Source: Lachnospiraceae bacterium (lineage in GTDB: Bacteria > Bacillota > Clostridia > Lachnospirales > Lachnospiraceae). From it: a stretch of DNA of 64,000 nucleotides. A program made the translations under genes and the position numbers. The notes under the pieces were generated by a model. That model was not told where the DNA came from. It worked only from the letters and a program-made list of their open reading frames with translations, and ran no database searches. The DNA lies in NCBI GenBank assembly GCA_017434885.1, contig JAFSGE010000016.1, positions 62,001 to 126,000 on the forward strand, given 5' to 3'. Shown in pieces: positions 1 through 64,000 of the stretch (within the stretch, counting starts at the first letter, position 1; each line of letters begins with the position of its first letter).

Positions 1-770
1 CAGTGAACCGTTCTGAATTGTGTCAAAAATGATTCCGTGATTGCCTTTGCTTTCTCGGCAGCGATATCTTTATCTGTCATATCCGCAAAAAATACAACAA
101 ACTCATCACCGCCCAGTCTGCCGACAACATCCATTCTTCTTGTATTTTTTTTGATTGCTTCGGCAAATATCTGTAATGCTTTATCCCCGGCAATGTGACC
201 GAAAGTGTCATTTACCTGCTTAAAATTATCCATATCCATGATAAACAGCATTCCATTGCATCCTTCTGCAAGGAGTTCTGCTATTTTCTTTTCCATATAG
301 CTTCTGTTAAACAGACCGGTAAGAGCATCAGTAATGGAAATTCTGGTTACATCCTTAATCTGCTTTTCCTTTTGCTCCAATTGCAATTCCAATCGTTGTC
401 GCAAATCCTTCAATTCCAGCAAACGACCGATACGTCTTTGTACCACAACAGGCACAAAAGGTTTGATAATAAAATCATCCGCTCCGTTCTTAAAACATTC
501 TGCCTCCGTATCAGGATCGACATTTGCAGTAAGAAACACGATGGAAATCTCTCTCCACTTGGAATTACTCTTTATAATAGCCGCCACATCACGACCGCTC
601 ATCTCCGGCATTCCTATGTCCAGAAGAACCAAATCCGGTATTTCTTCTTCCAATGCCGCAATAGCCTCCTGTCCCGATGTCACACAGGTAAGCTTATATA
701 TGTCTGACAAAGCATGCTTCACCAAAACCAGATTCATCATATCATCATCTACTACCAAAATGTGCTTCAT
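1..770 (-). CDS. Response regulator with GGDEF domain (3' end beyond window)
   Basis: This is a cytoplasmic signalling protein predicted to make cyclic di-GMP when phosphorylated. It starts at 770 behind an AGGAGG site and remains open to the left edge, so about 256 residues are visible. Residues 1-120 form a receiver domain with acidic residues D8-D10, phospho-acceptor D51 in LLDIGMPEM and K103 in IIKPF. A short coiled linker (about 115-145) leads into a GGDEF domain (from about 146) with an intact GGDEF active-site loop at 220-224. Upstream on the same strand are an HPt protein and a LytTR regulator, so its phosphate may come through the HPt protein. The kinase is not in the window. The domain calls are firm; the phosphorelay link is inference. 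Confidence 0.93.
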   Translation of the reverse strand, partial: MKHILVVDDDMMNLVLVKHALSDIYKLTCVTSGQEAIAALEEEIPDLVLLDIGMPEMSGRDVAAIIKSNSKWREISIVFLTANVDPDTEAECFKNGADDFIIKPFVPVVVQRRIGRLLELKDLRQRLELQLEQKEKQIKDVTRISITDALTGLFNRSYMEKKIAELLAEGCNGMLFIMDMDNFKQVNDTFGHIAGDKALQIFAEAIKKNTRRMDVVGRLGGDEFVVFFADMTDKDIAAEKAKAITESFLTQFRTVH

Positions 771-954
771 ATTTCCTCCTATTGCATCGAAAACTATTCA
801 ATATTTTTTACAATTATCCTCATATAGCGAATCGCTCCCGGCATAAATGCAGGGAACGACTCTATGGATTAAGATTAGTTTGGAGATTATTGACGTTTAT
901 TAAACTTAATATTTGTTATTTTTAGAATATATCTATTAACACTTTTTTTCAATA

Positions 955-990
955 TTTTCTTCCTAATTGTCGCTTTTTCTTCCTAATTGT
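955..990. repeat. Two 16-bp direct repeats, 20-bp period, over the HPt stop codon
   Basis: TTTTCTTCCTAATTGT occurs at 955-970 and again, identical, at 975-990. The right copy contains the stop codon and last codons of the HPt gene; the left copy lies just after the gene. This looks like a small tandem duplication of the gene end. I see no hairpin or T-run here, so I do not call a terminator. Confidence 0.8.
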
Positions 991-1342
991 TTGAAAAAAT
1001 TTGATTCACGTTCTCCCACATTTCTAATAAGGAGGCAAATTCTTTCAATATATATGCAACATTACCTGCCTTTGCGGCTTTCTCATGCTCAAAAAACAAA
1101 TCTGCCAGCTCATCTGCTCCCAAATATCGGGAACTGTTTTTTAATCCATGTACCAAAACTTTATACTCATCATCCGGATTCTGATACGTAGCCTGCAATC
1201 TTTCCCGCTTAGGTTCATATTCTTTCAAATAAATATCTATCAGCTGCTCATAAAATTCCATGGAATCGTCTGCAAACCGCATTGCTGCCTTTACATTAAT
1301 CCCCTGTTTTTCCAAGTATTCCAATTTATCTCTTTCTGTCAT
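983..1342 (-). CDS. Histidine phosphotransfer (HPt) domain protein
   Basis: This is a stand-alone 119-residue HPt protein. Such proteins carry a phosphoryl group on histidine between receiver domains in multistep phosphorelays. The signature is LVHGLKNSSRYLGA, with H65 as the likely phospho-accepting residue, in an all-helical sequence of normal length. Its ATG overlaps the stop codon of the upstream LytTR regulator (TAATG), which implies translational coupling. The REC-GGDEF gene follows about 210 bp downstream. The context suggests it connects regulators in this cluster, but the donor kinase is not visible. Confidence 0.9.
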   Translation of the reverse strand: MTERDKLEYLEKQGINVKAAMRFADDSMEFYEQLIDIYLKEYEPKRERLQATYQNPDDEYKVLVHGLKNSSRYLGADELADLFFEHEKAAKAGNVAYILKEFASLLEMWENVNQIFSNN

Positions 1343-2067
1343 TACCTTTTCTCCTCATTTTCATGCAAATACTGACCATATAGCTCTTTCATCTGCTTAC
1401 GGATACGTACCGGAATCGGAATTGTCTCATTGTTCTTCATAAGAAACGTTTCTCCATCCATTTCCTGAACATATGCAAAATTGATTATGTAACTGCGTCC
1501 GCAGGTTAAAAAAGACGCTTCATCCGTAAGCTGCTCTTTTAATCCTTCCATTGTAATATTTGCACGGTACACATTGTCCATACAATGAATCAGTACACCA
1601 TGATTATCACTCTCGGCAAAACAAATATCACGAACCTTAAACTTTCTGTTCATCCGCTCAATCCTGACTTCAATCGTTTTACACTCCGTCTGCAACTGAT
1701 CGCTCACCTTACTCATGGCATGTTTAAAATCTTCATAATCAAAGGGTTTATGTAAATATCCATCCGCATGCACCTGAAATGCCTCCATGGCATGCTCCAT
1801 AGATGACGTTGTAAACAATATACTGGTTTTGATTCCTGCTTTTCTCAACTTCTTCGCAGCTTCAATCCCATCAATCTGATTCATATAAATATCAAGAAAA
1901 AGAAGTGTCGGCTTTTCCTTAGCCGCATTGTGAGCCAAAAGCATCTCCTTTGCTGAAAGGAATTCTTCGACCTCAATCATGAGATTTTCTTCTTGTGCAT
2001 ATTTTTTTAAGTAGTGCTGTAATCGCAATAAGTCACTTGAAGAATCATCGCAAATATAAATTTTCAT
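1342..2067 (-). CDS. LytTR-family response regulator (AgrA/LytR type)
   Basis: This 241-residue regulator has an N-terminal receiver (acidic C6-D8 region, phospho-acceptor D59 in LLFLDIYMNQIDG, conserved lysine near 107 in LHKPF). Its C-terminal LytTR DNA-binding domain (about 135-238) includes the family pattern FLTCGRSYIINFAYV. Proteins of this kind bind direct repeats upstream of peptide-signalling, cell-wall or surface genes. No LytS/AgrC-type sensor kinase is adjacent. Instead the gene overlaps an HPt gene, which is unusual for this family. Transcription probably starts from the extended -10 element at 2103-2111. Confidence 0.93.
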   Translation of the reverse strand: MKIYICDDSSSDLLRLQHYLKKYAQEENLMIEVEEFLSAKEMLLAHNAAKEKPTLLFLDIYMNQIDGIEAAKKLRKAGIKTSILFTTSSMEHAMEAFQVHADGYLHKPFDYEDFKHAMSKVSDQLQTECKTIEVRIERMNRKFKVRDICFAESDNHGVLIHCMDNVYRANITMEGLKEQLTDEASFLTCGRSYIINFAYVQEMDGETFLMKNNETIPIPVRIRKQMKELYGQYLHENEEKR

Positions 2068-2102
2068 ACATACCTCTCCCTTCTCTTACCCCATTCATTA
2101 AA

Positions 2103-2111
2103 ATTGTATCA
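2103..2111 (-). promoter_or_regulatory. Extended -10 promoter of the LytTR-HPt-GGDEF set
   Basis: Read on the minus strand this is TGATACAAT, an extended -10 (TG-N-TACAAT) about 40 bp before the LytTR start. The -35 region is weak, being an A/T-rich stretch with TTCACA at 19 bp. It faces away from the promoter of the DUF362 gene. Confidence 0.5.
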
Positions 2112-2175
2112 CATTTTTTTTCTTTTGTGTGAATTTGTGTAAAATTGGCACATTTTATGCACGATTGACACAGTC

Positions 2176-2204
2176 TTTCAAAAAAACTGTTCTCATGATA
2201 GAAT
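2176..2204 (+). promoter_or_regulatory. Extended -10 promoter of the DUF362 gene
   Basis: TGATAGAAT (2196-2204) gives an extended -10 with a weak -35 (TTTCAA, 2176-2181) at 17 bp. Transcription would begin near 2211. The ATG at 2212 would then be leaderless, so the ATG at 2236 is preferred. Confidence 0.5.
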
Positions 2205-2235
2205 ATATGTAATGTTTTTTACAAGGAGATTTTTT

Positions 2236-3351
2236 ATGATACAAACATTAAATCACGTTTCAGAATATAAAGAAGAGTTGATTTATCCTGCCATATGCCG
2301 TGCTTTTGATGCACTTGATATTGAAAAAGATATGCGCCCCGGCTTAAAGGTTGCTATCAAACCCAATCTCATTCTTGCCAAAAGTCCCGATGTTCCCGTC
2401 ACTACTCACCCTTTGGTTATCAAAGCAGTGGCTCGTTGGTTAAACGAACACGGTGTTACAGACATCACCTTGGCCGAAAGCTCCGGCGGCCTTTATAACG
2501 CCGAATATATGGGTAATATTTACAGAGTCTGCGGTATGAAACAGTTAGAGCCCCAGGTCAGGCTGAATATGGACTTTTCTGCAAAAACCGTAAACTGTCC
2601 GGAAGCCTTTGCCAACCACTCCTTCCATATCATCACACCGATTTTGGAAGCTGATTATGTTATTAATATTTGTAAATTGAAAACTCACGCCATGACCGGT
2701 TACTCAGGCGGTATCAAAAATCTGTTTGGCACCATCCCCGGTCTGGAAAAGCCGCAGCTGCATTATCTTTGGCCGGACATCAAGGATTTTTCACGTATGC
2801 TTGTGGAATTGGCACAAACGGTAAATCCACAAGTTACCGTAATTGACGCCATAGATGCCATGGAAGGCAACGGTCCCACCGGCGGCACTTCACATCCGTT
2901 ACATATGATTTTAGCCGCAAGAGATTTTTATACGCAGGATTATTTCGCGGCAAAACTTATGGGACTTGACCCAATGAACATTGAAATGATTGCTCAGGCA
3001 GTTACGCTTGGCTTGGCAAAACCGGATGAACTGAAATTAATTGGCGACCCAATTCCCGATAACCTGACCCCCTTTCAGGTTCCTGATTCAAAGAAGTTAG
3101 ATTTTTCCAATTATCTGCCGGGACCACTGGGTAAGATTTTTGCCAAATTTGCAGCCGGCGTTTTGAAGTCTTACCCTCAGCTTGATGATAATTTGTGTGT
3201 CGGTTGCGGAAAATGTGCCGAGAGCTGCCCGGCTCATATTATTGAGATTAAAAACCGCAAAGCTGTATTCAAAAAGAAAGGCTGTATCTCCTGCTTCTGT
3301 TGTCAGGAAATGTGTCCCATGAAAGCTATCTCCGTAAAAAAAGCTTTGTAG
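2236..3351 (+). CDS. DUF362 domain protein with C-terminal 2x[4Fe-4S] ferredoxin
   Basis: This 371-residue protein has an N-terminal DUF362 region followed by a ferredoxin tail with two cysteine clusters, CVGCGKCAESC from about 321 and CISCFCCQEMC from about 350. Each is followed by a proline, as expected for two [4Fe-4S] centres. DUF362/ferredoxin fusions are widespread in anaerobes; the exact reaction is unknown to me and I assign none. I chose the ATG at 2236 because AAGGAG sits 7 bp upstream; an in-frame ATG at 2212 lacks a leader. It is monocistronic and ends at a stem-loop shared with the converging copA gene. Confidence 0.88.
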   Translation: MIQTLNHVSEYKEELIYPAICRAFDALDIEKDMRPGLKVAIKPNLILAKSPDVPVTTHPLVIKAVARWLNEHGVTDITLAESSGGLYNAEYMGNIYRVCGMKQLEPQVRLNMDFSAKTVNCPEAFANHSFHIITPILEADYVINICKLKTHAMTGYSGGIKNLFGTIPGLEKPQLHYLWPDIKDFSRMLVELAQTVNPQVTVIDAIDAMEGNGPTGGTSHPLHMILAARDFYTQDYFAAKLMGLDPMNIEMIAQAVTLGLAKPDELKLIGDPIPDNLTPFQVPDSKKLDFSNYLPGPLGKIFAKFAAGVLKSYPQLDDNLCVGCGKCAESCPAHIIEIKNRKAVFKKKGCISCFCCQEMCPMKAISVKKAL

Positions 3352-3382
3352 TTTGTATTATGAATATGTGTTAATTATGTTT

Positions 3383-3427
3383 AATACCCCGGCCATTCCG
3401 AATTTTTCTTGGATTGGTCGGGGTATT
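3383..3427. terminator. Stem-loop between converging genes
   Basis: A 17-bp imperfect inverted repeat (AATACCCCGGCCATTCC / GGATTGGTCGGGGTATT) with an 11-nt loop lies between the ends of the DUF362 gene and copA. Neither side has a clear T-run, so it may act in both directions weakly or as an mRNA 3'-end stabiliser. Confidence 0.6.
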
Positions 3428-3439
3428 CGTATATACTTA

Positions 3440-3649
3440 TTAGCGGATTTCGATTACTTCATAACCAGCTTCAGTAACAACTGCCTTTAAAGTGTCATCT
3501 GCTACTTCTGCATTCAGCACAAGCTCTGCACTCTTATTCTCCAGACTCATGGTAACGCTTGCAACGCCCTCCACTGCTTCCAAAGCCTTCTGCACTCTGC
3601 CGGTACAATGACCGCACATCATTCCTTCAATAATCATTGTTTTGTTCAT
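3440..3649 (-). CDS. copZ: CopZ-like copper chaperone reading frame nested in copA 3' end
   Basis: Within the copA frame an ATG at 3649 is preceded by AAGGAGG with 8-bp spacing and begins a 69-residue HMA protein. That is the typical length and layout of the cytosolic chaperone CopZ, with metal-binding MMCGHC. The linker joining it to CopA reads SNKEDTN, where the AAG-GAG codons are the ribosome binding site itself. This looks like an old intergenic spacer now read through. I infer that two products are possible: a CopA-CopZ fusion by readthrough and free CopZ by internal initiation. Confidence 0.65.
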   Translation of the reverse strand: MNKTMIIEGMMCGHCTGRVQKALEAVEGVASVTMSLENKSAELVLNAEVADDTLKAVVTEAGYEVIEIR

Positions 3650-6046
3650 GTTTGTATCCTCCTTATTTGATAGATTAATTATTTGATTATTTTCTGCCAT
3701 CACCGTTTGAAATCCTATCGCTCGGAATTTACGGATCCTTAGTGCATTTCCGACTACAAACAGACTGCTCATGCTCATGGCTGCTGCCCCAATCATGGGA
3801 TTTAAACGAATGCCGAAAACAGGATAAAAAACTCCTGCTGCAAGAGGAATGCATACCGCATTGTAAAAAAATGCCCAAAACAGATTCTGCTTAATATTAC
3901 GAATTACTGTCCTACTTAAGCGAATAGCCGTGATGGCATCCGTCAGTCTGCTCTTCATCAAAATAATGTCAGCACTGTCTATTGCTACATCGGTTCCCGC
4001 ACCGATAGCAATTCCCACATCAGCTGCAACCAATGCCGGAGCATCATTGATGCCGTCTCCAATCATTGCAACCTTTCTGCCTTCTTGCTGTAAACGCCTG
4101 ATTTCCTTCTCCTTGTCTTCCGGAAGCACTTCTGCAATCACCTGATTAATGCAAAGCTTCTTGCGGACAGCTTCTGCAGTTCTCTTATTATCACCGGTTA
4201 ACATAACTACATCTATCTTCATCTCATGAAGTGTCTTGATTGCCTGCACGGAACTTTTCTTCACGGTATCTGCCACTGCAATAATTGCCAAAAGATGCGC
4301 ATTGATATCTTCTAAATCCCTTACTCCAAACAATAGCGGTGTTTTACCTTCCTCTGCCAGTTCCTTAAGCGCTTGCCTCTGCATATCAGAAAGAATTACA
4401 CCTTTTTCTTCCATAAACCTGCTGTTACCGGCAAAATATTCTTTCCCTTCATACATACCTTGTACGCCTTTGCCAAAAACAGCTTCAAAACCACATACTT
4501 CGGGAATTACAAGACCTTTTCCCTGCGCCTCTTGGATAATAGCATCTGCCAAAGGATGCTCACTTGGTTTTTCTACTGCTGCAGCAAGTGCGAGAATTTG
4601 TTCAACACTCATACCCTTTTCATAGCCAAACACATCTGTCACTTTAGGCTTGCCTTCCGTAATGGTGCCTGTTTTATCAAGCACCACGGTGTCAATATCT
4701 CTTGCCGACTGCAAGGCATCACCCGATTTAATGAGAATGCCGTTTTTTGCTCCCACTCCGGTTCCCACCATAATTGCCACAGGAGTTGCCAGACCAAGCG
4801 CACACGGACAGGAAATCACAAGCACGGAAATTGCACACTGCATGGCGGTTTCAAATCCACCGCCTATTGCCATCCATATTCCAAACGTAAGAATTGCAAT
4901 TCCCATAACTACGGGTACAAAGACCCCTGCAATTTTATCTGCCATTTTAGCAATGGGCGCTTTGGAAGATGATGCTTCTTCTACCAGTCTGATAATTTGA
5001 GACAAAGTAGTATCCTCACCTACTTTCACAGCACGACAAATCAAACGCCCCGCTTTGTTCATAGTAGCCGAAACTACCGTATCTCCGGCCTGCTTCTCTA
5101 CAGGAATACTTTCACCTGTGATAGCTGCCTCGTCCACACTGGAAATACCTTCCACCACTACGCCGTCAACAGGAATCATACCGCCCGGCTTTACCACAAA
5201 CAAACTATCCTTTGTAATCTGCTCAGTAGGCACTTCTTTTTCTTCACCGTTTTCCAAAAGCAAAACGGCTGTTTTAGGCGATAAATCCATCAGTTTTTCA
5301 ATAGCTTCACTTGTTTTTCCTTTGGAACGCGTCTCCAAATATTTTCCTACGGTAATCAACGTCAAAATCATGCCGGAAGATTCAAAGTATAAATCACCGA
5401 CATATCTGCTTACCAGTTCGACATCTCCATGACCCAAACCATAACCCATACGATAGATTGCAAACACACCATATACAAGCGCAGCACCGGAACCGATTGC
5501 TACCAGCGAATCCATATTGGGACTGAAATGAAGCAAAGTCTTAAATCCTACCCGGAAGAACTTCCGGTTTACATAAATTATCGGCAACGTCAGTAGAAAC
5601 TGAGTAAACGCAAAAGTGATGGCATTCTCATTGCCATGAAACAGATTGTGAAAAAAAGCCGGAACCGGAATGCTGAGCCACATAAAAATCATATGGTGCA
5701 TTGACACGGCCATTAACAAAATCATAAATACAACGGAAACCAAAAGCCTTATCTGCATGGCACGGTTTTCTTTCTTGCCTTTGATGAGCTCACGTCCTGC
5801 TGCGTTTCTGCCATCTGTATCAGAAGCACTTTCCTGCATCAAAGACGCTCCATATCCTCCGTTTTCCACTGCTGCTATAATTTTCTCTGTATCACATACG
5901 TCTTCATCATATTCTACCTGCATGCTGTTCGTCAGTAAATTTACACTGACCTTCTCCACCCCCGGCAGTTTTCCCACACATTTCTCCACATGGGAAGAAC
6001 ATGCCGAACAGGTCATACCTGTCACAGCATATTTTTCTTTTATCAT
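3440..6046 (-). CDS. copA: Copper-translocating P1B-type ATPase fused to a CopZ-like domain
   Basis: This 868-residue membrane pump is expected to export Cu(I) at the cost of ATP. It has an N-terminal HMA domain (MTCSAC, C13 and C16), the TGES actuator motif (310-313), the SCPC ion-path motif with CPC at 413-415, the phosphorylation site DKTG (457-460), an SEHP nucleotide-site motif, and TGDNK and GDGINDAP hinge motifs. About eight membrane segments are visible. Residues 800-868 form a second HMA domain (MMCGHC, C811 and C814) that looks like a complete 69-residue CopZ chaperone. It is joined in frame with no stop codon and preceded by a ribosome binding site (see the nested entry). A trailing HMA is unusual for CopA. 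No CsoR or CopY gene is adjacent. The start has AAAGGG upstream. Confidence 0.95.
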   Translation of the reverse strand: MIKEKYAVTGMTCSACSSHVEKCVGKLPGVEKVSVNLLTNSMQVEYDEDVCDTEKIIAAVENGGYGASLMQESASDTDGRNAAGRELIKGKKENRAMQIRLLVSVVFMILLMAVSMHHMIFMWLSIPVPAFFHNLFHGNENAITFAFTQFLLTLPIIYVNRKFFRVGFKTLLHFSPNMDSLVAIGSGAALVYGVFAIYRMGYGLGHGDVELVSRYVGDLYFESSGMILTLITVGKYLETRSKGKTSEAIEKLMDLSPKTAVLLLENGEEKEVPTEQITKDSLFVVKPGGMIPVDGVVVEGISSVDEAAITGESIPVEKQAGDTVVSATMNKAGRLICRAVKVGEDTTLSQIIRLVEEASSSKAPIAKMADKIAGVFVPVVMGIAILTFGIWMAIGGGFETAMQCAISVLVISCPCALGLATPVAIMVGTGVGAKNGILIKSGDALQSARDIDTVVLDKTGTITEGKPKVTDVFGYEKGMSVEQILALAAAVEKPSEHPLADAIIQEAQGKGLVIPEVCGFEAVFGKGVQGMYEGKEYFAGNSRFMEEKGVILSDMQRQALKELAEEGKTPLLFGVRDLEDINAHLLAIIAVADTVKKSSVQAIKTLHEMKIDVVMLTGDNKRTAEAVRKKLCINQVIAEVLPEDKEKEIRRLQQEGRKVAMIGDGINDAPALVAADVGIAIGAGTDVAIDSADIILMKSRLTDAITAIRLSRTVIRNIKQNLFWAFFYNAVCIPLAAGVFYPVFGIRLNPMIGAAAMSMSSLFVVGNALRIRKFRAIGFQTVMAENNQIINLSNKEDTNMNKTMIIEGMMCGHCTGRVQKALEAVEGVASVTMSLENKSAELVLNAEVADDTLKAVVTEAGYEVIEIR

Positions 6047-6082
6047 ATTTTTTTACCCTTTCAATGTTTAATATTGCCGATA

Positions 6083-7102
6083 CTACCAATATAACTTCAT
6101 ATATTCCTCTGCGGTCTCTTCCCCAAGTCCATATTCTCTCATAAGTTCTGACTTCACTTTATCCATATCATTTCCAAGTTTCTTACAAGTCCGGATCGTC
6201 ACTTTGATTCCTTCCTTGATTCCTTCATTTTTTCCTTCTGACTTTGCGTCATTATAATAATCTTCTAATGCCTTACACATCCTTTTCTCCTCTTTCCTTC
6301 CATTCTGATTATTCTCATTTTTTGTATCAATTAGTTTCTTTAACCTTTTTGATTCAGTCATGTCAACCAACATCTGCCAGCTTTTTTCATCCATTCTTTC
6401 AACAGCTTCATTCTCTGACAAATATTGTACAAATGTTTCCTTATCGTTCCTTCTTTTATACAATTCAAAAAACGGTCCCAATTCTGTTTTGAATCGTTCT
6501 GTGTTTTCTATATTTGACATGTCCAAAAAATGTAGTGAAAAATCCGGCATCAGTTTTTTCAGTTCTTCAACAAACTCCGCCTCTTCCTGAGAATCTGCCA
6601 CACCGAAATCTATCATTTCATGAAGTGTCTTGGGACCATCCCATTCTTTTTTCCCCCAGTATAATACAAGAGTTACAACAGGATATAGCTTGTCTTCTTT
6701 TCGAAAATCATATAGAAATTCCCCGTTATTCTCATACAGTTCCTTTATGCTTTTTCCCGCTTTCTTCAACTCCTTATTTCGGTCTGATATTTTTCTTATT
6801 TGCCTGTCATATTCTAATGCCTCTGACAACATAATTCTGGCAGGCATACGATAATCAATTTCTTCCTGATTCTCCAACGTCCATACTACAAATTTAATTC
6901 CTTTACGATTCTCCTTCATAACCAAATCACGGATTTTCTCAATTTTTCGTCCTTTACCTGACATTAAAAGAATCGGATTCATTTCTTCTAATTCCTCAGC
7001 ATGGACAAACTCTCTTCCACCAAACACACTGCCATTCCACAAATCCGCATATAGTCTTTCGTCACATAAAAACTCCCTTAACTTTCCATCCTTTTGTCCC
7101 AT
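6083..7102 (-). CDS. Rpn-family recombination-promoting nuclease / PD-(D/E)XK transposase-like protein
   Basis: This 339-residue protein resembles the Rpn (transposase_31-like) group, members of which are DNA endonucleases that raise RecA-independent recombination. Visible family features are the N-terminal MGQKDGKLREFL and ADLWNGSVFGG segments, a central FVVWTLENQEEIDYRMP stretch matching the usual ENQ core, and a charged C-terminal half ending in a helical tail with a glycine-lysine-glutamate repeat. The start is set at 7102 by GGAGGT directly upstream. An in-frame ATG 27 bp earlier lacks a site. It has its own promoter about 200 bp upstream. Members often occur in many copies per genome; only one is present here. 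Confidence 0.8.
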   Translation of the reverse strand: MGQKDGKLREFLCDERLYADLWNGSVFGGREFVHAEELEEMNPILLMSGKGRKIEKIRDLVMKENRKGIKFVVWTLENQEEIDYRMPARIMLSEALEYDRQIRKISDRNKELKKAGKSIKELYENNGEFLYDFRKEDKLYPVVTLVLYWGKKEWDGPKTLHEMIDFGVADSQEEAEFVEELKKLMPDFSLHFLDMSNIENTERFKTELGPFFELYKRRNDKETFVQYLSENEAVERMDEKSWQMLVDMTESKRLKKLIDTKNENNQNGRKEEKRMCKALEDYYNDAKSEGKNEGIKEGIKVTIRTCKKLGNDMDKVKSELMREYGLGEETAEEYMKLYW

Positions 7103-7305
7103 ATTACCTCCTTTTGCAGGAAACAACATGGCAAATCCATTTCACGTGAGCCTCCTGCTTATTCAAATGATTATTTGGAAAAAAGCACGATTTCACATGA
7201 TGCCCATAAGGCTGACTACGTCTCCCTGTAACCACAGCATCTGCAACGTTCACATCCGGACGTATAGAAAAATAGATTTCAGAAATATATGCTTTTTATT
7301 GAAAT

Positions 7306-7334
7306 ATTGTAGCACATCATATTGTACGATTCAA
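7306..7334 (-). promoter_or_regulatory. Sigma-A type promoter with ~200-nt leader for the Rpn gene
   Basis: On the minus strand TTGAAT (7329-7334) and TACAAT (7306-7311) are separated by 17 bp. Transcription would start near 7299, leaving a leader of about 200 nt before the Rpn ATG. The 303-bp stretch 7103-7405 holds only this promoter and leader. Inside the leader a T6 run follows a weak GC-containing fold (about 7178-7200). I recognise no riboswitch class. Confidence 0.65.
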
Positions 7335-7368
7335 TGAGTTTTTTATGACTTTTTTGTGACTACAAATC

Positions 7369-7804
7369 TCACTTTATTATTTCATAACATTTTTTCGTAA
7401 ATTCTTTAAATGTAGCAATATCGGAAAGCAGTTCTTTTTGTAACCGTTCCGTCAGGATAAACTACTAAATCCAAATACAGATCATCGAAATAAGGTATTC
7501 CGTCCGCATCAATTCCCTGCGCGGCGATCATATCTATATACCACAAAAGAATCTCTTCCTCTTCATTCATCATTGCCGTAATGCAATACCAGTCATCTTC
7601 CGGTAAAATAGTCAGCCATTTAATTCCTTTATCACAAACAACAATATCCTCGCCTCTGAATTTCCATATCTGCGGTTCACTGACTTCATGAACCTCAATC
7701 ATACCGACATATCCTGCCACCAATTCAGAAGTTACTCTGCATCCACGCACTTCTTTTGATAAAATACATTTCCACTCATCATAAGATAATCTGCTTCTTT
7801 TCAT
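7369..7804 (-). pseudogene. DUF402 domain protein, apparently broken near the 3' end
   Basis: The open frame from 7804 gives 132 residues ending at 7406. It carries the DUF402 core (YCITAMMNEEEEILLWYIDM, then YLDLVVYPDGTV) but stops soon after. A second frame continues the same DNA to a stop at 7369-7371 and reads LQKELLSDIATFKEFTKKC, which matches my recollection of the usual end of this family. The natural reading is a deletion of roughly 25-30 codons between PDGTV and LQKELL that also changed frame. The family hydrolyses nucleoside phosphates in some members; this copy may be inactive. It sits just downstream of an alpha/beta hydrolase gene. Confidence 0.6.
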
Positions 7805-7818
7805 TATTTTTCCTCACC

Positions 7819-8634
7819 TTATGTTGCTTCCACAAACTCCTCTATCAACTGATTTACAATCTCCGGCGCATCTGTGTTGGAATTGTGTCCCGCATCTTTA
7901 ATCCATTCCAGACGGATACCTGTATTTTTGTGCCATGTCTTACTGTATCTGATGCAGGAGCCTGCCTTATCCTTTTCTCCGCAAATAAGAAGCGCAGGAC
8001 ACTTAATCTCATAAGGCAAGTCCGCTTCTATTGCTTCAGCCAAAATCCTAAAGCCATGCCCGGACAACTTGGCATACCTCTCCTGATTCCCGTTATAAGT
8101 TGTCATCATATCCCGCATTAAACTTCTTCCGTACTCTGACATCGCTACTCCGTTTGTCCCTGCCTTAAGCAATGATTTCCATGGATAGTAACGATATACC
8201 GGCTCCATTCGCTTTAGAAGCCACAACTCCGCTGCAGTCAGATATTTCCGCTGAAGAGGCGCAGAGTCAATCGAAACAAACCCTTTCAGTTTTTCAGGAA
8301 ACAACTGCGCATACGCCTGTCCCACATATCCACCCATGGATTGTCCGATGATAACAGGACTACCGATTCCTTCCCTCTCTAAAATGGCATCCAGCCATCT
8401 TGCTTTATCCATAAGAGAAAAATCAAAGGTAAACGGCCATGATGAGGCATGTCCCGGCGCATCCCACACAAAGACATTATACTTATCGTTAAAATATACA
8501 GTCTGTTTGTCAAACAATCTGTGGTCAGCAGTCAGTCCCGGTAAAAATACCAGCGTTTTCTTTTCCATATCTGCTTTTTTACTTATAAAGTAATGAATGT
8601 TTCCGCAGTGCGTTTCAAACACTTTTTCAATCAT
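7819..8634 (-). CDS. Alpha/beta-fold hydrolase
   Basis: This 271-residue soluble hydrolase has the nucleophile elbow GQSMGG, an oxyanion-region LVFLPGLTADHR, an acid in CGEKD and a histidine in DAGHNSN, giving a likely Ser-Asp-His triad. The substrate cannot be told from sequence. The chosen ATG at 8634 overlaps the end of the upstream P-loop gene by 8 bp and has GGAAGGG upstream. A longer reading from 8685 lies wholly inside that gene and is rejected. The tight overlap implies co-translation with the P-loop protein. Confidence 0.85.
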   Translation of the reverse strand: MIEKVFETHCGNIHYFISKKADMEKKTLVFLPGLTADHRLFDKQTVYFNDKYNVFVWDAPGHASSWPFTFDFSLMDKARWLDAILEREGIGSPVIIGQSMGGYVGQAYAQLFPEKLKGFVSIDSAPLQRKYLTAAELWLLKRMEPVYRYYPWKSLLKAGTNGVAMSEYGRSLMRDMMTTYNGNQERYAKLSGHGFRILAEAIEADLPYEIKCPALLICGEKDKAGSCIRYSKTWHKNTGIRLEWIKDAGHNSNTDAPEIVNQLIEEFVEAT

Positions 8635-9415
8635 TTGATAGTATCCCTTCCAACTCCCACTCTTTTGCAGGAAGAATCTTTGCATTGTTACCGATAACCT
8701 CTTTGATAATACGCATTTCCAGTTTCTGCCTGTGTTTTAAATGATTTATCAAATCCTCAAAAGTTTTGCATCCATATTTTTCTCCATATGGTGAAGTAAC
8801 TAAGTATCGAAGCATCAGCGGATACCACATTTCATTCCCGTTATCGTCACAGCGCTCTTTTCGAATCACTTGGATATTTTCCTCCACATTATCGCTATAC
8901 AGGTACAATAACAAAAACTGCTTTTTGTTCACACACTCATACAATTCCCGGTAAAATTCAATAATTTCCTCATCTTCCAGCAGATGAAACAATATCAAAT
9001 CTTCTATTATGTTCTGAAAAAAAGCGCACTCAAAAAGATATCCTGTTTCTTCCAAATTTCTGTATCTCGAAAAAATCAGTTCCTTAAATTCACTCAATGA
9101 TTTTCTGCCGTTATTCACCTCATATTGTTCCAAATCTTTATGAAAATTCGGAATATCTGTAATAATCTTGGTATAGGAAATAATATAGTGTCCGTTCTCC
9201 CGAACAGTATTTCTTAAAATTTCCTCCCGAATAGGCGCATAGCGTTCCAAAATGGCTTCAAAATTATCTTCTGTCATCCATGTACACCAGGTCAGGTCAA
9301 CCGGTATATAATCTCCTTCCCTGCATACATGCAATTTGGGGAACTCGCCTGCAAGCTTATTTACCAGCGTGGATTTTCCCATTCCCTGAATGCCTTCCAC
9401 AAAAATATTTTTCAT
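8627..9415 (-). CDS. P-loop NTPase resembling nucleoside/nucleotide kinases
   Basis: This 262-residue protein starts with a Walker A loop, EGIQGMGKST (about 8-17), and has the general shape of small P-loop kinases: an acidic CREGDY segment after the first helix, a middle helical part, and a basic QVIRKERC stretch that could be a lid. I do not recognise a characterised family and give no substrate. It follows the Zn/Cd ATPase gene by 58 bp on the same strand, with no terminator seen between, and overlaps the alpha/beta hydrolase downstream. Confidence 0.75.
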   Translation of the reverse strand: MKNIFVEGIQGMGKSTLVNKLAGEFPKLHVCREGDYIPVDLTWCTWMTEDNFEAILERYAPIREEILRNTVRENGHYIISYTKIITDIPNFHKDLEQYEVNNGRKSLSEFKELIFSRYRNLEETGYLFECAFFQNIIEDLILFHLLEDEEIIEFYRELYECVNKKQFLLLYLYSDNVEENIQVIRKERCDDNGNEMWYPLMLRYLVTSPYGEKYGCKTFEDLINHLKHRQKLEMRIIKEVIGNNAKILPAKEWELEGILSND

Positions 9416-9473
9416 ATCCCACGTTCCTCTTTCCTGTCATCCACATTTTTCGTATCACTATCATCCAAATATT

Positions 9474-11420
9474 TTACGCTCTGAGTGCCCTCATGGCATT
9501 CAATATGGCAATCACCGCTACACCTACATCCGCAAACACCGCCGCCCACATAGATGCCATACCTGCTGCTGCCAAAAGAAGCACCAATACCTTGATACCG
9601 ATTGCAAATACAATATTCTGCTTTACAATTGCAAGTGTCTTTCTTGAAATCTTCATAGCTCTTGCTATCTTGGATGGCTCATCTGTCATAATTACCACAT
9701 CAGCCGCCTCAATTGCGGCATCACTGCCAAGACCACCCATGGCAATTCCAATATCTGCTCTGGCAAGTACGGGCGCATCATTAATACCGTCTCCTACAAA
9801 AGCAAGTTTGCCTTTTTCCGGCTTTTCTGTAAACAATTCCTCTACCTTAGAAACCTTATCACCGGGAAGAAGCTCTGCATAATAATCTGTCAAAGAAAGG
9901 TTTTCTGCTACTTTCGCCGCCACTTTTTCATGGTCTCCGGTTAACATAACTATTTTCTTTACACCGGATGCTTTCAAATCCCTGATTGCTTTTTCCGCAT
10001 CTTTTTTGATTTCATCCTCTATCAAAATATATCCCAGATAACGGTTATCTTCACCAATGTAAATCAGTGTGCCGGCTTCATCCGCTTGCTCAAAAGAAAT
10101 ATCTCTGCTCGCCAGTAACTTTTCATTACCCGCTAAAATCTCACGATTGCCAACTTTAACTGCCACACCATGTCCCGGAATTTCCTGTGCATCCTGAATC
10201 AGGCTCACATCTACTTCTCTGCCGTATGCTGCAAGCAGGGATTTGGAAATGGGATGATTGGAATAACTTTCTGCATAAGCCGCAAGCTGTAGCAGAACTG
10301 CCTGCATACGTTCTTCTCTTCCCATTGTCTCATCATCACTCTTCGCCGCTACGCTGATATCCTCAGGCTTCACAGCCACGATACCTGTATTTCCGACATT
10401 TTCAGAAAGTACCACCTTGGAAACCGCAAAGTTACCCTTAGTCAGCGTACCCGTCTTATCCATAACAACTACTTCCGTATCCGCCAAAGTTTCCAGATAA
10501 TTACTTCCCTTAATCAAAATTCCTTCTTTACTTGCTCCTCCAAGACCTCCGAAAAAGCTTAACGGAATACTGATTACCAAAGCACAGGGACAGGAAATAA
10601 CAAGGAAGGATAATGCCCTGTAAATCCAGTCACTCCATCCTCCGCCAAGTACAACAGGCGGAAGTACTGCCAGAAGTGCCGCACAAATTACCACTACAGG
10701 CGTATAGTATTTTGCAAACTTGGTAATAAAGTTCTCAGCTTTTGCCTTTTTGCTGCTTGCATTTTCCACAAGGTCTAAAATTCTTGCTACTGTTGATTCT
10801 CCGTAAGGCTTGCTTACCTTGACCTCAAGCACACCATTTTTGTTCACACAGCCACTGATAACCTCGTCGCCTTCCGCTACATCTCGGGGCGCACTTTCAC
10901 CGGTAAGCGCCATGGTATCCAAAGAAGAACTTCCTTTTTCAATCACACCGTCAAGAGGAATTCTCTCACCGGGCCGCACCATAATACACTCGCCTACCAA
11001 AACTTCATCCGGTTCAACCTCTGTCCAGTCACCATCCCGAAGCACATTCGCATAGTCCGGTCTGATATCCATAAGCGCCGTGATTGATTTTCTGGATTTT
11101 CCCACTGCATATGACTGGAAGCATTCGCCTACCTGATAAAAAAGCATTACCGCAACTGCTTCCGGATAGTCTCCCACAAAGAAAGCACCAACTGTTGCTA
11201 TCATCATCAGGAAGTTTTCATCAAACACCTGTCCTCTGCCGATATTCCGCAATGCATTTTTCACAACGTCACCGCCGATAATCACATAGGCGGCCAGAAA
11301 GAGGGGCAAATGGCAAAACCACGGCAACTCTCCAAACAGTGTTTGAAATAATACTGCCACAATATATACTGCTGCTCCGATTGCAACTCTTTTGATTCGC
11401 TTCTTTAATTTCTTACTCAT
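9474..11420 (-). CDS. Heavy-metal P1B-type ATPase, Zn/Cd/Pb-exporter type without N-terminal HMA domain
   Basis: This 648-residue membrane pump has TGES (173-176), SCPCALVIS with CPC at 277-279, DKTG (321-324), an NHP nucleotide motif and TGD and GDGINDAP hinge motifs. The CPC followed by ALVISIP is the pattern of zinc/cadmium/lead pumps rather than copper pumps. The usual N-terminal metal-binding domain is absent. Instead a separate 73-residue HMA protein is encoded immediately upstream, with only 2 bp between stop and start, so translation is probably coupled. An ArsR repressor precedes both. Export of Zn, Cd or Pb is inferred from these motifs. Confidence 0.93.
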   Translation of the reverse strand: MSKKLKKRIKRVAIGAAVYIVAVLFQTLFGELPWFCHLPLFLAAYVIIGGDVVKNALRNIGRGQVFDENFLMMIATVGAFFVGDYPEAVAVMLFYQVGECFQSYAVGKSRKSITALMDIRPDYANVLRDGDWTEVEPDEVLVGECIMVRPGERIPLDGVIEKGSSSLDTMALTGESAPRDVAEGDEVISGCVNKNGVLEVKVSKPYGESTVARILDLVENASSKKAKAENFITKFAKYYTPVVVICAALLAVLPPVVLGGGWSDWIYRALSFLVISCPCALVISIPLSFFGGLGGASKEGILIKGSNYLETLADTEVVVMDKTGTLTKGNFAVSKVVLSENVGNTGIVAVKPEDISVAAKSDDETMGREERMQAVLLQLAAYAESYSNHPISKSLLAAYGREVDVSLIQDAQEIPGHGVAVKVGNREILAGNEKLLASRDISFEQADEAGTLIYIGEDNRYLGYILIEDEIKKDAEKAIRDLKASGVKKIVMLTGDHEKVAAKVAENLSLTDYYAELLPGDKVSKVEELFTEKPEKGKLAFVGDGINDAPVLARADIGIAMGGLGSDAAIEAADVVIMTDEPSKIARAMKISRKTLAIVKQNIVFAIGIKVLVLLLAAAGMASMWAAVFADVGVAVIAILNAMRALRA

Positions 11421-11422
11421 AA

Positions 11423-11644
11423 CTATTTTTCAACCACTTCAACATCAGGCTCAAACTTCTTTACAATTTTCTCAATATCTTTATAAATGGATTTTGCTCT
11501 CTCATCCTCTACTTCAATTACCAGCTTTTGAGTCAGTAAAGTTACGGTACTTTTGCTGACACCTTCAAGCTTACCTACTGCTTCTTCAATTTTGGCTGCG
11601 CAATGTGCACAATCCAGATCTTCCAAAATATAAGTCTTCTTCAT
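11423..11644 (-). CDS. Stand-alone HMA metal-binding protein
   Basis: This 73-residue heavy-metal-associated domain has the metal motif LDCAHC (C12 and C15) and a beta-alpha-beta-beta-alpha-beta pattern. An acidic residue before the first cysteine (DCxxC) is typical of Zn/Cd-type domains. It behaves as the detached N-terminal domain of the adjacent ATPase, delivering or sensing metal for it. GAGGAA lies upstream of the ATG. It sits between the ArsR gene and the ATPase gene in one operon. Confidence 0.9.
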   Translation of the reverse strand: MKKTYILEDLDCAHCAAKIEEAVGKLEGVSKSTVTLLTQKLVIEVEDERAKSIYKDIEKIVKKFEPDVEVVEK

Positions 11645-11662
11645 CTCTTTTTCCTCGCTTTC

Positions 11663-12028
11663 TTACTCATTAATATGTTCCATGCCCTGATTTAAAATTG
11701 CTTTAATGTGATTATCTGCCAAAGAGTAAAAGATTGTCTTTCCTTCTCGTCTGTTTCTAACCAGGTCCATCTGTTTTAAGGTACGCAGTTGATGTGAAAT
11801 TGCCGACTGTGTCATATTCAGAATCTGCGCCAGGTCGCAAACACACATTTCAGAGCAGAGCAACACATACAAAATCTTAATTCTGGTAGAGTCTGCAAAC
11901 ACTTTAAAAAAATCAGCAAGATCGTACAGGCTCTCTTCATCCGGTATTTCATCCTTAACCTGCTTTACAATATCTTCGTGTACATGAATATACCCGCACT
12001 GTTCTACATATTCATCTGTCTGTTTCAT
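11663..12028 (-). CDS. ArsR/SmtB-family metal-responsive repressor, CadC-like
   Basis: This 121-residue winged-helix repressor controls the metal operon it heads. The recognition region is NMTQSAISHQLRTLKQ. Two metal sites known from staphylococcal CadC can be traced. The alpha-3N site is represented by C62 and C64 (EMCVCDL) with C11 and probably H15 from the N-terminus. The alpha-5 site is D105, H107, H118 and E121, with the same spacing as in CadC. One N-terminal cysteine of CadC is replaced by histidine here. AAAGGAG precedes the ATG. A palindromic operator overlaps its own transcription start. Confidence 0.92.
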   Translation of the reverse strand: MKQTDEYVEQCGYIHVHEDIVKQVKDEIPDEESLYDLADFFKVFADSTRIKILYVLLCSEMCVCDLAQILNMTQSAISHQLRTLKQMDLVRNRREGKTIFYSLADNHIKAILNQGMEHINE

Positions 12029-12089
12029 TTCTGCTCCTTTCTTAAATCAACTTACTTCATTCTGTCATTTGGCATTGACATATCGCTTT

Positions 12090-12113
12090 ACATATGACCA
12101 CTTGTTCATATGT
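12090..12113. promoter_or_regulatory. ArsR/CadC-type operator
   Basis: This is a 24-bp imperfect palindrome with half-sites ACATATGA and TCATATGT around a CCACTTGT centre. It fits the ATATGAA-type 12-2-12 operators of SmtB/CzrA/CadC regulators. It covers the predicted transcription start (near 12109) and lies immediately downstream of the -10, so binding would block initiation. Confidence 0.75.
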
Positions 12114-12115
12114 TC

Positions 12116-12143
12116 ATTATATCACCTCCACCCGCTCTGTCAA
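12116..12143 (-). promoter_or_regulatory. Promoter of the ArsR-HMA-ATPase operon
   Basis: On the minus strand a perfect TTGACA (12138-12143) and perfect TATAAT (12116-12121) are 16 bp apart. This is the strongest consensus promoter in the window and is placed directly against the ArsR operator. Confidence 0.85.
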
Positions 12144-12202
12144 CACCTTATCATCATTTTATAGCATTTTTTAGTGTAACTATATTATCTTTTCTACTTT
12201 AA

Positions 12203-12236
12203 CAAAAAACCTGTAGCTTATGTCACGCCACAGGTT
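12203..12236 (-). terminator. Rho-independent terminator after the Nudix gene
   Basis: On the minus strand a stem AACCTGT...ACAGGTT, extended by GC pairs around one mismatch, is followed by TTTTTTG. It ends the acyltransferase-HD-GYP-holA-Nudix run and insulates the metal operon promoter downstream. Confidence 0.8.
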
Positions 12237-12277
12237 CCTGTCTCACTTTTTATCTATATCTGTTTTCATACGTTTCA

Positions 12278-12766
12278 TTATTCTTCAAAACTTAAGTCTG
12301 TACCGTTCAAAACTGCCTGATACAACACCCCATTCGCGTGATAACACAACTTTAACGAAAAAAACGGTTCCTCTTTGTCCAATAAATCAAAGAATATCAC
12401 ATCACCCTTCCATAAATTAAGATCTCTGATTTTTCCCTTAGGCACCCACTCCAGTTTTCCTTCCGTACACTCTGTTATCTCCCCTTCATACTTATCTGCC
12501 GTATACAGACACATATATTCTGTCGGGTAATCACCACAGATAAATGTCACAATTCCGCGGAAGCGATAGGATGTCAGAGTCAACCCTGTTTCTTCCTTCA
12601 CTTCACGCAACAGACATTCTTCCGGGCTTTCTCCCTCTTCAAAATGACCTCCCACGCCAATCCATTTATCTTTATTAATATCATTCTTCTTGGATATCCT
12701 GTGCATCATCAGGTAACAGTCATCATTTTCAATATAACACAGTGTTGTCAGCTTACTCTTTGGCAT
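12278..12766 (-). CDS. Nudix hydrolase, MutT/8-oxo-dGTPase-like
   Basis: This 162-residue Nudix protein has a complete Nudix box beginning at GGHFEEGESPEECLLREV and ending KEETGL, so the metal-binding REVKEE glutamates are present. The N-terminal LCYIENDDCYLMMHR and the length match 8-oxo-dGTP diphosphatases of Firmicutes, which remove oxidised nucleotides. The exact substrate is not fixed by the sequence. AGGGGAG precedes the ATG. It is the last gene of a minus-strand run starting at the acyltransferase. Confidence 0.85.
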   Translation of the reverse strand: MPKSKLTTLCYIENDDCYLMMHRISKKNDINKDKWIGVGGHFEEGESPEECLLREVKEETGLTLTSYRFRGIVTFICGDYPTEYMCLYTADKYEGEITECTEGKLEWVPKGKIRDLNLWKGDVIFFDLLDKEEPFFSLKLCYHANGVLYQAVLNGTDLSFEE

Positions 12767-12779
12767 GTTGCACTCCCCT

Positions 12780-13754
12780 CTAACTACTGTATCTGATAAT
12801 CAAAAGTTCTACACCCATATTGTCATTCAGGCGCCCTGTCTTTATTGCGGCTTCAGTCTCCACGCAATCCTCTACTGCAAGGCGTAGTTCTTCCTTTTTA
12901 AAGCGGGATGCCTGCGTCACATACTTCCCTGCAATAAAACCGGGCAGCCCTACTCTTTCACCGATTGCTTTATTTTGAAAGCCTTTGCCCGACAGTTCCT
13001 TCACCTGCATCAGCAAATTGAATTGTCTGGCTATCAAAAATAAAATTCGCACCGGAGGTTCTTTTAGCGCAAGCAATTCATAATACATTTGCAATGCCGC
13101 CTGTTGCTTTTTATCTGCAATTGCACTAACCATATCAAAAATATGATTACTGATTTGTCTGGTACAAATTTCCTCAATATCTGCTTTTTCTATCACATCC
13201 TTATCCATGCAATAGCAAAACAGTTTTTCCGCTTCCTTGCGGATATTTTCCATATCGGTTCCGGTTTTTTCCAAGAAAAACTCCAGTGCGGATGATGAAA
13301 TCTGCTTTCCCTCTTTCTTCATCATGCCAAGTACCCAGCGCTTGAGCGTTGCCTCATCCTGCACGGCAAATTCTGTTACCGTTCCCTTGGACTGAATTGC
13401 CTTATAAAGTTTGCTGCGCTTATCCATTTCCGACTCCACCAGCAAAAAAGTGGTCGTCTGCGCCTGATTCGCCAGATACTCCGCAAGTTGCTCTCCTCCG
13501 CTCTTAAAAAGACCACTGTTTTCCAGCACAATCAATCTTTTATCTGCAAAAAAAGGCATCGTTTCGGCTAAATCAATAATTTCCCCCACGGAAATATCTT
13601 TTCCCTCAAAGTAATGATAATTCATAGTATCATCACCCACAATTGCCTTCTTTAAGCGGTCACGGTACTGACGTCGAAGATAAGCTTCTTCCCCGTACAG
13701 TAAATACAAATTTTTCAGTTGTCCGGTTTTGATGTCTTCGTTTAATCGTTGCAC
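12780..13754 (-). CDS. holA: DNA polymerase III delta subunit
   Basis: This 324-residue subunit of the clamp loader opens the sliding clamp and contacts delta-prime and tau. Family features include the N-terminal NLYLLYGEEAYLRRQY, the central FADKRLIVLENSGLF and the C-terminal helical collar region from about 210. Length is normal. The start is a GTG at 13754 with GAGAGG about 12 bp upstream. It lies between the HD-GYP gene and the Nudix gene with short gaps, so it is probably transcribed with them. Confidence 0.93.
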   Translation of the reverse strand: MQRLNEDIKTGQLKNLYLLYGEEAYLRRQYRDRLKKAIVGDDTMNYHYFEGKDISVGEIIDLAETMPFFADKRLIVLENSGLFKSGGEQLAEYLANQAQTTTFLLVESEMDKRSKLYKAIQSKGTVTEFAVQDEATLKRWVLGMMKKEGKQISSSALEFFLEKTGTDMENIRKEAEKLFCYCMDKDVIEKADIEEICTRQISNHIFDMVSAIADKKQQAALQMYYELLALKEPPVRILFLIARQFNLLMQVKELSGKGFQNKAIGERVGLPGFIAGKYVTQASRFKKEELRLAVEDCVETEAAIKTGRLNDNMGVELLIIRYSS

Positions 13755-13786
13755 GAAACCGTCACGCCTCTCTTTTCCGCAAAACT

Positions 13787-15856
13787 CTAAGCATTATAAA
13801 TATTGCTGTCTTCCATCTCTGTTCTTTCCGTCATATTATGAATCACTTCTTTAATCATAAGCGGCAGGAACGGCTTTGTGATATAATCATCGCATCCATA
13901 CTTTGCAAACTCATTGGATGTTCCGAGTGTTCTGTCACTGGTCATCAAAACCACCGGAGTACTGTATTTTTCCCTGATTCGCTTCAGTGTTTCAAGTCCA
14001 TCCATCTCCGGCATCATGTAATCAAGCAAAATCAAATCAAAAGACTGCTCCTCAAGCCTCTTAAGAGCTTCCGCCCCTCCGTCCGCAGATACAATTTCAT
14101 ATCTTGGTTCATCCTTCATGATATGCTTTATAATTGTACGGTTCATTACCTCATCGTCCACCGTCAGAATTCTTCGACGCATGGAATCTATCTGTCGCAT
14201 ACGATATTCTGTATCTTCCTCTATCATCTGCAACATAATGTCTGCAATAACCGGGTCAAACTGGGTTCCTCTGCCCTTTTCAATTTCATTTCGAGCCACT
14301 TCCTGCGGCAGAGCATCACGATAGCTACGGTTACTTGTCATGGCATCATAGGTATCTGCCACGCCCAATATCCTTGCAACTTCCGGTATTTCTTCCCCTT
14401 CAAGACCGTTTGGATAACCTTTTCCGTCATATCTTTCATGGTGGTATTTTGCTGCAATAGCAATATAATTATCCCCGGAAATTCCCCTCAGAATATGATA
14501 TCCGGTGATAGGATGTATCCTGATAATATCGAATTCTTCATCCGTAAGCTTACCTGCCTTATTGATAATTTCTACAGGAATACGGATTTTACCCACATCA
14601 TGCAAAAGACCGGCACGGTAGATTTCTTCCTGTTCTTCAATACTTTTTCCCAGTCTCTCTGCTATCATACGGGAATACATTGCTACACGCTTGGAATGAC
14701 CGCTGGTATATCTGTCTTTGGCATCCACTGCTTCACTGAGCGCCGTAACTGTCTGTAAAAACAGTTCTTTGATTTTTTTCTGCTGTTCCCGCAGTTCTCT
14801 TGTCTTTTCCGTCACATCTCTTTCCATGGTTTCGCCATATTCTTCTACGGTATCGTAATATCGCTTTTCCATGGTACAGTCAACAAATTCAAGCAGATAT
14901 CCTACATTCTTCTTGCCACGGGTCAGATATTTGATGCCAACTTTATAATAGGATTCACCAATATTGATAATCCTGTTAACATTTTCATCGCCTTTCCATT
15001 CTTTTAAATACTGCACTACTACTTTATAAAAATAAGTATCCGAAACAGGAACTTCTTCATCCACCACCCATGTTTCTATTTCCGGAAACAATTCCTTAAT
15101 AAAAGAATTTGCATTCACATATCTGTATTTGTCATCAAATGCAAGATAACCGTAGTTATTCATTCTTTCAATGGAATTTGATATATTGGCAGACATATCA
15201 TACATATTAATCCGCTCAAAAAACTTGATGACAAATGCAACACCAATCAGATAGCCGATAGACAAAAAACTGATATTACTTCCAACTAACCTTTCTATCA
15301 GATAAATTCCGAAAACAACCAGTCCTATTCCGCTTATGGTTATTACCGTGCGGGTAGGTATATCTCTTCTTTTTCTGATTGCATAAACCACAAATCCTGC
15401 CATAATCACCATATAAATAACTGACATAACAAGATATAATGTATGTAAGGGTCCGTAAGTTTTCACCAGATAATTGTAACCGTCACCGTGTATCAACTCC
15501 GCATGCTTATAGTATATTTCGGATTTTCCTATGGATAACGCTCCACACATCACAACAGAAGACCCGGCTGTAAGTAAGCAAACCACTACTTTGTTCAGCT
15601 TTATTTCACAAAGTCTTGCCAGAATTATTACTGTCATTAATGGAAGAAAGCAAGCCCCCAAGTAGATAATCTTATTTGCCGTAAGCGCCATGGACAGACA
15701 TTCCGCTGTTGCAAGCATATATCTTCCGAGACAGTTCATCATCAGCAGAATCACCGCCGTCAAAATCATGGAATCTACTTTTTTATTTACGAATAAAACC
15801 CTTCCCAACATAAACAGGGACAATAAAAATACTATCAAATAAAACCCGGTTATCAT
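13787..15856 (-). CDS. Membrane HD-GYP phosphodiesterase with C-terminal receiver domain
   Basis: This 689-residue protein is predicted to degrade cyclic di-GMP. Residues 1-220 contain about seven membrane segments resembling the 7TM sensor of histidine kinases. Residues 230-330 look PAS-like. A coiled linker (330-365) leads to an HD-GYP domain with HD at 419-420, HHERYDGKGYP (GYP at 480-482) and DTYDAMTS. A receiver domain with D612 occupies 561-680. A receiver placed after rather than before HD-GYP is uncommon and suggests phosphorylation-controlled turnover. It follows the acyltransferase gene by 9 bp. The nearby GGDEF proteins would supply its substrate. Confidence 0.92.
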   Translation of the reverse strand: MITGFYLIVFLLSLFMLGRVLFVNKKVDSMILTAVILLMMNCLGRYMLATAECLSMALTANKIIYLGACFLPLMTVIILARLCEIKLNKVVVCLLTAGSSVVMCGALSIGKSEIYYKHAELIHGDGYNYLVKTYGPLHTLYLVMSVIYMVIMAGFVVYAIRKRRDIPTRTVITISGIGLVVFGIYLIERLVGSNISFLSIGYLIGVAFVIKFFERINMYDMSANISNSIERMNNYGYLAFDDKYRYVNANSFIKELFPEIETWVVDEEVPVSDTYFYKVVVQYLKEWKGDENVNRIINIGESYYKVGIKYLTRGKKNVGYLLEFVDCTMEKRYYDTVEEYGETMERDVTEKTRELREQQKKIKELFLQTVTALSEAVDAKDRYTSGHSKRVAMYSRMIAERLGKSIEEQEEIYRAGLLHDVGKIRIPVEIINKAGKLTDEEFDIIRIHPITGYHILRGISGDNYIAIAAKYHHERYDGKGYPNGLEGEEIPEVARILGVADTYDAMTSNRSYRDALPQEVARNEIEKGRGTQFDPVIADIMLQMIEEDTEYRMRQIDSMRRRILTVDDEVMNRTIIKHIMKDEPRYEIVSADGGAEALKRLEEQSFDLILLDYMMPEMDGLETLKRIREKYSTPVVLMTSDRTLGTSNEFAKYGCDDYITKPFLPLMIKEVIHNMTERTEMEDSNIYNA

Positions 15857-15865
15857 TGCATACTC

Positions 15866-17323
15866 CTATGCTACTTTCTTTTTCTTAATTTTTTTAATAA
15901 AGTTACCAATTTCTTTTACAATATGTTGCACGGCAAAAACAATGGTATTATCTCCTACAAATCCCATAACAAGACAAACCAATGTTGCAACCAATACGGT
16001 TAATACAATACCGCCGATACAACCGAACCTGAGTGGCTGCAGACCGATTTTCCCCCAGGTAACCACAAACAAGCCGTACCAGTGAACAAGTATAATCGAA
16101 TAGCTGTATTTTGACAATACTCTTACAGCAGTTCCGACACTTTTACTCATCACACTTCCGTTTTCCTGCTTCTTTGCAGCTTTATTTCTTCCGATGCCAA
16201 TCTTGCTGATTTTGGACAACAGAATAATAACAGCCCCCGCGAACACTACCATTACAGGAGATGTATTACAAACATAATCAAGCAAGCTATAGTCTCTTAA
16301 CAACACTGCCGAAATTATAATCGCCGAAAGCACACCAAGTATTAATACTGCAACTTCCATTGCTTTACTTCTTTTTTCTGTCACAATATAACCCAAAATA
16401 AACACGCCTTCCCAAGCCATCAGTTTCAGCACAAAATTCATTTGCACTCCGGCAAGGGGCAACAATGTTAATGCCGATTCCAAAATTAAAATCAGCCAAA
16501 AGCAAACCATTATTTGCCTGTCATTTAGTTTTCGCATTATTTTACGGACAAAAGGCGCCGCAATATACAATGCAATTAGCATATAAATCAGCCAGTAATG
16601 AGGAACAATATCCGATTCACCTTTCAGAATCTGCAAAAATCCCTTCCCCAGATTTTCAGGCGGAAGAAAACTCATCTGTCCTGATATACATAGGAAAATC
16701 GCATAGTACACCACCATAGGAATAACTACTTTGATAAATCTGCGAAAATAAAATGAAGCGAGAGATTCCTTTTTATCAGAGGAAATTAACAGGGAACCGG
16801 AAATCATCACGTACAGCGGATTGCATACCAAGCCAAGGCCCGCACATATTGTCAATAAGTTTGTCCGCCATGCTGCCACATCTTCTCCTCTTTGCATGGA
16901 GCAGGCATGAGTCAGAATGACACACACAGCTGCCAAAATACGGGCATAATCCAGATAGGATTTACGCATCTGTCCGGATGTGATTGCGACTTTATCCGGT
17001 GTGCTGTCTACACTTGTATTCTGAGCGCCGTTTGCAGTATCATTTTGGCTTCTGCCTTGCGCATTGTCTAAAGTATTTTCTTTTGTACCCAAAAAAAGCC
17101 TATCCATAAACTCGCGATTTGTCAGTCCACGCCCTTCAAAATAGTAAAACAGGGATAGCAACACTGCAAATACAGGCAATGCCCATAATGATTTTCTGCA
17201 AACATATGCAGTATCTGCAAAGGTACCGCGCCAGTCACAATAAAACAGTACAACAACTCCTAATACCAATAACGCAAAAGTAAGTCCTATTGCCCTTTTC
17301 CATTCATTGTTGCCTGTTTTCAT
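15866..17323 (-). CDS. Acyltransferase family 3 membrane protein
   Basis: This 485-residue polytopic protein has an N-terminal membrane pair, a cytoplasmic polar stretch (about 70-120), then the acyltransferase-3 core with about ten membrane segments. The core begins at SYLDYARILAAVCVILTHAC, containing the conserved histidine of the family. Such proteins O-acylate cell-surface sugars or lipids; the target is unknown. The start at 17323 is set by GGAGGA about 10 bp upstream; the in-frame ATG 21 bp earlier lacks a site. A lysine-rich tail ends the protein. Confidence 0.85.
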   Translation of the reverse strand: MKTGNNEWKRAIGLTFALLVLGVVVLFYCDWRGTFADTAYVCRKSLWALPVFAVLLSLFYYFEGRGLTNREFMDRLFLGTKENTLDNAQGRSQNDTANGAQNTSVDSTPDKVAITSGQMRKSYLDYARILAAVCVILTHACSMQRGEDVAAWRTNLLTICAGLGLVCNPLYVMISGSLLISSDKKESLASFYFRRFIKVVIPMVVYYAIFLCISGQMSFLPPENLGKGFLQILKGESDIVPHYWLIYMLIALYIAAPFVRKIMRKLNDRQIMVCFWLILILESALTLLPLAGVQMNFVLKLMAWEGVFILGYIVTEKRSKAMEVAVLILGVLSAIIISAVLLRDYSLLDYVCNTSPVMVVFAGAVIILLSKISKIGIGRNKAAKKQENGSVMSKSVGTAVRVLSKYSYSIILVHWYGLFVVTWGKIGLQPLRFGCIGGIVLTVLVATLVCLVMGFVGDNTIVFAVQHIVKEIGNFIKKIKKKKVA

Positions 17324-17386
17324 ACTGCATTTCCTCCAATGCACTCCTTCTTTGAGCGCTTCTCTCTCATATTGTTTCGTGATAAC

Positions 17387-17415
17387 ATTGTATCATTTAC
17401 ATTTTTACAATACAA
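17387..17415 (-). promoter_or_regulatory. Promoter of the acyltransferase-HD-GYP-holA-Nudix run
   Basis: On the minus strand TTGTAT (17410-17415) and TACAAT (17387-17392) are 17 bp apart, and the -10 is extended (TGATACAAT). It overlaps the end region of the upstream nuclease-like gene only slightly, lying between that stop (17425) and the acyltransferase start. Confidence 0.65.
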
Positions 17416-17424
17416 GAAGTTCCT

Positions 17425-18159
17425 CTATAAAAACCACTTTTGAATCATTTCGTCCAGCACTCTGGTATTCAGCGGATGTTTACTTGTCTCATGCGTAAAA
17501 AATAAATTAATTCCCAAATGCTCTAAGTAAACTTCTTTTCGCTCAGGCATTTTTAGTATTGTAAAATCCGGACATTTCCTGATATTTCCCTCTAACATAA
17601 GCGGATACTCATAGCGATACGGTATCCCCAACAAGTATAGTTTATCCGCTATAATCTTTTCTGACTTTGACCGCACTCTTTCCCCTTTCTCACTTATATA
17701 TTCCGGTGCGCCTTCTTCAAATCCCATTCGCGAATACTCTACATTTTGCCAACGTCTTATATATTCCTCATCCGGAAGCGCAAGCGGTAATATTAATTCT
17801 CTGCGATACGGATTTATTTTTTGATATACTTCTCCTAAGTCCGTCTGTTCATATATTTCCACAAAATTATTTATTGCCTTTCTTCTTTTTTCCACTATGT
17901 TCAAAAACTGCATATCATAATCACGTTGTGCAATTCGTTTGGCAAGTATTATTTCATCCCTTCTTAAATATCTTCCGTTGTAACTACATTCCCGCACATC
18001 TGTACTATCTGCATTTCTGTAGTAATATTGCGCTTTCCCCCGTTTTTTCATAATACGCAAATGTCCTTTAGGGACGTGACGCAGCCTCTCCTTCGCTTTC
18101 TTTTCCATTACTTCTATTATTTTTACTTCATCACGCAATCGTTTCACTATTTTTTTCAT
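17425..18159 (-). CDS. PD-(D/E)XK nuclease-like protein, probably with an internal deletion
   Basis: This 244-residue protein belongs to a Clostridia family that I recognise only as hypothetical, with a PD-(D/E)XK-type core. An N-terminal coiled region is followed by RVRSKSEKIIADKL (E167), YRYEYPL, then KCPDFTILK (D198) and VYLEHLG. In relatives I recall, EHLG is followed by about 25-30 residues of the MMD..Y...A..KI..Y...GI.PG type before the closing ILTFET...PL stretch. Here EHLG runs straight into INLFFTHETSKHPL, so an in-frame block seems lost. GGAGGA sets the start at 18159. The 54-bp hairpin array lies directly upstream. Confidence 0.65.
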   Translation of the reverse strand: MKKIVKRLRDEVKIIEVMEKKAKERLRHVPKGHLRIMKKRGKAQYYYRNADSTDVRECSYNGRYLRRDEIILAKRIAQRDYDMQFLNIVEKRRKAINNFVEIYEQTDLGEVYQKINPYRRELILPLALPDEEYIRRWQNVEYSRMGFEEGAPEYISEKGERVRSKSEKIIADKLYLLGIPYRYEYPLMLEGNIRKCPDFTILKMPERKEVYLEHLGINLFFTHETSKHPLNTRVLDEMIQKWFL

Positions 18160-18211
18160 TACAATTCCTCCCACTTTCTTTATTTTTTCCTATCAAATTA
18201 TCTTTATTGTT

Positions 18212-18519
18212 TTCTTAATAGGACAATATCTCGTCGCCTTGTCCTACCCAACTCTCCTTTTTGACTTCTTAATAGGACAGTTTCTCGTCGCCTTGTCCTA
18301 CTCAACTCTCCTTTTTAGATTCTTAATAGGACAACCTTTTCTTTCCTTGTCCTACTCAATTCTCCTTTTTGACTTCTTAATAGGACAACATCTCGTCGCC
18401 TTGTCCTACTCGACTCTCCTTTTTGACTTCTTAATAGGACAGTTTCTCGTCGCCTTGTCCTACCTAACTCTCCTTTTTAGATTCTTAATAGGACAACCTC
18501 ACCTCCTTTGTCCTACTCA
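18212..18519. repeat. Six 54-bp tandem units, each with a TAGGACA...TGTCCTA hairpin
   Basis: Units begin at 18212, 18266, 18320, 18374, 18428 and 18482, an exact 54-bp period. Each starts TTCTTAATAGGACA and ends with TTGTCCTA, so each can fold into a 7-8 bp hairpin with a 12-14 nt loop (hairpins at 18219, 18273, 18327, 18381, 18435 and 18489). A linker (C-rich, then CTCCTTTTT) follows. Loops and linkers show a higher order: units 1-3 resemble units 4-6, so the array is a duplicated 162-bp trimer. The last hairpin contains the comEC stop codon. On the minus strand the linker reads AAAAAGGAGAG, a Shine-Dalgarno-like string. This fills the 353-bp gap 18160-18512. The function is unknown. Confidence 0.9.
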
Positions 18520-20945
18520 TCTGCTTGCTTTTTATATAACCCCACTTCTAATTTTTTACCAATTGTCACTGTAATTGCACCGCCTTCTGCAGTGGAATAC
18601 ACCTCACTCCCCACATCTGCAAGCCGTTCTAAGGTTTCCTCATGCGGATGCCCATAAAAGTTATTTCTTCCACAGGAAATCACCGCCACTTCCGGTCTGA
18701 CTAAGGACAGAAATTCTTCTGATGTGGAATACCGCGATCCATGATGCGCTACCTTCAATACGTCCACTTCCATGAAGGTGTTCTCTGTCGGCTCTACTCC
18801 AATACCACTTCCGGTGATATTGGTCTTTGCCTGCCCGCCATCTGCCATCTCTCCATTAAGTTCCCGCAGCGTCTGAATCAACATTTCCTCTCCTTCCTTT
18901 TCTACATCTCCTGTCAGCAGCGCCTCAAACTCATCGCATCTCACCAGCAAAACAAGCGAATATTCATTTTCATTTTCTGCCGCATATCCTGCAACCGGAT
19001 GCAGACATTGTAAACTCATTTCACCATCCTGCAGACTCATCCCTTTTGAAAAATGCACCACCGGAACACCTGCATTATCAGCCGCTCTTATCAATTCCCA
19101 ATACGCATCCGTTCTTGAAAACACCGATACATCCGGCAGACAGAGCCTCTTAATCATAATCCCTTCCTCATCAATAAGCTCCAAAAGTTCCAGAATTCCG
19201 TTACAATGATCTTCATCCGGATGAGTCACAAAAATTGCCTCAATTTCCCCGGCACCACAATATTTCAAATACGGTAAAATCCTGTATTTTCCAACCGAAG
19301 ACACATTACTGCTGCCACCGTCAACTAAATAGTGCTTCCCGCCCCCGCTTTCAATGTGAATGCAATCCCCCTGTCCCACGTCCAAGAAAGAAACTCTGCA
19401 TTCACCTTGACTCTGCCCAAAAGCTCCAATCATTCTTCGGAAAACATCTTCCACAGGTGATAGCAGCAACACCACTGCCATAATAAATGCAATCCACTTT
19501 TTCTTTAACGAAACCTTTTTTTGCCAAAGTACAATCAGTAATAAAACCATAAAAAAACAAATTGTCTTCCACAATGGTGGCTGTCCTGTCCAAAGAAGTG
19601 CTCCCGGAAATTTACTGCAAACCTCACAGGCACCATCATAAATTGCCAGAATCCCGCTAATCAAATATGCCAATAGTCTCGTAAGCCAAAATTCACTGTC
19701 ACAATTCGCTATTAAGCCGCACCTCATACTGCTCAAAGTAAATCCATACTCTGCATCACTTAGTATTCCTCTGATTTCTTCCACTCCTAACAGCAAAACT
19801 CCTGCCGGCAGAAGCAGACTCATCATCGGAATTACCAAAAGATTTAAAAATACCGCATACACCGGTGTCTGATAAAAAAACTGCATTTGAAAAGGAAGCA
19901 TTGCTGCCGTAATCACAAATCCCCCGACAAATTTTCCAAACCACTGCGGCGGCTCTTTTTCCTTCTTTAACCGCTTCTTAGTAAGTGCCGGTATCAAAAG
20001 GGCAATGGCAAGTACACAGCCAAAAGAAAGTAAAAAACTGCTATTAAAAAGATAAAGCGGCTGCTCTGCCAAAATGAAAAATGCCATCACAGCAATTGCT
20101 GTTGTCATGTCATATGTCCGTCTAAAGCTCCGCCCAAGCAAATGAATGGCAAACAGCCCTACTGCCCTGATAACAGACACAGTGCTTCCTACCATGCTTC
20201 CATACAGGCAAATCAACATCACCGACAAGACAGAGCAAATCCATATCGGCAATCCTATTTTTCGCAATCCGTTAAACAAAGTCATTCCTATCAAGGAAAT
20301 ATGTAATGCGGAAATTGCCAGAATATGTGCAATTCCGTTTTTTTGGTATAACGCCTTTCTCTCTGTATCTACCGCCTTCTTCTCCCCAAGGAGCATAGTC
20401 TTCATCACAGAAGCGTCCTTTTGCGACAAAATGCGGTCAATAGTAGATGATAACCTGCATTTCAGCCGATATAATGCTTCTTTACCTCTGTGATATGTGA
20501 ATGATTTTTGTTGAATTTCTGTTTGATTTAACTGAAAAGAAATATTTAAAACTTGATAATAAGATTCTGCATCGAATTGTCCCGGATTTGTAGCTTTATC
20601 AAAGCACTTCAAAATTCCGGTTGCCTGAATGGTACTTCCCATTTCCGGCATATCCTGATTTGATGACAAATAACAAATTGCCCGGTAGTCGCCTTCTTCC
20701 ACCTGTGCCCTGACCGGGCCGGATACAACAGAAGAAATCTTAATATAGACTACCGCAACTTCTTTTTCCGCCTTGAGATAAACTTCTTTTTGATATACCT
20801 CTCCTGTTACTGTGACCTGATTCCCCGTCCACGCCAAAAAGGCCGGAGGGGAATCCTTCACAATCTTTGTACTCAAAAACAGCATCAATATCATCACAAG
20901 GCAGACCATTGCTAACGGTCTTTTCCTCATATAATTTCTGCTCAC
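18513..20945 (-). CDS. comEC: ComEC/Rec2 DNA-uptake channel with metallo-beta-lactamase domain
   Basis: This 810-residue membrane protein forms the channel for single-stranded DNA entry in natural transformation. An N-terminal part with two membrane helices and a beta-rich domain (about 35-150) is followed by the ComEC competence membrane domain (about 195-480). A C-terminal metallo-beta-lactamase domain (from about 520) has VGQGD and the metal motif THPDEDHCNG. Length is normal. The start is either GTG at 20945 or ATG at 20930; neither has ideal spacing to the GAGG upstream. It ends the comEA operon, and its stop codon lies inside the first hairpin of the 54-bp array. Confidence 0.93.
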   Translation of the reverse strand: MSRNYMRKRPLAMVCLVMILMLFLSTKIVKDSPPAFLAWTGNQVTVTGEVYQKEVYLKAEKEVAVVYIKISSVVSGPVRAQVEEGDYRAICYLSSNQDMPEMGSTIQATGILKCFDKATNPGQFDAESYYQVLNISFQLNQTEIQQKSFTYHRGKEALYRLKCRLSSTIDRILSQKDASVMKTMLLGEKKAVDTERKALYQKNGIAHILAISALHISLIGMTLFNGLRKIGLPIWICSVLSVMLICLYGSMVGSTVSVIRAVGLFAIHLLGRSFRRTYDMTTAIAVMAFFILAEQPLYLFNSSFLLSFGCVLAIALLIPALTKKRLKKEKEPPQWFGKFVGGFVITAAMLPFQMQFFYQTPVYAVFLNLLVIPMMSLLLPAGVLLLGVEEIRGILSDAEYGFTLSSMRCGLIANCDSEFWLTRLLAYLISGILAIYDGACEVCSKFPGALLWTGQPPLWKTICFFMVLLLIVLWQKKVSLKKKWIAFIMAVVLLLSPVEDVFRRMIGAFGQSQGECRVSFLDVGQGDCIHIESGGGKHYLVDGGSSNVSSVGKYRILPYLKYCGAGEIEAIFVTHPDEDHCNGILELLELIDEEGIMIKRLCLPDVSVFSRTDAYWELIRAADNAGVPVVHFSKGMSLQDGEMSLQCLHPVAGYAAENENEYSLVLLVRCDEFEALLTGDVEKEGEEMLIQTLRELNGEMADGGQAKTNITGSGIGVEPTENTFMEVDVLKVAHHGSRYSTSEEFLSLVRPEVAVISCGRNNFYGHPHEETLERLADVGSEVYSTAEGGAITVTIGKKLEVGLYKKQADE

Positions 20946-21059
20946 ACCTCTTTCTCATCACTATACACCTAACAATTACATTTTGTGTCCCCTGCCATAC
21001 ACACCGCTTAACCAATGCACATGGAAATTACTACATATAACAATCCTTACATGTCGCAA

Positions 21060-22016
21060 TTACTGCTTTCCCACAATTACTAAGTCAAGATTTCTTTCAA
21101 AAAGTGTAGACAAATTAATGCTTTCCGTATAATTTACATTTGTCTCTCCGTTTATGGAAATCTGGACTTTATTTACATTTGGCAATTCTACCAGTGAATT
21201 TGTCAATGCATAAATAGGAATCTCCTGAGACACATCATAAACCTGATTCAAAAAGCCGTTGTCAAGGTTTACATAACAAACCCCATCTTTGATAGTAACG
21301 CCGATAATTTTGGTTGAAGGATTCATCACAGGATGTGCTGTGGAGTCCTTCACGGAGCTGATATCATGGGCTTTGGGGCCGGCAATAATCTCCTCTACCA
21401 CCTGACGCTCCGGTGAAAAATTACTGCTGTAGACAACATTTCTGGTAACGGCGGTAAGTCCGTCACCTTCTTCATTTGCAAAATAAAGCTGTATTTTCAC
21501 ACGTTCATAGGCATTAATTTCATTTCCGGCATTATCAATAAATGTATCCCTATTCATTACACCCACCACGGTTCCGGATGCATCCGTCAAAGGTTCTCCA
21601 TTCACCAAAAAGGACACATGGTGAGCCTCCGGCACCTGTACCAAAGTTCTCACAATTGCTGCTCTCGTCAGTATTTCCGTAATCAGCTCCTGATTTTTAT
21701 AATTTTCATCGAAATTTAAAATAAGATTCCCTTCTATCAGTTCATAATCAAGCAGCTTAAATCCTCCCGCCAACGGCGGCTGATATTCCAGTTTTTCCGG
21801 CATGCGCTCAAGTTCTGCAATCAGTTCCTGCAAAATATCTGTCTTTTCCGTACTCTGTGTTTCATACTCATAATATAAAACTGCTGTGGTATCACGGTTT
21901 ACATAATGTATGTCAAATTTGTTCTTTGCATCTTCTTTTTGCACACCGCAGGAAACCGCCGTCAGTAAAAAGAACACACACAGCAAAAGGCGCCCCGTCA
22001 TCCGTATTTTCTTCAT
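21060..22016 (-). CDS. GerMN-domain lipoprotein
   Basis: This 318-residue exported protein has a signal peptide ending in a lipobox (LTAVSC), so it is probably a membrane-anchored lipoprotein. It contains GerMN-type repeats: one around LILNFDENYKNQELITEIL and another near VCYVNLDNGFLNQVYDVSQEIPIYAL, with NKVQISINGE. GerMN was first described in the sporulation/germination protein GerM and often occurs beside two-component systems in Firmicutes. AGGAGG is 11 bp before the ATG at 22016; an in-frame GTG at 22028 overlaps that site and is rejected. It follows the kinase gene by 15 bp. Confidence 0.85.
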   Translation of the reverse strand: MKKIRMTGRLLLCVFFLLTAVSCGVQKEDAKNKFDIHYVNRDTTAVLYYEYETQSTEKTDILQELIAELERMPEKLEYQPPLAGGFKLLDYELIEGNLILNFDENYKNQELITEILTRAAIVRTLVQVPEAHHVSFLVNGEPLTDASGTVVGVMNRDTFIDNAGNEINAYERVKIQLYFANEEGDGLTAVTRNVVYSSNFSPERQVVEEIIAGPKAHDISSVKDSTAHPVMNPSTKIIGVTIKDGVCYVNLDNGFLNQVYDVSQEIPIYALTNSLVELPNVNKVQISINGETNVNYTESINLSTLFERNLDLVIVGKQ

Positions 22017-22031
22017 CTTGCTCTGCACCTC

Positions 22032-23513
22032 CTACACCATTACATGGGTCAGCGGAATCTTAACCAAAAATGTGGTACCTTCCCCTTCCCGGCTCTCTAC
22101 CTTAATAGAACCCCTGTGCAATAAAACTGCATTTCTTGTAATGGCAAGTCCCAATCCGGTACCGCCGATTTCTCTGGAATGAGACTTATCCACCCTATAA
22201 AAACGCTCATAAATCTGAGACATGCATTCTTCCGGGATACCGATTCCCGTATCTGCCACCTCAACGGTAAAATACTGGTGGTCAGCATCCAGCGTCACCG
22301 TTACCTTTCCGTGTTCTTTATTATACTTAATTGCATTTTCAATCAAATTGCTTAAAACAAGTGACATTTTCACTTCATCCACTTCTGCTACAATTTCCCT
22401 GGTGCTTACCAAAAGAAGTTCCACATCATTTTTTCTTGCAATGGGACGAAGTCTTTTTAATATAATTTCTGTCAGTTCATTCATGTTAATCACACTGATA
22501 TTTAATTCTGCCGCTGCTTTATCCAGTTTAACCAACGCAAGTAAGTCATTAATAATTTTATTTTCACGCTCAATTTCATCTGCAATATCCAGCATAAACT
22601 CCCGGTATAATTCTGCCGGTGCATCCTGCTGGGCAATCAGGGAATCTGCAAGCACCTTTACTGATGTCATTGGAGTTTTTAATTCATGAGAGACATTTGC
22701 CACAAATTCCTGCCTGGAATCATCCAGCATTTTCATTCGATTCTGCAAACTGTTAAATGCATCCACAATGTGCTCTGTCTCCAAATAATCAGGCACCGAA
22801 ATAGGTTCATTGGTATAGCCTTCTTTTACCTCACTAATTGCCTTGGTGATTCTCTCAAATGGTCTGATGAGGGCATTGGCAAGTACAAATGCAATGGCAA
22901 AAAGACAGACCACCATAATACACTCAATAATCAGTACTTTTCTGCTTAAAATATCCATGGTAGCAGTGATGATATCCGTTGACACGCTGGTTAACATAAC
23001 TCCACGCACCAATTCAGTTCCCGCAGGAACTGCCTCTGTTGCCATCTGATCTGACACCGTTTCCACAATTGGAGTCGTAATTTCAATAAAACCGTTTTTA
23101 TCATCATAATTAGCCATACCGGTACCTTTCAGACATTTGATTACCTCTGAAGAAATAATCGTCTTTCCTTCACTGATACCGTATGTATCTTTTATGACTT
23201 TCAGGTTTCCGTTAATAATCAGTACACGACCACTGTAAAGGCCGGAAAGCTGCTCCAGCTCAGCGTTAATAACCTCAGAAGATGTATCCTGCATATAATT
23301 GTAAGTAATCAGGTGATTGGCAATGATTTTTAACTGATTCTGGACATCCGACTGACGCACTGCCACCGCTCTGTCCTCATAGCTGCTTAATATACTTGCA
23401 CGAATAATTAAACCGGGTATTAATCCCATCAGAAAAATAATGATAAAAAGGCGGACCTTTAAGCTCCGCCATATTTTTAATTTTGAAAATAATTTCTTAA
23501 ACATTTCTGTCAT
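22032..23513 (-). CDS. Sensor histidine kinase (HAMP, HisKA, HATPase_c)
   Basis: This 493-residue transmembrane kinase has two membrane helices flanking an extracellular sensor domain (about 40-170), a HAMP linker (LIRPFERITKAISEV), an H-box FVANVSHELKTPMTSVK with the phospho-accepting histidine, an N-box NLIENAIKYN, and G-boxes DTGIGIPEE and GGTGLGLAI. It resembles the WalK/PhoR group. The start at ATG 23513 is 9 bp after the response-regulator stop codon. It sits in an operon with its regulator, a GerMN lipoprotein, comEA and comEC; the signal is unknown. Confidence 0.93.
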   Translation of the reverse strand: MTEMFKKLFSKLKIWRSLKVRLFIIIFLMGLIPGLIIRASILSSYEDRAVAVRQSDVQNQLKIIANHLITYNYMQDTSSEVINAELEQLSGLYSGRVLIINGNLKVIKDTYGISEGKTIISSEVIKCLKGTGMANYDDKNGFIEITTPIVETVSDQMATEAVPAGTELVRGVMLTSVSTDIITATMDILSRKVLIIECIMVVCLFAIAFVLANALIRPFERITKAISEVKEGYTNEPISVPDYLETEHIVDAFNSLQNRMKMLDDSRQEFVANVSHELKTPMTSVKVLADSLIAQQDAPAELYREFMLDIADEIERENKIINDLLALVKLDKAAAELNISVINMNELTEIILKRLRPIARKNDVELLLVSTREIVAEVDEVKMSLVLSNLIENAIKYNKEHGKVTVTLDADHQYFTVEVADTGIGIPEECMSQIYERFYRVDKSHSREIGGTGLGLAITRNAVLLHRGSIKVESREGEGTTFLVKIPLTHVMV

Positions 23514-23521
23514 AACAGTAC

Positions 23522-24202
23522 CTATGCGAAATAATATCCTACGCCCCATTTGGTGTGCACATACTTCGGTTCGCTGGGATTGGCTTCCACTTTTTCACGA
23601 AGTCTTCTGATATGTACATCTACCGTTCTGACATCTCCCGGATAATCCATTCCCCAAACCAGCTTAAGCAAGCTTTCTCTGCTATATACTTTGTTGGGAT
23701 TACGCACCAAAAGTTCTAACACTTCAAACTCCTTGGCTGTTAAATTGATTTCTTTTCCTTCTACATACACGCGTCTGCCATCACAATCAAGACGCATATC
23801 TCCGCTTTCAATTACCTTTGCTTCCTCCTTCGGTTTGGGCATGGTACGGCGCATAATTGCCTTAATTCTTGCCTTTACCTCCAGAATGTTAAACGGTTTT
23901 GTGATATAATCATCGGCACCATACTCCAGTCCCAAAATCTTATCCATGTCTTCACCTTTTGCGGTTAACATAACTATAGGAACTGAAGAAAACTCCCTTA
24001 CCTGTTGGCAAACTTCAAATCCTGTCAGTTTCGGAAGCATTACATCCAAAAGTACAATATCATATTCGTTATCCTTTATCTTTTGAAGCGCCTCTTCTCC
24101 GTCATAAGCACAATCCACTTCCATTCCGTCCTGCTCCAAGCTGAAACGGACTCCCTTTACAATCAGCTTTTCATCGTCTACCACTAAAACTTTTTTTCCC
24201 AT
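23522..24202 (-). CDS. OmpR/PhoB-family response regulator
   Basis: This 226-residue transcription regulator has a receiver domain (D9-D10, phospho-acceptor D53 in IVLLDVMLPKL, K near 102 in ITKPF). The C-terminal winged helix has NLTAKEFEVLELL and VDVHIRRLREKVE. It is the cognate partner of the kinase encoded immediately downstream and lies 21 bp after comEA. A two-component pair between comEA and comEC suggests shared regulation with DNA uptake, which is inference from gene order. Confidence 0.95.
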   Translation of the reverse strand: MGKKVLVVDDEKLIVKGVRFSLEQDGMEVDCAYDGEEALQKIKDNEYDIVLLDVMLPKLTGFEVCQQVREFSSVPIVMLTAKGEDMDKILGLEYGADDYITKPFNILEVKARIKAIMRRTMPKPKEEAKVIESGDMRLDCDGRRVYVEGKEINLTAKEFEVLELLVRNPNKVYSRESLLKLVWGMDYPGDVRTVDVHIRRLREKVEANPSEPKYVHTKWGVGYYFA

Positions 24203-24223
24203 TTTACATTTTCCTCACTTATA

Positions 24224-25006
24224 CTACACAGTGATACTGCTCTTTATTTTTTGGAATAACCCCTCTTTTATCCCGTCAACATTCATAATTTCCTCAATAG
24301 TTCCATAATTACCGTTTTGCTCACGATAATCAATAATACTTTTGGCTTTCCCCGCTCCGATGCCCGGAAGGGTACAAAGCACTTCTTCGGATGCCGTGTT
24401 AATATTCACCATTTGATCGGAAACTGTACTTGCGGAAAATTCCTCAGATATCTCCCCAGTCAAAAAATCTTCTGCAGATTCCCACTGCGCCAAACCGCTT
24501 TTAACACCATACTCTTGCCCCTGCGATGCTTCCTGCAGAATTTGTTCTTTGGTCGGAATACAAATCTGCATTCCGTCAGATAACTTCCAAGCCTGATTTA
24601 AATAATCCTCATCAGCTTCCGGCAGAAAACCGCCTGCTTTCTCTATGGCATGACAAAGTCTGTCACCTTCTTTAAATTCATACACACCCGGATGCGCAAC
24701 TGCTCCGCATATATGTACCAACAGCAGAGAGTCTTCTGCTTCTGCTGCCATTTTTTCCTCTTCGGAATTTGCTACGTTTTCTTTTTCCCAAACAGCTTGC
24801 GTTACGCCTTCCGTTACGGTCTCTAAGTTCCTCCCTGCTACGACTTCCGGCGCGATTTCCGCCTTCGGTGCTTCTGCTTCCTGCTCTGCCATCTGCATAC
24901 CTGCAGAATCATACAAAACAACACTTTCCTTCTTTTTACAGCCGGATAACAAACTCATAATCATCACTGCCGTTATCCACAACAGTGTTTCTGTTTTGTT
25001 TTTCAT
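24224..25006 (-). CDS. comEA: ComEA-like DNA-binding lipoprotein (SLBB + helix-hairpin-helix)
   Basis: This 260-residue protein has a lipobox LLSGC (C23) for membrane anchoring, a low-complexity acidic spacer (about 45-90), an SLBB domain (VHICGAVAHPGVYEF, about 93-150) and two helix-hairpin-helix motifs at the C-terminus (VNINTASEEVLCTLPGIG and NVDGIKEGLF). ComEA binds incoming double-stranded DNA outside the membrane and passes it to ComEC. Lipid anchoring in place of the usual single transmembrane helix is a variation. It is the first gene of the run ending with comEC. Confidence 0.9.
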   Translation of the reverse strand: MKNKTETLLWITAVMIMSLLSGCKKKESVVLYDSAGMQMAEQEAEAPKAEIAPEVVAGRNLETVTEGVTQAVWEKENVANSEEEKMAAEAEDSLLLVHICGAVAHPGVYEFKEGDRLCHAIEKAGGFLPEADEDYLNQAWKLSDGMQICIPTKEQILQEASQGQEYGVKSGLAQWESAEDFLTGEISEEFSASTVSDQMVNINTASEEVLCTLPGIGAGKAKSIIDYREQNGNYGTIEEIMNVDGIKEGLFQKIKSSITV

Positions 25007-25059
25007 CGTTTTCTCCTTTCGCCTGCGCGCAAAGGAGCCCCATATAACGACACCTTCTT

Positions 25060-25088
25060 ATTGTAAAGTAAAATTTCGCGTTTTACAA
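25060..25088 (-). promoter_or_regulatory. Promoter of the comEA-RR-HK-gerM-comEC operon
   Basis: On the minus strand TTGTAA (25083-25088) and TACAAT (25060-25065) are 17 bp apart. It lies in the gap after the YdcZ-type gene, about 55 bp before the comEA ATG. I see no recognisable ComK or SigH-type site. Confidence 0.6.
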
Positions 25089-25101
25089 GTAGGTCACTCT
25101 G

Positions 25102-25533
25102 TTATTTCCACTTAAAAATTACAATCCCGATGATTGCAATCAGCATTCCGAATATCTTTCTCCACTCAAGCGGCTGCTTCTCTACGCCAAACATTCCGAA
25201 AATTTCAATCACATATGCTACAATCAGCTGTGAAATAACAATCAGCATCACCGCCCTTGCAGGCCCTAACATATCCATGCTTTTGATAACGGTATAAGTA
25301 ATAAATGCCCCTATTGCGCCTCCTAAAAGCATATATTTGGGTTCTACCTTAGTAAGCGTTGCAAAAGATGTTCTGTCTGTCAGAAGCCATGCCCCTATGC
25401 ATACTGCAAATGCCGATATCTGTACAAACGCACTTGCCACCCAGATACTGGATGCCTTGGTAACCTGCGTATTGAACACTCCCTGTACACTCATCAGAGC
25501 TCCTGAAACTAAAGCAATCAAAAAACCAATCAT
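25102..25533 (-). CDS. DMT-superfamily membrane protein, YdcZ/DUF606 type
   Basis: This 143-residue protein has five predicted membrane helices and the short single-unit layout of the YdcZ (DUF606) branch of drug/metabolite transporters, with the N-terminal LVSGALMSVQGVFNTQ pattern. Such half-size proteins work as dimers; the substrate is unknown. AAGGAGG precedes the ATG. Its stop lies 14 bp before the comEA promoter, so it is probably the end of a separate transcript. Confidence 0.85.
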   Translation of the reverse strand: MIGFLIALVSGALMSVQGVFNTQVTKASSIWVASAFVQISAFAVCIGAWLLTDRTSFATLTKVEPKYMLLGGAIGAFITYTVIKSMDMLGPARAVMLIVISQLIVAYVIEIFGMFGVEKQPLEWRKIFGMLIAIIGIVIFKWK

Positions 25534-25618
25534 ATCGGACCTCCTTACTGTTATTGTTACAGCATACCCTTATGACTGGTTTTTTATTCGCTTTTTATTC
25601 CTATCTCTATCTGTTTTG

Positions 25619-27148
25619 CTAAGAATTTTCCGTTTCTTCTTCCACCGGTTCTGTCTCATGGATATAGGTTTCTTCGTACTCTCTGCCGGTTACCTGCTTC
25701 ATAATCTGCTCAGACAAAGCCTTGATGCTGCGATTGGCATCCGCACCATCCCATACATCCGCAAACACAGACTCCAAAAGAACCCAGAAATTACTGGTTT
25801 CAATCATCTTTGGCATGGAAATGGAATTTTCATATTCTTTGGCAAATTCCTGTAATGCCTCGTACCCGTAATCCACACCTTTCATAGCAGAAACTTTACC
25901 GGTTCTTGCAAATAGGCTGTCACTGCAATCTACTGTTAAGTAATGTGCAAAATCATTTGCAAGTTCTCTGTTTTGTCCGTATCCGTTTACTACCACACAG
26001 TTTGTCACGGACAAGGAACGCGTTTTCATATTTTCATCAATATCCGGCGTCTGCGTGATGCCGTATTCATAAGCAAACAAACCATCTTCCTTTGCCTGTT
26101 CAATCTTTGACACCACATCGGTTGTTGCCACGGTAAATACCACTTTACCGGAAATAAACTCATCAATTACTTTTTCGTAGTCAATCTCACTGGTATCAAT
26201 GGAAAAGAATTGATTTAACGATTCATAAGAACGCATACTCTTAATTGCTTTTTCATTGTAAATGTCAATCTGCGAGATATCCCATCCTGCTTCGCCACCC
26301 ACATTCATGGCAGCTCCCACAAAGAAATAATTGTAGAAGATATCAGTTACATCCCATCTGAAAATTGATTCTACACTTTCAGGTGCATCATAATCATCTG
26401 CAAATGCCTTGATATCCTCTATGGTAGCAGGCAGCAGTTCCTGCATTTTCTGCTCAATCTGCTGTTTTTGTTCCTCTGTAAGTTCGGCACTTTCTGTATT
26501 TTCCGATTCAATCGGCAAATCCGGCATACCTTCGTCCCCATTACCGGAGCTTTCCGTTTCAGGTCCGTTTTCTTCCAATTCTTTTTCTGCTTCCTTTGCT
26601 GCAAGCAAATCTGCTTCCGCCTCAATCTGTTTTTTCGCCATATCTTCCAGATAGGTCTTATTGTACAACAGTGAGCTGGTTTCAAAGTAAAAAGGATATG
26701 CTATCAGCTTGTCTTTATAGGTAACTGCCTGAAGTCCCGTTCCGATAAAACATTCCTGCGGACTACACGCTTCTCCCTGCGGCACTATTTCTTCCGCAAG
26801 TCCTGCTAAATAAGCTTTCTCCAGGGAATCATGGGTAAGCACAAACAAATCGGGCACCTCATCCGTAAGGGAAGCCTGGTTGATTGCTTCCAGATACTCC
26901 AGCCCCGATGCAAGCACCGGCACTACTCTCACATCATGTTCTTCACCATAGGTTACCGCAACACTGCTGATATAAGAAGTCAGCACTTCATCCGTATACC
27001 ATATATATATAGTTTCCTTTTGGTCTGAAAACATAGGAATTTCTGCTTCTTCACTGCCTGCCTGAGTTCCCCATCCGGCAATTACGAAAATAAGTCCTGC
27101 CATAACGGCCAGAATCCCAATTGCTGTCAGTCGTTTTTTGAGACTCAT
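25619..27148 (-). CDS. Extracellular solute-binding protein (sugar ABC type), orphan
   Basis: This 509-residue exported protein has an N-terminal membrane/signal helix (about 7-27). It has the fold pattern of carbohydrate-binding ABC components: IYIWYTDEVLTSYI, DLFVLTHDSLEKAY, and a C-terminal SNFWVLLESVFADVWDGA. No lipobox is evident, so it may stay anchored by the helix. Between about 185 and 245 an acidic, glutamate-rich insertion interrupts the fold. No permease or ATPase genes are adjacent, which is odd for this family. It follows argD by 16 bp. Confidence 0.8.
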   Translation of the reverse strand: MSLKKRLTAIGILAVMAGLIFVIAGWGTQAGSEEAEIPMFSDQKETIYIWYTDEVLTSYISSVAVTYGEEHDVRVVPVLASGLEYLEAINQASLTDEVPDLFVLTHDSLEKAYLAGLAEEIVPQGEACSPQECFIGTGLQAVTYKDKLIAYPFYFETSSLLYNKTYLEDMAKKQIEAEADLLAAKEAEKELEENGPETESSGNGDEGMPDLPIESENTESAELTEEQKQQIEQKMQELLPATIEDIKAFADDYDAPESVESIFRWDVTDIFYNYFFVGAAMNVGGEAGWDISQIDIYNEKAIKSMRSYESLNQFFSIDTSEIDYEKVIDEFISGKVVFTVATTDVVSKIEQAKEDGLFAYEYGITQTPDIDENMKTRSLSVTNCVVVNGYGQNRELANDFAHYLTVDCSDSLFARTGKVSAMKGVDYGYEALQEFAKEYENSISMPKMIETSNFWVLLESVFADVWDGADANRSIKALSEQIMKQVTGREYEETYIHETEPVEEETENS

Positions 27149-27164
27149 TTTTCTCTCCGTTTCT

Positions 27165-28358
27165 CTAATCTTGTATACAGGAATCTAATATTGCAATCAT
27201 CTCGTCCACGTTCTCTTTGGTAATCACAAGAGGCGGCACAAATCGAATGATATCCGTTCCTGCATTAATCAGTATCAGACCTTTTTCGAGTGCTTTGCTG
27301 ATAACAGGTCCTACCGGCTTATCAAACACAAGTCCCTGCATCAGACCCACGCCTCTTCTGGTCTTAATAAATTCATATTTTGCTACCAGTTCATCCAGTT
27401 TCTGTTCCAAATAATCAGCCACTGAATTCACATTATCTATTATATGGTTCTCTTCAAATAATTCAAGTACAACATTAATCGCTGCTGCTGCAAGAGGATT
27501 TCCTCCGTAAGTGGTTCCGTGATCACCACTGGTTAATGAGTTCTGTCCTACTTTTTCAGTCATCAGGAAAGCACCTACCGGTACACCGCAACCAAGTGCT
27601 TTTGCCGTAGTCATAATATCCGGTTTGATACCATACTTCTGCCATGCAAACATGGAACCGGTACGTCCCATACCACACTGGATTTCATCTAAAATCAGCA
27701 GAATATCCTTTTCTTCGCAGAGAGCCTTTACCTTCTGCATAAATTCTTCAGTAGCAGGGTAAATTCCGCCTTCACCCTGCACGGTTTCAAACATGATAGC
27801 ACAGGTTTTGTCCGTCACATTGGCAAGCACACTGTCAAAATCGTTCATCTGTGCAAAGCGGATGTTTCCAATCATAGGCTGGAACGCCTCACGATATTTA
27901 GGATTTCCTGTTACAGAAAGAGCACCCATGGTTCTGCCGTGGAAAGAGTGTTCCATGGCAATAATCTCATGGTCTGTGCTACCGTCTTTTAAATAAGCAT
28001 ATTTTCTTGCCGCTTTAATGGCACCTTCTACTGCTTCCGCACCGCTGTTGGTGAAGAAAATTCTATCCATGCCGGATACTTCCTTCATCTTCTTTGCTGC
28101 TTCAATCGCAGGTACATTATAATAATAATTGGACGTATGAATTAATTTATCAATCTGTGCCTTTAATGCATCATTGTACTTTTGATTATTATAACCTAAT
28201 GCAAACACTGCAATCCCCGCACAGAAATCAAGATACTTCTTGCCCTCGATATCATACAGGTACACACCATCACCTTTATCAAGTACTACCTGATAACGAT
28301 TATAGGTATGTAACAGTGTTGCCTCTGCCTCATCAATGTATTGTTTCATATCTTGCAT
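27165..28358 (-). CDS. argD: Acetylornithine aminotransferase
   Basis: This 397-residue PLP enzyme converts N-acetylglutamate semialdehyde to N-acetylornithine. Class III aminotransferase features are FFTNSGAEAVEGAIKAAR, HSFHGRTMGALS, the cofactor aspartate in LILDEIQCGMGRTG and the PLP lysine in TTAKALGCGVPVGA. Length is normal. It follows argB by 18 bp in the arginine cluster. AAAGGA precedes the ATG at 28358. Ornithine aminotransferase activity is the main alternative, but the arg context favours argD. Confidence 0.95.
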   Translation of the reverse strand: MQDMKQYIDEAEATLLHTYNRYQVVLDKGDGVYLYDIEGKKYLDFCAGIAVFALGYNNQKYNDALKAQIDKLIHTSNYYYNVPAIEAAKKMKEVSGMDRIFFTNSGAEAVEGAIKAARKYAYLKDGSTDHEIIAMEHSFHGRTMGALSVTGNPKYREAFQPMIGNIRFAQMNDFDSVLANVTDKTCAIMFETVQGEGGIYPATEEFMQKVKALCEEKDILLILDEIQCGMGRTGSMFAWQKYGIKPDIMTTAKALGCGVPVGAFLMTEKVGQNSLTSGDHGTTYGGNPLAAAAINVVLELFEENHIIDNVNSVADYLEQKLDELVAKYEFIKTRRGVGLMQGLVFDKPVGPVISKALEKGLILINAGTDIIRFVPPLVITKENVDEMIAILDSCIQD

Positions 28359-28376
28359 GATAGTTATTCCTTTCTG

Positions 28377-29276
28377 CTATTCCTGTGCACCATTCATGGA
28401 TGCTTTGTCTTCATCTTTAATAATAGCGGTTCCGATTCCTTCATTGGTAAAAATTTCAAGAAGAAGGCAGTGTCTGATTCTTCCGTCCAGAATATGAACT
28501 CTGTTTACGCCGTTTTTGATTGCTGAGGTACAGTTGTTCAGCTTAGGGAGCATACCACCTCCGATAAAACCGTCGGAAATAAGTTCATCTGCCTCTGATG
28601 CCGTAATTCTGGAAATAAAAGAGTTCTTATCATTGATATCCTTGTACAAGCCTTCAATATCGGTAAGAAATACCAGCTTATCTGCCCCTACTGCCTTGGC
28701 AATGGCACATGCAGCGTCATCCGCGTTGATATTGTAAGTATCAAAATTGTCATCAAGTCCGATAGGTGCCACAATAGGGAGATAATCGTTCTCCAAAAGG
28801 TCATAAAGAATCTTGGCATTTACTTCCTTCACGTCTCCCACAAAGCCAATGTCTTCGCCGTTTGAATACTTTTTATCTACTTTCAGAAGCTTTCCGTCCT
28901 TGCCACTGATTCCCACAGCCTTTACACCAAGCTCCTCCACCATGGTTACCAGCCTCTTGTTTACCTTACCGAGAACCATTTCTGCAATTTCCATGGTTTC
29001 CGCATCAGTTACACGAAGTCCGTTGACGAACTTTGCTTCCTTACCGGTCTTTTCTACCCAACGGCTGATTTCCTTACCGCCGCCGTGCACAATAATGGGT
29101 TTAAATCCTACCAATTTCAGCAAGGTTACATCCTTGATAACGTTCTTTTGCAATTCCTCGTTACTCATGGCACTACCGCCGTATTTTACAACAATAATTT
29201 TACGATTAAATTTCTGTATGTAAGGAAGCGCTTCTATCAGAACCTCCGCTTTATTCATAATTTTTTCCATATCCAT
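28377..29276 (-). CDS. argB: N-acetylglutamate kinase
   Basis: This 299-residue amino-acid kinase phosphorylates N-acetylglutamate. Visible features are [10 protein letters not shown] (ATP site), [11 protein letters not shown], the substrate segment FVNGLRVTD and the [22 protein letters not shown] core. An N-terminal helix of the kind found in arginine-inhibited hexameric enzymes is present ([12 protein letters not shown]), so feedback inhibition by arginine is likely. GAGGAG precedes the ATG. It lies between argJ and argD. Confidence 0.96.
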
Positions 29277-29304
29277 GACAGTTTCTCCTCTTTACTTAAA
29301 ATGT

Positions 29305-30528
29305 TTAGCTTCTGTAATCCGCGTTTATTTTAACATAATCATATGTCAGGTCACACCCCCATGCTGTAGCAGTTTCATTGCCCATTTTCATATCGACCAG
29401 CACGGTCACTTCTGATTCTGACAGGATTGTCGTTGCGACTTCTTCATCGTATCCTGTAGAAACACCATCCTCATAAATCTTAATTTTACCGGCTTTGCTC
29501 TCAAAATACAGATCAATTTTCTCAGGATCAAACTGCACACCTGAATAACCGAGTGCACAAAGAATTCTTCCTGCGTTGGCATCGTGTCCGTAAATCATTG
29601 CCTTTACCAAACTGGAGCAGACAACGGATTTGCTTAACGTACGGGCATTCTCTTTGGTATCAGCATTCTCTACCTTAACCTCCAAAAGTGCAGTTGCACC
29701 TTCCCCGTCTCCTGCCATCATCTTCGCAAGCGTTTCATTGACATAGTGAAGTGCAGCCTTAAATTCTTCATATTCGAGAGTATCTACCTGAATTTCCGGA
29801 TTTTCAGCCATACCGTTTGCCATAATTAAAAGGGTATCATTGGTAGACGTATCTCCGTCTACAGAAATCATATTAAAAGTATCTACCACATCCTCTTTGA
29901 GGGCCTTAGTCAATGCTTCTTTTGTAATTACCGCATCTGTTGTAATGAAACCGAGCATGGTACACATATTGGGATGAATCATGCCGGAGCCTTTGCTCAT
30001 ACCACCGATTGTTACCTTCACGCCACCCACTTCAATTTCTGCAGCCACCTGCTTGGAAATGGTATCTGTTGTCATAATTGCTTCTGCGGCAAGAGTACCT
30101 GCCTCTAAAGTTTCTGCTTTTGCTTTGGCAAGCTTTTCCACACCTGCTTCAATTCTGTCGATAGGAAGCTGCATACCGATAACACCGGTAGATGCCACCA
30201 GGACGGAATCAGCCGGGATGTTTAAGGCTGCTGCTGCTGCCTTTGCGGTTTTGTCACAGTAAGAATAGCCTTCTGCACCTGTGCAGGCATTGGCAATTCC
30301 CGCATTAATCACAACTGCCTGTCCGAAAGGAGATTCCTCCACTACTTTCTTATCCCACAGAACGGGAGCTGCTTTGACTACATTGGTCGTAAATGTTCCT
30401 GCCAGCACACAAGGTTTCTGACTGTAAACCATTGCCATGTCTTTTCTGTTTTTGTACTTAATCCCTGCTTCTACACCTGCTGCCTCAAAACCTTTTGCTG
30501 CGGTCACACCGCCTGTTCTTACTTTCAT
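29305..30528 (-). CDS. argJ: Bifunctional ornithine acetyltransferase / N-acetylglutamate synthase
   Basis: This 407-residue enzyme recycles the acetyl group from N-acetylornithine to glutamate. It self-cleaves at a threonine in the GDGEGATAL motif (around residue 188-196 of the mature numbering), giving alpha and beta chains. SKGSGMIHPNMCTMLGF is the characteristic alpha-chain motif. The start at 30528 is supported by AGAGGA 5 bp upstream; an in-frame ATG 27 bp earlier has no site. It is followed at short distance by argB. Confidence 0.95.
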   Translation of the reverse strand: MKVRTGGVTAAKGFEAAGVEAGIKYKNRKDMAMVYSQKPCVLAGTFTTNVVKAAPVLWDKKVVEESPFGQAVVINAGIANACTGAEGYSYCDKTAKAAAAALNIPADSVLVASTGVIGMQLPIDRIEAGVEKLAKAKAETLEAGTLAAEAIMTTDTISKQVAAEIEVGGVKVTIGGMSKGSGMIHPNMCTMLGFITTDAVITKEALTKALKEDVVDTFNMISVDGDTSTNDTLLIMANGMAENPEIQVDTLEYEEFKAALHYVNETLAKMMAGDGEGATALLEVKVENADTKENARTLSKSVVCSSLVKAMIYGHDANAGRILCALGYSGVQFDPEKIDLYFESKAGKIKIYEDGVSTGYDEEVATTILSESEVTVLVDMKMGNETATAWGCDLTYDYVKINADYRS

Positions 30529-30559
30529 ACTGTCCTCTTTTCTGTGTTTGTACACTTGT

Positions 30560-31329
30560 TTATTCTACCAATTCATACTGCCCGGTTACTTCGTTATATT
30601 GATATTCTCTTTGTGCCACTTTCAAAAATTCCTGATTTTCATACTTATATTCATATTCATAATACGTATATGCATTTCCCGTACTTCTTCCACGGATAAT
30701 CTGATTTTTCACATCAACCTCATAATTGGGAATTTCTTCAAAAGATTGCACATACCGATATCCGTCCTCTGTCGCAACATAAACACAAGCAACCATCGTC
30801 CCGTGGACACCTGCATGTCCTAACTGAATAATCAAATCTTCCCTGCCGTCAAAGTCACATCTTCCATATATGCCTCAAAACCACAGGCATCCCATACATA
30901 TCTGGGCTTATCCATATTCTCAAAATCCTTTGTAGGATAATCCACGTACAAGCTTTGTGTTACCTCTCCGCCTGTCATAAAGAAGAAATAGTCTTCTTTG
31001 TGAAGGTAATTCTCTTCCGGCTGTTCTTTATATTGCACGCGCACACGTAAAACCTCCGGTTCCTTCACCCATTCACAGGCTTCTATCATAGTATCTTCCG
31101 AAAGTAACACTGTCTGTTCTACATACTTTTTAGCTTCTTCGGCGGGAAAAGAAAATTCTTCCAAAATACTTTCCGCTGTCTGCGCTTCCACTATTACTTG
31201 TTCGCCTTCCGGTTCTTCTGTAATCGGAATCTCTGCAGATGCTTCTTCATAAATATTTTCATTTGCCTGCATTCCGAACATAAACCAGAATCCCATGGCA
31301 ATCAGTATCATTATTACTTTCATCTTCAT
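30560..31329 (-). pseudogene. Frameshifted exported protein with FDG(R/K)EDLIIQ repeat-like region
   Basis: From 31329 an open frame gives 165 residues with an N-terminal signal/membrane helix and an acidic spacer, stopping at 30832. A second frame takes over at the same point and reads CDFDGREDLIIQLGHAGVHG, continuing about 95 residues to a stop at 30560. The junction DNA (GAAGATGT then GACTTTGAC) fits loss of one base, since adding one restores E-D-V-D-F-D-G-R-E-D, an FG-GAP/VCBS-like calcium-loop motif that belongs to both halves. I do not recognise the family. It lies between cysK and argJ. Confidence 0.65.
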
Positions 31330-31365
31330 CTGACCTTTCGGCTATCGCCACGCTTACCTTACCGC

Positions 31366-32295
31366 TTAATCCTGAAACAACGGAGTGGAAAAATATCTCT
31401 CGGCGGTATCCGGTAAAATAGTTACTACCGTCTTGCCTTTGCCAAGCTTCTTTGCAAGACGAAGTGCTGCTGCCACATTGGTTCCGCTGGAAATACCGCA
31501 CATAATACCTTCATATCTTGCAAGGTCTTTCGCTGTTTGCAATGCTTCTTCATCAGAAATAATGGCAATATCTTCATAAATCTGCTGATTCAGCACTGTG
31601 GGAATAACCCCGTCACCGATTCCCATCTGAATATGATTTCCTACTGTACCGCCTGCAAGAATTGCTGCATTTTCCGGTTCTACTGCCCATATGGTAATCT
31701 GGGGATTTAACGCCTTTAACGTTTCACCGATGCCTGTAATGGTTCCGCCTGTTCCGATACCGGAGCAGAAACCGTCAATAGGCCCTGCCACCTGCTCCAA
31801 AATTTCCAGTCCCGTATGATGACGGTGCACCATAGGATTTGCCTGGTTTTCAAACTGCTGGGGTACATATACTCTTGGATTTTCTTCTTTCATGCGAACA
31901 GCTGTTTTTACACACTCATCAATACAATCACCGATATTCCCCTTATCATGAATCAATATCACTTTGGCACCGTAATGCTCTACCAGAAGACGTCTTTCTT
32001 CACTAACGGAATCGGGCATGATAATCACTACTTCATATCCCTTTACTGCACCAACCAGTGCCAGACCGATTCCCTGATTTCCGCTGGTAGGCTCCACAAT
32101 AATAGAGTCCGGCTTCAAAATGCCCTGTTCCTCTGCTGCCAGAATCATATTCAGCGCAGTTCTTGTTTTTACAGAACCGCCTACATTCAGACCTTCATAC
32201 TTTACAAGTACTCTGGCACTGTCTTCATCCACCATTTTCTGTAATTCAATCATCGGTGTATGACCGATTGCTTCTAACACATTCTTATAAATCAT
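31366..32295 (-). CDS. cysK: Cysteine synthase A (O-acetylserine sulfhydrylase)
   Basis: This 309-residue PLP enzyme makes cysteine from O-acetylserine and sulfide. The PLP lysine is in GGSVKTRTA (about 42), the substrate loop is TSGNQGIGLA, the phosphate-binding loop is GIGTGGTITGIGE, and the C-terminal GISSGTNVAAA is present. Threonine/glutamine variants in the loops are within family range. Length is normal. It sits between the ferredoxin gene and the frameshifted gene in the arginine-linked run. Confidence 0.93.
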   Translation of the reverse strand: MIYKNVLEAIGHTPMIELQKMVDEDSARVLVKYEGLNVGGSVKTRTALNMILAAEEQGILKPDSIIVEPTSGNQGIGLALVGAVKGYEVVIIMPDSVSEERRLLVEHYGAKVILIHDKGNIGDCIDECVKTAVRMKEENPRVYVPQQFENQANPMVHRHHTGLEILEQVAGPIDGFCSGIGTGGTITGIGETLKALNPQITIWAVEPENAAILAGGTVGNHIQMGIGDGVIPTVLNQQIYEDIAIISDEEALQTAKDLARYEGIMCGISSGTNVAAALRLAKKLGKGKTVVTILPDTAERYFSTPLFQD

Positions 32296-32311
32296 GTCGT
32301 ATACCTTTCTG

Positions 32312-33124
32312 TCATAAATACTTTTCTATTATACTTTGTTCTACAACCCGCTTACCAAGCAATGTAATTGCCTGTTTGGGACACTGATTCACGCACCGGT
32401 AACACATTGTACATTTATCACCCGAGGTCGCTGTCTTGTTATTCATTATAATATTCTTCATCGGACATAATTGTTCGCATTTGCCGCAACCGATACACTT
32501 ATCTGCATCTATTTTTAACTTGTCCGTATAATTTCTTGTTTTATTTCTGAAATATAACCTCTGCCCGAACAATCCTGCCAAATGACTCATAAAGCTTAAA
32601 CCTTCCTGCAAAGGTCTGCCATCTACAAATTGCTCTGCCGCCTGCTTTGTTTTCATCTTCGCGTCTCTGACAAGCTGTTTATTTACCTCCAATGGTCGTT
32701 TCAGTGCCTTTTCATCACCGATGCTGTCCGGCATTTTAACATGTAAGCCACCGGAAATTACTGCGCCGTATTTCTGCAACAGTCGGGCAAGCATTCCTGC
32801 ACCGTCTCCGCTGAACAATCCCATGGTTGCTATGACAAAAACTTTTTTTCCGGCCCATATTTCCTGATGGGAAACCACAAAGTCAACAAGTATTTTGGGA
32901 ATATTGCTGTATTGAACCGGATAACTGATTACCAGCTCTGAAGCCGCTTTTATTGCTTCAGCAGCCACTTCATTTTCTATGGAAAATGTCATTACAGACT
33001 CCCATTTCCCAAGCCGGGACTTATCTTCCCCTGCCAAAGCAACAGCTTTTTCCTGACAACTTTTGAGAAACACTTCCAATATGTATTTTGAATTTCCTGT
33101 TCCGCTAAAATAAACTCCTACCAT
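32312..33124 (-). CDS. EFR1-type flavodoxin-ferredoxin protein
   Basis: This 270-residue cytoplasmic electron-transfer protein has an N-terminal flavodoxin-like part with the FMN loop YFSGTGNSKYI and the segment VISYPVQYSNIP. A C-terminal ferredoxin part has two [4Fe-4S] clusters, CIGCGKCEQLCP and CTMCYRCVNQCP. This architecture defines the EFR1 family of anaerobic Firmicutes, whose partners are mostly unknown. The ribosome binding site is weak. It lies 16 bp upstream of cysK, so supply of reducing power for sulfur metabolism is possible but unproven. Confidence 0.9.
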   Translation of the reverse strand: MVGVYFSGTGNSKYILEVFLKSCQEKAVALAGEDKSRLGKWESVMTFSIENEVAAEAIKAASELVISYPVQYSNIPKILVDFVVSHQEIWAGKKVFVIATMGLFSGDGAGMLARLLQKYGAVISGGLHVKMPDSIGDEKALKRPLEVNKQLVRDAKMKTKQAAEQFVDGRPLQEGLSFMSHLAGLFGQRLYFRNKTRNYTDKLKIDADKCIGCGKCEQLCPMKNIIMNNKTATSGDKCTMCYRCVNQCPKQAITLLGKRVVEQSIIEKYL

Positions 33125-33130
33125 ATCACT

Positions 33131-33577
33131 CTACTTATTGTAATTAATTATATTTTCTTTGTTTAGTGTAAAATCGTAATAGTTCAGGTCTTCTCTCTTT
33201 GTCCAGCCTATTTCCTTCCAAAACGCATTTCCGATATCATTCTTGGTAAAGGCAATCAGGGAAACCTTACTGATATGCTCTTTTTCCAGTTCCTTCATGC
33301 AATGCACAACCATGCTCTTTCCGATGCCCCGCATACGGTAATCTTCATGCACACACACATGATACAGGCAACCTCTTCTGCCGTCATGCCCACAAAGAAT
33401 ACTGCCGACAATCTTACCGTCTTCCACAGCAACTACACTGGTCGTTGGGTTCCTTTTCAGGAAACGTTCCACTCCCTCTTTGGAATCATCAATGCTTCTG
33501 ATTGCAAAGCCTTTGATGGTCATCCACAAATCATATACGCCTTGATAATCTTCTATCGTCATTGTTCTTACTGTCAT
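33131..33577 (-). CDS. GNAT-family N-acetyltransferase
   Basis: This 148-residue acetyltransferase has the GNAT fold pattern. Its acetyl-CoA loop is VHEDYRMRGIGKSMV (R/Q-x-x-G-x-G/A type), preceded by IVGSILCGHDGRRGCLYHVCV and followed by FTKNDIGNAFWKEIGW. The acceptor is unknown; the single-domain form resembles small-molecule or ribosomal-protein acetyltransferases. AGAGGT precedes the ATG. It lies 11 bp after the tRNA-editing gene. Confidence 0.85.
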   Translation of the reverse strand: MTVRTMTIEDYQGVYDLWMTIKGFAIRSIDDSKEGVERFLKRNPTTSVVAVEDGKIVGSILCGHDGRRGCLYHVCVHEDYRMRGIGKSMVVHCMKELEKEHISKVSLIAFTKNDIGNAFWKEIGWTKREDLNYYDFTLNKENIINYNK

Positions 33578-33588
33578 AATGTACCTCT

Positions 33589-34152
33589 TTAATCCTCACC
33601 CACCAAATGCACAACTCTGTAGGAGTGGTTTACATAAGGTAGGAATTTTTCAATCACATCTTTTGTATTTAATTTCAGGCTTGCGGTATTTACACAAGGA
33701 TGACAACCTAACACCTCTTCCTTCAGCACATCCTCGTCTATCAAAAGATTTACCCTGTTTTCTTTATCGTTCATCAGCCCCATGACACTGACCGAGCCCG
33801 GTGTAATGTTCAGAAGTTCTTCCATATGTTCTGCCGATGCAAAGGAAAGTCTGGCACTTCCAATCTGCTTAGAAAGCTCCTTCGTTTTAAATTTCTTCTC
33901 TCCCGGCATCAAAAGCAGATAAAACACTGTTTTCTGGGAATTGCACAGGAATAAATTTTTGCACATATGTATTCCCAGCAGTTCATCAATCCCGTGGCAG
34001 GCTTCAATGGTTGCTGCTTCCTCATGGTCCAGTCTCTTATAAGGAATGCCAAGTTCTTTAAGCAGTCTGTAAACTGCCATTTCCTTTTCTTCCCGACCTT
34101 CTGCTGAAGGGATGTCTTCATATAAAGTTGTGTCGTGTATCAGTTCATTCAT
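33589..34152 (-). CDS. YbaK/ProX-type prolyl-tRNA editing protein
   Basis: This 187-residue free-standing editing protein is predicted to deacylate mischarged tRNA-Pro, most likely Ala-tRNA-Pro. The family core is present: GIPYKRLDHEEAATIE, KNLFLCNSQKTVFYLLLM, the lysine in GEKKFKTKEL and GSVSVMGLMND, with GCHPCVNTASLKL near the end. Length fits ProXp-ala proteins. AAAGGAC precedes the ATG. It is one of several housekeeping genes between argC and argJ. Confidence 0.88.
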   Translation of the reverse strand: MNELIHDTTLYEDIPSAEGREEKEMAVYRLLKELGIPYKRLDHEEAATIEACHGIDELLGIHMCKNLFLCNSQKTVFYLLLMPGEKKFKTKELSKQIGSARLSFASAEHMEELLNITPGSVSVMGLMNDKENRVNLLIDEDVLKEEVLGCHPCVNTASLKLNTKDVIEKFLPYVNHSYRVVHLVGED

Positions 34153-34166
34153 ATATTTTCTGTCCT

Positions 34167-34526
34167 TTACCAGATGTTAATTATCTGGGTAAATACCGGT
34201 TCTTTATCCTTTGATGCTTCAATTGTTAGCTTACAGGGAATAAAGCTTTTGCCCTTATACTCCGGTGTACAGGAATATCCTGACACCTTTCCCTGTGTAA
34301 GCAAGTCTTCAACCATATCGTCATATCTGTCCTTTAATTTAACAACTTCTTTCGGAGCAAATAAACGGTTTTCTACGGATTCCGGTCCATTAAATCTAAG
34401 AGGCATTAAGTACAGAGGTGCAAGTGCACCCTTCTTCGCAAGTTCCATTGCCTTTTCATTAGAATCAATTTCTTCAAAATTTACAACTACTTCTTCTTTT
34501 TTCTTTAAGAAATCAAACAAGCCCAT
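34167..34526 (-). CDS. Conserved hypothetical protein
   Basis: This 119-residue soluble protein starts MGLFDFLKKKEEV, a common N-terminal pattern in Firmicute small proteins, followed by a compact alpha/beta sequence with PLYLMPLRFNG and PEYKGKSFIPCKL. I do not recognise the family. There are no membrane segments or cysteine clusters. AGGGAGAG precedes the ATG. It lies 14 bp upstream of the tRNA-editing gene and 45 bp after the HD-domain gene, so it is probably co-transcribed with them. Confidence 0.75.
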   Translation of the reverse strand: MGLFDFLKKKEEVVVNFEEIDSNEKAMELAKKGALAPLYLMPLRFNGPESVENRLFAPKEVVKLKDRYDDMVEDLLTQGKVSGYSCTPEYKGKSFIPCKLTIEASKDKEPVFTQIINIW

Positions 34527-34571
34527 TATAACACTCTCCCTCTGATTTTTATTCAGACATTCCTCTTGAGT

Positions 34572-35192
34572 TTACTTCCCCGGTTTCCACGGAGGTGGAC
34601 AAAGTAATGTAGTTCTTCCGATATCCGGTAAAACATCATAAATGGAACATCCCATTTTTGACTCAAAATATTCTTTTATGGCAAATGTAGCATTCCAGCG
34701 TTCCACAGAGTTTTCCCATACACCGTACCTTCTTGCCACATCTACGAATCTCTTTTCCAAAATACAAAATCCGTAATCAACTGCCAGACTGTCGCATAAC
34801 TGAATCAACAAATCATAGTCATCACACTTGCAATCTAAAATATACTTTTTGATTTCCTGTTCTTCCAAATTTTCCGGCTCATACTCAAACTCTTTTTCCA
34901 TTAAAGGATACGAATGGGTCATGCATACTCTTGCTACCTCATCCCAACCATTTTCTTGGCAAAACAGATATCCCTCATATACATGTTTCGGGATATTTAC
35001 GATTCCTACTCTTCTTCCAATATCATGCAACAAACCTACAATATAGGCTTTGTCAGGATTCATTCCGGGAACTTTTTCGGCAATATTTCTTGCAGCAATT
35101 CCGACATTCTCAGAATGCTTTGTCCATGGTCCCGCATTTAACTCTCCGGCAATTTTCAATTCCTCTATGGTCTTTTCAATACTTGGTAACAT
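34572..35192 (-). CDS. HD-domain phosphohydrolase-like protein
   Basis: This 206-residue protein has an HD metal-binding core: H in WTKHSENVG, the HD pair in VGLLHDIGRRVG, H in CMTHSYPL and a late aspartate in QLCDSLAVD. HD proteins of this size hydrolyse nucleotides or tRNA ends, but the substrate is not defined here. The start at 35192 is chosen because GAGAGGG lies about 9 bp upstream. A longer frame to 35285 would run into argC and lacks a site. It follows argC by 52 bp. Confidence 0.82.
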   Translation of the reverse strand: MLPSIEKTIEELKIAGELNAGPWTKHSENVGIAARNIAEKVPGMNPDKAYIVGLLHDIGRRVGIVNIPKHVYEGYLFCQENGWDEVARVCMTHSYPLMEKEFEYEPENLEEQEIKKYILDCKCDDYDLLIQLCDSLAVDYGFCILEKRFVDVARRYGVWENSVERWNATFAIKEYFESKMGCSIYDVLPDIGRTTLLCPPPWKPGK

Positions 35193-35244
35193 ATATTCGC
35201 CCTCTCGCCAAAAAGCTAAACATTGTATGTACTCGCTTTTTTCT

Positions 35245-36198
35245 TTACAACTGCAATCCCTTATCTTCTGCGCATCCAAGCACAATATTCAAACACTGGA
35301 TTGCGGCACCGGAAGCTCCCTTACCTAAATTGTCAAACTGGGAAGAAAGAACGATTCTCTCATCGTTACCGGTAACAAAAATCTTAAGTCCGTCCCAACC
35401 GGAGCAGGCATTTCCTGCCAGCATATTGCCTTCTCCTGCCTGGGCATCAAGAGGCATTACCTTTACAAACTTCTGTCCCGCATAAAAATCACTTAACATT
35501 TTATGTACTGTCTCTATGGTCTGCTGTCCCTGTAACATATGAGTGTATAACTGCACACTCATCACCATACCGCTGTAATAATCACAGATAATGGGAGAAA
35601 ACAGCGGTTCTCTTGCAAGACCGGAGATTTTCTTCATTTCTTTTAAATGCTTGTGCTGCTGGGTAAGCGCATATTCTCTGGGAGCGTCAAAATCAGTAGG
35701 ACGCTCATCCGCTTCATAAGCCGCAATCACCTTTTTTCCGGCTCCGCTGTAGCCTGAAAGTCCGAATGCACTGACCGGATAATCCGCAGGCATGATTCCT
35801 TCTGCCACCATGGGATATACTAAAGAAATAAAACCTGTTGCATAGCAGCCGGGAACTGCAATTCTCTTACCGTTCTTAATCGCATTTCTATGTCCCTGTG
35901 ACAATTCAGGGAAACCGTAAGCCCAGCCATCTTCCGTTCTGTGGGCTGTGGATGTATCAATAATAATCACATTCTCATTTTCCACCAAAGAAACGGATTC
36001 CTTCGCCGCCGCATCAGGCAGACACAGGAAAGTAATGTCAGATTCGTTTATTAATCTCTTTCTTTCTTCGGGATCCTTTCTCAGTTCAGAAGAAATCTTT
36101 AAAAGTTCAATATCATCTCTTCCTTCAAATCTTTCATATATTCTAAGTCCGGTTGTTCCTTCACTTCCGTCAATAAAAATCTTAGTCTTTGTACTCAT
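35245..36198 (-). CDS. argC: N-acetyl-gamma-glutamyl-phosphate reductase, short (type 2) form
   Basis: This 317-residue enzyme reduces N-acetylglutamyl phosphate to the semialdehyde in arginine synthesis. It has the dinucleotide-binding start KIFIDGSEGTTGLRIYERF, the catalytic cysteine in VPGCYATGF and a histidine-containing core AFGLSGYSGAGKK. The length and GSEGTTGL loop match the shorter type-2 ArgC rather than the 345-residue type. The start at 36198 is preceded by CGGAG; longer in-frame readings up to 36342 cover the promoter. It heads the minus-strand arginine run. Confidence 0.94.
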   Translation of the reverse strand: MSTKTKIFIDGSEGTTGLRIYERFEGRDDIELLKISSELRKDPEERKRLINESDITFLCLPDAAAKESVSLVENENVIIIDTSTAHRTEDGWAYGFPELSQGHRNAIKNGKRIAVPGCYATGFISLVYPMVAEGIMPADYPVSAFGLSGYSGAGKKVIAAYEADERPTDFDAPREYALTQQHKHLKEMKKISGLAREPLFSPIICDYYSGMVMSVQLYTHMLQGQQTIETVHKMLSDFYAGQKFVKVMPLDAQAGEGNMLAGNACSGWDGLKIFVTGNDERIVLSSQFDNLGKGASGAAIQCLNIVLGCAEDKGLQL

Positions 36199-36313
36199 AC
36201 CTATACACTCCGTTCTCTTCATTATCTGCATACGCCTTCCGCATAGCAACACATCTTTCGTTATACAATCATACGTTTTTGCAGACCTATCCACATTAAA
36301 CGCATACAAAATA

Positions 36314-36342
36314 ACTATACTCTTTCTTTCCAAAAATCTCAA
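36314..36342 (-). promoter_or_regulatory. Promoter of argC
   Basis: On the minus strand TTGAGA (36337-36342) and TATAGT (36314-36319) are 17 bp apart. Transcription would start near 36307 and give a leader of about 110 nt. The first ARG-box-like site begins 35 bp upstream of the -35. Confidence 0.65.
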
Positions 36343-36376
36343 CTATTTTAAATAAGAATAGTCCGCCATCTTTATT

Positions 36377-36480
36377 TATGCATAACTATACACCTTTTAT
36401 GCATAATATGCAAGTTATTTTTTATTTTTATGCACAAATATGAAGTTTTATTTTTTAAATATGCAAAATAGGTATTGCAT
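36377..36480. promoter_or_regulatory. Four ARG-box-like sites between argC and argG
   Basis: TTATGCATAACTATAC (36377), TTATGCATAATATGCAAG (36397), TTATGCACAAATATGAAG (36428) and AAATATGCAAAATAGG (36458) are A/T-rich, related and mostly dyad-like. They resemble ArgR/AhrC boxes of the TGAATAAATATTCA / TGCATAAATATGCA kind. Starts are 20, 31 and about 31 bp apart, close to two and three helical turns, so sites face the same side. The last reaches the argG -35. ArgR itself is not in the window. Together with the two promoters and argG leader these fill the 386-bp gap. Confidence 0.6.
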
Positions 36481-36503
36481 TTCTCTTCAATTTGTAGTAT
36501 ATT
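36475..36503 (+). promoter_or_regulatory. Promoter of argG
   Basis: TTGCAT (36475-36480) and TATATT (36498-36503) are 17 bp apart. The -35 coincides with the fourth ARG-box-like site. In the leader a 7-bp hairpin (ACCGCTT 36523-36529 / AAGCGGT 36542-36548) occurs with no T-run. Confidence 0.7.
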
Positions 36504-36584
36504 ATGGCTTGTCGGAAGATTAACCGCTTATAAATAAGAAAAAGCGGTCTTTAAAATAACACATTACATATGGAGGCTTTTATC

Positions 36585-37802
36585 ATGAAAGAAAAAGTAA
36601 TTTTAGCGTATTCAGGCGGACTTGATACTACAGCTATCATTCCCTGGTTAAAAGAAAACTTCGATTATGAAGTTGTTTGTGTCTGCATCGACTGCGGACA
36701 GGAAGAAGAACTTGACGGTCTTGACGAAAGAGCAAAATTCTGCGGCGCTGAAAAATTATACATTTTGGATGTAACAGATGAGTTCTGCGATGAGTATGTT
36801 GTTCCCTGTGTACAGGCACATGCAGTTTATGAAAACAAATATTTATTAGGCACTTCCATGGCAAGACCTTTGATTGCAAAGAAGCTGGTTGAAATCGCAC
36901 GTAAAGAAGGCGCTGTTGCTATCTGCCACGGTGCTACCGGTAAGGGAAATGACCAGATTCGTTTTGAACTTGGTATCAAGGCACTTGCTCCCGACCTTAA
37001 GATTATTGCTGCATGGAGAAATGACAAGTGGACCATGGATTCCCGTGAATCCGAAATCGAATACTGCAAGGCTCATGGAATCGACCTTCCTTTCTCCGCA
37101 GATTCCAGCTACAGCCGTGACCGTAACTTATGGCACATCAGCCATGAAGGTCTGGAATTGGAAGACCCTGCAAACGAGCCCAACTATGACCATCTGTTAG
37201 TTCTCGGCGTAACACCCGAAAAAGCTCCCGAAGAAGGCGAATATGTGACCATGACTTTTGAAAAGGGTGTTCCCACATCCGTAAACGGAAAGAAAATGAA
37301 AGTTTCCGATATTATCCGTGAACTGAACAAGTTAGGCGGCAAGCACGGTATCGGTATCGTTGACATCGTAGAAAACCGTGTTGTAGGTATGAAGTCCCGC
37401 GGCGTATATGAAACACCCGGCGGAACCATTCTTTACGAAGCTCATCAGCAGTTAGAGGAATTAATTCTTGACCGTGACACTTATGCAGCTAAGATGGATA
37501 TGGGCAACAAGATGGCTCAGATTGTTTACGAAGGAAAATGGTTCTCCCCTCTTCGCGAAGCAGTTCAGGCATTCATCGAATCCACACAGCAGTATGTAAC
37601 AGGTGAAGTAAAGTTCAAACTGTATAAAGGTAATATCATCAAAGCCGGTACAACTTCTCCTTACTCTCTGTACAACGAAAGCATTGCTTCCTTTACAACA
37701 GGTGATTTATATGACCACCACGATGCAGAAGGCTTCATCAACCTCTTTGGTCTTTCTACCAAGGTACGTGCCATGAAGATGCAGGAGCGCGGCGAACTGT
37801 AA
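36585..37802 (+). CDS. argG: Argininosuccinate synthase
   Basis: This 405-residue enzyme joins citrulline and aspartate with ATP in the penultimate step of arginine synthesis. It has the PP-loop ILAYSGGLDTTAII at the N-terminus, CHGATGKGNDQIRFE, and DSSYSRDRNLWHISHEG. GGAGG lies 10 bp before the ATG at 36585, so the in-frame ATG at 36570 is rejected. It is divergent from argC and likely repressed through the ARG-box-like sites. argH and argF are not in the window; a DUF1294 gene follows. Confidence 0.97.
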   Translation: MKEKVILAYSGGLDTTAIIPWLKENFDYEVVCVCIDCGQEEELDGLDERAKFCGAEKLYILDVTDEFCDEYVVPCVQAHAVYENKYLLGTSMARPLIAKKLVEIARKEGAVAICHGATGKGNDQIRFELGIKALAPDLKIIAAWRNDKWTMDSRESEIEYCKAHGIDLPFSADSSYSRDRNLWHISHEGLELEDPANEPNYDHLLVLGVTPEKAPEEGEYVTMTFEKGVPTSVNGKKMKVSDIIRELNKLGGKHGIGIVDIVENRVVGMKSRGVYETPGGTILYEAHQQLEELILDRDTYAAKMDMGNKMAQIVYEGKWFSPLREAVQAFIESTQQYVTGEVKFKLYKGNIIKAGTTSPYSLYNESIASFTTGDLYDHHDAEGFINLFGLSTKVRAMKMQERGEL

Positions 37803-37823
37803 TTCAGCAAAGAAAGGGTTACA

Positions 37824-38117
37824 ATGAACGTAATTACTTTATTAACTGCTTATTTTGTAACAGTAAACATTATCGGATTTGCCCTGATGGGTATCGATAA
37901 ATATAAAGCGAAAAAAAGGGCCTTCCGGATTCCGGAAGCAACCCTTTTTATCGTTGCACTTATTGGCGGAAGCATAGGTTCCATTTTGGGAATGTATGCT
38001 TTTCGTCATAAAACAAGGCACCGCTCGTTTGTATACGGGATGCCTGCCATTTTAGTACTACAGGTAATTCTTGCGGTTGCTTTTCTGACCGCACCTTTTG
38101 AAATCATAATAATGTAA
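37824..38117 (+). CDS. DUF1294 membrane protein
   Basis: This 97-residue membrane protein has the DUF1294 pattern: an N-terminal helix, then FALMGIDKYKAKKRAFRIPE, LIGGSIGSILGMYAFRHKTRH, and a C-terminal helix. The function of the family is unknown. It follows argG by 21 bp with AAAGGG upstream and is probably read from the argG promoter. Confidence 0.88.
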   Translation: MNVITLLTAYFVTVNIIGFALMGIDKYKAKKRAFRIPEATLFIVALIGGSIGSILGMYAFRHKTRHRSFVYGMPAILVLQVILAVAFLTAPFEIIIM

Positions 38118-38176
38118 TGCTATGCTGCAATCATGCAGCATTTCTTTTCTCATGCATGATACACGGAGGATACACT

Positions 38177-38905
38177 ATGCATATTGCTGTATGTGACGAT
38201 AACATTGCCGACAGAAAACAACTGGAACGCTTACTCAAAAGAGAATCCGACAAAAGAAAAAACGACTCCGGTCTGATTTATACGGATTCCTTCGGTGACA
38301 GCGAAGTATTAAGCCGCACACCAATGCAATATGACTTGTTTTTTGTAGATTTGACCGAAGATAATTCTGACGGTCTTGCTCTTGCGCTCTCCTTAATTCA
38401 AAATGGCGTAAAGGCGCCTATTGTGCTGTGTTCCTCCAAAATTAATTATCTGGTGAAAATGCAGACGCTCTCCCCCTGTCCTGCCAATTTAATGCATCTG
38501 CATAAGCCTATCAAAACCGCAGAACTTTCCCAGACCATAGACAAAGCCCTTGCGCTTTTGGAAGAAAAGATTCCTACTATCGAGCTTCGCTCCGAAACCG
38601 AAACCTACTATGTAACGGAAGATGATATTGTCTATGCAGTTTCTGTCAATAACTATGTGCATGTTCACTTACGGGATGAACGTGTTGTTATTATGCTCAC
38701 AAACATGTACAATTTCTTTGACCAGATTTCCATGTACACTCATATGGTATGGCTCAATGACCATTCCATGTTTAACATCGCCTATCTGCAGCATCAGTCT
38801 GCCTTTCGCATTATGCTGTCAAACGGTGTGGAACTGAAATCTTCTCCTTTTGCCTCCAAACGAATTAAAAGCGCCTTGCAAAAATATCTTGCAGAGACGC
38901 CTTAA
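38177..38905 (+). CDS. LytTR-family response regulator
   Basis: This 242-residue regulator has a receiver domain with VCDDN (D7-D8) and a likely phospho-acceptor D58 in LFFVDLTEDNSDG. That loop is more acidic than usual. The C-terminal LytTR domain (about 138-240) contains VYAVSVNNYVHVHL and MVWLNDHSMFNIAYL. GGAGG sets the start at 38177; the in-frame ATG at 38117 overlaps the upstream gene. No sensor kinase is adjacent. It converges on an AlgX-like gene with only 24 bp between them and no visible terminator. Confidence 0.9.
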   Translation: MHIAVCDDNIADRKQLERLLKRESDKRKNDSGLIYTDSFGDSEVLSRTPMQYDLFFVDLTEDNSDGLALALSLIQNGVKAPIVLCSSKINYLVKMQTLSPCPANLMHLHKPIKTAELSQTIDKALALLEEKIPTIELRSETETYYVTEDDIVYAVSVNNYVHVHLRDERVVIMLTNMYNFFDQISMYTHMVWLNDHSMFNIAYLQHQSAFRIMLSNGVELKSSPFASKRIKSALQKYLAETP

Positions 38906-38929
38906 ATTCTTAATATCCATTATTTATTA

Positions 38930-40591
38930 TTATGATTGTAATGTATTGGCAACACTGGAAAGCGTATTCAACATAGTCCAGTCAAATCGTTCTACAGACT
39001 CTATCACAATGATGTCTGCATTTTTGAATGCCTCTTTTGCTGTCGGTTCCTCTAAATATTTCCAATGCACATGAGTATAATTGCTAAAGTCCTTCGCCAT
39101 GTAGCTGGTCATAAACAATCTGAAGGAGTCACCGATTACCACCATGTTACACTGATTGGGCGAAGTGGAATTGGCTCTGTATATCCAGTCATTTCCCAAA
39201 CTTCCGTCCACACTTCCCACAGTAATTTCAGGCTTATAATTAATTTTATATCCGATGTCACCGCGATAATCTTCCTGATTCAAATTACCCATTCCGATTA
39301 AATCGCCGCCTAAATGCTCCTGCTTAGTAACAGACAGACTATGCAAATCTGTCGTGGGCATTCCCATCATGGAATAAAGTGACTGCACCCCGATAAACGC
39401 TCCTAACTCGGTCCAGTGAGTATCTGTCCTAAAGTACGGTTGCCATTCCGCCTTTGCTGCCTTTAGTTCCTCTATTGGATAAATCAGCTTGATATTGGAA
39501 TTGGCATGGATGTAATCTATCAGACGCTCCCCTCTTCTATACTCATTTACAACCGTATAGCTTGGCATCTTTTCTGAATAAACAATTTCCTTATTGGGTG
39601 CAACGATAAAATAAAGTTGTTTTCCCTGCGCATTACAAATATCCTGCAACCTCACCATACCGTTTACATACTGGTTCATCTGTTCATTGGTCAGAATATT
39701 GGTTCCCAAATAATCATCCAGTGCCCCCTCTTGGGCAAAAAACAACCATCCGTCCCGGCCTTCTATGGTGAAATCGTTAAACACTCTCGGCGGCATATAC
39801 GCAGCGCCTGTGCTTGCTGCTTCCGTCTGAGCACTTTCGCCATTCTCACTTTCTGCTTCCCCGGCTTCATCTTCTGTCTTTTCGCTGTCAGCATCTGCAT
39901 CGTCGGCTGTTTCTCCATTGGCATCCGCATTCTCTCCGACACCGGCATTTTCTTCATCCGCTGCCTTTTCATCCCTTTGCGAATCACCGTCTATTGCTTC
40001 TTCCGATGCATCTGTCTGCGTATTGTCACCGTCATCTGCTGCTTTCTTATCTCCGCTGTCTGTTGCTTTTGCGTCCGTTCCCGCAGAATCTGTATTTTCA
40101 TTTTGCTTTCTGTCATCTGCGTTCATCTCTTTCCCCGCAGAATCTGTTTTTCCTGCCGCATCTGCTTTTACATTTTCACTGATTGCATCTGCTGCCACAT
40201 CTTTTGCCGAAGCAACCTGCGTCTCGTTACCGTAATCACTGTAAAATACCTTTACCAGATAGGGGCTGATGCTTTCATTGTAAGGCTTTTCCACGGCAGC
40301 TGTCAGTTTTCTGTTAGCAGAAATAATCACAGAACGGAACGGCAATCTGTCATTATAATACGCTTCCACCTCTGTTCCGTAAGCAGACGTAAACTGCTCA
40401 GGAAATGATGCCTTTTCACGGTTTTCTCCCAAATCATAATCGAGAGTTTTCATATTTTCCCCTGCCACCAGCGTTCCGACTCCCCATATTAAAGTAGGCA
40501 ATACCAGAATAACCATAAATACTGCAATGGCCACCCTTGAAAAGACCTTTACTTTCTTTTGCTGTTTTTCTTCCAAATTTACCTCTGACAT
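38930..40591 (-). CDS. DHHW/AlgX-like SGNH protein with long acidic insertion
   Basis: This 553-residue membrane-anchored protein has one N-terminal transmembrane helix (about 19-43). It belongs to the DHHW/AlgX/AlgJ group that transfers or removes acetyl groups on exported polysaccharides. Family motifs are NRLPFRS-type YYNDRLPFRSVII, WLFFAQEG, the catalytic TDTHWTELGAF and VIGDSFRLFM. Residues about 125-265 are an inserted stretch rich in Asp, Glu, Ala and Gly with recurring Thr-Asp-Ser-Ala-Gly elements and almost no hydrophobics. It follows the MBOAT gene by 13 bp. Confidence 0.87.
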   Translation of the reverse strand: MSEVNLEEKQQKKVKVFSRVAIAVFMVILVLPTLIWGVGTLVAGENMKTLDYDLGENREKASFPEQFTSAYGTEVEAYYNDRLPFRSVIISANRKLTAAVEKPYNESISPYLVKVFYSDYGNETQVASAKDVAADAISENVKADAAGKTDSAGKEMNADDRKQNENTDSAGTDAKATDSGDKKAADDGDNTQTDASEEAIDGDSQRDEKAADEENAGVGENADANGETADDADADSEKTEDEAGEAESENGESAQTEAASTGAAYMPPRVFNDFTIEGRDGWLFFAQEGALDDYLGTNILTNEQMNQYVNGMVRLQDICNAQGKQLYFIVAPNKEIVYSEKMPSYTVVNEYRRGERLIDYIHANSNIKLIYPIEELKAAKAEWQPYFRTDTHWTELGAFIGVQSLYSMMGMPTTDLHSLSVTKQEHLGGDLIGMGNLNQEDYRGDIGYKINYKPEITVGSVDGSLGNDWIYRANSTSPNQCNMVVIGDSFRLFMTSYMAKDFSNYTHVHWKYLEEPTAKEAFKNADIIVIESVERFDWTMLNTLSSVANTLQS

Positions 40592-40604
40592 AGTCTTCCT
40601 TCTC

Positions 40605-42086
40605 CTAGAACTGGAAATAAATAAACGGATTGTAAGTACCGCTCACCATCATAAAAATACATAAGACAAGCGTTACTGCCTGAATACACAAATCGCATGC
40701 CATAACCGGCAAGCTGTATTTTACTTTTTCATATTTTTCTTTCAGTAATCTTTGAACGCCTCCGGCAAATAAGATACCGATTGCAAACACAACAATCACC
40801 TTCATGGACAGGAAGGAAATTACTGTGTAGTAAGAAGTGCTTCCCGCAAACATCTGTTGCAAATAGGTAACGGCCTGAAAAACAGTGTCTGCACGGAAAA
40901 ATACCCATCCTACCATCACGGCAAGCATACAATAAATCCAGTTTATGATTTTTACAGGATTTTTTTCAAGCCATTTTCCCAAAAACAGTCTTTCCAAAAT
41001 CTGCAACAGGGCATACATCATTCCCCAGACAAAGAATGTGAAATTTGCGCCGTGCCAGACACCCGTTAAGAAAAACACGATAAAAATATTCAGGTAAGTC
41101 CGCTTATTTCCGCGCCTGTTTCCGCCAAGCGGTATGTAAACATACTCCTTAAACCATGTAGAAAGCGAAATATGCCATCTGCGCCAGAATTCCTGCACGG
41201 AAAGAGAAGTATAGGGATAGTTAAAGTTTTCTTTAAACTCAAACCCAAGCATCCTTCCGATACCGATTGCCATATCCGAATAGCCTGAAAAGTCATAATA
41301 AATCTGCAAAGTATAGGCAAGGATTCCAAGCCATGCAACACCGGCTCCCAGTGCCGATGTTTCCAAAGACCATATCTTATCTGCCACCTCCGCAAAGGTA
41401 TTTGCAAGCAATACCTTTTTGGCAAGACCATAGCAAAAACGCTTCTGTCCGCTGACAAATGTTGCAACCGTTTCTTTTCTCGTCTTTAATTGTTCTGCGA
41501 TATCGCTGTACTTTACTATTGGTCCCGCAACCAACTGTGGGAAGAAGGATACATACAGGGCAAATGCAAACAGGCTTTTTTGCACCTTCGTTTTTTCATA
41601 ATAAACATCAATCACATAGGACATTGCCTGAAACGTAAAGAAAGATATTCCAATCGGTAATACAATATAGGGAAGTCCCAATTCACCCGTCCCCTGCATA
41701 CTGAGCATATTTTGCAATAACTGCAATGCATTTCCCTCAAAGGACAAAATCGACTCTATCACCACAACTACCATGTTAAAGTACTTGAATACAAACAAAA
41801 TTCCAAGATTCAGTGCAACAACCAGTGCCAATTTCCCTTTACGATGTGTCTTCGCATCCCCGATGATACGTCCTCCCACGTAATTGAGTGCAATGGAGCT
41901 GAGCATAATGAACAAATAGTTTACATCACCCCATGCGTAAAAAATAAGGCTTGCCACCAACAGAAAAACATTTTTCGCTCTGATTCTTGTCTCTTCCTCT
42001 TTAAATCCGGCAACAGACAAAATAAAATTACCTATTATCACAACAGGTAAAAAAATCCAAAGAAACAGCATTGAACTAAAAAGCAT
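40605..42086 (-). CDS. MBOAT-family O-acyltransferase (AlgI/DltB-like)
   Basis: This 493-residue polytopic membrane enzyme carries acyl groups across the membrane to surface polymers. Its AlgI-type features include the FPQLVAGPIVKY segment, the RRWHISLSTWFKEYVYIPLGG segment and the catalytic histidine in LTGVWHGANFTFFVWG. About eleven membrane helices are predicted. With the AlgX-like partner downstream it forms a typical O-acetylation pair; the polysaccharide is unknown. GAGGAAGG precedes the ATG. Its promoter is at 42130-42158. Confidence 0.94.
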   Translation of the reverse strand: MLFSSMLFLWIFLPVVIIGNFILSVAGFKEEETRIRAKNVFLLVASLIFYAWGDVNYLFIMLSSIALNYVGGRIIGDAKTHRKGKLALVVALNLGILFVFKYFNMVVVVIESILSFEGNALQLLQNMLSMQGTGELGLPYIVLPIGISFFTFQAMSYVIDVYYEKTKVQKSLFAFALYVSFFPQLVAGPIVKYSDIAEQLKTRKETVATFVSGQKRFCYGLAKKVLLANTFAEVADKIWSLETSALGAGVAWLGILAYTLQIYYDFSGYSDMAIGIGRMLGFEFKENFNYPYTSLSVQEFWRRWHISLSTWFKEYVYIPLGGNRRGNKRTYLNIFIVFFLTGVWHGANFTFFVWGMMYALLQILERLFLGKWLEKNPVKIINWIYCMLAVMVGWVFFRADTVFQAVTYLQQMFAGSTSYYTVISFLSMKVIVVFAIGILFAGGVQRLLKEKYEKVKYSLPVMACDLCIQAVTLVLCIFMMVSGTYNPFIYFQF

Positions 42087-42129
42087 AACAGGAACCTTCC
42101 TCTTATTATATTACTGGTCATACTGTTTC

Positions 42130-42158
42130 ATTATAAGTCAATCATTTTTATGATGCAA
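42130..42158 (-). promoter_or_regulatory. Promoter of the MBOAT/AlgX-like pair
   Basis: On the minus strand TTGCAT (42153-42158) and TATAAT (42130-42135) are 17 bp apart, about 45 bp before the MBOAT start and just after the DegV terminator. Confidence 0.75.
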
Positions 42159-42190
42159 GATATAATGTTATAAAACATCAAAAATGCATC

Positions 42191-42223
42191 AAAAAACTGC
42201 ACACAGCCTATTTCTGCATGCAG
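42191..42223 (-). terminator. Rho-independent terminator after the DegV gene
   Basis: On the minus strand CTGCATGCA pairs with TGTGTGCAG across a short loop, followed by TTTTTTG. It separates the DegV gene from the MBOAT promoter. Confidence 0.7.
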
Positions 42224-42246
42224 CTTTCCTATTCTCTATATGTTCT

Positions 42247-43083
42247 CTATATGGTAACGATGACTCCACCGTCATTGGCATACATACTGCTCACGCCTCT
42301 GGTGTCCATAATCACAACTTTTTTACATTTGATTTTGGAAAGAATCAGCTCCTTTACACTTTCCGCCCTCTTCAGACAGTTACAGTGTGTAATCATCAGT
42401 GTCTTTTCCTCCGGCGTTACCACTTCCTTCACAACATAATCCACCATTTTGGAAAGAGCCTTTTTGGTTCCGATTGCCTGTCCGAGCTGAATAATCTCCC
42501 CGGTATCGGCACCCATCACCGGTTTAATATTTAAGGTAGTAGCAACAAACGCTTTTACTCCTGTCAGTCTTCCGTTTTTGCGAAGTGTTTCCAGATTATC
42601 AAGCACAAAGTACGTATTCATTCCGTCCCTAAATTTCGTCAGTCGTCGACAAATTTCTTCAAAATCAAGACCTTCCTCCGACAATTTTGCCGCAAGCATG
42701 GCCAGCTGTGTTTCACCGCAACTGGCAGACTGTGAATCACATACGAAAATATTTTTATGACCGTAAGTCTCTAAATACAACTTCCTGCCGATTTCGGCAC
42801 TGTTATAACTTCCGCTTAATTTTGCCGAAAGGGTGAATACAAACACATTCTCGGCATCCGTTTTGTATGCCTCCATAAATTTTTCCGGTGAAGGACAAAA
42901 GGATTTGGGACATTTTTCCGATGCCGCCACTTTGCGCAGAAAGGAACTCTGATCAAAATCTGCATCATCCATAATCACCTCTTCTCCCACTTCCAGTCCC
43001 AAAGGTACATTTTCAAATCTTACATCCCCGTAACATTCCTTGGGAAATTCACAACAGCTGTCTGCTACTATTTTATAACTCAT
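42247..43083 (-). CDS. DegV family fatty-acid-binding protein
   Basis: This 278-residue cytoplasmic protein has the DegV pattern: IVADSCCEFP at the start, a long segment with SFCPSPEKFMEAY, FVFTLSAKLSGSYNSA and a C-terminal VIMDTRGVSSMYANDGGVIV. DegV/FakB proteins bind a fatty acid and present it to FakA for phosphorylation. FakA is not in the window. Length is normal. CCGGAGG precedes the ATG. It is divergent from the malic enzyme gene. Confidence 0.92.
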   Translation of the reverse strand: MSYKIVADSCCEFPKECYGDVRFENVPLGLEVGEEVIMDDADFDQSSFLRKVAASEKCPKSFCPSPEKFMEAYKTDAENVFVFTLSAKLSGSYNSAEIGRKLYLETYGHKNIFVCDSQSASCGETQLAMLAAKLSEEGLDFEEICRRLTKFRDGMNTYFVLDNLETLRKNGRLTGVKAFVATTLNIKPVMGADTGEIIQLGQAIGTKKALSKMVDYVVKEVVTPEEKTLMITHCNCLKRAESVKELILSKIKCKKVVIMDTRGVSSMYANDGGVIVTI

Positions 43084-43132
43084 AAAGCCTCCGGATTCTA
43101 ATAATCATTTGACATAGTTTTAATTACTACTT

Positions 43133-43162
43133 ACTATAGCACAGTATGCATTACTCTGTAAA
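43133..43162 (-). promoter_or_regulatory. Promoter of the DegV gene
   Basis: On the minus strand TTTACA (43157-43162) and an extended -10, TGCTATAGT (core 43133-43138), are 18 bp apart. Confidence 0.6.
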
Positions 43163-43173
43163 GCGATTTCATC

Positions 43174-43202
43174 TTGCACAGGTGATTTAATTATTATAGA
43201 AT
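43174..43202 (+). promoter_or_regulatory. Promoter of the malic enzyme gene
   Basis: TTGCAC (43174-43179) and TAGAAT (43197-43202) are 17 bp apart, giving a leader of about 45 nt. It probably also serves the radical SAM and DUF4364 genes. Confidence 0.65.
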
Positions 43203-43255
43203 AATAGTGTTGTATTTTTATCACTATTTTATGAATTTATAAGGAGATGTTTCTT

Positions 43256-44410
43256 ATGACAACCAATGAAAAAGCATTATTGCTTCACAAACAGTGGAAC
43301 GGAAAATTGGAAACCGTTTCCAAAGCTCCCGTTAAGTCAAGAGAGGATTTATCCCTTGCCTATACTCCCGGTGTTGCCGAACCCTGTAAAGTAATTGCAG
43401 ATGATAAAGAGGCTGCTTACACCTATACCATGAAGTCCAACACCGTTGCGGTTGTATCCGACGGAAGTGCTGTCCTTGGCCTTGGCAATATCGGTCCTTA
43501 CGCCGCCATGCCCGTAATGGAAGGAAAAGCTGTATTATTCAAAGAATTCGGCGGTGTAAACGCTGTTCCCATCTGCTTAGACACACAGGATACCGAAGAA
43601 ATCATCAAGGCAGTCACTTATCTTGCTCCCGGATTTGGCGGCATCAATCTGGAAGATATCAGCGCGCCCAGATGCTTTGAGATAGAAGAACGTTTAAAGG
43701 AAATTCTTGATATCCCCGTTTTTCATGATGACCAACACGGAACTGCCATTGTAGTTCTTGCGGGAATTATCAACGCATTGAAAGTTGTAGGAAAGAAGAA
43801 AGAAGATTGTAATGTTGTGGTAAACGGCGCCGGAAGTGCCGGTGTTGCCATTACCAAGCTTCTGCTTACATATGGTTTCCCCAACATCATTATGTGTGAC
43901 AAAGTGGGTATTATATCCAAACAAACAGAAGGTCTTAACTGGATGCAGCAGAAAATGGCAGAAGTAACCAATTTAAGCGGCAAAACCGGTACTCTTGCAG
44001 ATGCTCTGAAAGGAGCTGATATTTTTGTAGGGGTTTCTGCTCCCAATATCGTAACTCCTGAAATGGTTTCTTCCATGAATCGGGATGCAATCTTATTTGC
44101 CATGGCAAATCCCGTTCCCGAAATTATGCCGGATATTGCCAAAGAAGCCGGTGCAAGAGTTGTTGGCACCGGAAGAAGCGATTTTCCCAACCAGGTAAAC
44201 AACGTGATTGCTTTCCCCGGTATCTTTAAAGGTGCACTGGAAGGCCGTGCTCCCCAGATTACCGAAGAAATGAAACTGGCGGCCGCCAATGCCATTGCTT
44301 CCCTTGTTCCCGATGAGGATTTAAGTGATACCAATATTTTACCGGAAGCTTTCAATCCCAAGGTTGCCCAGGTAGTTGCAGACGCAGTAAAAGCACATAT
44401 TGTACGCTAA
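43256..44410 (+). CDS. Malic enzyme (oxaloacetate-decarboxylating malate dehydrogenase)
   Basis: This 384-residue short-form bacterial malic enzyme converts malate to pyruvate and CO2 with NAD(P)+. Key segments are LAYTPGVAEPC, SDGSAVLGLGNIGPYAAMPVMEGKA (cut here for length), the metal-site ISAPRCFEIEERL and VFHDDQHGTAIV, and the nucleotide loop VNGAGSAGVAI. AAGGAG sets the start at 43256; the in-frame ATG at 43247 lies inside that site. It is the first of three plus-strand genes ending at a strong terminator. Confidence 0.95.
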   Translation: MTTNEKALLLHKQWNGKLETVSKAPVKSREDLSLAYTPGVAEPCKVIADDKEAAYTYTMKSNTVAVVSDGSAVLGLGNIGPYAAMPVMEGKAVLFKEFGGVNAVPICLDTQDTEEIIKAVTYLAPGFGGINLEDISAPRCFEIEERLKEILDIPVFHDDQHGTAIVVLAGIINALKVVGKKKEDCNVVVNGAGSAGVAITKLLLTYGFPNIIMCDKVGIISKQTEGLNWMQQKMAEVTNLSGKTGTLADALKGADIFVGVSAPNIVTPEMVSSMNRDAILFAMANPVPEIMPDIAKEAGARVVGTGRSDFPNQVNNVIAFPGIFKGALEGRAPQITEEMKLAAANAIASLVPDEDLSDTNILPEAFNPKVAQVVADAVKAHIVR

Positions 44411-44421
44411 ACTTCACGCCT

Positions 44422-45441
44422 ATGAATAACCGGAAAATAACACCTCTTTTTGAGGAACCCTCCGTTTATTGGCACGGTAAGCCATACTACTCTTTAGATG
44501 CATATTGCAAAAACACCTTTGGAGAAAAAATATACAAAATATCTTTAGACGCAGGTTTTACCTGCCCCAACCGTGACGGAACACTTGACAATCGGGGATG
44601 TATTTTTTGCAGTAAAGGCGGAAGTGGCGACTTTGCTGAGCCGCTCACCTCTCCCGAAGCCATCAGGCAGGCGCTTTCCGATGGGAAAATGCGACTTGCC
44701 GGGAAACAGACCGGTTCCAAATTTATTGCCTACTTTCAGGCATACACCAATACTTACGGTCCCGTCAGCTATTTGGAAGCACTTTATACGTCAGCACTTT
44801 CCGATGAATCGGTAGTAGGAATTTCTATTGCTACCAGACCGGATTGCATCCCTGATGATGTGCTGCATTTATTAGAAAACTTAAGGGGGATTTTCCCTCA
44901 CAAATTCATATGGATTGAGTTGGGATTACAAACAATCCATGATAAAAGCGCCGGATTTATCAGACGTGGTTATCCTCTCTCCTGCTTTGAAGATACTTTT
45001 TTTAAGCTTCATGCACTGGATATCCCGGTGATTGTCCATTTAATATTGGGACTTCCCGGTGAAAGCCGCTGTGATATGCTCCGCTCCATATCTTATCTGA
45101 ACAGCCTGCCCGTTTGGGGTGTAAAGCTGCAGCTTCTGCACATATTAAAAGACACAGACCTTGCAACGCTTTATCAGAAGGCACCGAAAAAAATATGCAC
45201 TTTTCCCAATATGGAAGATTATCTTGCTGTTTTAATTGACTGTATTGAACGGCTGCGTCCTGACATGGTTTTGCACCGCATAACCGGGGATGCGCCTAAA
45301 TCTCTTTTGCTTGCGCCGCTTTGGAGCAGTGACAAAAAAGGAGTACTTAACACACTTCACAAAGAAATGAAAGCCCGCCGCTCCTATCAGGGCAAATGCT
45401 TTTATGAAAATCAACAGGAGGATTTATGTCAGAACCCTTAA
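44422..45441 (+). CDS. Radical SAM protein, TIGR01212/YhcC family
   Basis: This 339-residue radical S-adenosylmethionine protein has the unusual wide cysteine spacing of the YhcC family: FTCPNRDG, then GCIFCSKGG, which ligate the [4Fe-4S] cluster. Further family features are SKFIAYFQAYTNTY, ATRPDCIPD and WIELGLQTIHD. The reaction is unknown. I see no Shine-Dalgarno before the ATG, 11 bp after the malic enzyme stop, so translation may depend on coupling. Its end overlaps the DUF4364 start by 16 bp. Confidence 0.9.
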   Translation: MNNRKITPLFEEPSVYWHGKPYYSLDAYCKNTFGEKIYKISLDAGFTCPNRDGTLDNRGCIFCSKGGSGDFAEPLTSPEAIRQALSDGKMRLAGKQTGSKFIAYFQAYTNTYGPVSYLEALYTSALSDESVVGISIATRPDCIPDDVLHLLENLRGIFPHKFIWIELGLQTIHDKSAGFIRRGYPLSCFEDTFFKLHALDIPVIVHLILGLPGESRCDMLRSISYLNSLPVWGVKLQLLHILKDTDLATLYQKAPKKICTFPNMEDYLAVLIDCIERLRPDMVLHRITGDAPKSLLLAPLWSSDKKGVLNTLHKEMKARRSYQGKCFYENQQEDLCQNP

Positions 45442-45938
45442 CACTTTATAAATTAATTGTATTATATATGTTAAGCCGTGTGGATTTTCCTTTAACGAAA
45501 GCCCAAATCGGAGATTTCATATTGGAACGCGAATATACCAATTTCCTGAATCTTCAACAGGCTATCGGAGAATTGATTGACGCTAATTTAATTACCGCAC
45601 AGTCCATCCGAAACAGGACACACCTTCTTTTAACCAAAGACGGCAAACAGACGCTTACCTATTTCGGTAATCAAATCAGTTCCTCAATCAAAGACGAAAT
45701 CGACGAATATTTTAAAACAAATGAAATTACTCTTCGCAACGAAGTTTCCGTTCTTGCGGATTACTACAAATCCACATCCGGTGAATACGATGCGCACTTA
45801 GTTGTCAAAGAAAAAGGCGTCAATCTGATTGATATTACCATTTCAGTTCCCGGAGAAGAAACTGCCGCTGCTATTTGTGACAACTGGCAAAAAAAGAATC
45901 AGGATATCTATCAGTATATTGTCGGACAGTTATTTTAA
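45426..45938 (+). CDS. DUF4364 family protein
   Basis: This 170-residue protein matches DUF4364, a family typical of Clostridia. Its N-terminal half is winged-helix-like (LYKLIVLYMLSRVDFPLTKAQ, then a recognition-type helix and LLLTKDGKQTL). The C-terminal half has alternating beta strands. A transcription-factor role is plausible but not shown. CAGGAGG lies inside the end of the radical SAM gene and overlaps its coding sequence by 16 bp. Confidence 0.88.
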   Translation: MSEPLTLYKLIVLYMLSRVDFPLTKAQIGDFILEREYTNFLNLQQAIGELIDANLITAQSIRNRTHLLLTKDGKQTLTYFGNQISSSIKDEIDEYFKTNEITLRNEVSVLADYYKSTSGEYDAHLVVKEKGVNLIDITISVPGEETAAAICDNWQKKNQDIYQYIVGQLF

Positions 45939-45954
45939 CATTCCGCAAATTCAA

Positions 45955-46003
45955 AAGGGTACTGTGTCAGTCAGAAAATGACTCACACAATACCCTTATT
46001 TTT
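45955..46003. terminator. Strong bidirectional rho-independent terminator
   Basis: A near-perfect stem of about 19 bp (AAGGGTACTGTGTCAGTCA pairing with TGACTCACACAATACCCTT, with one or two bulges) and a 4-5 nt loop is followed by ATTTTTG on the plus strand. The minus strand has TTTTG after the stem. It ends DUF4364 (+) and the DUF5722 gene (-). Confidence 0.9.
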
Positions 46004-46024
46004 GTTTGTTTTAATCTTACTGCT

Positions 46025-48016
46025 TTAGTAAATTTCACTCCAACTGCTGATACCGATAATGCTCTTGGCAAACTCAGTATATTGTGCATGCTGAGGCGTA
46101 TCGATATATTTAAATACTGTATAAATCTGTTTATGACCGCCGCCGTAATGGTTTAATCCAAAAGCAAGTCCTTGGGCAACTTCTTCCGGTGCATCTGTCT
46201 GTCTGTTCAAGAGGAAACTGTCAATATGCGGGTTAGCCTCTACTTTGTAGTATGCATAGGCAAATGCCGCCGCCTGCAGTGCCTCACCGGATGTTGAAGT
46301 ATATCCCTGTTCGCTTAAAATAATACTTCTAACTTCTCCGTGCTGATTTCTGAACTGCTCCTGTTCCATGTAATTGGTCAGCACCTCAATATTATCCATG
46401 GTAATAAAGGACGTACTCAAATTATGCTTTACATAGTTGGTTGGCTTCCAAATACGTGCCTCTGTAAGCGGTACATTATAAGGATGCTGTGACAATCCCC
46501 AGTCAATATTTCCGCCGGCTTTGATGTTTCTGTTAAACTCATCCAATACATCCTTACCATCATAATTAGTATTGTTCTTGATGTTTCTGTCCCACTGTTG
46601 GTCGATAGGCATATATATTTTGGCGCTGCTGCTGACACTCTTAATTGCGGTATAGAATACACGGAAGGACTGTGCATATGCATTTACATAGGTCTGCAAA
46701 TCAGTATGTGCTATATAGTTCCATTCTTTTCTCGCATTAATTTCATTGGCAATGACCCAACTGGAAATTCTGCCGTTCCTGTCATTAGAGTACCGTTCTG
46801 CAAGGAACGTTCCGATTGCCGCAATATAGTCCACACCTGACTGCTCTGCACCGTTAAACATATAATAAGGTGCCGTACTTCCGCTTCTTGCATTCGGGTG
46901 CGTCAGCTGTGCATAAGCCCCTGTACAATCATTCAAAATAATGGCTGTAGTACTGATACCCTTTGATGTAAGTGTACTGAATACATGGTCGTACTCCGCA
47001 ATTATCTGACCGTTAAAGCTGTAAGTTTTACCGTTATAAGTATAATAAACGGTAGGATGCGCCGCACTGGTACTGGGTCCTAAAATTCTTGACACCGGAA
47101 TATTATACGCAGCCTGCTTTACCCCCAAATCATCCAACTCGCCGCCGCGAAGTCTGCTGGGGTCTACAAGCACACCTTTTTTGGATGCCGGTGTGGTAAA
47201 TACACCGCCGTACTTTGCAATCGCTTCCGGATTGGTAATGTACATCGGCTGACTGACCTGCACAAATGCATCATCTTTCTTTACGGCAAGCACAAACTTT
47301 TTATACAGTCTGCTGTTAGCACTGTTATAATTTAAAGCTGCCGTCATGGTCACTTCCGTATTTTTGTACACTTTATCAATGTACTCATCTTCCTCAGAAA
47401 TCCCTGTATCGTAAGTATCAATCGCAAAAAGATAATAGTATTTGTCATCACTGACAGGAATTCCTGCTCCCGACGCCTTTACCTCCACACGACTTCCCCC
47501 TTCAATGGTACAGGAGGATATCTTGGCAAAGGTTGCGGTATTTTCTGCTGTCAGTTCAAAGCTTTCCGGTCTCTCCTTATAAGCTTTATCCACCGCATCA
47601 CCTGCTGTAATGATATGTTCAAGTACGTGATTGCCGACCGCAATCTCTTCCTCTTCCGGCTCTGTCACCGGCTTTGTCTCTTCAATAGGTACCTGAATCT
47701 CTTCCGGTGCAGGTTCTTCTTTCCTGCCTTTGCCAAGTAAGAAAACAATTCCCGCTGCCACTGCTGCCACCAAAAGTATGGCAAGGACAATCACGATTAT
47801 CAGCCTCTTTTTATTTATAGGATTTTTATTCTGCTTTTCGTGCTGCTTCTCATTTTGCCGCAGTTCTTTTCTATAATTTCTTTTCCTTTTACGAAGTTCT
47901 CTCTTATTTTCTGTTTTCTTTTTGCGATTCTCTTTCTTATCCTGAATCCCTTTCCTGTTTCGAATTTCTCTCTTTTTGCCGGTAGTTTCTTTTGTTATGC
48001 CGGTATCGTTACTCAT
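46025..48016 (-). CDS. DUF5722 glycoside-hydrolase-like membrane-anchored protein
   Basis: This 663-residue protein starts with a highly basic cytoplasmic tail (about 1-70) and one transmembrane helix (about 71-94), then an acidic linker, a beta-rich domain (about 125-265) and a C-terminal TIM-barrel-like domain. WVIANEINAR has the Asn-Glu of clan GH-A acid/base residues, and SIILSEQGYTS a candidate nucleophile glutamate. DUF5722 is therefore probably a surface glycosidase; the substrate is unknown. Its ATG overlaps the end of rarA by 8 bp, a curious coupling to a replication gene. Confidence 0.83.
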   Translation of the reverse strand: MSNDTGITKETTGKKREIRNRKGIQDKKENRKKKTENKRELRKRKRNYRKELRQNEKQHEKQNKNPINKKRLIIVIVLAILLVAAVAAGIVFLLGKGRKEEPAPEEIQVPIEETKPVTEPEEEEIAVGNHVLEHIITAGDAVDKAYKERPESFELTAENTATFAKISSCTIEGGSRVEVKASGAGIPVSDDKYYYLFAIDTYDTGISEEDEYIDKVYKNTEVTMTAALNYNSANSRLYKKFVLAVKKDDAFVQVSQPMYITNPEAIAKYGGVFTTPASKKGVLVDPSRLRGGELDDLGVKQAAYNIPVSRILGPSTSAAHPTVYYTYNGKTYSFNGQIIAEYDHVFSTLTSKGISTTAIILNDCTGAYAQLTHPNARSGSTAPYYMFNGAEQSGVDYIAAIGTFLAERYSNDRNGRISSWVIANEINARKEWNYIAHTDLQTYVNAYAQSFRVFYTAIKSVSSSAKIYMPIDQQWDRNIKNNTNYDGKDVLDEFNRNIKAGGNIDWGLSQHPYNVPLTEARIWKPTNYVKHNLSTSFITMDNIEVLTNYMEQEQFRNQHGEVRSIILSEQGYTSTSGEALQAAAFAYAYYKVEANPHIDSFLLNRQTDAPEEVAQGLAFGLNHYGGGHKQIYTVFKYIDTPQHAQYTEFAKSIIGISSWSEIY

Positions 48017-49352
48017 CTGTCTTATTTCCTTTTGCTTCTTTTTTTATTTTCTGCATGTGTTCTTTTACTTTTGCTTCATATCCGTTTCCTGACGGATGAT
48101 AAAATTCCCTGCCGCTTAGTTCGTAGGGCAAATATTGCTGCTCCACATAGTGATTGGGATAATCATGAGGATATACATATCCCGTTCCGTGTCCTAACTT
48201 TGCCGCCCCTTTATAATGGGCATCCTGCAAATGGGTGGGAATCGGTAAATTTCCTGTCTGTTCCACAACGCTCATAGCCTCTCCTATTGCCTTAACGCAG
48301 GCATTGCTTTTAGGCGCACATGCCACATACATAGCTGCCTGTGCCAAAATAATCTGGGCCTCCGGCATTCCTACTCTCTCCACGGCAAGAGAAGCATTTA
48401 CTGCCACCACAAGTGCCTGTGGGTCGGCAATACCCACATCTTCGGCTGCGTGAATCATAATACGTCTGGCAATAAAGGTCACACTCTCCCCTGCATAAAG
48501 CATTCTTGCCAAATAATACACTGCCGCATCCGGGTCAGACCCTCTCATACTCTTAATAAATGCAGAAATTGTATCATAATGATTGTCACCTGTTTTGTCA
48601 TAGCGGATAACTCTCTTCTGGATACACTCCTGTGCCACATCCATAGTAATATGAATTTTGCCGTCCTCTGAACGGTTGGTCGTCATAATACCAAGTTCAA
48701 TGGCATTTAACGCATGCCTGGCGTCTCCGCCGGATAACTCTGCCAAAAATTCCATGGCATCATCCTCTATCACGGCATCATAGGCACCCATGCCTTTTTC
48801 CTTATCATAAACAGCCCGCTTTATCAGCGTCTTAATATCTTCTTTTTCAATAGGCTTTAACTCAAAAATAATCGAGCGGGAAATCAACGCACCATTCACC
48901 TCAAAATAAGGATTTTCTGTGGTTGCACCGATTAAAATTACCGTACCGTCCTCTACAAACGGAAGCAGATAATCCTGTTGTCCCTTATTAAAGCGATGAA
49001 TTTCGTCAATAAAAAGAATGGTCTTTTTGCCATACATCCCTTGCGTATTCTTTGCCGCGTTCACCACTTCTTCCATATCCTTTTTGCCGGCTACGGTAGC
49101 ATTAATCTGAGTAAATTCCGCACTGGTGGTATTGGCAATGACCTTAGCAAGAGTCGTCTTGCCGGTGCCGGGAGGTCCGTAAAAAATAATGGAGCTTAAC
49201 TTATCCGCTTTAATGGCACGATAAAGCAACTTGTCCTTCCCGATAATATGCTGTTGACCGACTACTTCCTCAAGCGTTGTGGGACGAAGCCTTGCTGCAA
49301 GAGGAGATTCTTTTTCCATATTTGCAGAACGCATGTATTCGAACAAGTCCAT
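48009..49352 (-). CDS. rarA: Replication-associated recombination protein A (AAA+ ATPase)
   Basis: This 447-residue AAA+ protein acts at stalled replication forks. Walker A is YGPPGTGKTTLAKV (about 59-72), Walker B is TILFIDEIHRFNKGQQD, sensor 1 is ILIGATTENPYFEVN, and the C-terminal MgsA-type part has YYLARMLYAGE and HYKGAAKLGHG. Length is normal for RarA/MgsA. GAGGAAG precedes the ATG. The promoter is at 49435-49463. It overlaps the DUF5722 gene downstream. Confidence 0.96.
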   Translation of the reverse strand: MDLFEYMRSANMEKESPLAARLRPTTLEEVVGQQHIIGKDKLLYRAIKADKLSSIIFYGPPGTGKTTLAKVIANTTSAEFTQINATVAGKKDMEEVVNAAKNTQGMYGKKTILFIDEIHRFNKGQQDYLLPFVEDGTVILIGATTENPYFEVNGALISRSIIFELKPIEKEDIKTLIKRAVYDKEKGMGAYDAVIEDDAMEFLAELSGGDARHALNAIELGIMTTNRSEDGKIHITMDVAQECIQKRVIRYDKTGDNHYDTISAFIKSMRGSDPDAAVYYLARMLYAGESVTFIARRIMIHAAEDVGIADPQALVVAVNASLAVERVGMPEAQIILAQAAMYVACAPKSNACVKAIGEAMSVVEQTGNLPIPTHLQDAHYKGAAKLGHGTGYVYPHDYPNHYVEQQYLPYELSGREFYHPSGNGYEAKVKEHMQKIKKEAKGNKTDE

Positions 49353-49434
49353 TTTTCTTCCTCATCTATCTTTTTATCAGTTGACTGTATCCTTCTTTTT
49401 GCAGGCAAAATACCTCTTTGTCCGCACAAATTCT

Positions 49435-49463
49435 ATTATACAGTATGAATGAAATACCGCCAA
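49435..49463 (-). promoter_or_regulatory. Promoter of rarA-DUF5722
   Basis: On the minus strand TTGGCG (49458-49463) and a perfect TATAAT (49435-49440) are 17 bp apart, leaving a leader of about 75 nt before the rarA ATG. Confidence 0.7.
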
Positions 49464-49513
49464 GGAATTTTTTAATTGTACTGCAAAAATTATGCTTTCT
49501 ATCCTAAAAGCCG

Positions 49514-49542
49514 TTAACAATTTTTCCCTTCTATGATATGAT
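49514..49542 (+). promoter_or_regulatory. Promoter of the sensor-GGDEF gene
   Basis: TTAACA (49514-49519) and TATGAT (49537-49542) are 17 bp apart, with the ATG 36 bp further on. Confidence 0.65.
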
Positions 49543-49577
49543 AATTATGTAAGATTTTTATGGAGGTAGTTATACAT

Positions 49578-51455
49578 ATGTTCAAAAAAATCGGTGTCGT
49601 TATCTGTGAATCGTCCAGTTCTTATCAAACGAAGCTTTTACAGGGCATCAACCATAGGGCTCATCAGCTTGGTTATGATGTACTTGTTTTTACCACATTT
49701 GTCAAACTGTGTTTTCATGAAAATTATGAATATGGTGAAAAAAATATTTTCAATCTGATTCAGTTCGATAAACTGGACGGGCTGATTGTTGCCGGGGACA
49801 CTCTGCAGGTCCGCAATTTGAAGGAAACGCTTTTCCCCAGACTTCAAACTGAATGTAAATGTCCTATTGTCTTTGTTGACTATGACAACGACATGGGCTA
49901 TGACAATATTACCACCGACGATACCATTGCTTTTGAAGAAATTGTTGATCATCTTATTGAAAAACACCAATGCCGCAATATTCTTTTTTACAGTGGTCCT
50001 TACTCTGTATCCAGCACACGGGTAAGATATACCGGCTATCAAAATGCCTTAAAGAAACATAATATCGCGTTAGATTCTGACTTTGTCAGCTTTGATGGCA
50101 ACTTTTGGATTGAAAGCGGCGAAGCCGTTGCCAGAGAAATTATAGAAGGCAGACGCAAAAGACCTGACGCCATTGCTTTTTGCGGAGATTACATGGCAAT
50201 TGCCGCTCAAAAAACCTTTCAGGAGGCCGGTTGGCGTATTCCTGAAGATATCATTATTATCGGCTTTGATGCCCAGGATGACAGCTTAAGATGTGTCCCA
50301 CCCATTACTTCTTATACCCCTGCTGTTGATATTGCAGGAGAAAATGCCGTCATTGCTTTGGATGCGAAAATCAAGGGAATTACTTCCCCGGAATGGGTTC
50401 CCTCAAAGGGACACTTCGAAATCGGCGGCAGCTGCGGTTGTCAGGAGGATTTTAACTACACCAAGCGTATTTATTACCACAATGAAACCAGCTTTGATTA
50501 CCAGAAATTCCTCCACAGCAGCATGATGGAGGACATGGCAGAAGCAGAAAGTTTTCCTTCTCTGCTCTGCAAAATAGATTTCTTCCTGTATCTGCTTACC
50601 GGCTGGCAGGAGTTCCATTTATGCCTTTGTGACAAATGGTTGAATTACGATATTTTTTACGGGGAAGATTCTTACCTGACAGACGGATATAGTGAGAAGA
50701 TGGTTCAATATATCAAATCACGGGCCGGCAATAACAGAATCGTTCAGGAGTCTTTTGATACTTCTCTCATGTTACCTGCTTTATACGAAGACAAACAGGA
50801 GCCGTTTACCTATTACTTCACTCCTCTTCACATGAACCGCAAATGCTTTGGTTACGCAGTGCTCTCCTATGGAAGCAGCAACAAAGTATTTGATATCAAC
50901 TATGTGAATTGGACCAAGCACATTTGCAATGCACTGGAATATTTCCGTATACGTTCCAAGATTGCCAGAGTTGCAGACTTTGATGTACTTACCGGCGCTT
51001 ACACCCGCTCCGGTATCCAGCGCAATATTGACTTATTATTAAGTAAAATCGCATATGACAACCACAAATTCATGGTGCTTTCTGCTGACTTAAACGGTCT
51101 TAAATATATTAATGATACCTTCGGGCATTCCGCAGGCGATCAGGCCATCAGCGAATTTGCAGAAATACTGCTTTCGATTACCGACTGTTCCGAACTCTGC
51201 GGACGTATCGGCGGAGACGAATTTATTATACTGGGCTGTGATGATTATCCGGATTCCAAGATAGAGGACATTTGTCGGCAAATTAATGAGAAGATAGACT
51301 TAGTTAATGCTTCCGGCAGATTAAATTTTACACTTTCTTCCAGTTTGGGTGGGATAATAGCTCCTATTTCCAAGGCTTCGGATATTGATGCACTTTATCA
51401 GGAAGCAGATGTACAAATGTACCGCATGAAGCGGAAATTTCATCAGGAAGCATAA
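49578..51455 (+). CDS. Periplasmic-binding-like (LacI-type) sensor fused to GGDEF domain
   Basis: This 625-residue protein has no signal peptide or membrane helix, so it is likely cytoplasmic. Residues 1-285 follow the LacI/PBP1 sensor fold (IGVVICESSSSYQTKLLQG, FVDYDNDMGYDNITTDD, PDAIAFCGDYMAI, IIGFDAQDD) but lack the usual HTH. A middle domain (about 295-440) of unknown type contains a GGSCGCQ turn. A C-terminal GGDEF domain (about 455-615) has an intact RIGGDEF. It probably makes cyclic di-GMP in response to a bound sugar-like ligand, an inference from architecture. GGAGG sets the start. Confidence 0.9.
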   Translation: MFKKIGVVICESSSSYQTKLLQGINHRAHQLGYDVLVFTTFVKLCFHENYEYGEKNIFNLIQFDKLDGLIVAGDTLQVRNLKETLFPRLQTECKCPIVFVDYDNDMGYDNITTDDTIAFEEIVDHLIEKHQCRNILFYSGPYSVSSTRVRYTGYQNALKKHNIALDSDFVSFDGNFWIESGEAVAREIIEGRRKRPDAIAFCGDYMAIAAQKTFQEAGWRIPEDIIIIGFDAQDDSLRCVPPITSYTPAVDIAGENAVIALDAKIKGITSPEWVPSKGHFEIGGSCGCQEDFNYTKRIYYHNETSFDYQKFLHSSMMEDMAEAESFPSLLCKIDFFLYLLTGWQEFHLCLCDKWLNYDIFYGEDSYLTDGYSEKMVQYIKSRAGNNRIVQESFDTSLMLPALYEDKQEPFTYYFTPLHMNRKCFGYAVLSYGSSNKVFDINYVNWTKHICNALEYFRIRSKIARVADFDVLTGAYTRSGIQRNIDLLLSKIAYDNHKFMVLSADLNGLKYINDTFGHSAGDQAISEFAEILLSITDCSELCGRIGGDEFIILGCDDYPDSKIEDICRQINEKIDLVNASGRLNFTLSSSLGGIIAPISKASDIDALYQEADVQMYRMKRKFHQEA

Positions 51456-51489
51456 ATATGCTTGTTCTGTAAATTATCCTATTAAAAAA

Positions 51490-51534
51490 GAGCTGATACT
51501 TCTTCAGATTTATAATCTGTTGAAACATCAGCTC
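51490..51534. terminator. Rho-independent terminator between converging genes
   Basis: GAGCTGAT pairs with ATCAGCTC, with an inner TTCAGATT/AATCTG stem. On the minus strand the stem is followed by TTTTTTAAT, so it terminates fucO well. On the plus strand CTTTATTATTT follows and it may also end the GGDEF gene. Confidence 0.88.
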
Positions 51535-51554
51535 CTTTATTATTTACTTAATCA

Positions 51555-52700
51555 TTATAACAGGGATTCATACAACTTAGTAATATCCTCTACGCTGGTT
51601 TCCTTGGGATTGCCGGGACGACATGCATCGTCATAAGCCGACTGTGCTAAGAAAGGAACATCCTCTTTCTTTACAATATCCTTTAAATCAGCAGGAATAC
51701 CTACATCCTGTGACAATTGCTTTACAGCATCAATGGCTGCTTTGCGGTATTCTTCCTGTGACATGGAATCTACCCCTGCAACACCCATTGCTCTTGCAAT
51801 TTCACGATACTTTTCACCGGTTGCTTCTGCGTTATATTCCATAACAGTAGGAAGAATAATCGCATTGGCAATTCCGTGAGGAGTATCATATAATGCACCC
51901 AAAGGATGCGCCATGGAGTGAACAATACCAAGTCCTACGTTGGAAAATCCCATACCTGCCACGTACTGTCCAAGTGCCATACCTTCACGTCCTTCCGGTG
52001 TATTGTCAACCGCACCTCTTAAAGAACGTGCAATGATTTCAATTGCTTTTAAATGGAACATATCGGATAATTCCCATGCGCCTGCGGTAATATAACCTTC
52101 AATTGCATGTGTAAGGGCATCCATACCGGTTGCTGCGGTAAGTCCTTTGGGCATGGTAGACATCATATCAGGGTCAACCACAGCCACTACCGGAATATCA
52201 TGAGGGTCTACACATACCATCTTACGATTCTTCTCTACATCGGTAATTACATAGTTAATGGTTACTTCTGCTGCAGTACCTGCTGTTGTGGGAACTGCGA
52301 TAATAGGAACACATTTATTCTTGGTATCCGCTACACCCTCTAAACTTCTGACATCAGCAAATTCAGGGTTATTAATGATAATACCTACTGCCTTAGCTGT
52401 ATCCATGGAAGAACCGCCGCCGATTGCAATAATATAATCTGCACCGGATGCCTTGTACGCTTCTACCCCTGTCTGAACATTTTCAATGGTCGGATTGGGC
52501 TTAATGTTGGAATATACCTCATATGCAAGTCCGGCATTGTCAAGAACGTCAAGCACTTTCTTGGTTACACCAAATTTGATTAAGTCGGGATCGGAACACA
52601 CAAATGCCTTTTTAAATGCTCTGCCTTTTGCTTCATCAGCAATGGCTGCAATGGCACCTGCTCCGTGGTAAGAAGTTTCATTCAGTACAAATCTGTTCAT
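51555..52700 (-). CDS. fucO: Lactaldehyde reductase / propanediol oxidoreductase (iron-dependent alcohol dehydrogenase)
   Basis: This 381-residue group III alcohol dehydrogenase resembles E. coli FucO along its length as I recall it, including SGADYIIAIGGGSSMDTAKA, the stretch PTTAGTAAEVTINYVITD, and GYITAGAW. Fe-binding residues are visible in GMDALTHAIE (D and H) and in HSMAHPLGALYDTPHG (two H). FucO interconverts L-lactaldehyde and 1,2-propanediol during fucose or rhamnose fermentation. GGAGAG sets the ATG at 52700; a TTG two codons earlier is less likely. A PocR-domain protein gene lies directly upstream. Confidence 0.9.
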   Translation of the reverse strand: MNRFVLNETSYHGAGAIAAIADEAKGRAFKKAFVCSDPDLIKFGVTKKVLDVLDNAGLAYEVYSNIKPNPTIENVQTGVEAYKASGADYIIAIGGGSSMDTAKAVGIIINNPEFADVRSLEGVADTKNKCVPIIAVPTTAGTAAEVTINYVITDVEKNRKMVCVDPHDIPVVAVVDPDMMSTMPKGLTAATGMDALTHAIEGYITAGAWELSDMFHLKAIEIIARSLRGAVDNTPEGREGMALGQYVAGMGFSNVGLGIVHSMAHPLGALYDTPHGIANAIILPTVMEYNAEATGEKYREIARAMGVAGVDSMSQEEYRKAAIDAVKQLSQDVGIPADLKDIVKKEDVPFLAQSAYDDACRPGNPKETSVEDITKLYESLL

Positions 52701-52749
52701 GGGCAATCTCTCCTTTTATATAGTTTGTATTGTTTATATGTAACTTTAT

Positions 52750-53526
52750 TTATTTTTTCTGATTCATTTTTTCAACGGATGCCTTAATCTGCTTTGCCGC
52801 ATCGCTGATTTCTCTGTGAATCCCCGCAGAAACATTTGCCAATTCACCCATCTGCTTTGCAACTACCGCAAATCCTGCACCTGCCACACCTGCTCTTGCA
52901 GATTCAATGGAAGCATTCAATGCCAAAATATTCTGTTTGGATGCAATACTCTCCAGCTCCTTAGTCTTTTGGTTAATGACATCAACTGTCTTGGTTGCTG
53001 ACTCTAACTCATCATCAAAGATATTTAATCTCCGGTTGCTGCAATATTTCAAATATTCAAGGTTTACCACCTGATTAATCACGTCGCCAAGCATGCCTGC
53101 CGCCGCACGTATTGACTTTTCGGAACGAACCGGTACCTTCTTTAGTGCAGCAATATAATCGTCGGGGTTAATGGAAAGTTCCTTTGCAATTTCCCGGAAT
53201 TTATTCTCATCCGGCTCTGTCGGAAGTACCTGTCCCCCAATAATGGCGCCTACTTTTTCACCATCAACAATAATATCAGCCGCGAAATCCATAAGACCTG
53301 CATGACAAAAATAAGTACCTTTACATTCCGTATCACATTTCACACAACGTCTTGCACCCTCAATACTGTTCCTGGTGTATTTCATACAAAAGTCTGTAAA
53401 ATTACTTCCTTCTGTAATGTAATTTCCCTCTGCATCGGTTGCGATGGCAGCAAGTCCCGTTGCGTCGGAAAACTGATCCTGAATTTTCTGTAGCATTTTT
53501 AAATCCATGAAATCACTGATTTTCAT
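52750..53526 (-). CDS. PocR-domain protein with minimal methyl-accepting chemotaxis signalling tip
   Basis: This 258-residue soluble protein has an N-terminal PocR ligand-binding domain (about 5-170) with the cysteine set RRCVKCDTECKGTYFCHAG, then a short coiled coil carrying the MCP hairpin tip NILALNASIESARAGVAGAG and VVAKQMGELA. No membrane helix or HAMP is present and the coil is far shorter than in true receptors. It may signal to a CheA complex from the cytoplasm or act on another partner. It lies 49 bp upstream of fucO; PocR senses propanediol-type compounds in the pdu/cob system, which fits. Confidence 0.87.
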   Translation of the reverse strand: MKISDFMDLKMLQKIQDQFSDATGLAAIATDAEGNYITEGSNFTDFCMKYTRNSIEGARRCVKCDTECKGTYFCHAGLMDFAADIIVDGEKVGAIIGGQVLPTEPDENKFREIAKELSINPDDYIAALKKVPVRSEKSIRAAAGMLGDVINQVVNLEYLKYCSNRRLNIFDDELESATKTVDVINQKTKELESIASKQNILALNASIESARAGVAGAGFAVVAKQMGELANVSAGIHREISDAAKQIKASVEKMNQKK

Positions 53527-53728
53527 TCCTGTACCCCTTTTGGTCATGACCTTTTCAGGCTTGGCCTACCTTTCTTTTACTTTTATTGCCTTGCTTTTAT
53601 TTTCTTACATCTTGGTTATTATGTCAAGTTTTTCATTCTGACATTCATTGTTTTTATGCATTGTGCACAATTTTTTATCTTGTTTTTTCACACCTGTTTT
53701 CGCATCCGTCGGAAGCCATCTTATTCTT

Positions 53729-54406
53729 CTAATCAAATAAAATTTCTTCCACCGTCACAAACTCATATCCTTTCGCCTGCAAGTCATCAATAATCCGAAA
53801 TGCCGCCGTCACAGTGGTCGGATAATAATCATGCATAAGAATAATATCATTTTCTTTTGCCTTTGATACCACTTTCCGGGTAATGCAATCCACATCATCA
53901 CTGCACCAATCAAGCGGATCCAGCGTCCAAAGTACGGGAAACATATTCAGTTCCGCCTCCAATGCCTTGTCCCAACTTCCGTAAGGCGGCCGCACATATA
54001 AGATTTCTTCCCCCGTTATCTCTTTCAGAACCTGATTGGTTTTTACAAGTTCTTCCTTAAATGCCTCTCTGTTTTTGCTGCCAAGCTGCATATGACTGTA
54101 GGTATGATTTCCAATGATATGCCCTTCCTCGCTCATGCGCTTTATCACTTCCGGATGCAGTAGGGCATGCTCACCTGTCACAAAAAATGTGACCTTTACG
54201 CCCCGTTCGGAAAGTCCGTCAAGAAGCTGCTCTGTATAATGGGGATGAGGACCGTCATCAAAGGTCAGTGCAATTTTTTTCCCGCTCTGAATCGTCACTC
54301 CCATTGCCTCACGGGATTCCTGCTGCCTGCAACCTATACTGTATACAACTGCCAGCACCAAAAGTACTATCAGGCAGGCCAGAATTCTTTTCCGTAAACT
54401 GTTCAT
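53729..54406 (-). CDS. Polysaccharide deacetylase (carbohydrate esterase 4)
   Basis: This 225-residue exported enzyme removes acetyl groups from peptidoglycan or other surface sugars. An N-terminal membrane helix ends near SIGC, a possible lipid-anchor site. CE4 motifs are TFDDGPHPHYT (motif 1, catalytic Asp), HTYSH (motif 2, metal His), RPPYGSWD (motif 3), LDPLDW (motif 4) and IILMHD (motif 5). All are intact. The ribosome binding site is weak (TTAAGAG). It follows the SGNH gene, from which it is separated by a terminator. Confidence 0.93.
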   Translation of the reverse strand: MNSLRKRILACLIVLLVLAVVYSIGCRQQESREAMGVTIQSGKKIALTFDDGPHPHYTEQLLDGLSERGVKVTFFVTGEHALLHPEVIKRMSEEGHIIGNHTYSHMQLGSKNREAFKEELVKTNQVLKEITGEEILYVRPPYGSWDKALEAELNMFPVLWTLDPLDWCSDDVDCITRKVVSKAKENDIILMHDYYPTTVTAAFRIIDDLQAKGYEFVTVEEILFD

Positions 54407-54449
54407 CTCTTAACCGCTTGCTGTTACTTATTTCTATGTATATGCAAAA

Positions 54450-54472
54450 AAGAAGCCCTTATGCGGCTTCTT
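54450..54472 (-). terminator. Rho-independent terminator after the SGNH hydrolase gene
   Basis: AAGAAGCC pairs with GGCTTCTT around a 7-nt loop, and on the minus strand TTTTTT follows the stem. Confidence 0.88.
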
Positions 54473-54509
54473 TTCAAATTACACAATGTATCTCTCATTC
54501 AATCTCTTC

Positions 54510-55643
54510 TCATCCCAGCAACTCTCCCGGTATGGCAGCTGCCATTGCCCGGTATCCGGCAGCACTGGGGTGTAAATGGTCTCCGCTGTCGTATTCCGGC
54601 AAAAATGCACTTGGATTGTCCGGGTCACAGACCGCCTTGTCAAAATCTACACAGCCGTCAATCAAATCTGTGGTACGAATCCAGTTGTTAAATGTATTTC
54701 GCATCTCTTCCCTGAAAAGTGCATAGGTACGCCATCCTTCAATGGGCAAGAGTGTTCCGACATACACTTTGTATCCGTAGGAACGGGCTTCTTTAATGTA
54801 ATACTTCATCCCTTCAATCATCTCTTCCACCGTAGGAAGGTCACTCATGGGGCGGAACGGATTCACATCGGTTCCTACCGGATGAATAATATCGTTGATT
54901 CCCTGCTGAATCAAAACAGCATCTGCCCCGTCAGTTGGTACTTCGTGGGAAAAGCGTTTTTTGCCCTTAAGACCATAGGATTCATAAGTAATACAACTAT
55001 ATTCACGAAGGATTCTGGAACCGCTGGTAGCACGGCGGATAATTGCTCTATTTGCATATCCTTCTTCCTTGCATCTGAGAGTTAAGTAATCCGGCCAGTC
55101 CTGGGCGGTAATAGAGTCTCCGTAGCAGACCAGTGTCTTATTCTCTGTATCGGTATAAACAGACACATTACTCAAAAAATAAAAATAATGCGTACTCCTT
55201 GAAATATCTATCGGAAATTCACGACATTCTGTCGCATCCCCAATGGCATAGCTTCCTTGTGATAAAGGTCCGCAGGTAAATACGGTAGAGCGCATCTGCG
55301 TGTAGTCCTTTAAGTAAAAGCTGACATCCATCGCTTCCTGCGCATTTATTCTGCATGTAAGACTGTCCGATACTGCATTTTCTCCCGCAGGAATCGTGAC
55401 AGCTTCCTGTTCGTTAAAGGTCACCGGATAAAAAATCCCTTCTATGCAAACCGTTGTCTTTGCAATCGTAACCGGCTCCGTTCCGCAGTAGTTATCAAAA
55501 GTCAATTTCAGCGCAGATCCGCTAAAATGGGAATAAATGGGATAACGAAGTGTAATATTTTTGCTATAGCTCTCCGGTCTGTTTTCCGCAACAGATACGG
55601 CATTTCCCCAGACAGATGCCCAGTGCGCATTTTCCTTGTTCAT
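54510..55643 (-). CDS. SGNH/GDSL hydrolase with N-terminal beta domain
   Basis: This 377-residue protein has no signal peptide. An N-terminal beta-sandwich-like part (about 1-170) precedes an SGNH esterase domain with block I YGDSITAQDWP (catalytic Ser), a Gly in block II, QQGINDI (block III Asn) and SGDHLHPSAAGY (block V Asp-x-x-His). It likely deacylates an ester-linked sugar or lipid substrate; the identity is not visible. The start at 55643 is placed by AAGGG with 9-bp spacing. It is preceded by the DUF4250 gene. Confidence 0.88.
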   Translation of the reverse strand: MNKENAHWASVWGNAVSVAENRPESYSKNITLRYPIYSHFSGSALKLTFDNYCGTEPVTIAKTTVCIEGIFYPVTFNEQEAVTIPAGENAVSDSLTCRINAQEAMDVSFYLKDYTQMRSTVFTCGPLSQGSYAIGDATECREFPIDISRSTHYFYFLSNVSVYTDTENKTLVCYGDSITAQDWPDYLTLRCKEEGYANRAIIRRATSGSRILREYSCITYESYGLKGKKRFSHEVPTDGADAVLIQQGINDIIHPVGTDVNPFRPMSDLPTVEEMIEGMKYYIKEARSYGYKVYVGTLLPIEGWRTYALFREEMRNTFNNWIRTTDLIDGCVDFDKAVCDPDNPSAFLPEYDSGDHLHPSAAGYRAMAAAIPGELLG

Positions 55644-55678
55644 ATATTTCATCCCTTCTGTCAGTTTTATCCTTATCT

Positions 55679-55852
55679 TCAAACAAACTGATTTCTGCCT
55701 TTGTCGTAAGAATAACCGATTTGCTGTAATTTCTGTTCTATCTCGGATTTATCAACATCCAAGTCATCACACAAATTATCTAAATCAACATAAAAGTCAC
55801 GTAACTTCAAATTTAAAAAACTGAGTAACATTACGGGGTCTTTGGGTATCAT
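55679..55852 (-). CDS. DUF4250 family small protein
   Basis: This 57-residue protein starts MIPKDPVMLLSFLNLKLRDF and continues with DNLCDDLDVDKSEIEQKL and IGYSYDKGRNQFV. That matches the DUF4250 family of small Firmicute proteins, which I know only as having unknown function. It is helical and soluble. AGGAGG lies 8 bp before the ATG at 55852. It falls between the D,D-carboxypeptidase gene and the SGNH gene, 12 bp from the former, so it is probably co-transcribed. It is short enough to be missed by length cut-offs. Confidence 0.92.
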   Translation of the reverse strand: MIPKDPVMLLSFLNLKLRDFYVDLDNLCDDLDVDKSEIEQKLQQIGYSYDKGRNQFV

Positions 55853-55864
55853 ATTCTATTCCTC

Positions 55865-57106
55865 CTAACTCATAAACTGACTGTAAAGCGCCACATGGTC
55901 ATAAATACAACGCCAACTGCTGTGAGCATCCGCCGTGACGCAGATATATTCCTTTCCGTCATCATCGATTCCGTAGCTTGCGGCGCAGTTTCCGGATTGT
56001 ACTACATATCCTGTCTTGGCACAATACACTTCGCCGCCCGTCTCTTTGTCCTCAATTCTGCGCAAAAACCAGTTAGAAACCGTAATTCCTTCCGGATGTT
56101 GCTCCGTAAAAGATGTTGTGTAAGTTCTCGCGTGCATCACTTCGCGGCAAAGCTCATTGGCAACCGCCGCTTCCATAATCATCGCCATATCGTAACAGGT
56201 ACTGTAATGGTTTTCATCATAAATCCCCACACAATTGGTAAAATGCGTGGTACCTGAAAGCCCCAGTTCTTCTATTTTTTCATTCATAATCTCTACAAAC
56301 GCTTCCTGACTGCCTGCCACGTAAGTCGCAAGCCCCACCGCAGCATCTCCGCCGGAGGGAAGCACCGTACCGTACAACAAATCCCGTACCGTCACTGTCT
56401 CCCCATCTAAAAATCCGACATTACTGCAATCATGAATGTAGCTGTAGTCGGTAATATCAAGAGTCATCGTAAATGTATCATCCAAATCTTCTGCTTCAAG
56501 CTGCTCTGCCGCAACAAGTACGGTCAGAATTTTGGTCATAGATGCCGGATTGATTCTGTATTTTCCGTTACGCTCCGCCAATATAGCAGCACTGTCCAAG
56601 TCAATAAAAATACCGTAAGTACTGGTAACTTCTCCATTTATAGACATCGTATCGGCATTTTCCTCCGCAGAATATATCACCGGCAAATCATGCAAAAAGG
56701 AAACTGCATCTGCGGCAGTAGCTACTATTTCCGCTGTCTGATGGCTTGTTCCTCCTACCTTATCGATGAATGTCCCAAATCCTTCGCTCTTTTGCCCGTT
56801 ATCCGAAATCATGGTTTCTTCCTTCGGTAAAATTGCTACGGAATTATCCACTTCTTCCTGTCTTGCTTCCTGAGTTTGACTTGTCTTCTGAGCTTGATTC
56901 TTCTGCCCTGCCTCTTTATCATTCGACGGCCTGCTGATTATGTTTATTCCTATCAAAAGCAATAGAATAGCAACTAAGGCAAAAGGAATTGCTGCTTTCA
57001 GTATCCTTCGTTGTCTTTGTTGCTTTGCTTTCATACGTTTCATTTCTTCAATTCGAGCTCTACGTCTTTTTTCTGATGCTGCCACACTTTCTAATTCTTC
57101 CGTCAC
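55865..57106 (-). CDS. D-alanyl-D-alanine carboxypeptidase (penicillin-binding protein, S11 family)
   Basis: This 413-residue enzyme trims peptidoglycan stem peptides. A basic N-terminus and one transmembrane helix (about 38-58) precede a Gln/Glu-rich linker and the catalytic domain, with PASMTKILTVLVAAE (SxxK), VLPSGGDAAVGLAT in the SxN position, and CAKTGYVVQSG (KTG). SGG in place of the common SGN is within family variation. The start is GTG with AAGGAG upstream. It probably acts at the outer face of the membrane. Confidence 0.92.
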   Translation of the reverse strand: MTEELESVAASEKRRRARIEEMKRMKAKQQRQRRILKAAIPFALVAILLLLIGINIISRPSNDKEAGQKNQAQKTSQTQEARQEEVDNSVAILPKEETMISDNGQKSEGFGTFIDKVGGTSHQTAEIVATAADAVSFLHDLPVIYSAEENADTMSINGEVTSTYGIFIDLDSAAILAERNGKYRINPASMTKILTVLVAAEQLEAEDLDDTFTMTLDITDYSYIHDCSNVGFLDGETVTVRDLLYGTVLPSGGDAAVGLATYVAGSQEAFVEIMNEKIEELGLSGTTHFTNCVGIYDENHYSTCYDMAMIMEAAVANELCREVMHARTYTTSFTEQHPEGITVSNWFLRRIEDKETGGEVYCAKTGYVVQSGNCAASYGIDDDGKEYICVTADAHSSWRCIYDHVALYSQFMS

Positions 57107-57244
57107 TGTTATTCTCCTTTACTTTTCTTTCCCCATGATGTCCTTATCATTTGTGGCAAAAAATATACAGTGATAGTATACCCTAAAAGAGTACTCCTTT
57201 CAAATAAAACATGATATTTCTTGTTACAATTGTCAAATTAAAAA

Positions 57245-57280
57245 GCTAAAGATACAATTTGCAACAATCATATCTTTAGC
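57245..57280 (-). terminator. Rho-independent terminator after clpB
   Basis: A perfect 10-bp stem (GCTAAAGATA / TATCTTTAGC) with a 16-nt loop is followed on the minus strand by TTTTTAATTT. Outer sequences GTCAAATT and AATTTGAC can extend the pairing. It lies about 60 bp past the clpB stop. Confidence 0.85.
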
Positions 57281-57339
57281 CTGTTTTATTAATTTGACCT
57301 ATTTTTTCTTATTATTCAAATTATTTAAAGCGCTTATAG

Positions 57340-59922
57340 TCATTTCACTTCCGCCACAAGCTCTCCGTTCCTTACCTCAATACGAATGGTATCTCCCTGC
57401 GTTACCTTATCCGCCAAAATCAGTTTTGCAGAAAGTGTTTCCACATATTTCTGGATATAACGCTTTAAGGGTCTTGCACCGTATACCGGGTCATAGGCGT
57501 TTTCAACAATAAACGCTTCGGCTTCTTCTGAAAGAACCACAGTCAGTTCTCTGTCCTGCAATCGCTTATTCAGGTCACTGATAATCAGTTTAATAATGCC
57601 TCCGATATTTTCCTTGGTGAGCGGTTTAAAAAGAATGGTTTCATCCAGTCTGTTCAAAAATTCCGGTCGGAAATGCGCACGCAGTTCCTCCATTACCATT
57701 TTTTCGGCAGATTCTTCAATGTGACCATCTAAGTCAATCCCTTCCAGAAGATAAGATGCTCCGATATTAGAGGTCATAATCAGAATGGTATTCTTAAAGT
57801 CTACCGTGCGTCCCTGAGAATCTGTAATACGTCCGTCATCAAGCACCTGCAAAAGTACATTAAACACATCAGGATGGGCTTTTTCAATCTCATCAAACAG
57901 CACTACAGAATACGGTTTTCTTCTGACTGCTTCGGTCAGTTGCCCGCCTTCCTCATATCCCACATATCCGGGAGGCGCTCCGATTAACCGTGATACGGAA
58001 TATTTCTCCATATATTCACTCATGTCAATACGCACCATATTACTCTCATCATCAAACAACGTCGCCGCCAGAGACTTGGCAAGCTCTGTCTTACCTACAC
58101 CGGTAGGACCTAAGAACAGGAAGGAACCAATAGGCTTAGAGGGATCCTTAATTCCTGCTTTTGAACGGATAATTGCTTCCGTCACTTTCGTTACACCTTC
58201 ATCCTGTCCAACTACACGTTTATGCAATTCCTCATCTAGATGCAATGTCTTGTTACGTTCACTCTCTGTCAGCTTGGCAACAGGAATACCGGTCCATCTG
58301 GAAATAATTCTTGCAATTTCTTCTTCAGATACGCTCTCATGTACTAAGGTCAATTCCTTTTTATTTACCTGTTCTTCTTCAATTTCAAGTTGCTTCTGGA
58401 GAGCCGGAAGCTTTCCATAGCGTAGTTCTCCCAGTTTTTCATAGTCCCCTTCGCGATCCGCAATCTGAATCTGATTATTTACTTCCTCAATCTCTTCACG
58501 TAGCTTGGACAGTTTCTCAACCGATGCTTTTTCATTTTCCCACTGGGCCATGCGGTTATTCAGTTCATCCCGCATTTCTGCCAGTTCCTTGCGAAGAACC
58601 TCCAGCCTCTCTTGACTCAATCGGTCATCTTCTTTTTTCAAAGCTGATTCCTCAATTTCCATCTGTATTACCTTGCGCCGCATTTCGTCCAGTTCCGTAG
58701 GCATGGAATCCAGTTCGGTTTTTATCAGTGCACAAGCCTCATCCACCAGGTCAATCGCCTTATCCGGCAAGAAACGGTCGGAGATATATCTGTGGGAAAG
58801 TGTTGCAGCACTGACCAAAGCGTTATCCATAATTTTTACACCATGGTATACCTCATAGCGGTCTTTCAGTCCACGCAGAATAGATATGGTATCTTCAACC
58901 GTTGGTTCTTCCACCATAACCGGCTGAAATCTTCTCTCAAGAGCTGCATCCTTTTCAATATATTGTCTGTATTCATCCAGGGTAGTTGCACCGATACAGT
59001 GAAGTTCACCCCTTGCAAGCATAGGCTTTAACATATTTCCGGCATCTAAAGCACCATCTGTCTTACCGGCGCCTACAATGGTGTGAAGTTCATCAATGAA
59101 CAGAATAATCTGTCCGTCACTGTTCTTCACATCCTCAAGCACCGCTTTCAGACGTTCCTCAAACTCACCACGGTACTTGGCTCCTGCTACCAATGCACCC
59201 ATATCCAATGCAAAAATCTTCTTATCCTTAAGACCAAGGGGCACATCGCCCTTTACAATTCTCTGCGCCAGTCCTTCTACTACTGCTGTTTTACCCACAC
59301 CGGGCTCACCGATAAGTACCGGATTATTCTTGGTCTTTCTGGACAAAATCCGAATCACGTTGCGGATTTCCCCATCTCTTCCGATTACCGGATCAAGCTT
59401 CTGCTCCCTGGCACGCTCCACCAAATCCTGTCCGTACTTGGCAAGGGTATCGTAGGTTGCTTCCGGATTGTCGCTTGTCACCCGCTGATTGCCTCTCACA
59501 GATGCAAGTGCCTGCAAAAAGCGCTCTCTGGTGATACCAAACTCTTTGAATAATTCTTTGACCATCTTACTTGGATGCTGAATCATGGCAAGAAACAAAT
59601 GCTCCACTGACACATATTCGTCTCCAAATACTTTCAGTTCGTCCTCTGCGGAAATCAAGACCTTGTTCAAATACTGTCCGACATAAGGCTGTCCTCCCTG
59701 TACCTTTGGTCTTTTGGCAATCAGCCCCTCTACCTGATTACTGAAATAAGTAAGCTGAATCTCCATTTTTTCAATTAGCTTGGGAATCAGGCTGTCCTCC
59801 ATGATCAGCAGACTGTATAAAAGATGCTCCTGCTCAATCTCCTGATTGCCGTATTCGTAAGCAAGCTTCTGACAGCCTTCTACTGCCTGTAACGATTTCT
59901 GTGTAAATTTATTGATGTTCAT
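57340..59922 (-). CDS. clpB: ClpB disaggregase (Hsp100 AAA+ chaperone)
   Basis: This 860-residue hexameric chaperone threads aggregated proteins with DnaK help. It has an N-terminal Clp repeat domain (about 1-145) and a first AAA+ module with GEPGVGKT and [20 protein letters not shown] long coiled-coil middle domain (about 400-520) distinguishes ClpB from ClpC/ClpA. The second AAA+ module has [24 protein letters not shown] and the C-terminal arginine motif region. Length is normal. GGAG sets the ATG at 59922. A CIRCE element overlaps its promoter, so HrcA repression is expected. Confidence 0.96.
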
Positions 59923-60004
59923 AAGCACTCCTCTCTGCCGTTTCCTTATTATAAGTATACCCGGCTCATCCTGTGACTATGTTGTGTCTCTTTGTTCTAG
60001 GCTA

Positions 60005-60033
60005 AATATAACACTAATTGTTAGCACTGTAAA
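60005..60033 (-). promoter_or_regulatory. Promoter of clpB
   Basis: On the minus strand TTTACA (60028-60033) and TATATT (60005-60010) are 17 bp apart. The -35 lies inside the CIRCE element. Confidence 0.75.
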
Positions 60034-60047
60034 GAGGTGAGTGCTAA
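60021..60047. promoter_or_regulatory. CIRCE element (HrcA operator)
   Basis: TTAGCACTG, then 9 nt, then GAGTGCTAA: the CIRCE inverted repeat (TTAGCACTC-N9-GAGTGCTAA) with one mismatch in the left arm. HrcA binding here would cover the -35 of clpB and release on heat shock. Confidence 0.93.
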
Positions 60048-60063
60048 TTCTTTTTCTAAAAAA

Positions 60064-60094
60064 CCGCAAGGCCAGTAAAATCAAGGCTTTGCGG
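60064..60094 (-). terminator. Rho-independent terminator after the MFS gene
   Basis: On the minus strand a 10-bp stem (CCGCAAAGCC / GGCCTTGCGG, one G-U pair) is followed by TTTTTTAG. It separates the MFS gene from the CIRCE-controlled clpB promoter. Confidence 0.88.
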
Positions 60095-60119
60095 ATTCTA
60101 AAATTTTTATAAACTCATT

Positions 60120-61340
60120 TTATTCTATAATGCAACTATCTTTTTCAGACTTCCTTAAGGTTTTCACACTCTGTATTCCTACCAACAGTAATGCCGGAAA
60201 AATCACCGCTGCAAGCACGCCCAGCTTCAAATTATCTTCTAATGCTCCCGACACGAATCCCACAAAAGTCGGTCCGGAAGAACAGCCCATATCTCCGGCA
60301 AGTGCCAAAAATGCAAACATGGCTGTACCGCCTCGTGGAAGAGATGCCGATGCCTTGCTGAATGTCCCCGGCCACATAATTCCTACCGACAAGCCGCAAA
60401 CTGCACATCCAACCAGTCCCAAGGCAGGAACCGGACATAATGAAATCAACAGATAAGAGACAATGCAAAGAAGACTACTGCATATCATAAATTTATCCAA
60501 ATTGATTTTATCACCAAACTTTCCGTAATAGGCACGGGAAGAGCCCATTAAAATAGCAAATGCCATAGGACCAACCAAATCTCCCACCGTCTTGCTGATG
60601 CCAAAGCCTTTTTCTGCAAGAGCCGAAGCCCACTGGCTGACTGCCTGCTCGCTGGCTCCCGCACAAAGCATCATCAGCATTAGTACCCAGAATATCTTAT
60701 TTGTCGCCAGTTCCTTAACTGTAAGTCCTTTATCTCCATCCTCCAAAAGCTGTGCCATGGGCACCCTTGAAAAAGAAACTGCATTCAAAAGCGGTACTAC
60801 CGCCCACACTGCCGCAAGAATTTTCCAATTGGAAATCCCGAATACAAAAAAGAATGCCGTGGAAAGAAGTACCACTCCCACATGTCCCCAACAATAAAAT
60901 GAATGCAAAAGACTCATGGCCTTTTCCTTATTATCCGTAGGGCATGCCTCTACCACGGGGCTTACCAGTACTTCAAGTAAACCTCCTCCTACAGCATAAA
61001 TCAGCACGGATAACAGCAATCCCACAAATGCGTCCTTGAATAAATCCGGCAGAACGGTCAGGGAAAGTAATCCTGCTGCCGCAAACACATGAGCCATTAT
61101 CATGGATGCCCGGTATCCGATTTTGTCCACAAAACCGATGGCAAGTATGTCCACCAGAAGCTGTGCCCCAAAATTAAATGTCACAAGCAAAGTGATTTTC
61201 TCAAGAGAAATTCCGTAACTGCTTTGAAACGTCAGAAACAAAAGGGGAATAAAATTATTGATAATTGCCTGCACCACATACCCTACAAAGCAGGAAATAA
61301 TCGTCTTATTATATTCATTCTTATTTGCAACCGCATCCAT
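60120..61340 (-). CDS. Major facilitator superfamily transporter
   Basis: This 406-residue membrane transporter has twelve predicted helices, the MFS A-motif-like loop GFVDKIGYRASMIMAH between helices 2 and 3, a repeat-like loop GKFGDKINLDKFM in the second half, and a SFYCWGHVGVVLLS helix resembling sugar-transport branches (FucP-like). The substrate cannot be stated. GAGGT precedes the ATG at 61340. An extended -10 (TGCTATACT, core 61437-61442) is a possible promoter, facing away from the surface-protein gene. Confidence 0.85.
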   Translation of the reverse strand: MDAVANKNEYNKTIISCFVGYVVQAIINNFIPLLFLTFQSSYGISLEKITLLVTFNFGAQLLVDILAIGFVDKIGYRASMIMAHVFAAAGLLSLTVLPDLFKDAFVGLLLSVLIYAVGGGLLEVLVSPVVEACPTDNKEKAMSLLHSFYCWGHVGVVLLSTAFFFVFGISNWKILAAVWAVVPLLNAVSFSRVPMAQLLEDGDKGLTVKELATNKIFWVLMLMMLCAGASEQAVSQWASALAEKGFGISKTVGDLVGPMAFAILMGSSRAYYGKFGDKINLDKFMICSSLLCIVSYLLISLCPVPALGLVGCAVCGLSVGIMWPGTFSKASASLPRGGTAMFAFLALAGDMGCSSGPTFVGFVSGALEDNLKLGVLAAVIFPALLLVGIQSVKTLRKSEKDSCIIE

Positions 61341-61479
61341 ATTATGTAAACCTCAATTCAACTTATTCTTACGCAAAAAAATGTGACATCGTGCTTTCCG
61401 GATTTTACAAAATGATGTCCGCTTCGCGCAACGAGTAGTATAGCATGTTTCTTTTCACAAAGCTATCCATAGCCTGAAA

Positions 61480-61545
61480 AATGATGCAACTTTGATGCAA
61501 AAATTATGGAAATCTGATGCAAATTCTATGCAAATTTGATGCTTT
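61480..61545. repeat. Six consecutive 11-bp repeats upstream of the VIT/VWA gene
   Basis: From 61480 the sequence reads as six abutting 11-mers with consensus TTTGATGCAAA: AATGATGCAAC, TTTGATGCAAA, AATTATGGAAA, TCTGATGCAAA, TTCTATGCAAA, TTTGATGCTTT. The ATGCAAA core thus recurs once per helical turn on one DNA face. The array ends on the -35 of the predicted promoter. It looks like a multi-site operator or an intrinsically curved segment. Confidence 0.85.
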
Positions 61546-61564
61546 AGCCTTTTATGCTTATCTT
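61536..61564 (+). promoter_or_regulatory. Promoter of the VIT/VWA-exosortase genes
   Basis: TTGATG (61536-61541) and TATCTT (61559-61564) are 17 bp apart. The -35 is part of the sixth 11-bp repeat, so factors bound to the array would meet RNA polymerase directly. Confidence 0.5.
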
Positions 61565-61600
61565 ACAAACATTACAAAAGCAACAAAGAGGTGTATCAAA

Positions 61601-63631
61601 ATGAAAACAAAACGAATTTTTCTCTGCATTCTTTCCGCTATCCTTCTGTTTACCGCACAGACTCCCGTAGTTTTTGCAAAAGCACAGAATGACGCCGAAG
61701 AAGACAAAACCTGCGCTCCTTATTTTTATATTGAAAATGCAGACCCTGAGACTGACAGCTTTCCTTTAAAGGAAACTGATGTTGTGACCAACATTAACGG
61801 TTCCATCGCTGATACCTATGTCACTCAGGTCTATGCAAATGAGGGAAGTAAGGCAATCAATGCCCGTTACATCTTCCCCACCTCCACAAAAGCCTCTGTG
61901 CACGGCATGACCATGACTGTAGGAAATCAAAAGGTAACCGCAAAAATCCAAGAAAAAGAAGAAGCAAAAAAAACTTATGAAAGTGCAAAAAGCGAAGGCA
62001 AAAGTGCTTCCCTGCTAGAACAAAAAACCCCCAATGTCTTTACCATGGATGTTGCCAATATTATGCCCGGTGAAACCGTCAGCATTGAGCTTCACTACAC
62101 TGAATTAATCAGTCCCACGGAAGGAACTTATCAGTTTGTATTCCCTACCGTAGTAGGTCCCCGCTATGTAAAGAATGAAGAAGCAAGAAATTTTTCCGAA
62201 GACAATGACTGGCTGGCAAGTCCCTATCTGGAAGAAGGCACAGACCCTGTTGGAAAATACAATATTCAGGTTAATCTTTCCACAGGTGTTCCCATCACTG
62301 GGCTTTCCAGTAAATCCCACAAAATTAACATTGACTGGGACGACAACAGTATCGCTCACATTTCCCTGCAAGATGCTTCCGATTATGCAGGAAACCGTGA
62401 CTTTATTCTGGATTATAAGTTAACGGGACATACCATTTCCTCCGGTCTTACCATGCAGACAGGAGAATCGGAAAACTTTTTTATGCTTACCGTGCAGCCT
62501 CCTGAGCACTATAAACCGAAAGAAATTGTTCCCAGAGAATATATTTTTGTACTGGATGTTTCCGGCTCCATGGACGGCTACCCTTTAGATACCGCAAAAA
62601 AAATGATTACCACCTTAGTATCGGATTTGAACAAAAACGACAGCTTTAACCTGATTTTATTTTGCAACGGTAATACCATTCTTTCTCCCAAGTCGCTGCC
62701 TGCCACCGAAAAGAATATTTCCAAAGCCATGAAGCTGATTAACCAACAGCACGGCTATGGAGGCACAGAACTTGACAATGCCATTCAGGCGGCCCTTGAC
62801 ATGCCCGCTGATGACAATGTTGCAAGAAGTATCGTTATCCTCACAGACGGCTATATTTCCGGCGAAACGGAAACCTTCGACCTGATTTGCCAGAATCTGG
62901 ACGAAGCCTCCTTTTTTCCCTTCGGCATCGGAAGCAGCGTGAACCGTTATCTGATTGAAGGAATTGCAAGCGCCGGTCAGGGTGAAGCCTTTATTGTAAC
63001 TGATGAAGCAGATGCATCCGAAACTGCACAGCGATTCCGCACTTATATGGAAGCCCCTCTCCTTACCGATATCGAAATCACCTATGACGGGCTGGATGTT
63101 TACCATGTAGAGCCGGTAACCCCTTCCACCCTTTACGCCCAAAAACCCATTATCCTGTTCGGAAAGTGGCGGGGCGAGGCAAAAGGAAACGTTCATATCA
63201 CCGGAAAGACCGGTAAAAAGGATTTTGTACTGGATATTCCGGTTTCTGAAGAATGCATTGATAAAGCAAATACTGCTTTACCCTATTTGTGGGCACGTAA
63301 GCGCATAGAACGATTAACAGACTTTAGCACCTACAAAGACAATCCTTCCATCCGTGAGGAAGTAACCAGACTTGGTCTTACCTACAGTATGGCAACGTCC
63401 TACACCTCCTTCGTTGCCGTACTGGAAACCATCGTCAATCCTGATGCCAATGCCACGGATGTAGACCAACCAAACGCACTGCCCCTGCATGTATCCAATC
63501 TGGCAATCGGCAGCGGCTATACCGCAGGAAGTGAACCCGGAACCCTTCTGATGATATTGGGCGGCATCGCTGTCGCACTGAAAGGCACTTGGAAACAAAA
63601 GAAAAAAAGATGTACTGCATTACCCTACTAA
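61601..63631 (+). CDS. VIT and VWA domain surface protein with PEP-CTERM-like sorting tail
   Basis: This 676-residue exported protein has a signal peptide (about 1-27, ending VVFA), a VIT domain (about 45-175), a linker, and a von Willebrand A domain (about 312-490) with an intact MIDAS start FVLDVSGSMDG (319-323). The C-terminus reads GSEPGT (about 643-648), then 13 hydrophobic residues, then KQKKKR. This is the short motif/helix/basic layout of exosortase substrates. The next gene is an exosortase, so this is its likely target. AGAGGTG sets the ATG at 61601; a longer frame from 61517 crosses the repeats and promoter. Confidence 0.9.
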   Translation: MKTKRIFLCILSAILLFTAQTPVVFAKAQNDAEEDKTCAPYFYIENADPETDSFPLKETDVVTNINGSIADTYVTQVYANEGSKAINARYIFPTSTKASVHGMTMTVGNQKVTAKIQEKEEAKKTYESAKSEGKSASLLEQKTPNVFTMDVANIMPGETVSIELHYTELISPTEGTYQFVFPTVVGPRYVKNEEARNFSEDNDWLASPYLEEGTDPVGKYNIQVNLSTGVPITGLSSKSHKINIDWDDNSIAHISLQDASDYAGNRDFILDYKLTGHTISSGLTMQTGESENFFMLTVQPPEHYKPKEIVPREYIFVLDVSGSMDGYPLDTAKKMITTLVSDLNKNDSFNLILFCNGNTILSPKSLPATEKNISKAMKLINQQHGYGGTELDNAIQAALDMPADDNVARSIVILTDGYISGETETFDLICQNLDEASFFPFGIGSSVNRYLIEGIASAGQGEAFIVTDEADASETAQRFRTYMEAPLLTDIEITYDGLDVYHVEPVTPSTLYAQKPIILFGKWRGEAKGNVHITGKTGKKDFVLDIPVSEECIDKANTALPYLWARKRIERLTDFSTYKDNPSIREEVTRLGLTYSMATSYTSFVAVLETIVNPDANATDVDQPNALPLHVSNLAIGSGYTAGSEPGTLLMILGGIAVALKGTWKQKKKRCTALPY

Positions 63632-63645
63632 AAGGAATATTAACC

Positions 63646-64000
63646 ATGACCACTACCTTTTTACATTATGATAAAAAAGAATTTCTGAAACAAAACCGCA
63701 TTTATTATCTGACCGGCATTGCCATTTTTCTTACAATGAAGCTCCTTTTCAGAAACGCCGATGCAAATGCCCTCAGATGGATGCTTGCACCAACATCCCG
63801 ACTGGTCAGTTTCTTAAGCGGGGTTCCCTTTCTGTGGGAATCCCATTTAGGATACGTCAGCCATGACCTGCGTTTTGTTATTGCAGCCTCCTGCAGTGGC
63901 ATTAATTTTATGCTGATCACCCTTATGATGTTAATATTTTCATTTTCCAACCGCTTTAAAAGTTTCCGTTTTGTCGGAATCAGTATTGCAATTTCCTATG
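63646..64000 (+). CDS. xrtK: Exosortase K, partial (cut by window end)
   Basis: The visible 118 residues have an N-terminal soluble stretch, a first membrane helix (about 22-36) and further helices. The exosortase active-site segment IAASCSGINF has catalytic Cys at 83. The Arg and His of the triad would lie beyond the window. Exosortases are membrane transpeptidases that cleave C-terminal sorting tails. The XrtK branch, known from Firmicutes, fits the small size and pairing with a VIT-type protein. AAAGGAA precedes the ATG, 14 bp after the VIT/VWA stop. Naming it K is recollection of the family; the exosortase call itself is firm. Confidence 0.85.
   Translation, partial: MTTTFLHYDKKEFLKQNRIYYLTGIAIFLTMKLLFRNADANALRWMLAPTSRLVSFLSGVPFLWESHLGYVSHDLRFVIAASCSGINFMLITLMMLIFSFSNRFKSFRFVGISIAISY

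Follow-up and report, generated by a model that had tools for sequence, protein, structure and literature searches.

A VIT-VWA protein and an XrtK-type exosortase are encoded one after the other at the end of the stretch of DNA analyzed here, which comes from a gut member of the Lachnospiraceae, and the same arrangement recurs across a broad set of related loci, in further gut bacteria as well as some distant phyla. Judged from sequence, the pair is a real and conserved cassette and an XrtK/VIT kind of sorting system; its function beyond this we infer. It is probably a dedicated two-gene sorting cassette, in which the exosortase would cut its VIT-VWA cargo near an SEP motif and transfer it to a membrane-bound acceptor. 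In the literature drawn on here, bacterial exosortases appear mainly as many-target, polysaccharide-linked and Gram-negative systems. One enzyme with one cargo, without linked polysaccharide genes, provides a small test case for what exosortases attach their targets to.

The cargo gene and the exosortase gene

The window is the whole 64,000-nucleotide stretch and corresponds to positions 62001-126000 of contig C11 (G000:C11) in a 3.1 Mb draft genome. The original prediction had placed here a VIT-VWA protein ending in GSEPGT, a hydrophobic helix and KQKKKR, with an exosortase gene 14 bp later, and both genes are as it described. The features of the locus are as follows.

61601..63631, forward strand: VIT-VWA cargo protein, 676 aa from ATG 61601 (open reading frame and domain matches)
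61601..61678, forward strand: signal peptide, end approximate (MKTKRIFLCILSAILLFTAQTPVVFA), judged by eye
61766..62098, forward strand: VIT domain, residues 56-166 (PF08487, 120.3 bits)
62543..63022, forward strand: VWA domain, residues 315-474, with D319, S321, S323, T389 and D416 (Pfam)
63530..63628, forward strand: sorting tail, made up of SEP (63530-63538), a hydrophobic stretch, KQKKKR and a short extension (sequence and structure model)
63646..64000, continuing to G000:C11:126353 (L002 2647-3354), forward strand: exosortase K, 235 aa, with its first 118 codons in the window

The cargo lies in a longer open reading frame (61517-63631, forward strand) whose likely start is ATG 61601, with AGAGGTG 5' of it, and whose stop codon is 63629-63631; the ATG of the exosortase at 63646 follows. 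A scan for promoters and terminators gave counts near chance (16 versus 12.0, sd 4.4, and 9 versus 6.7, sd 2.7). The VWA domain scores 73.8 bits with PF13768 and 58.3 bits with PF00092. Its metal site (MIDAS), which had been described as intact, is indeed so, as the five residues listed above (DxSxS plus Thr and Asp) show no variation across all 35 rows of an alignment. A stricter scan of 64 cargos passed 54; the ten that failed comprise eight with SDG instead of TDG, one with GWT and the truncated cargo of L066, which is also the only one to lack DxSGSM. The site may serve metal-dependent adhesion or ligand binding. The longer frame scores 444.4 bits with TIGR03788, a model of sortase targets, and the cargo falls outside that class both by score (cut-off 551.65) and by its tail, which carries SEP rather than an LPXTG-type motif. 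The MSEP-CTERM model TIGR04286 gave no match to the cargo at E<=1.

In a predicted structure of the cargo (mean pLDDT 76.2, pTM 0.72), the SEP motif sits in a linker of low confidence (residues 624-648), and a helix comes next (647-672). The model matches inter-alpha-inhibitor heavy chain 1 along 605 columns, with E 1.6e-38 and a TM score of 0.53 normalized by query length; the pilus adhesin SpaC (E 4.6e-9) is among the weaker, partial matches. A sequence comparison places PARP4 and the inter-alpha-trypsin heavy chains closest among proteins of solved structure.

The enzyme was identified in advance as exosortase K, and this is confirmed by a search with the exosortase models, in which it scores 117.9 bits against TIGR04287 (cut-off 55, E 3e-34) and 40.4 bits against the general model TIGR04178 (cut-off 23), with no match to the XrtN model at E<=1. 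The gene encodes AASCSGINF, and the active-site Cys83 (63892-63894) is within the window. Extension of the contig past 64000 shows the other two catalytic residues, Arg128 in VNSLRI and His155 in KLHTIIG, which disposes of the objection that the gene might lack them. Searches of the window genome found one exosortase match, one VIT match and two sortase matches. Among cassette-type enzymes the Cys is kept in 64 of 64, a figure that is partly selected because the 63 further loci described below were found through two peptide patterns, one of which contains the active-site Cys motif; Arg and His are kept in all 63 enzymes that reach them, the enzyme of L099 being cut by a contig end. The fold of the enzyme was predicted for a relative, L037 (mean pLDDT 92.2, pTM 0.88). 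A Foldseek search of this prediction against the PDB found no solved relative (best E 0.73), and a profile search of PDB sequences returned two weak matches, Xanthorhodopsin (E 0.0064) and an auxin carrier (E 0.12). Spread of the enzyme by plasmids or phages was considered and rejected, as neither collection contained a match.

Pairing of cargo and enzyme, and the sorting tail

One scan of named genomes with a five-row enzyme alignment, in which 97 stretches matched a pattern, yielded 63 further enzyme loci, four of which (L041, L046, L070 and L083) come from the same genomes as L028, L022, L026 and L023, respectively. Fifty-six are clostridial-type, under Bacillota or unnamed-bacterium titles, and include Acetatifactor muris DSM 23669. 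The remaining seven are deltaproteobacterial or Acidobacteriota, titled Deltaproteobacteria, Desulfococcaceae, Desulfobacteraceae, Desulfatitalea, Pyrinomonadaceae, Blastocatellia and Acidobacteria. Four enzymes of this second group were scanned, and all pass TIGR04287 with 100-127 bits; the earlier description of XrtK as a Firmicute branch is therefore too narrow.

A blastp match to the cargo lies upstream of the enzyme in 62 of the 63 loci, always on the same strand, with an estimated gap of -44 to +407 bases (median -1). The upstream VIT-VWA gene is full length (667-917 aa) in 61. The exceptions are L066, where only the linker and tail of the cargo remain, and L058, whose contig contains the enzyme but no VIT-VWA match. 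Chance does not explain the arrangement, because 61 of 63 related loci keep a full-length, same-strand cargo gene upstream of the enzyme. No third neighbor is shared to a similar extent: other flanking families reach at most 7 of 63 loci, by a clustering that misses a few members, having recovered 59 cargos and 57 enzymes. Distances between enzymes correlate with distances between cargos (r 0.872 for 60 pairs and 0.82 for the 54 clostridial pairs, where the best of 999 shuffles reached 0.195 and 0.124). L099 was left out of this test and of the trees, and L066 and L092 were left out of the distance test. The correlation fits a long pairing of the two genes, but it also fits plain organismal or shared descent.

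The C-terminal tail of the window cargo, SNLAIGSGYTAGSEPGTLLMILGGIAVALKGTWKQKKKRCTALPY up to the stop codon, has the exosortase-type layout of a motif, a hydrophobic helix and a C-terminal basic cluster. All 64 tails that were examined contain Glu-Pro (63 are distinct, the tail of L028 being a repeat of that of L041). The motif is GSEP in 37, YSEP in 20, VPEP in 3, GAEP in 2, GPEP in 1 and ASEP in 1, with VPEP found in the deltaproteobacterial cargos L094, L097 and L098. From the 16th residue past Glu-Pro, 63 of 64 tails carry at least 2 net basic residues. Established models do not detect the window tail: the PEP_CTERM model TIGR02595 gives 11.1 bits, under its cut-off of 16, and none of the NCBIfam tail models matched the cargo at E<=1.

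A profile built from 25 tails finds one significant place in the window genome, the cargo itself (E 1.5e-16), with a runner-up at E 0.167 in an 80-aa frame, in line with the dedicated single substrate of the original prediction. In 19 further genomes behind named loci, exactly one tail match at E<=0.001 was found in 19 of 19. Additional weak matches occur in G1061, the genome of L095 (E 0.0097, 0.011 and 0.033), which may sort more than one protein, and once each in G1057 (E 0.021) and G1051 (E 0.031). The relationship of one enzyme to one cargo is thus supported by these sequences, because a single significant tail was found in 20 of 20 genomes searched, a count that covers tails a profile can find and can miss divergent ones.

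Two kinds of XrtK genome

Matches to XrtK over the cut-off were found in 3 of 299 genomes sampled from the family, 8 of 392 from the order and 4 of 398 from the phylum, with the window genome in each, and amount to 13 distinct genomes. These are of two kinds. In five, including that of the window, a VIT-VWA gene precedes a longer enzyme. In the other eight, the enzyme is short (164-194 aa) and the gene after it encodes a large protein, of 803-992 aa when not truncated. TIGR04286 matches four of the four large partners scanned with NCBIfam, at 603-1109 bits, and TIGR04477 matches the same four weakly, at 27-53 bits, and does not match the window cargo. Pfam scans of five large partners gave VIT scores between 20.8 and 30.1 bits, and two exceed the cut-off of 26.5. 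The partner in L025 is cut by a contig end, and those in L029 and L032 were judged by eye. The original prediction had overlooked this MSEP-CTERM partner of the other sampled XrtK enzymes. On the sequences sampled, the window pair is a variant cassette of the XrtK system, because the other XrtK enzymes instead precede an MSEP-CTERM-type protein. Among sub-cut-off matches, G467 (L031) lacks a VIT match, and its XrtK copy gives a match only past residue 90 or so; G368 and G749 (L035, L036) gave no XrtK match by blastp.

The enzymes themselves differ beyond the active site. Cys, Arg and His are all kept in the eight MSEP-linked enzymes, which have 26-37 residues past the active-site His as opposed to 80-145 in the clostridial cassette enzymes; among six uncut non-clostridial enzymes, L093 has 32 and the others 100-160. 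An FW[YF] motif in the C-terminal extension is found in 53 of 64 cassette enzymes and in none of the eight MSEP-linked ones. A quick tree of 71 enzymes contains a branch that separates the two kinds (SH-aLRT 81), whereas a careful tree of 36 enzymes does not separate them and needs 2 changes, with one clade in 73% of 200 bootstraps; both carry long-branch warnings.

Of the 392 genomes in the order sample, 9 have a VIT match (E<=0.001), 8 have an XrtK score over the cut-off and 7 have both (Fisher p 1e-12, with genomes treated as independent and the same 392 assumed). The XrtK genome outside the overlap is G490, where the contig ends inside the partner gene. The genomes with VIT only are G445 and G553. 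The VIT protein of G445 was weighed as a counter-example and rejected, as it is 25% identical, lacks the tail helix and comes from a genome with no XrtK match. The match in G553 is weak (22.9 bits), and its region has no blastp match to the cargo at 1e-8.

Proposed mechanism and relation to known sorting systems

Proteins handled by the exosortase family are exported, retained by their tails, attacked by the enzyme's Cys near the motif and transferred to an acceptor. By analogy, the VIT-VWA protein would be exported via Sec, and its C-terminal hydrophobic stretch, with the basic residues inside, would retain it in the membrane. The XrtK-type exosortase would then recognize the SEP motif, and its active-site Cys, aided by Arg and His as in the chemistry of the family, would cut near it. 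The acceptor of the new C-terminus would be bound to the membrane, and a lipid headgroup is the most likely one, as with archaeosortase A. We infer a lipid because the cell presumably has a single-membrane envelope (the near relative L037 bears the title Lachnospiraceae) and because the pair is not accompanied by polysaccharide genes. The VWA domain, with its intact metal site, would end up outside the cell, where it could bind a ligand. It is possible to extend this tentatively to a minimal single-membrane gut exosortase system, in which one XrtK-type enzyme, extended by a C-terminal membrane segment, anchors a single metal-site adhesin to lipid and needs no exopolysaccharide, and in which the cargo family is indifferent to the chemistry, being mounted by a sortase, an exosortase or an outer-membrane receptor fusion according to lineage.

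Alternatively, the enzyme may be only a protease, whose cut at SEP releases the VIT-VWA protein into the medium without a covalent acceptor. Sequence alone cannot separate cleavage from transfer, and the lack of a widely shared third gene family that might make an acceptor is compatible with simple release. However, archaeosortase A is reported to couple C-terminal processing to lipid anchoring (PMC7157517), and exosortases appear to leave their substrates membrane-anchored, according to a 2025 paper on another sorting enzyme (PMC11980579). Homologs of the cargo are elsewhere paired with a sortase or fused to a TonB receptor, as described below, and we regard release as unlikely. It is also conceivable that the tail helix alone anchors the cargo and that the exosortase is vestigial or acts on something else, as the tail could be an ordinary membrane anchor and L058 has the enzyme without a cargo. 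This is very unlikely, given that Glu-Pro is kept in every tail while the helices otherwise vary, that the catalytic residues are conserved, and that the single significant tail and the adjacency of the cargo hold in nearly all cases (20 of 20 genomes and 61 of 63 loci).

The original prediction that no polysaccharide genes adjoin the pair holds inside the window; just outside it, on the same strand, an MBOAT acyltransferase (55 bp after XrtK) and an SGNH hydrolase follow, but these belong to the genus core and are unlinked to the pair. MBOAT has a match in 20 of 20 genus genomes including that of the window; the best matches in the other 19 share 58-69% identity, and one of these is a partial match. 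Twelve regions were fetched from those 19 genomes, and MBOAT adjoins SGNH in all 12, with SpoVAD present in nine. Just one of the 12 regions also carries the pair, and its MBOAT/SGNH/SpoVAD block is in the opposite orientation; in G1026, among the 12, the cassette lies about 115 kb from MBOAT on the same contig (L082 and L174 are an identical stretch). Among the 63 loci, MBOAT and SGNH occur together in L037 only, and MBOAT alone in L068. MBOAT, SGNH and SpoVAD were accordingly rejected as cassette members, and despite the position of the first two directly after XrtK, it is most improbable that the pair works with them to modify surface polysaccharide and attach the protein to it.

The dedicated sorting that we favor can be set beside other routes by which related cargos are displayed. 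The cargo matches 18 of 72,556 plasmid records. On two alphaproteobacterial plasmids, from Phyllobacterium and Novosphingobium, a gene annotated as class GN sortase follows the cargo homolog, whose tail carries LPQT. On a plasmid of Pontibacter sp. G13, a single 1564-aa protein joins a VIT-VWA part, which shares 43.6% identity with residues 6-639 of the window cargo, to a TonB-dependent receptor that contains a Plug domain; the receptor begins where the sorting tail would start. Haft and colleagues described vault-like VIT-VWA homologs whose tails are of the GlyGly-CTERM, PEP-CTERM or LPXTG type, the last together with a dedicated Gram-negative sortase, and one-target, or dedicated, sorting is a known idea from the same source (PMC3237569). 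Exchangeable tails on VIT-VWA proteins are therefore already known, and the XrtK cassette is a further, widely distributed case. That the VIT-VWA cargo is common to several display routes also speaks for the tail being a display module that can be exchanged. Our literature search on XrtK, MSEP-CTERM/XrtN, VIT domains with sorting and Lachnospiraceae exosortases found nothing on an XrtK/VIT-VWA pair, although Haft et al. 2012 may describe XrtK; a 2006 paper, in the part drawn on here, reported PEP-CTERM domains absent from Firmicutes (PMC1569441).

The nearest system is that of exosortase K and MSEP-CTERM (TIGR04287 with TIGR04286), which shares with the window cassette a passing score with the XrtK model, an EP motif mostly after Ser, and adjacency of enzyme and target. 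It differs in that the target is about 900 aa long, is hydrophobic in several stretches near its N-terminus, matches VIT weakly and is encoded after a short enzyme, whereas the window cassette has a secreted VIT-VWA cargo encoded before a longer one. The dedicated class GN sortase and its TIGR03788 target share the cargo architecture and the order of cargo then enzyme, the cargos being about 30% identical, but there the tail carries LPQT and the enzyme annotation is that of a sortase. By model names, exosortase N (TIGR04476/TIGR04477) is also an exosortase with a VIT-domain protein, yet the window enzyme and cargo both fall outside its models. The exosortase/PEP-CTERM systems (XrtA/EpsH and others) share the superfamily model TIGR04178, the tripartite tail and, in L094, L097 and L098, the VPEP motif. 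According to the part of PMC1569441 drawn on here, they often have many targets together with exopolysaccharide genes, whereas the window cassette has one target and no such genes linked to it. Archaeosortase A of Haloferax differs in its PGF motif, its many substrates and the archaeal lipids that it uses, but it too is a sorting enzyme of the Cys type that works in the membrane on tripartite tails, and it provides the precedent for attachment to lipid (PMC7157517).

A VIT-VWA cargo fused to an outer-membrane receptor

A natural fusion of the VIT-VWA cargo with a protein annotated as a SusC/RagA TonB receptor is encoded on a plasmid of Pontibacter sp. G13, and its junction coincides with the expected start of the cargo sorting tail.

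L141:3998-8692, VIT-VWA / TonB receptor fusion, Pontibacter sp. G13 plasmid NZ_CP134698.1

Variation among exosortase K loci

At two loci the enzyme is retained while the cargo is either cut down to its tail (L066:5546-5998) or has no match on the contig (L058:1-1530), states that may reflect rearrangement or assembly error. The enzyme at L093:5956-6492, from an assembly titled Deltaproteobacteria, is short (178 aa) and lacks the C-terminal extension, yet it belongs to a VIT-VWA cassette. An XrtK-like gene in genome G467 (L031:7829-8581) scored below the cut-off with a match confined to the second half, and no VIT match was found in that genome.

MBOAT genes and the neighbors of MSEP-linked enzymes

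The window genome has 7 MBOAT matches. One MBOAT gene in the window is:

Window 40605-42086, minus strand, MBOAT acyltransferase gene

Its neighbor encodes a 553-aa protein judged by eye to be SGNH/AlgX-like, both lying within window 38930-42086. At L027:7000-7714, genes for a DUF2975 protein and for a Cro/C1-type HTH_26 regulator lie upstream of the short XrtK found with MSEP-CTERM, as assigned by a scan covering L027 only; judged by eye, ORFs in L030 and L033, also MSEP-linked loci, resemble them.
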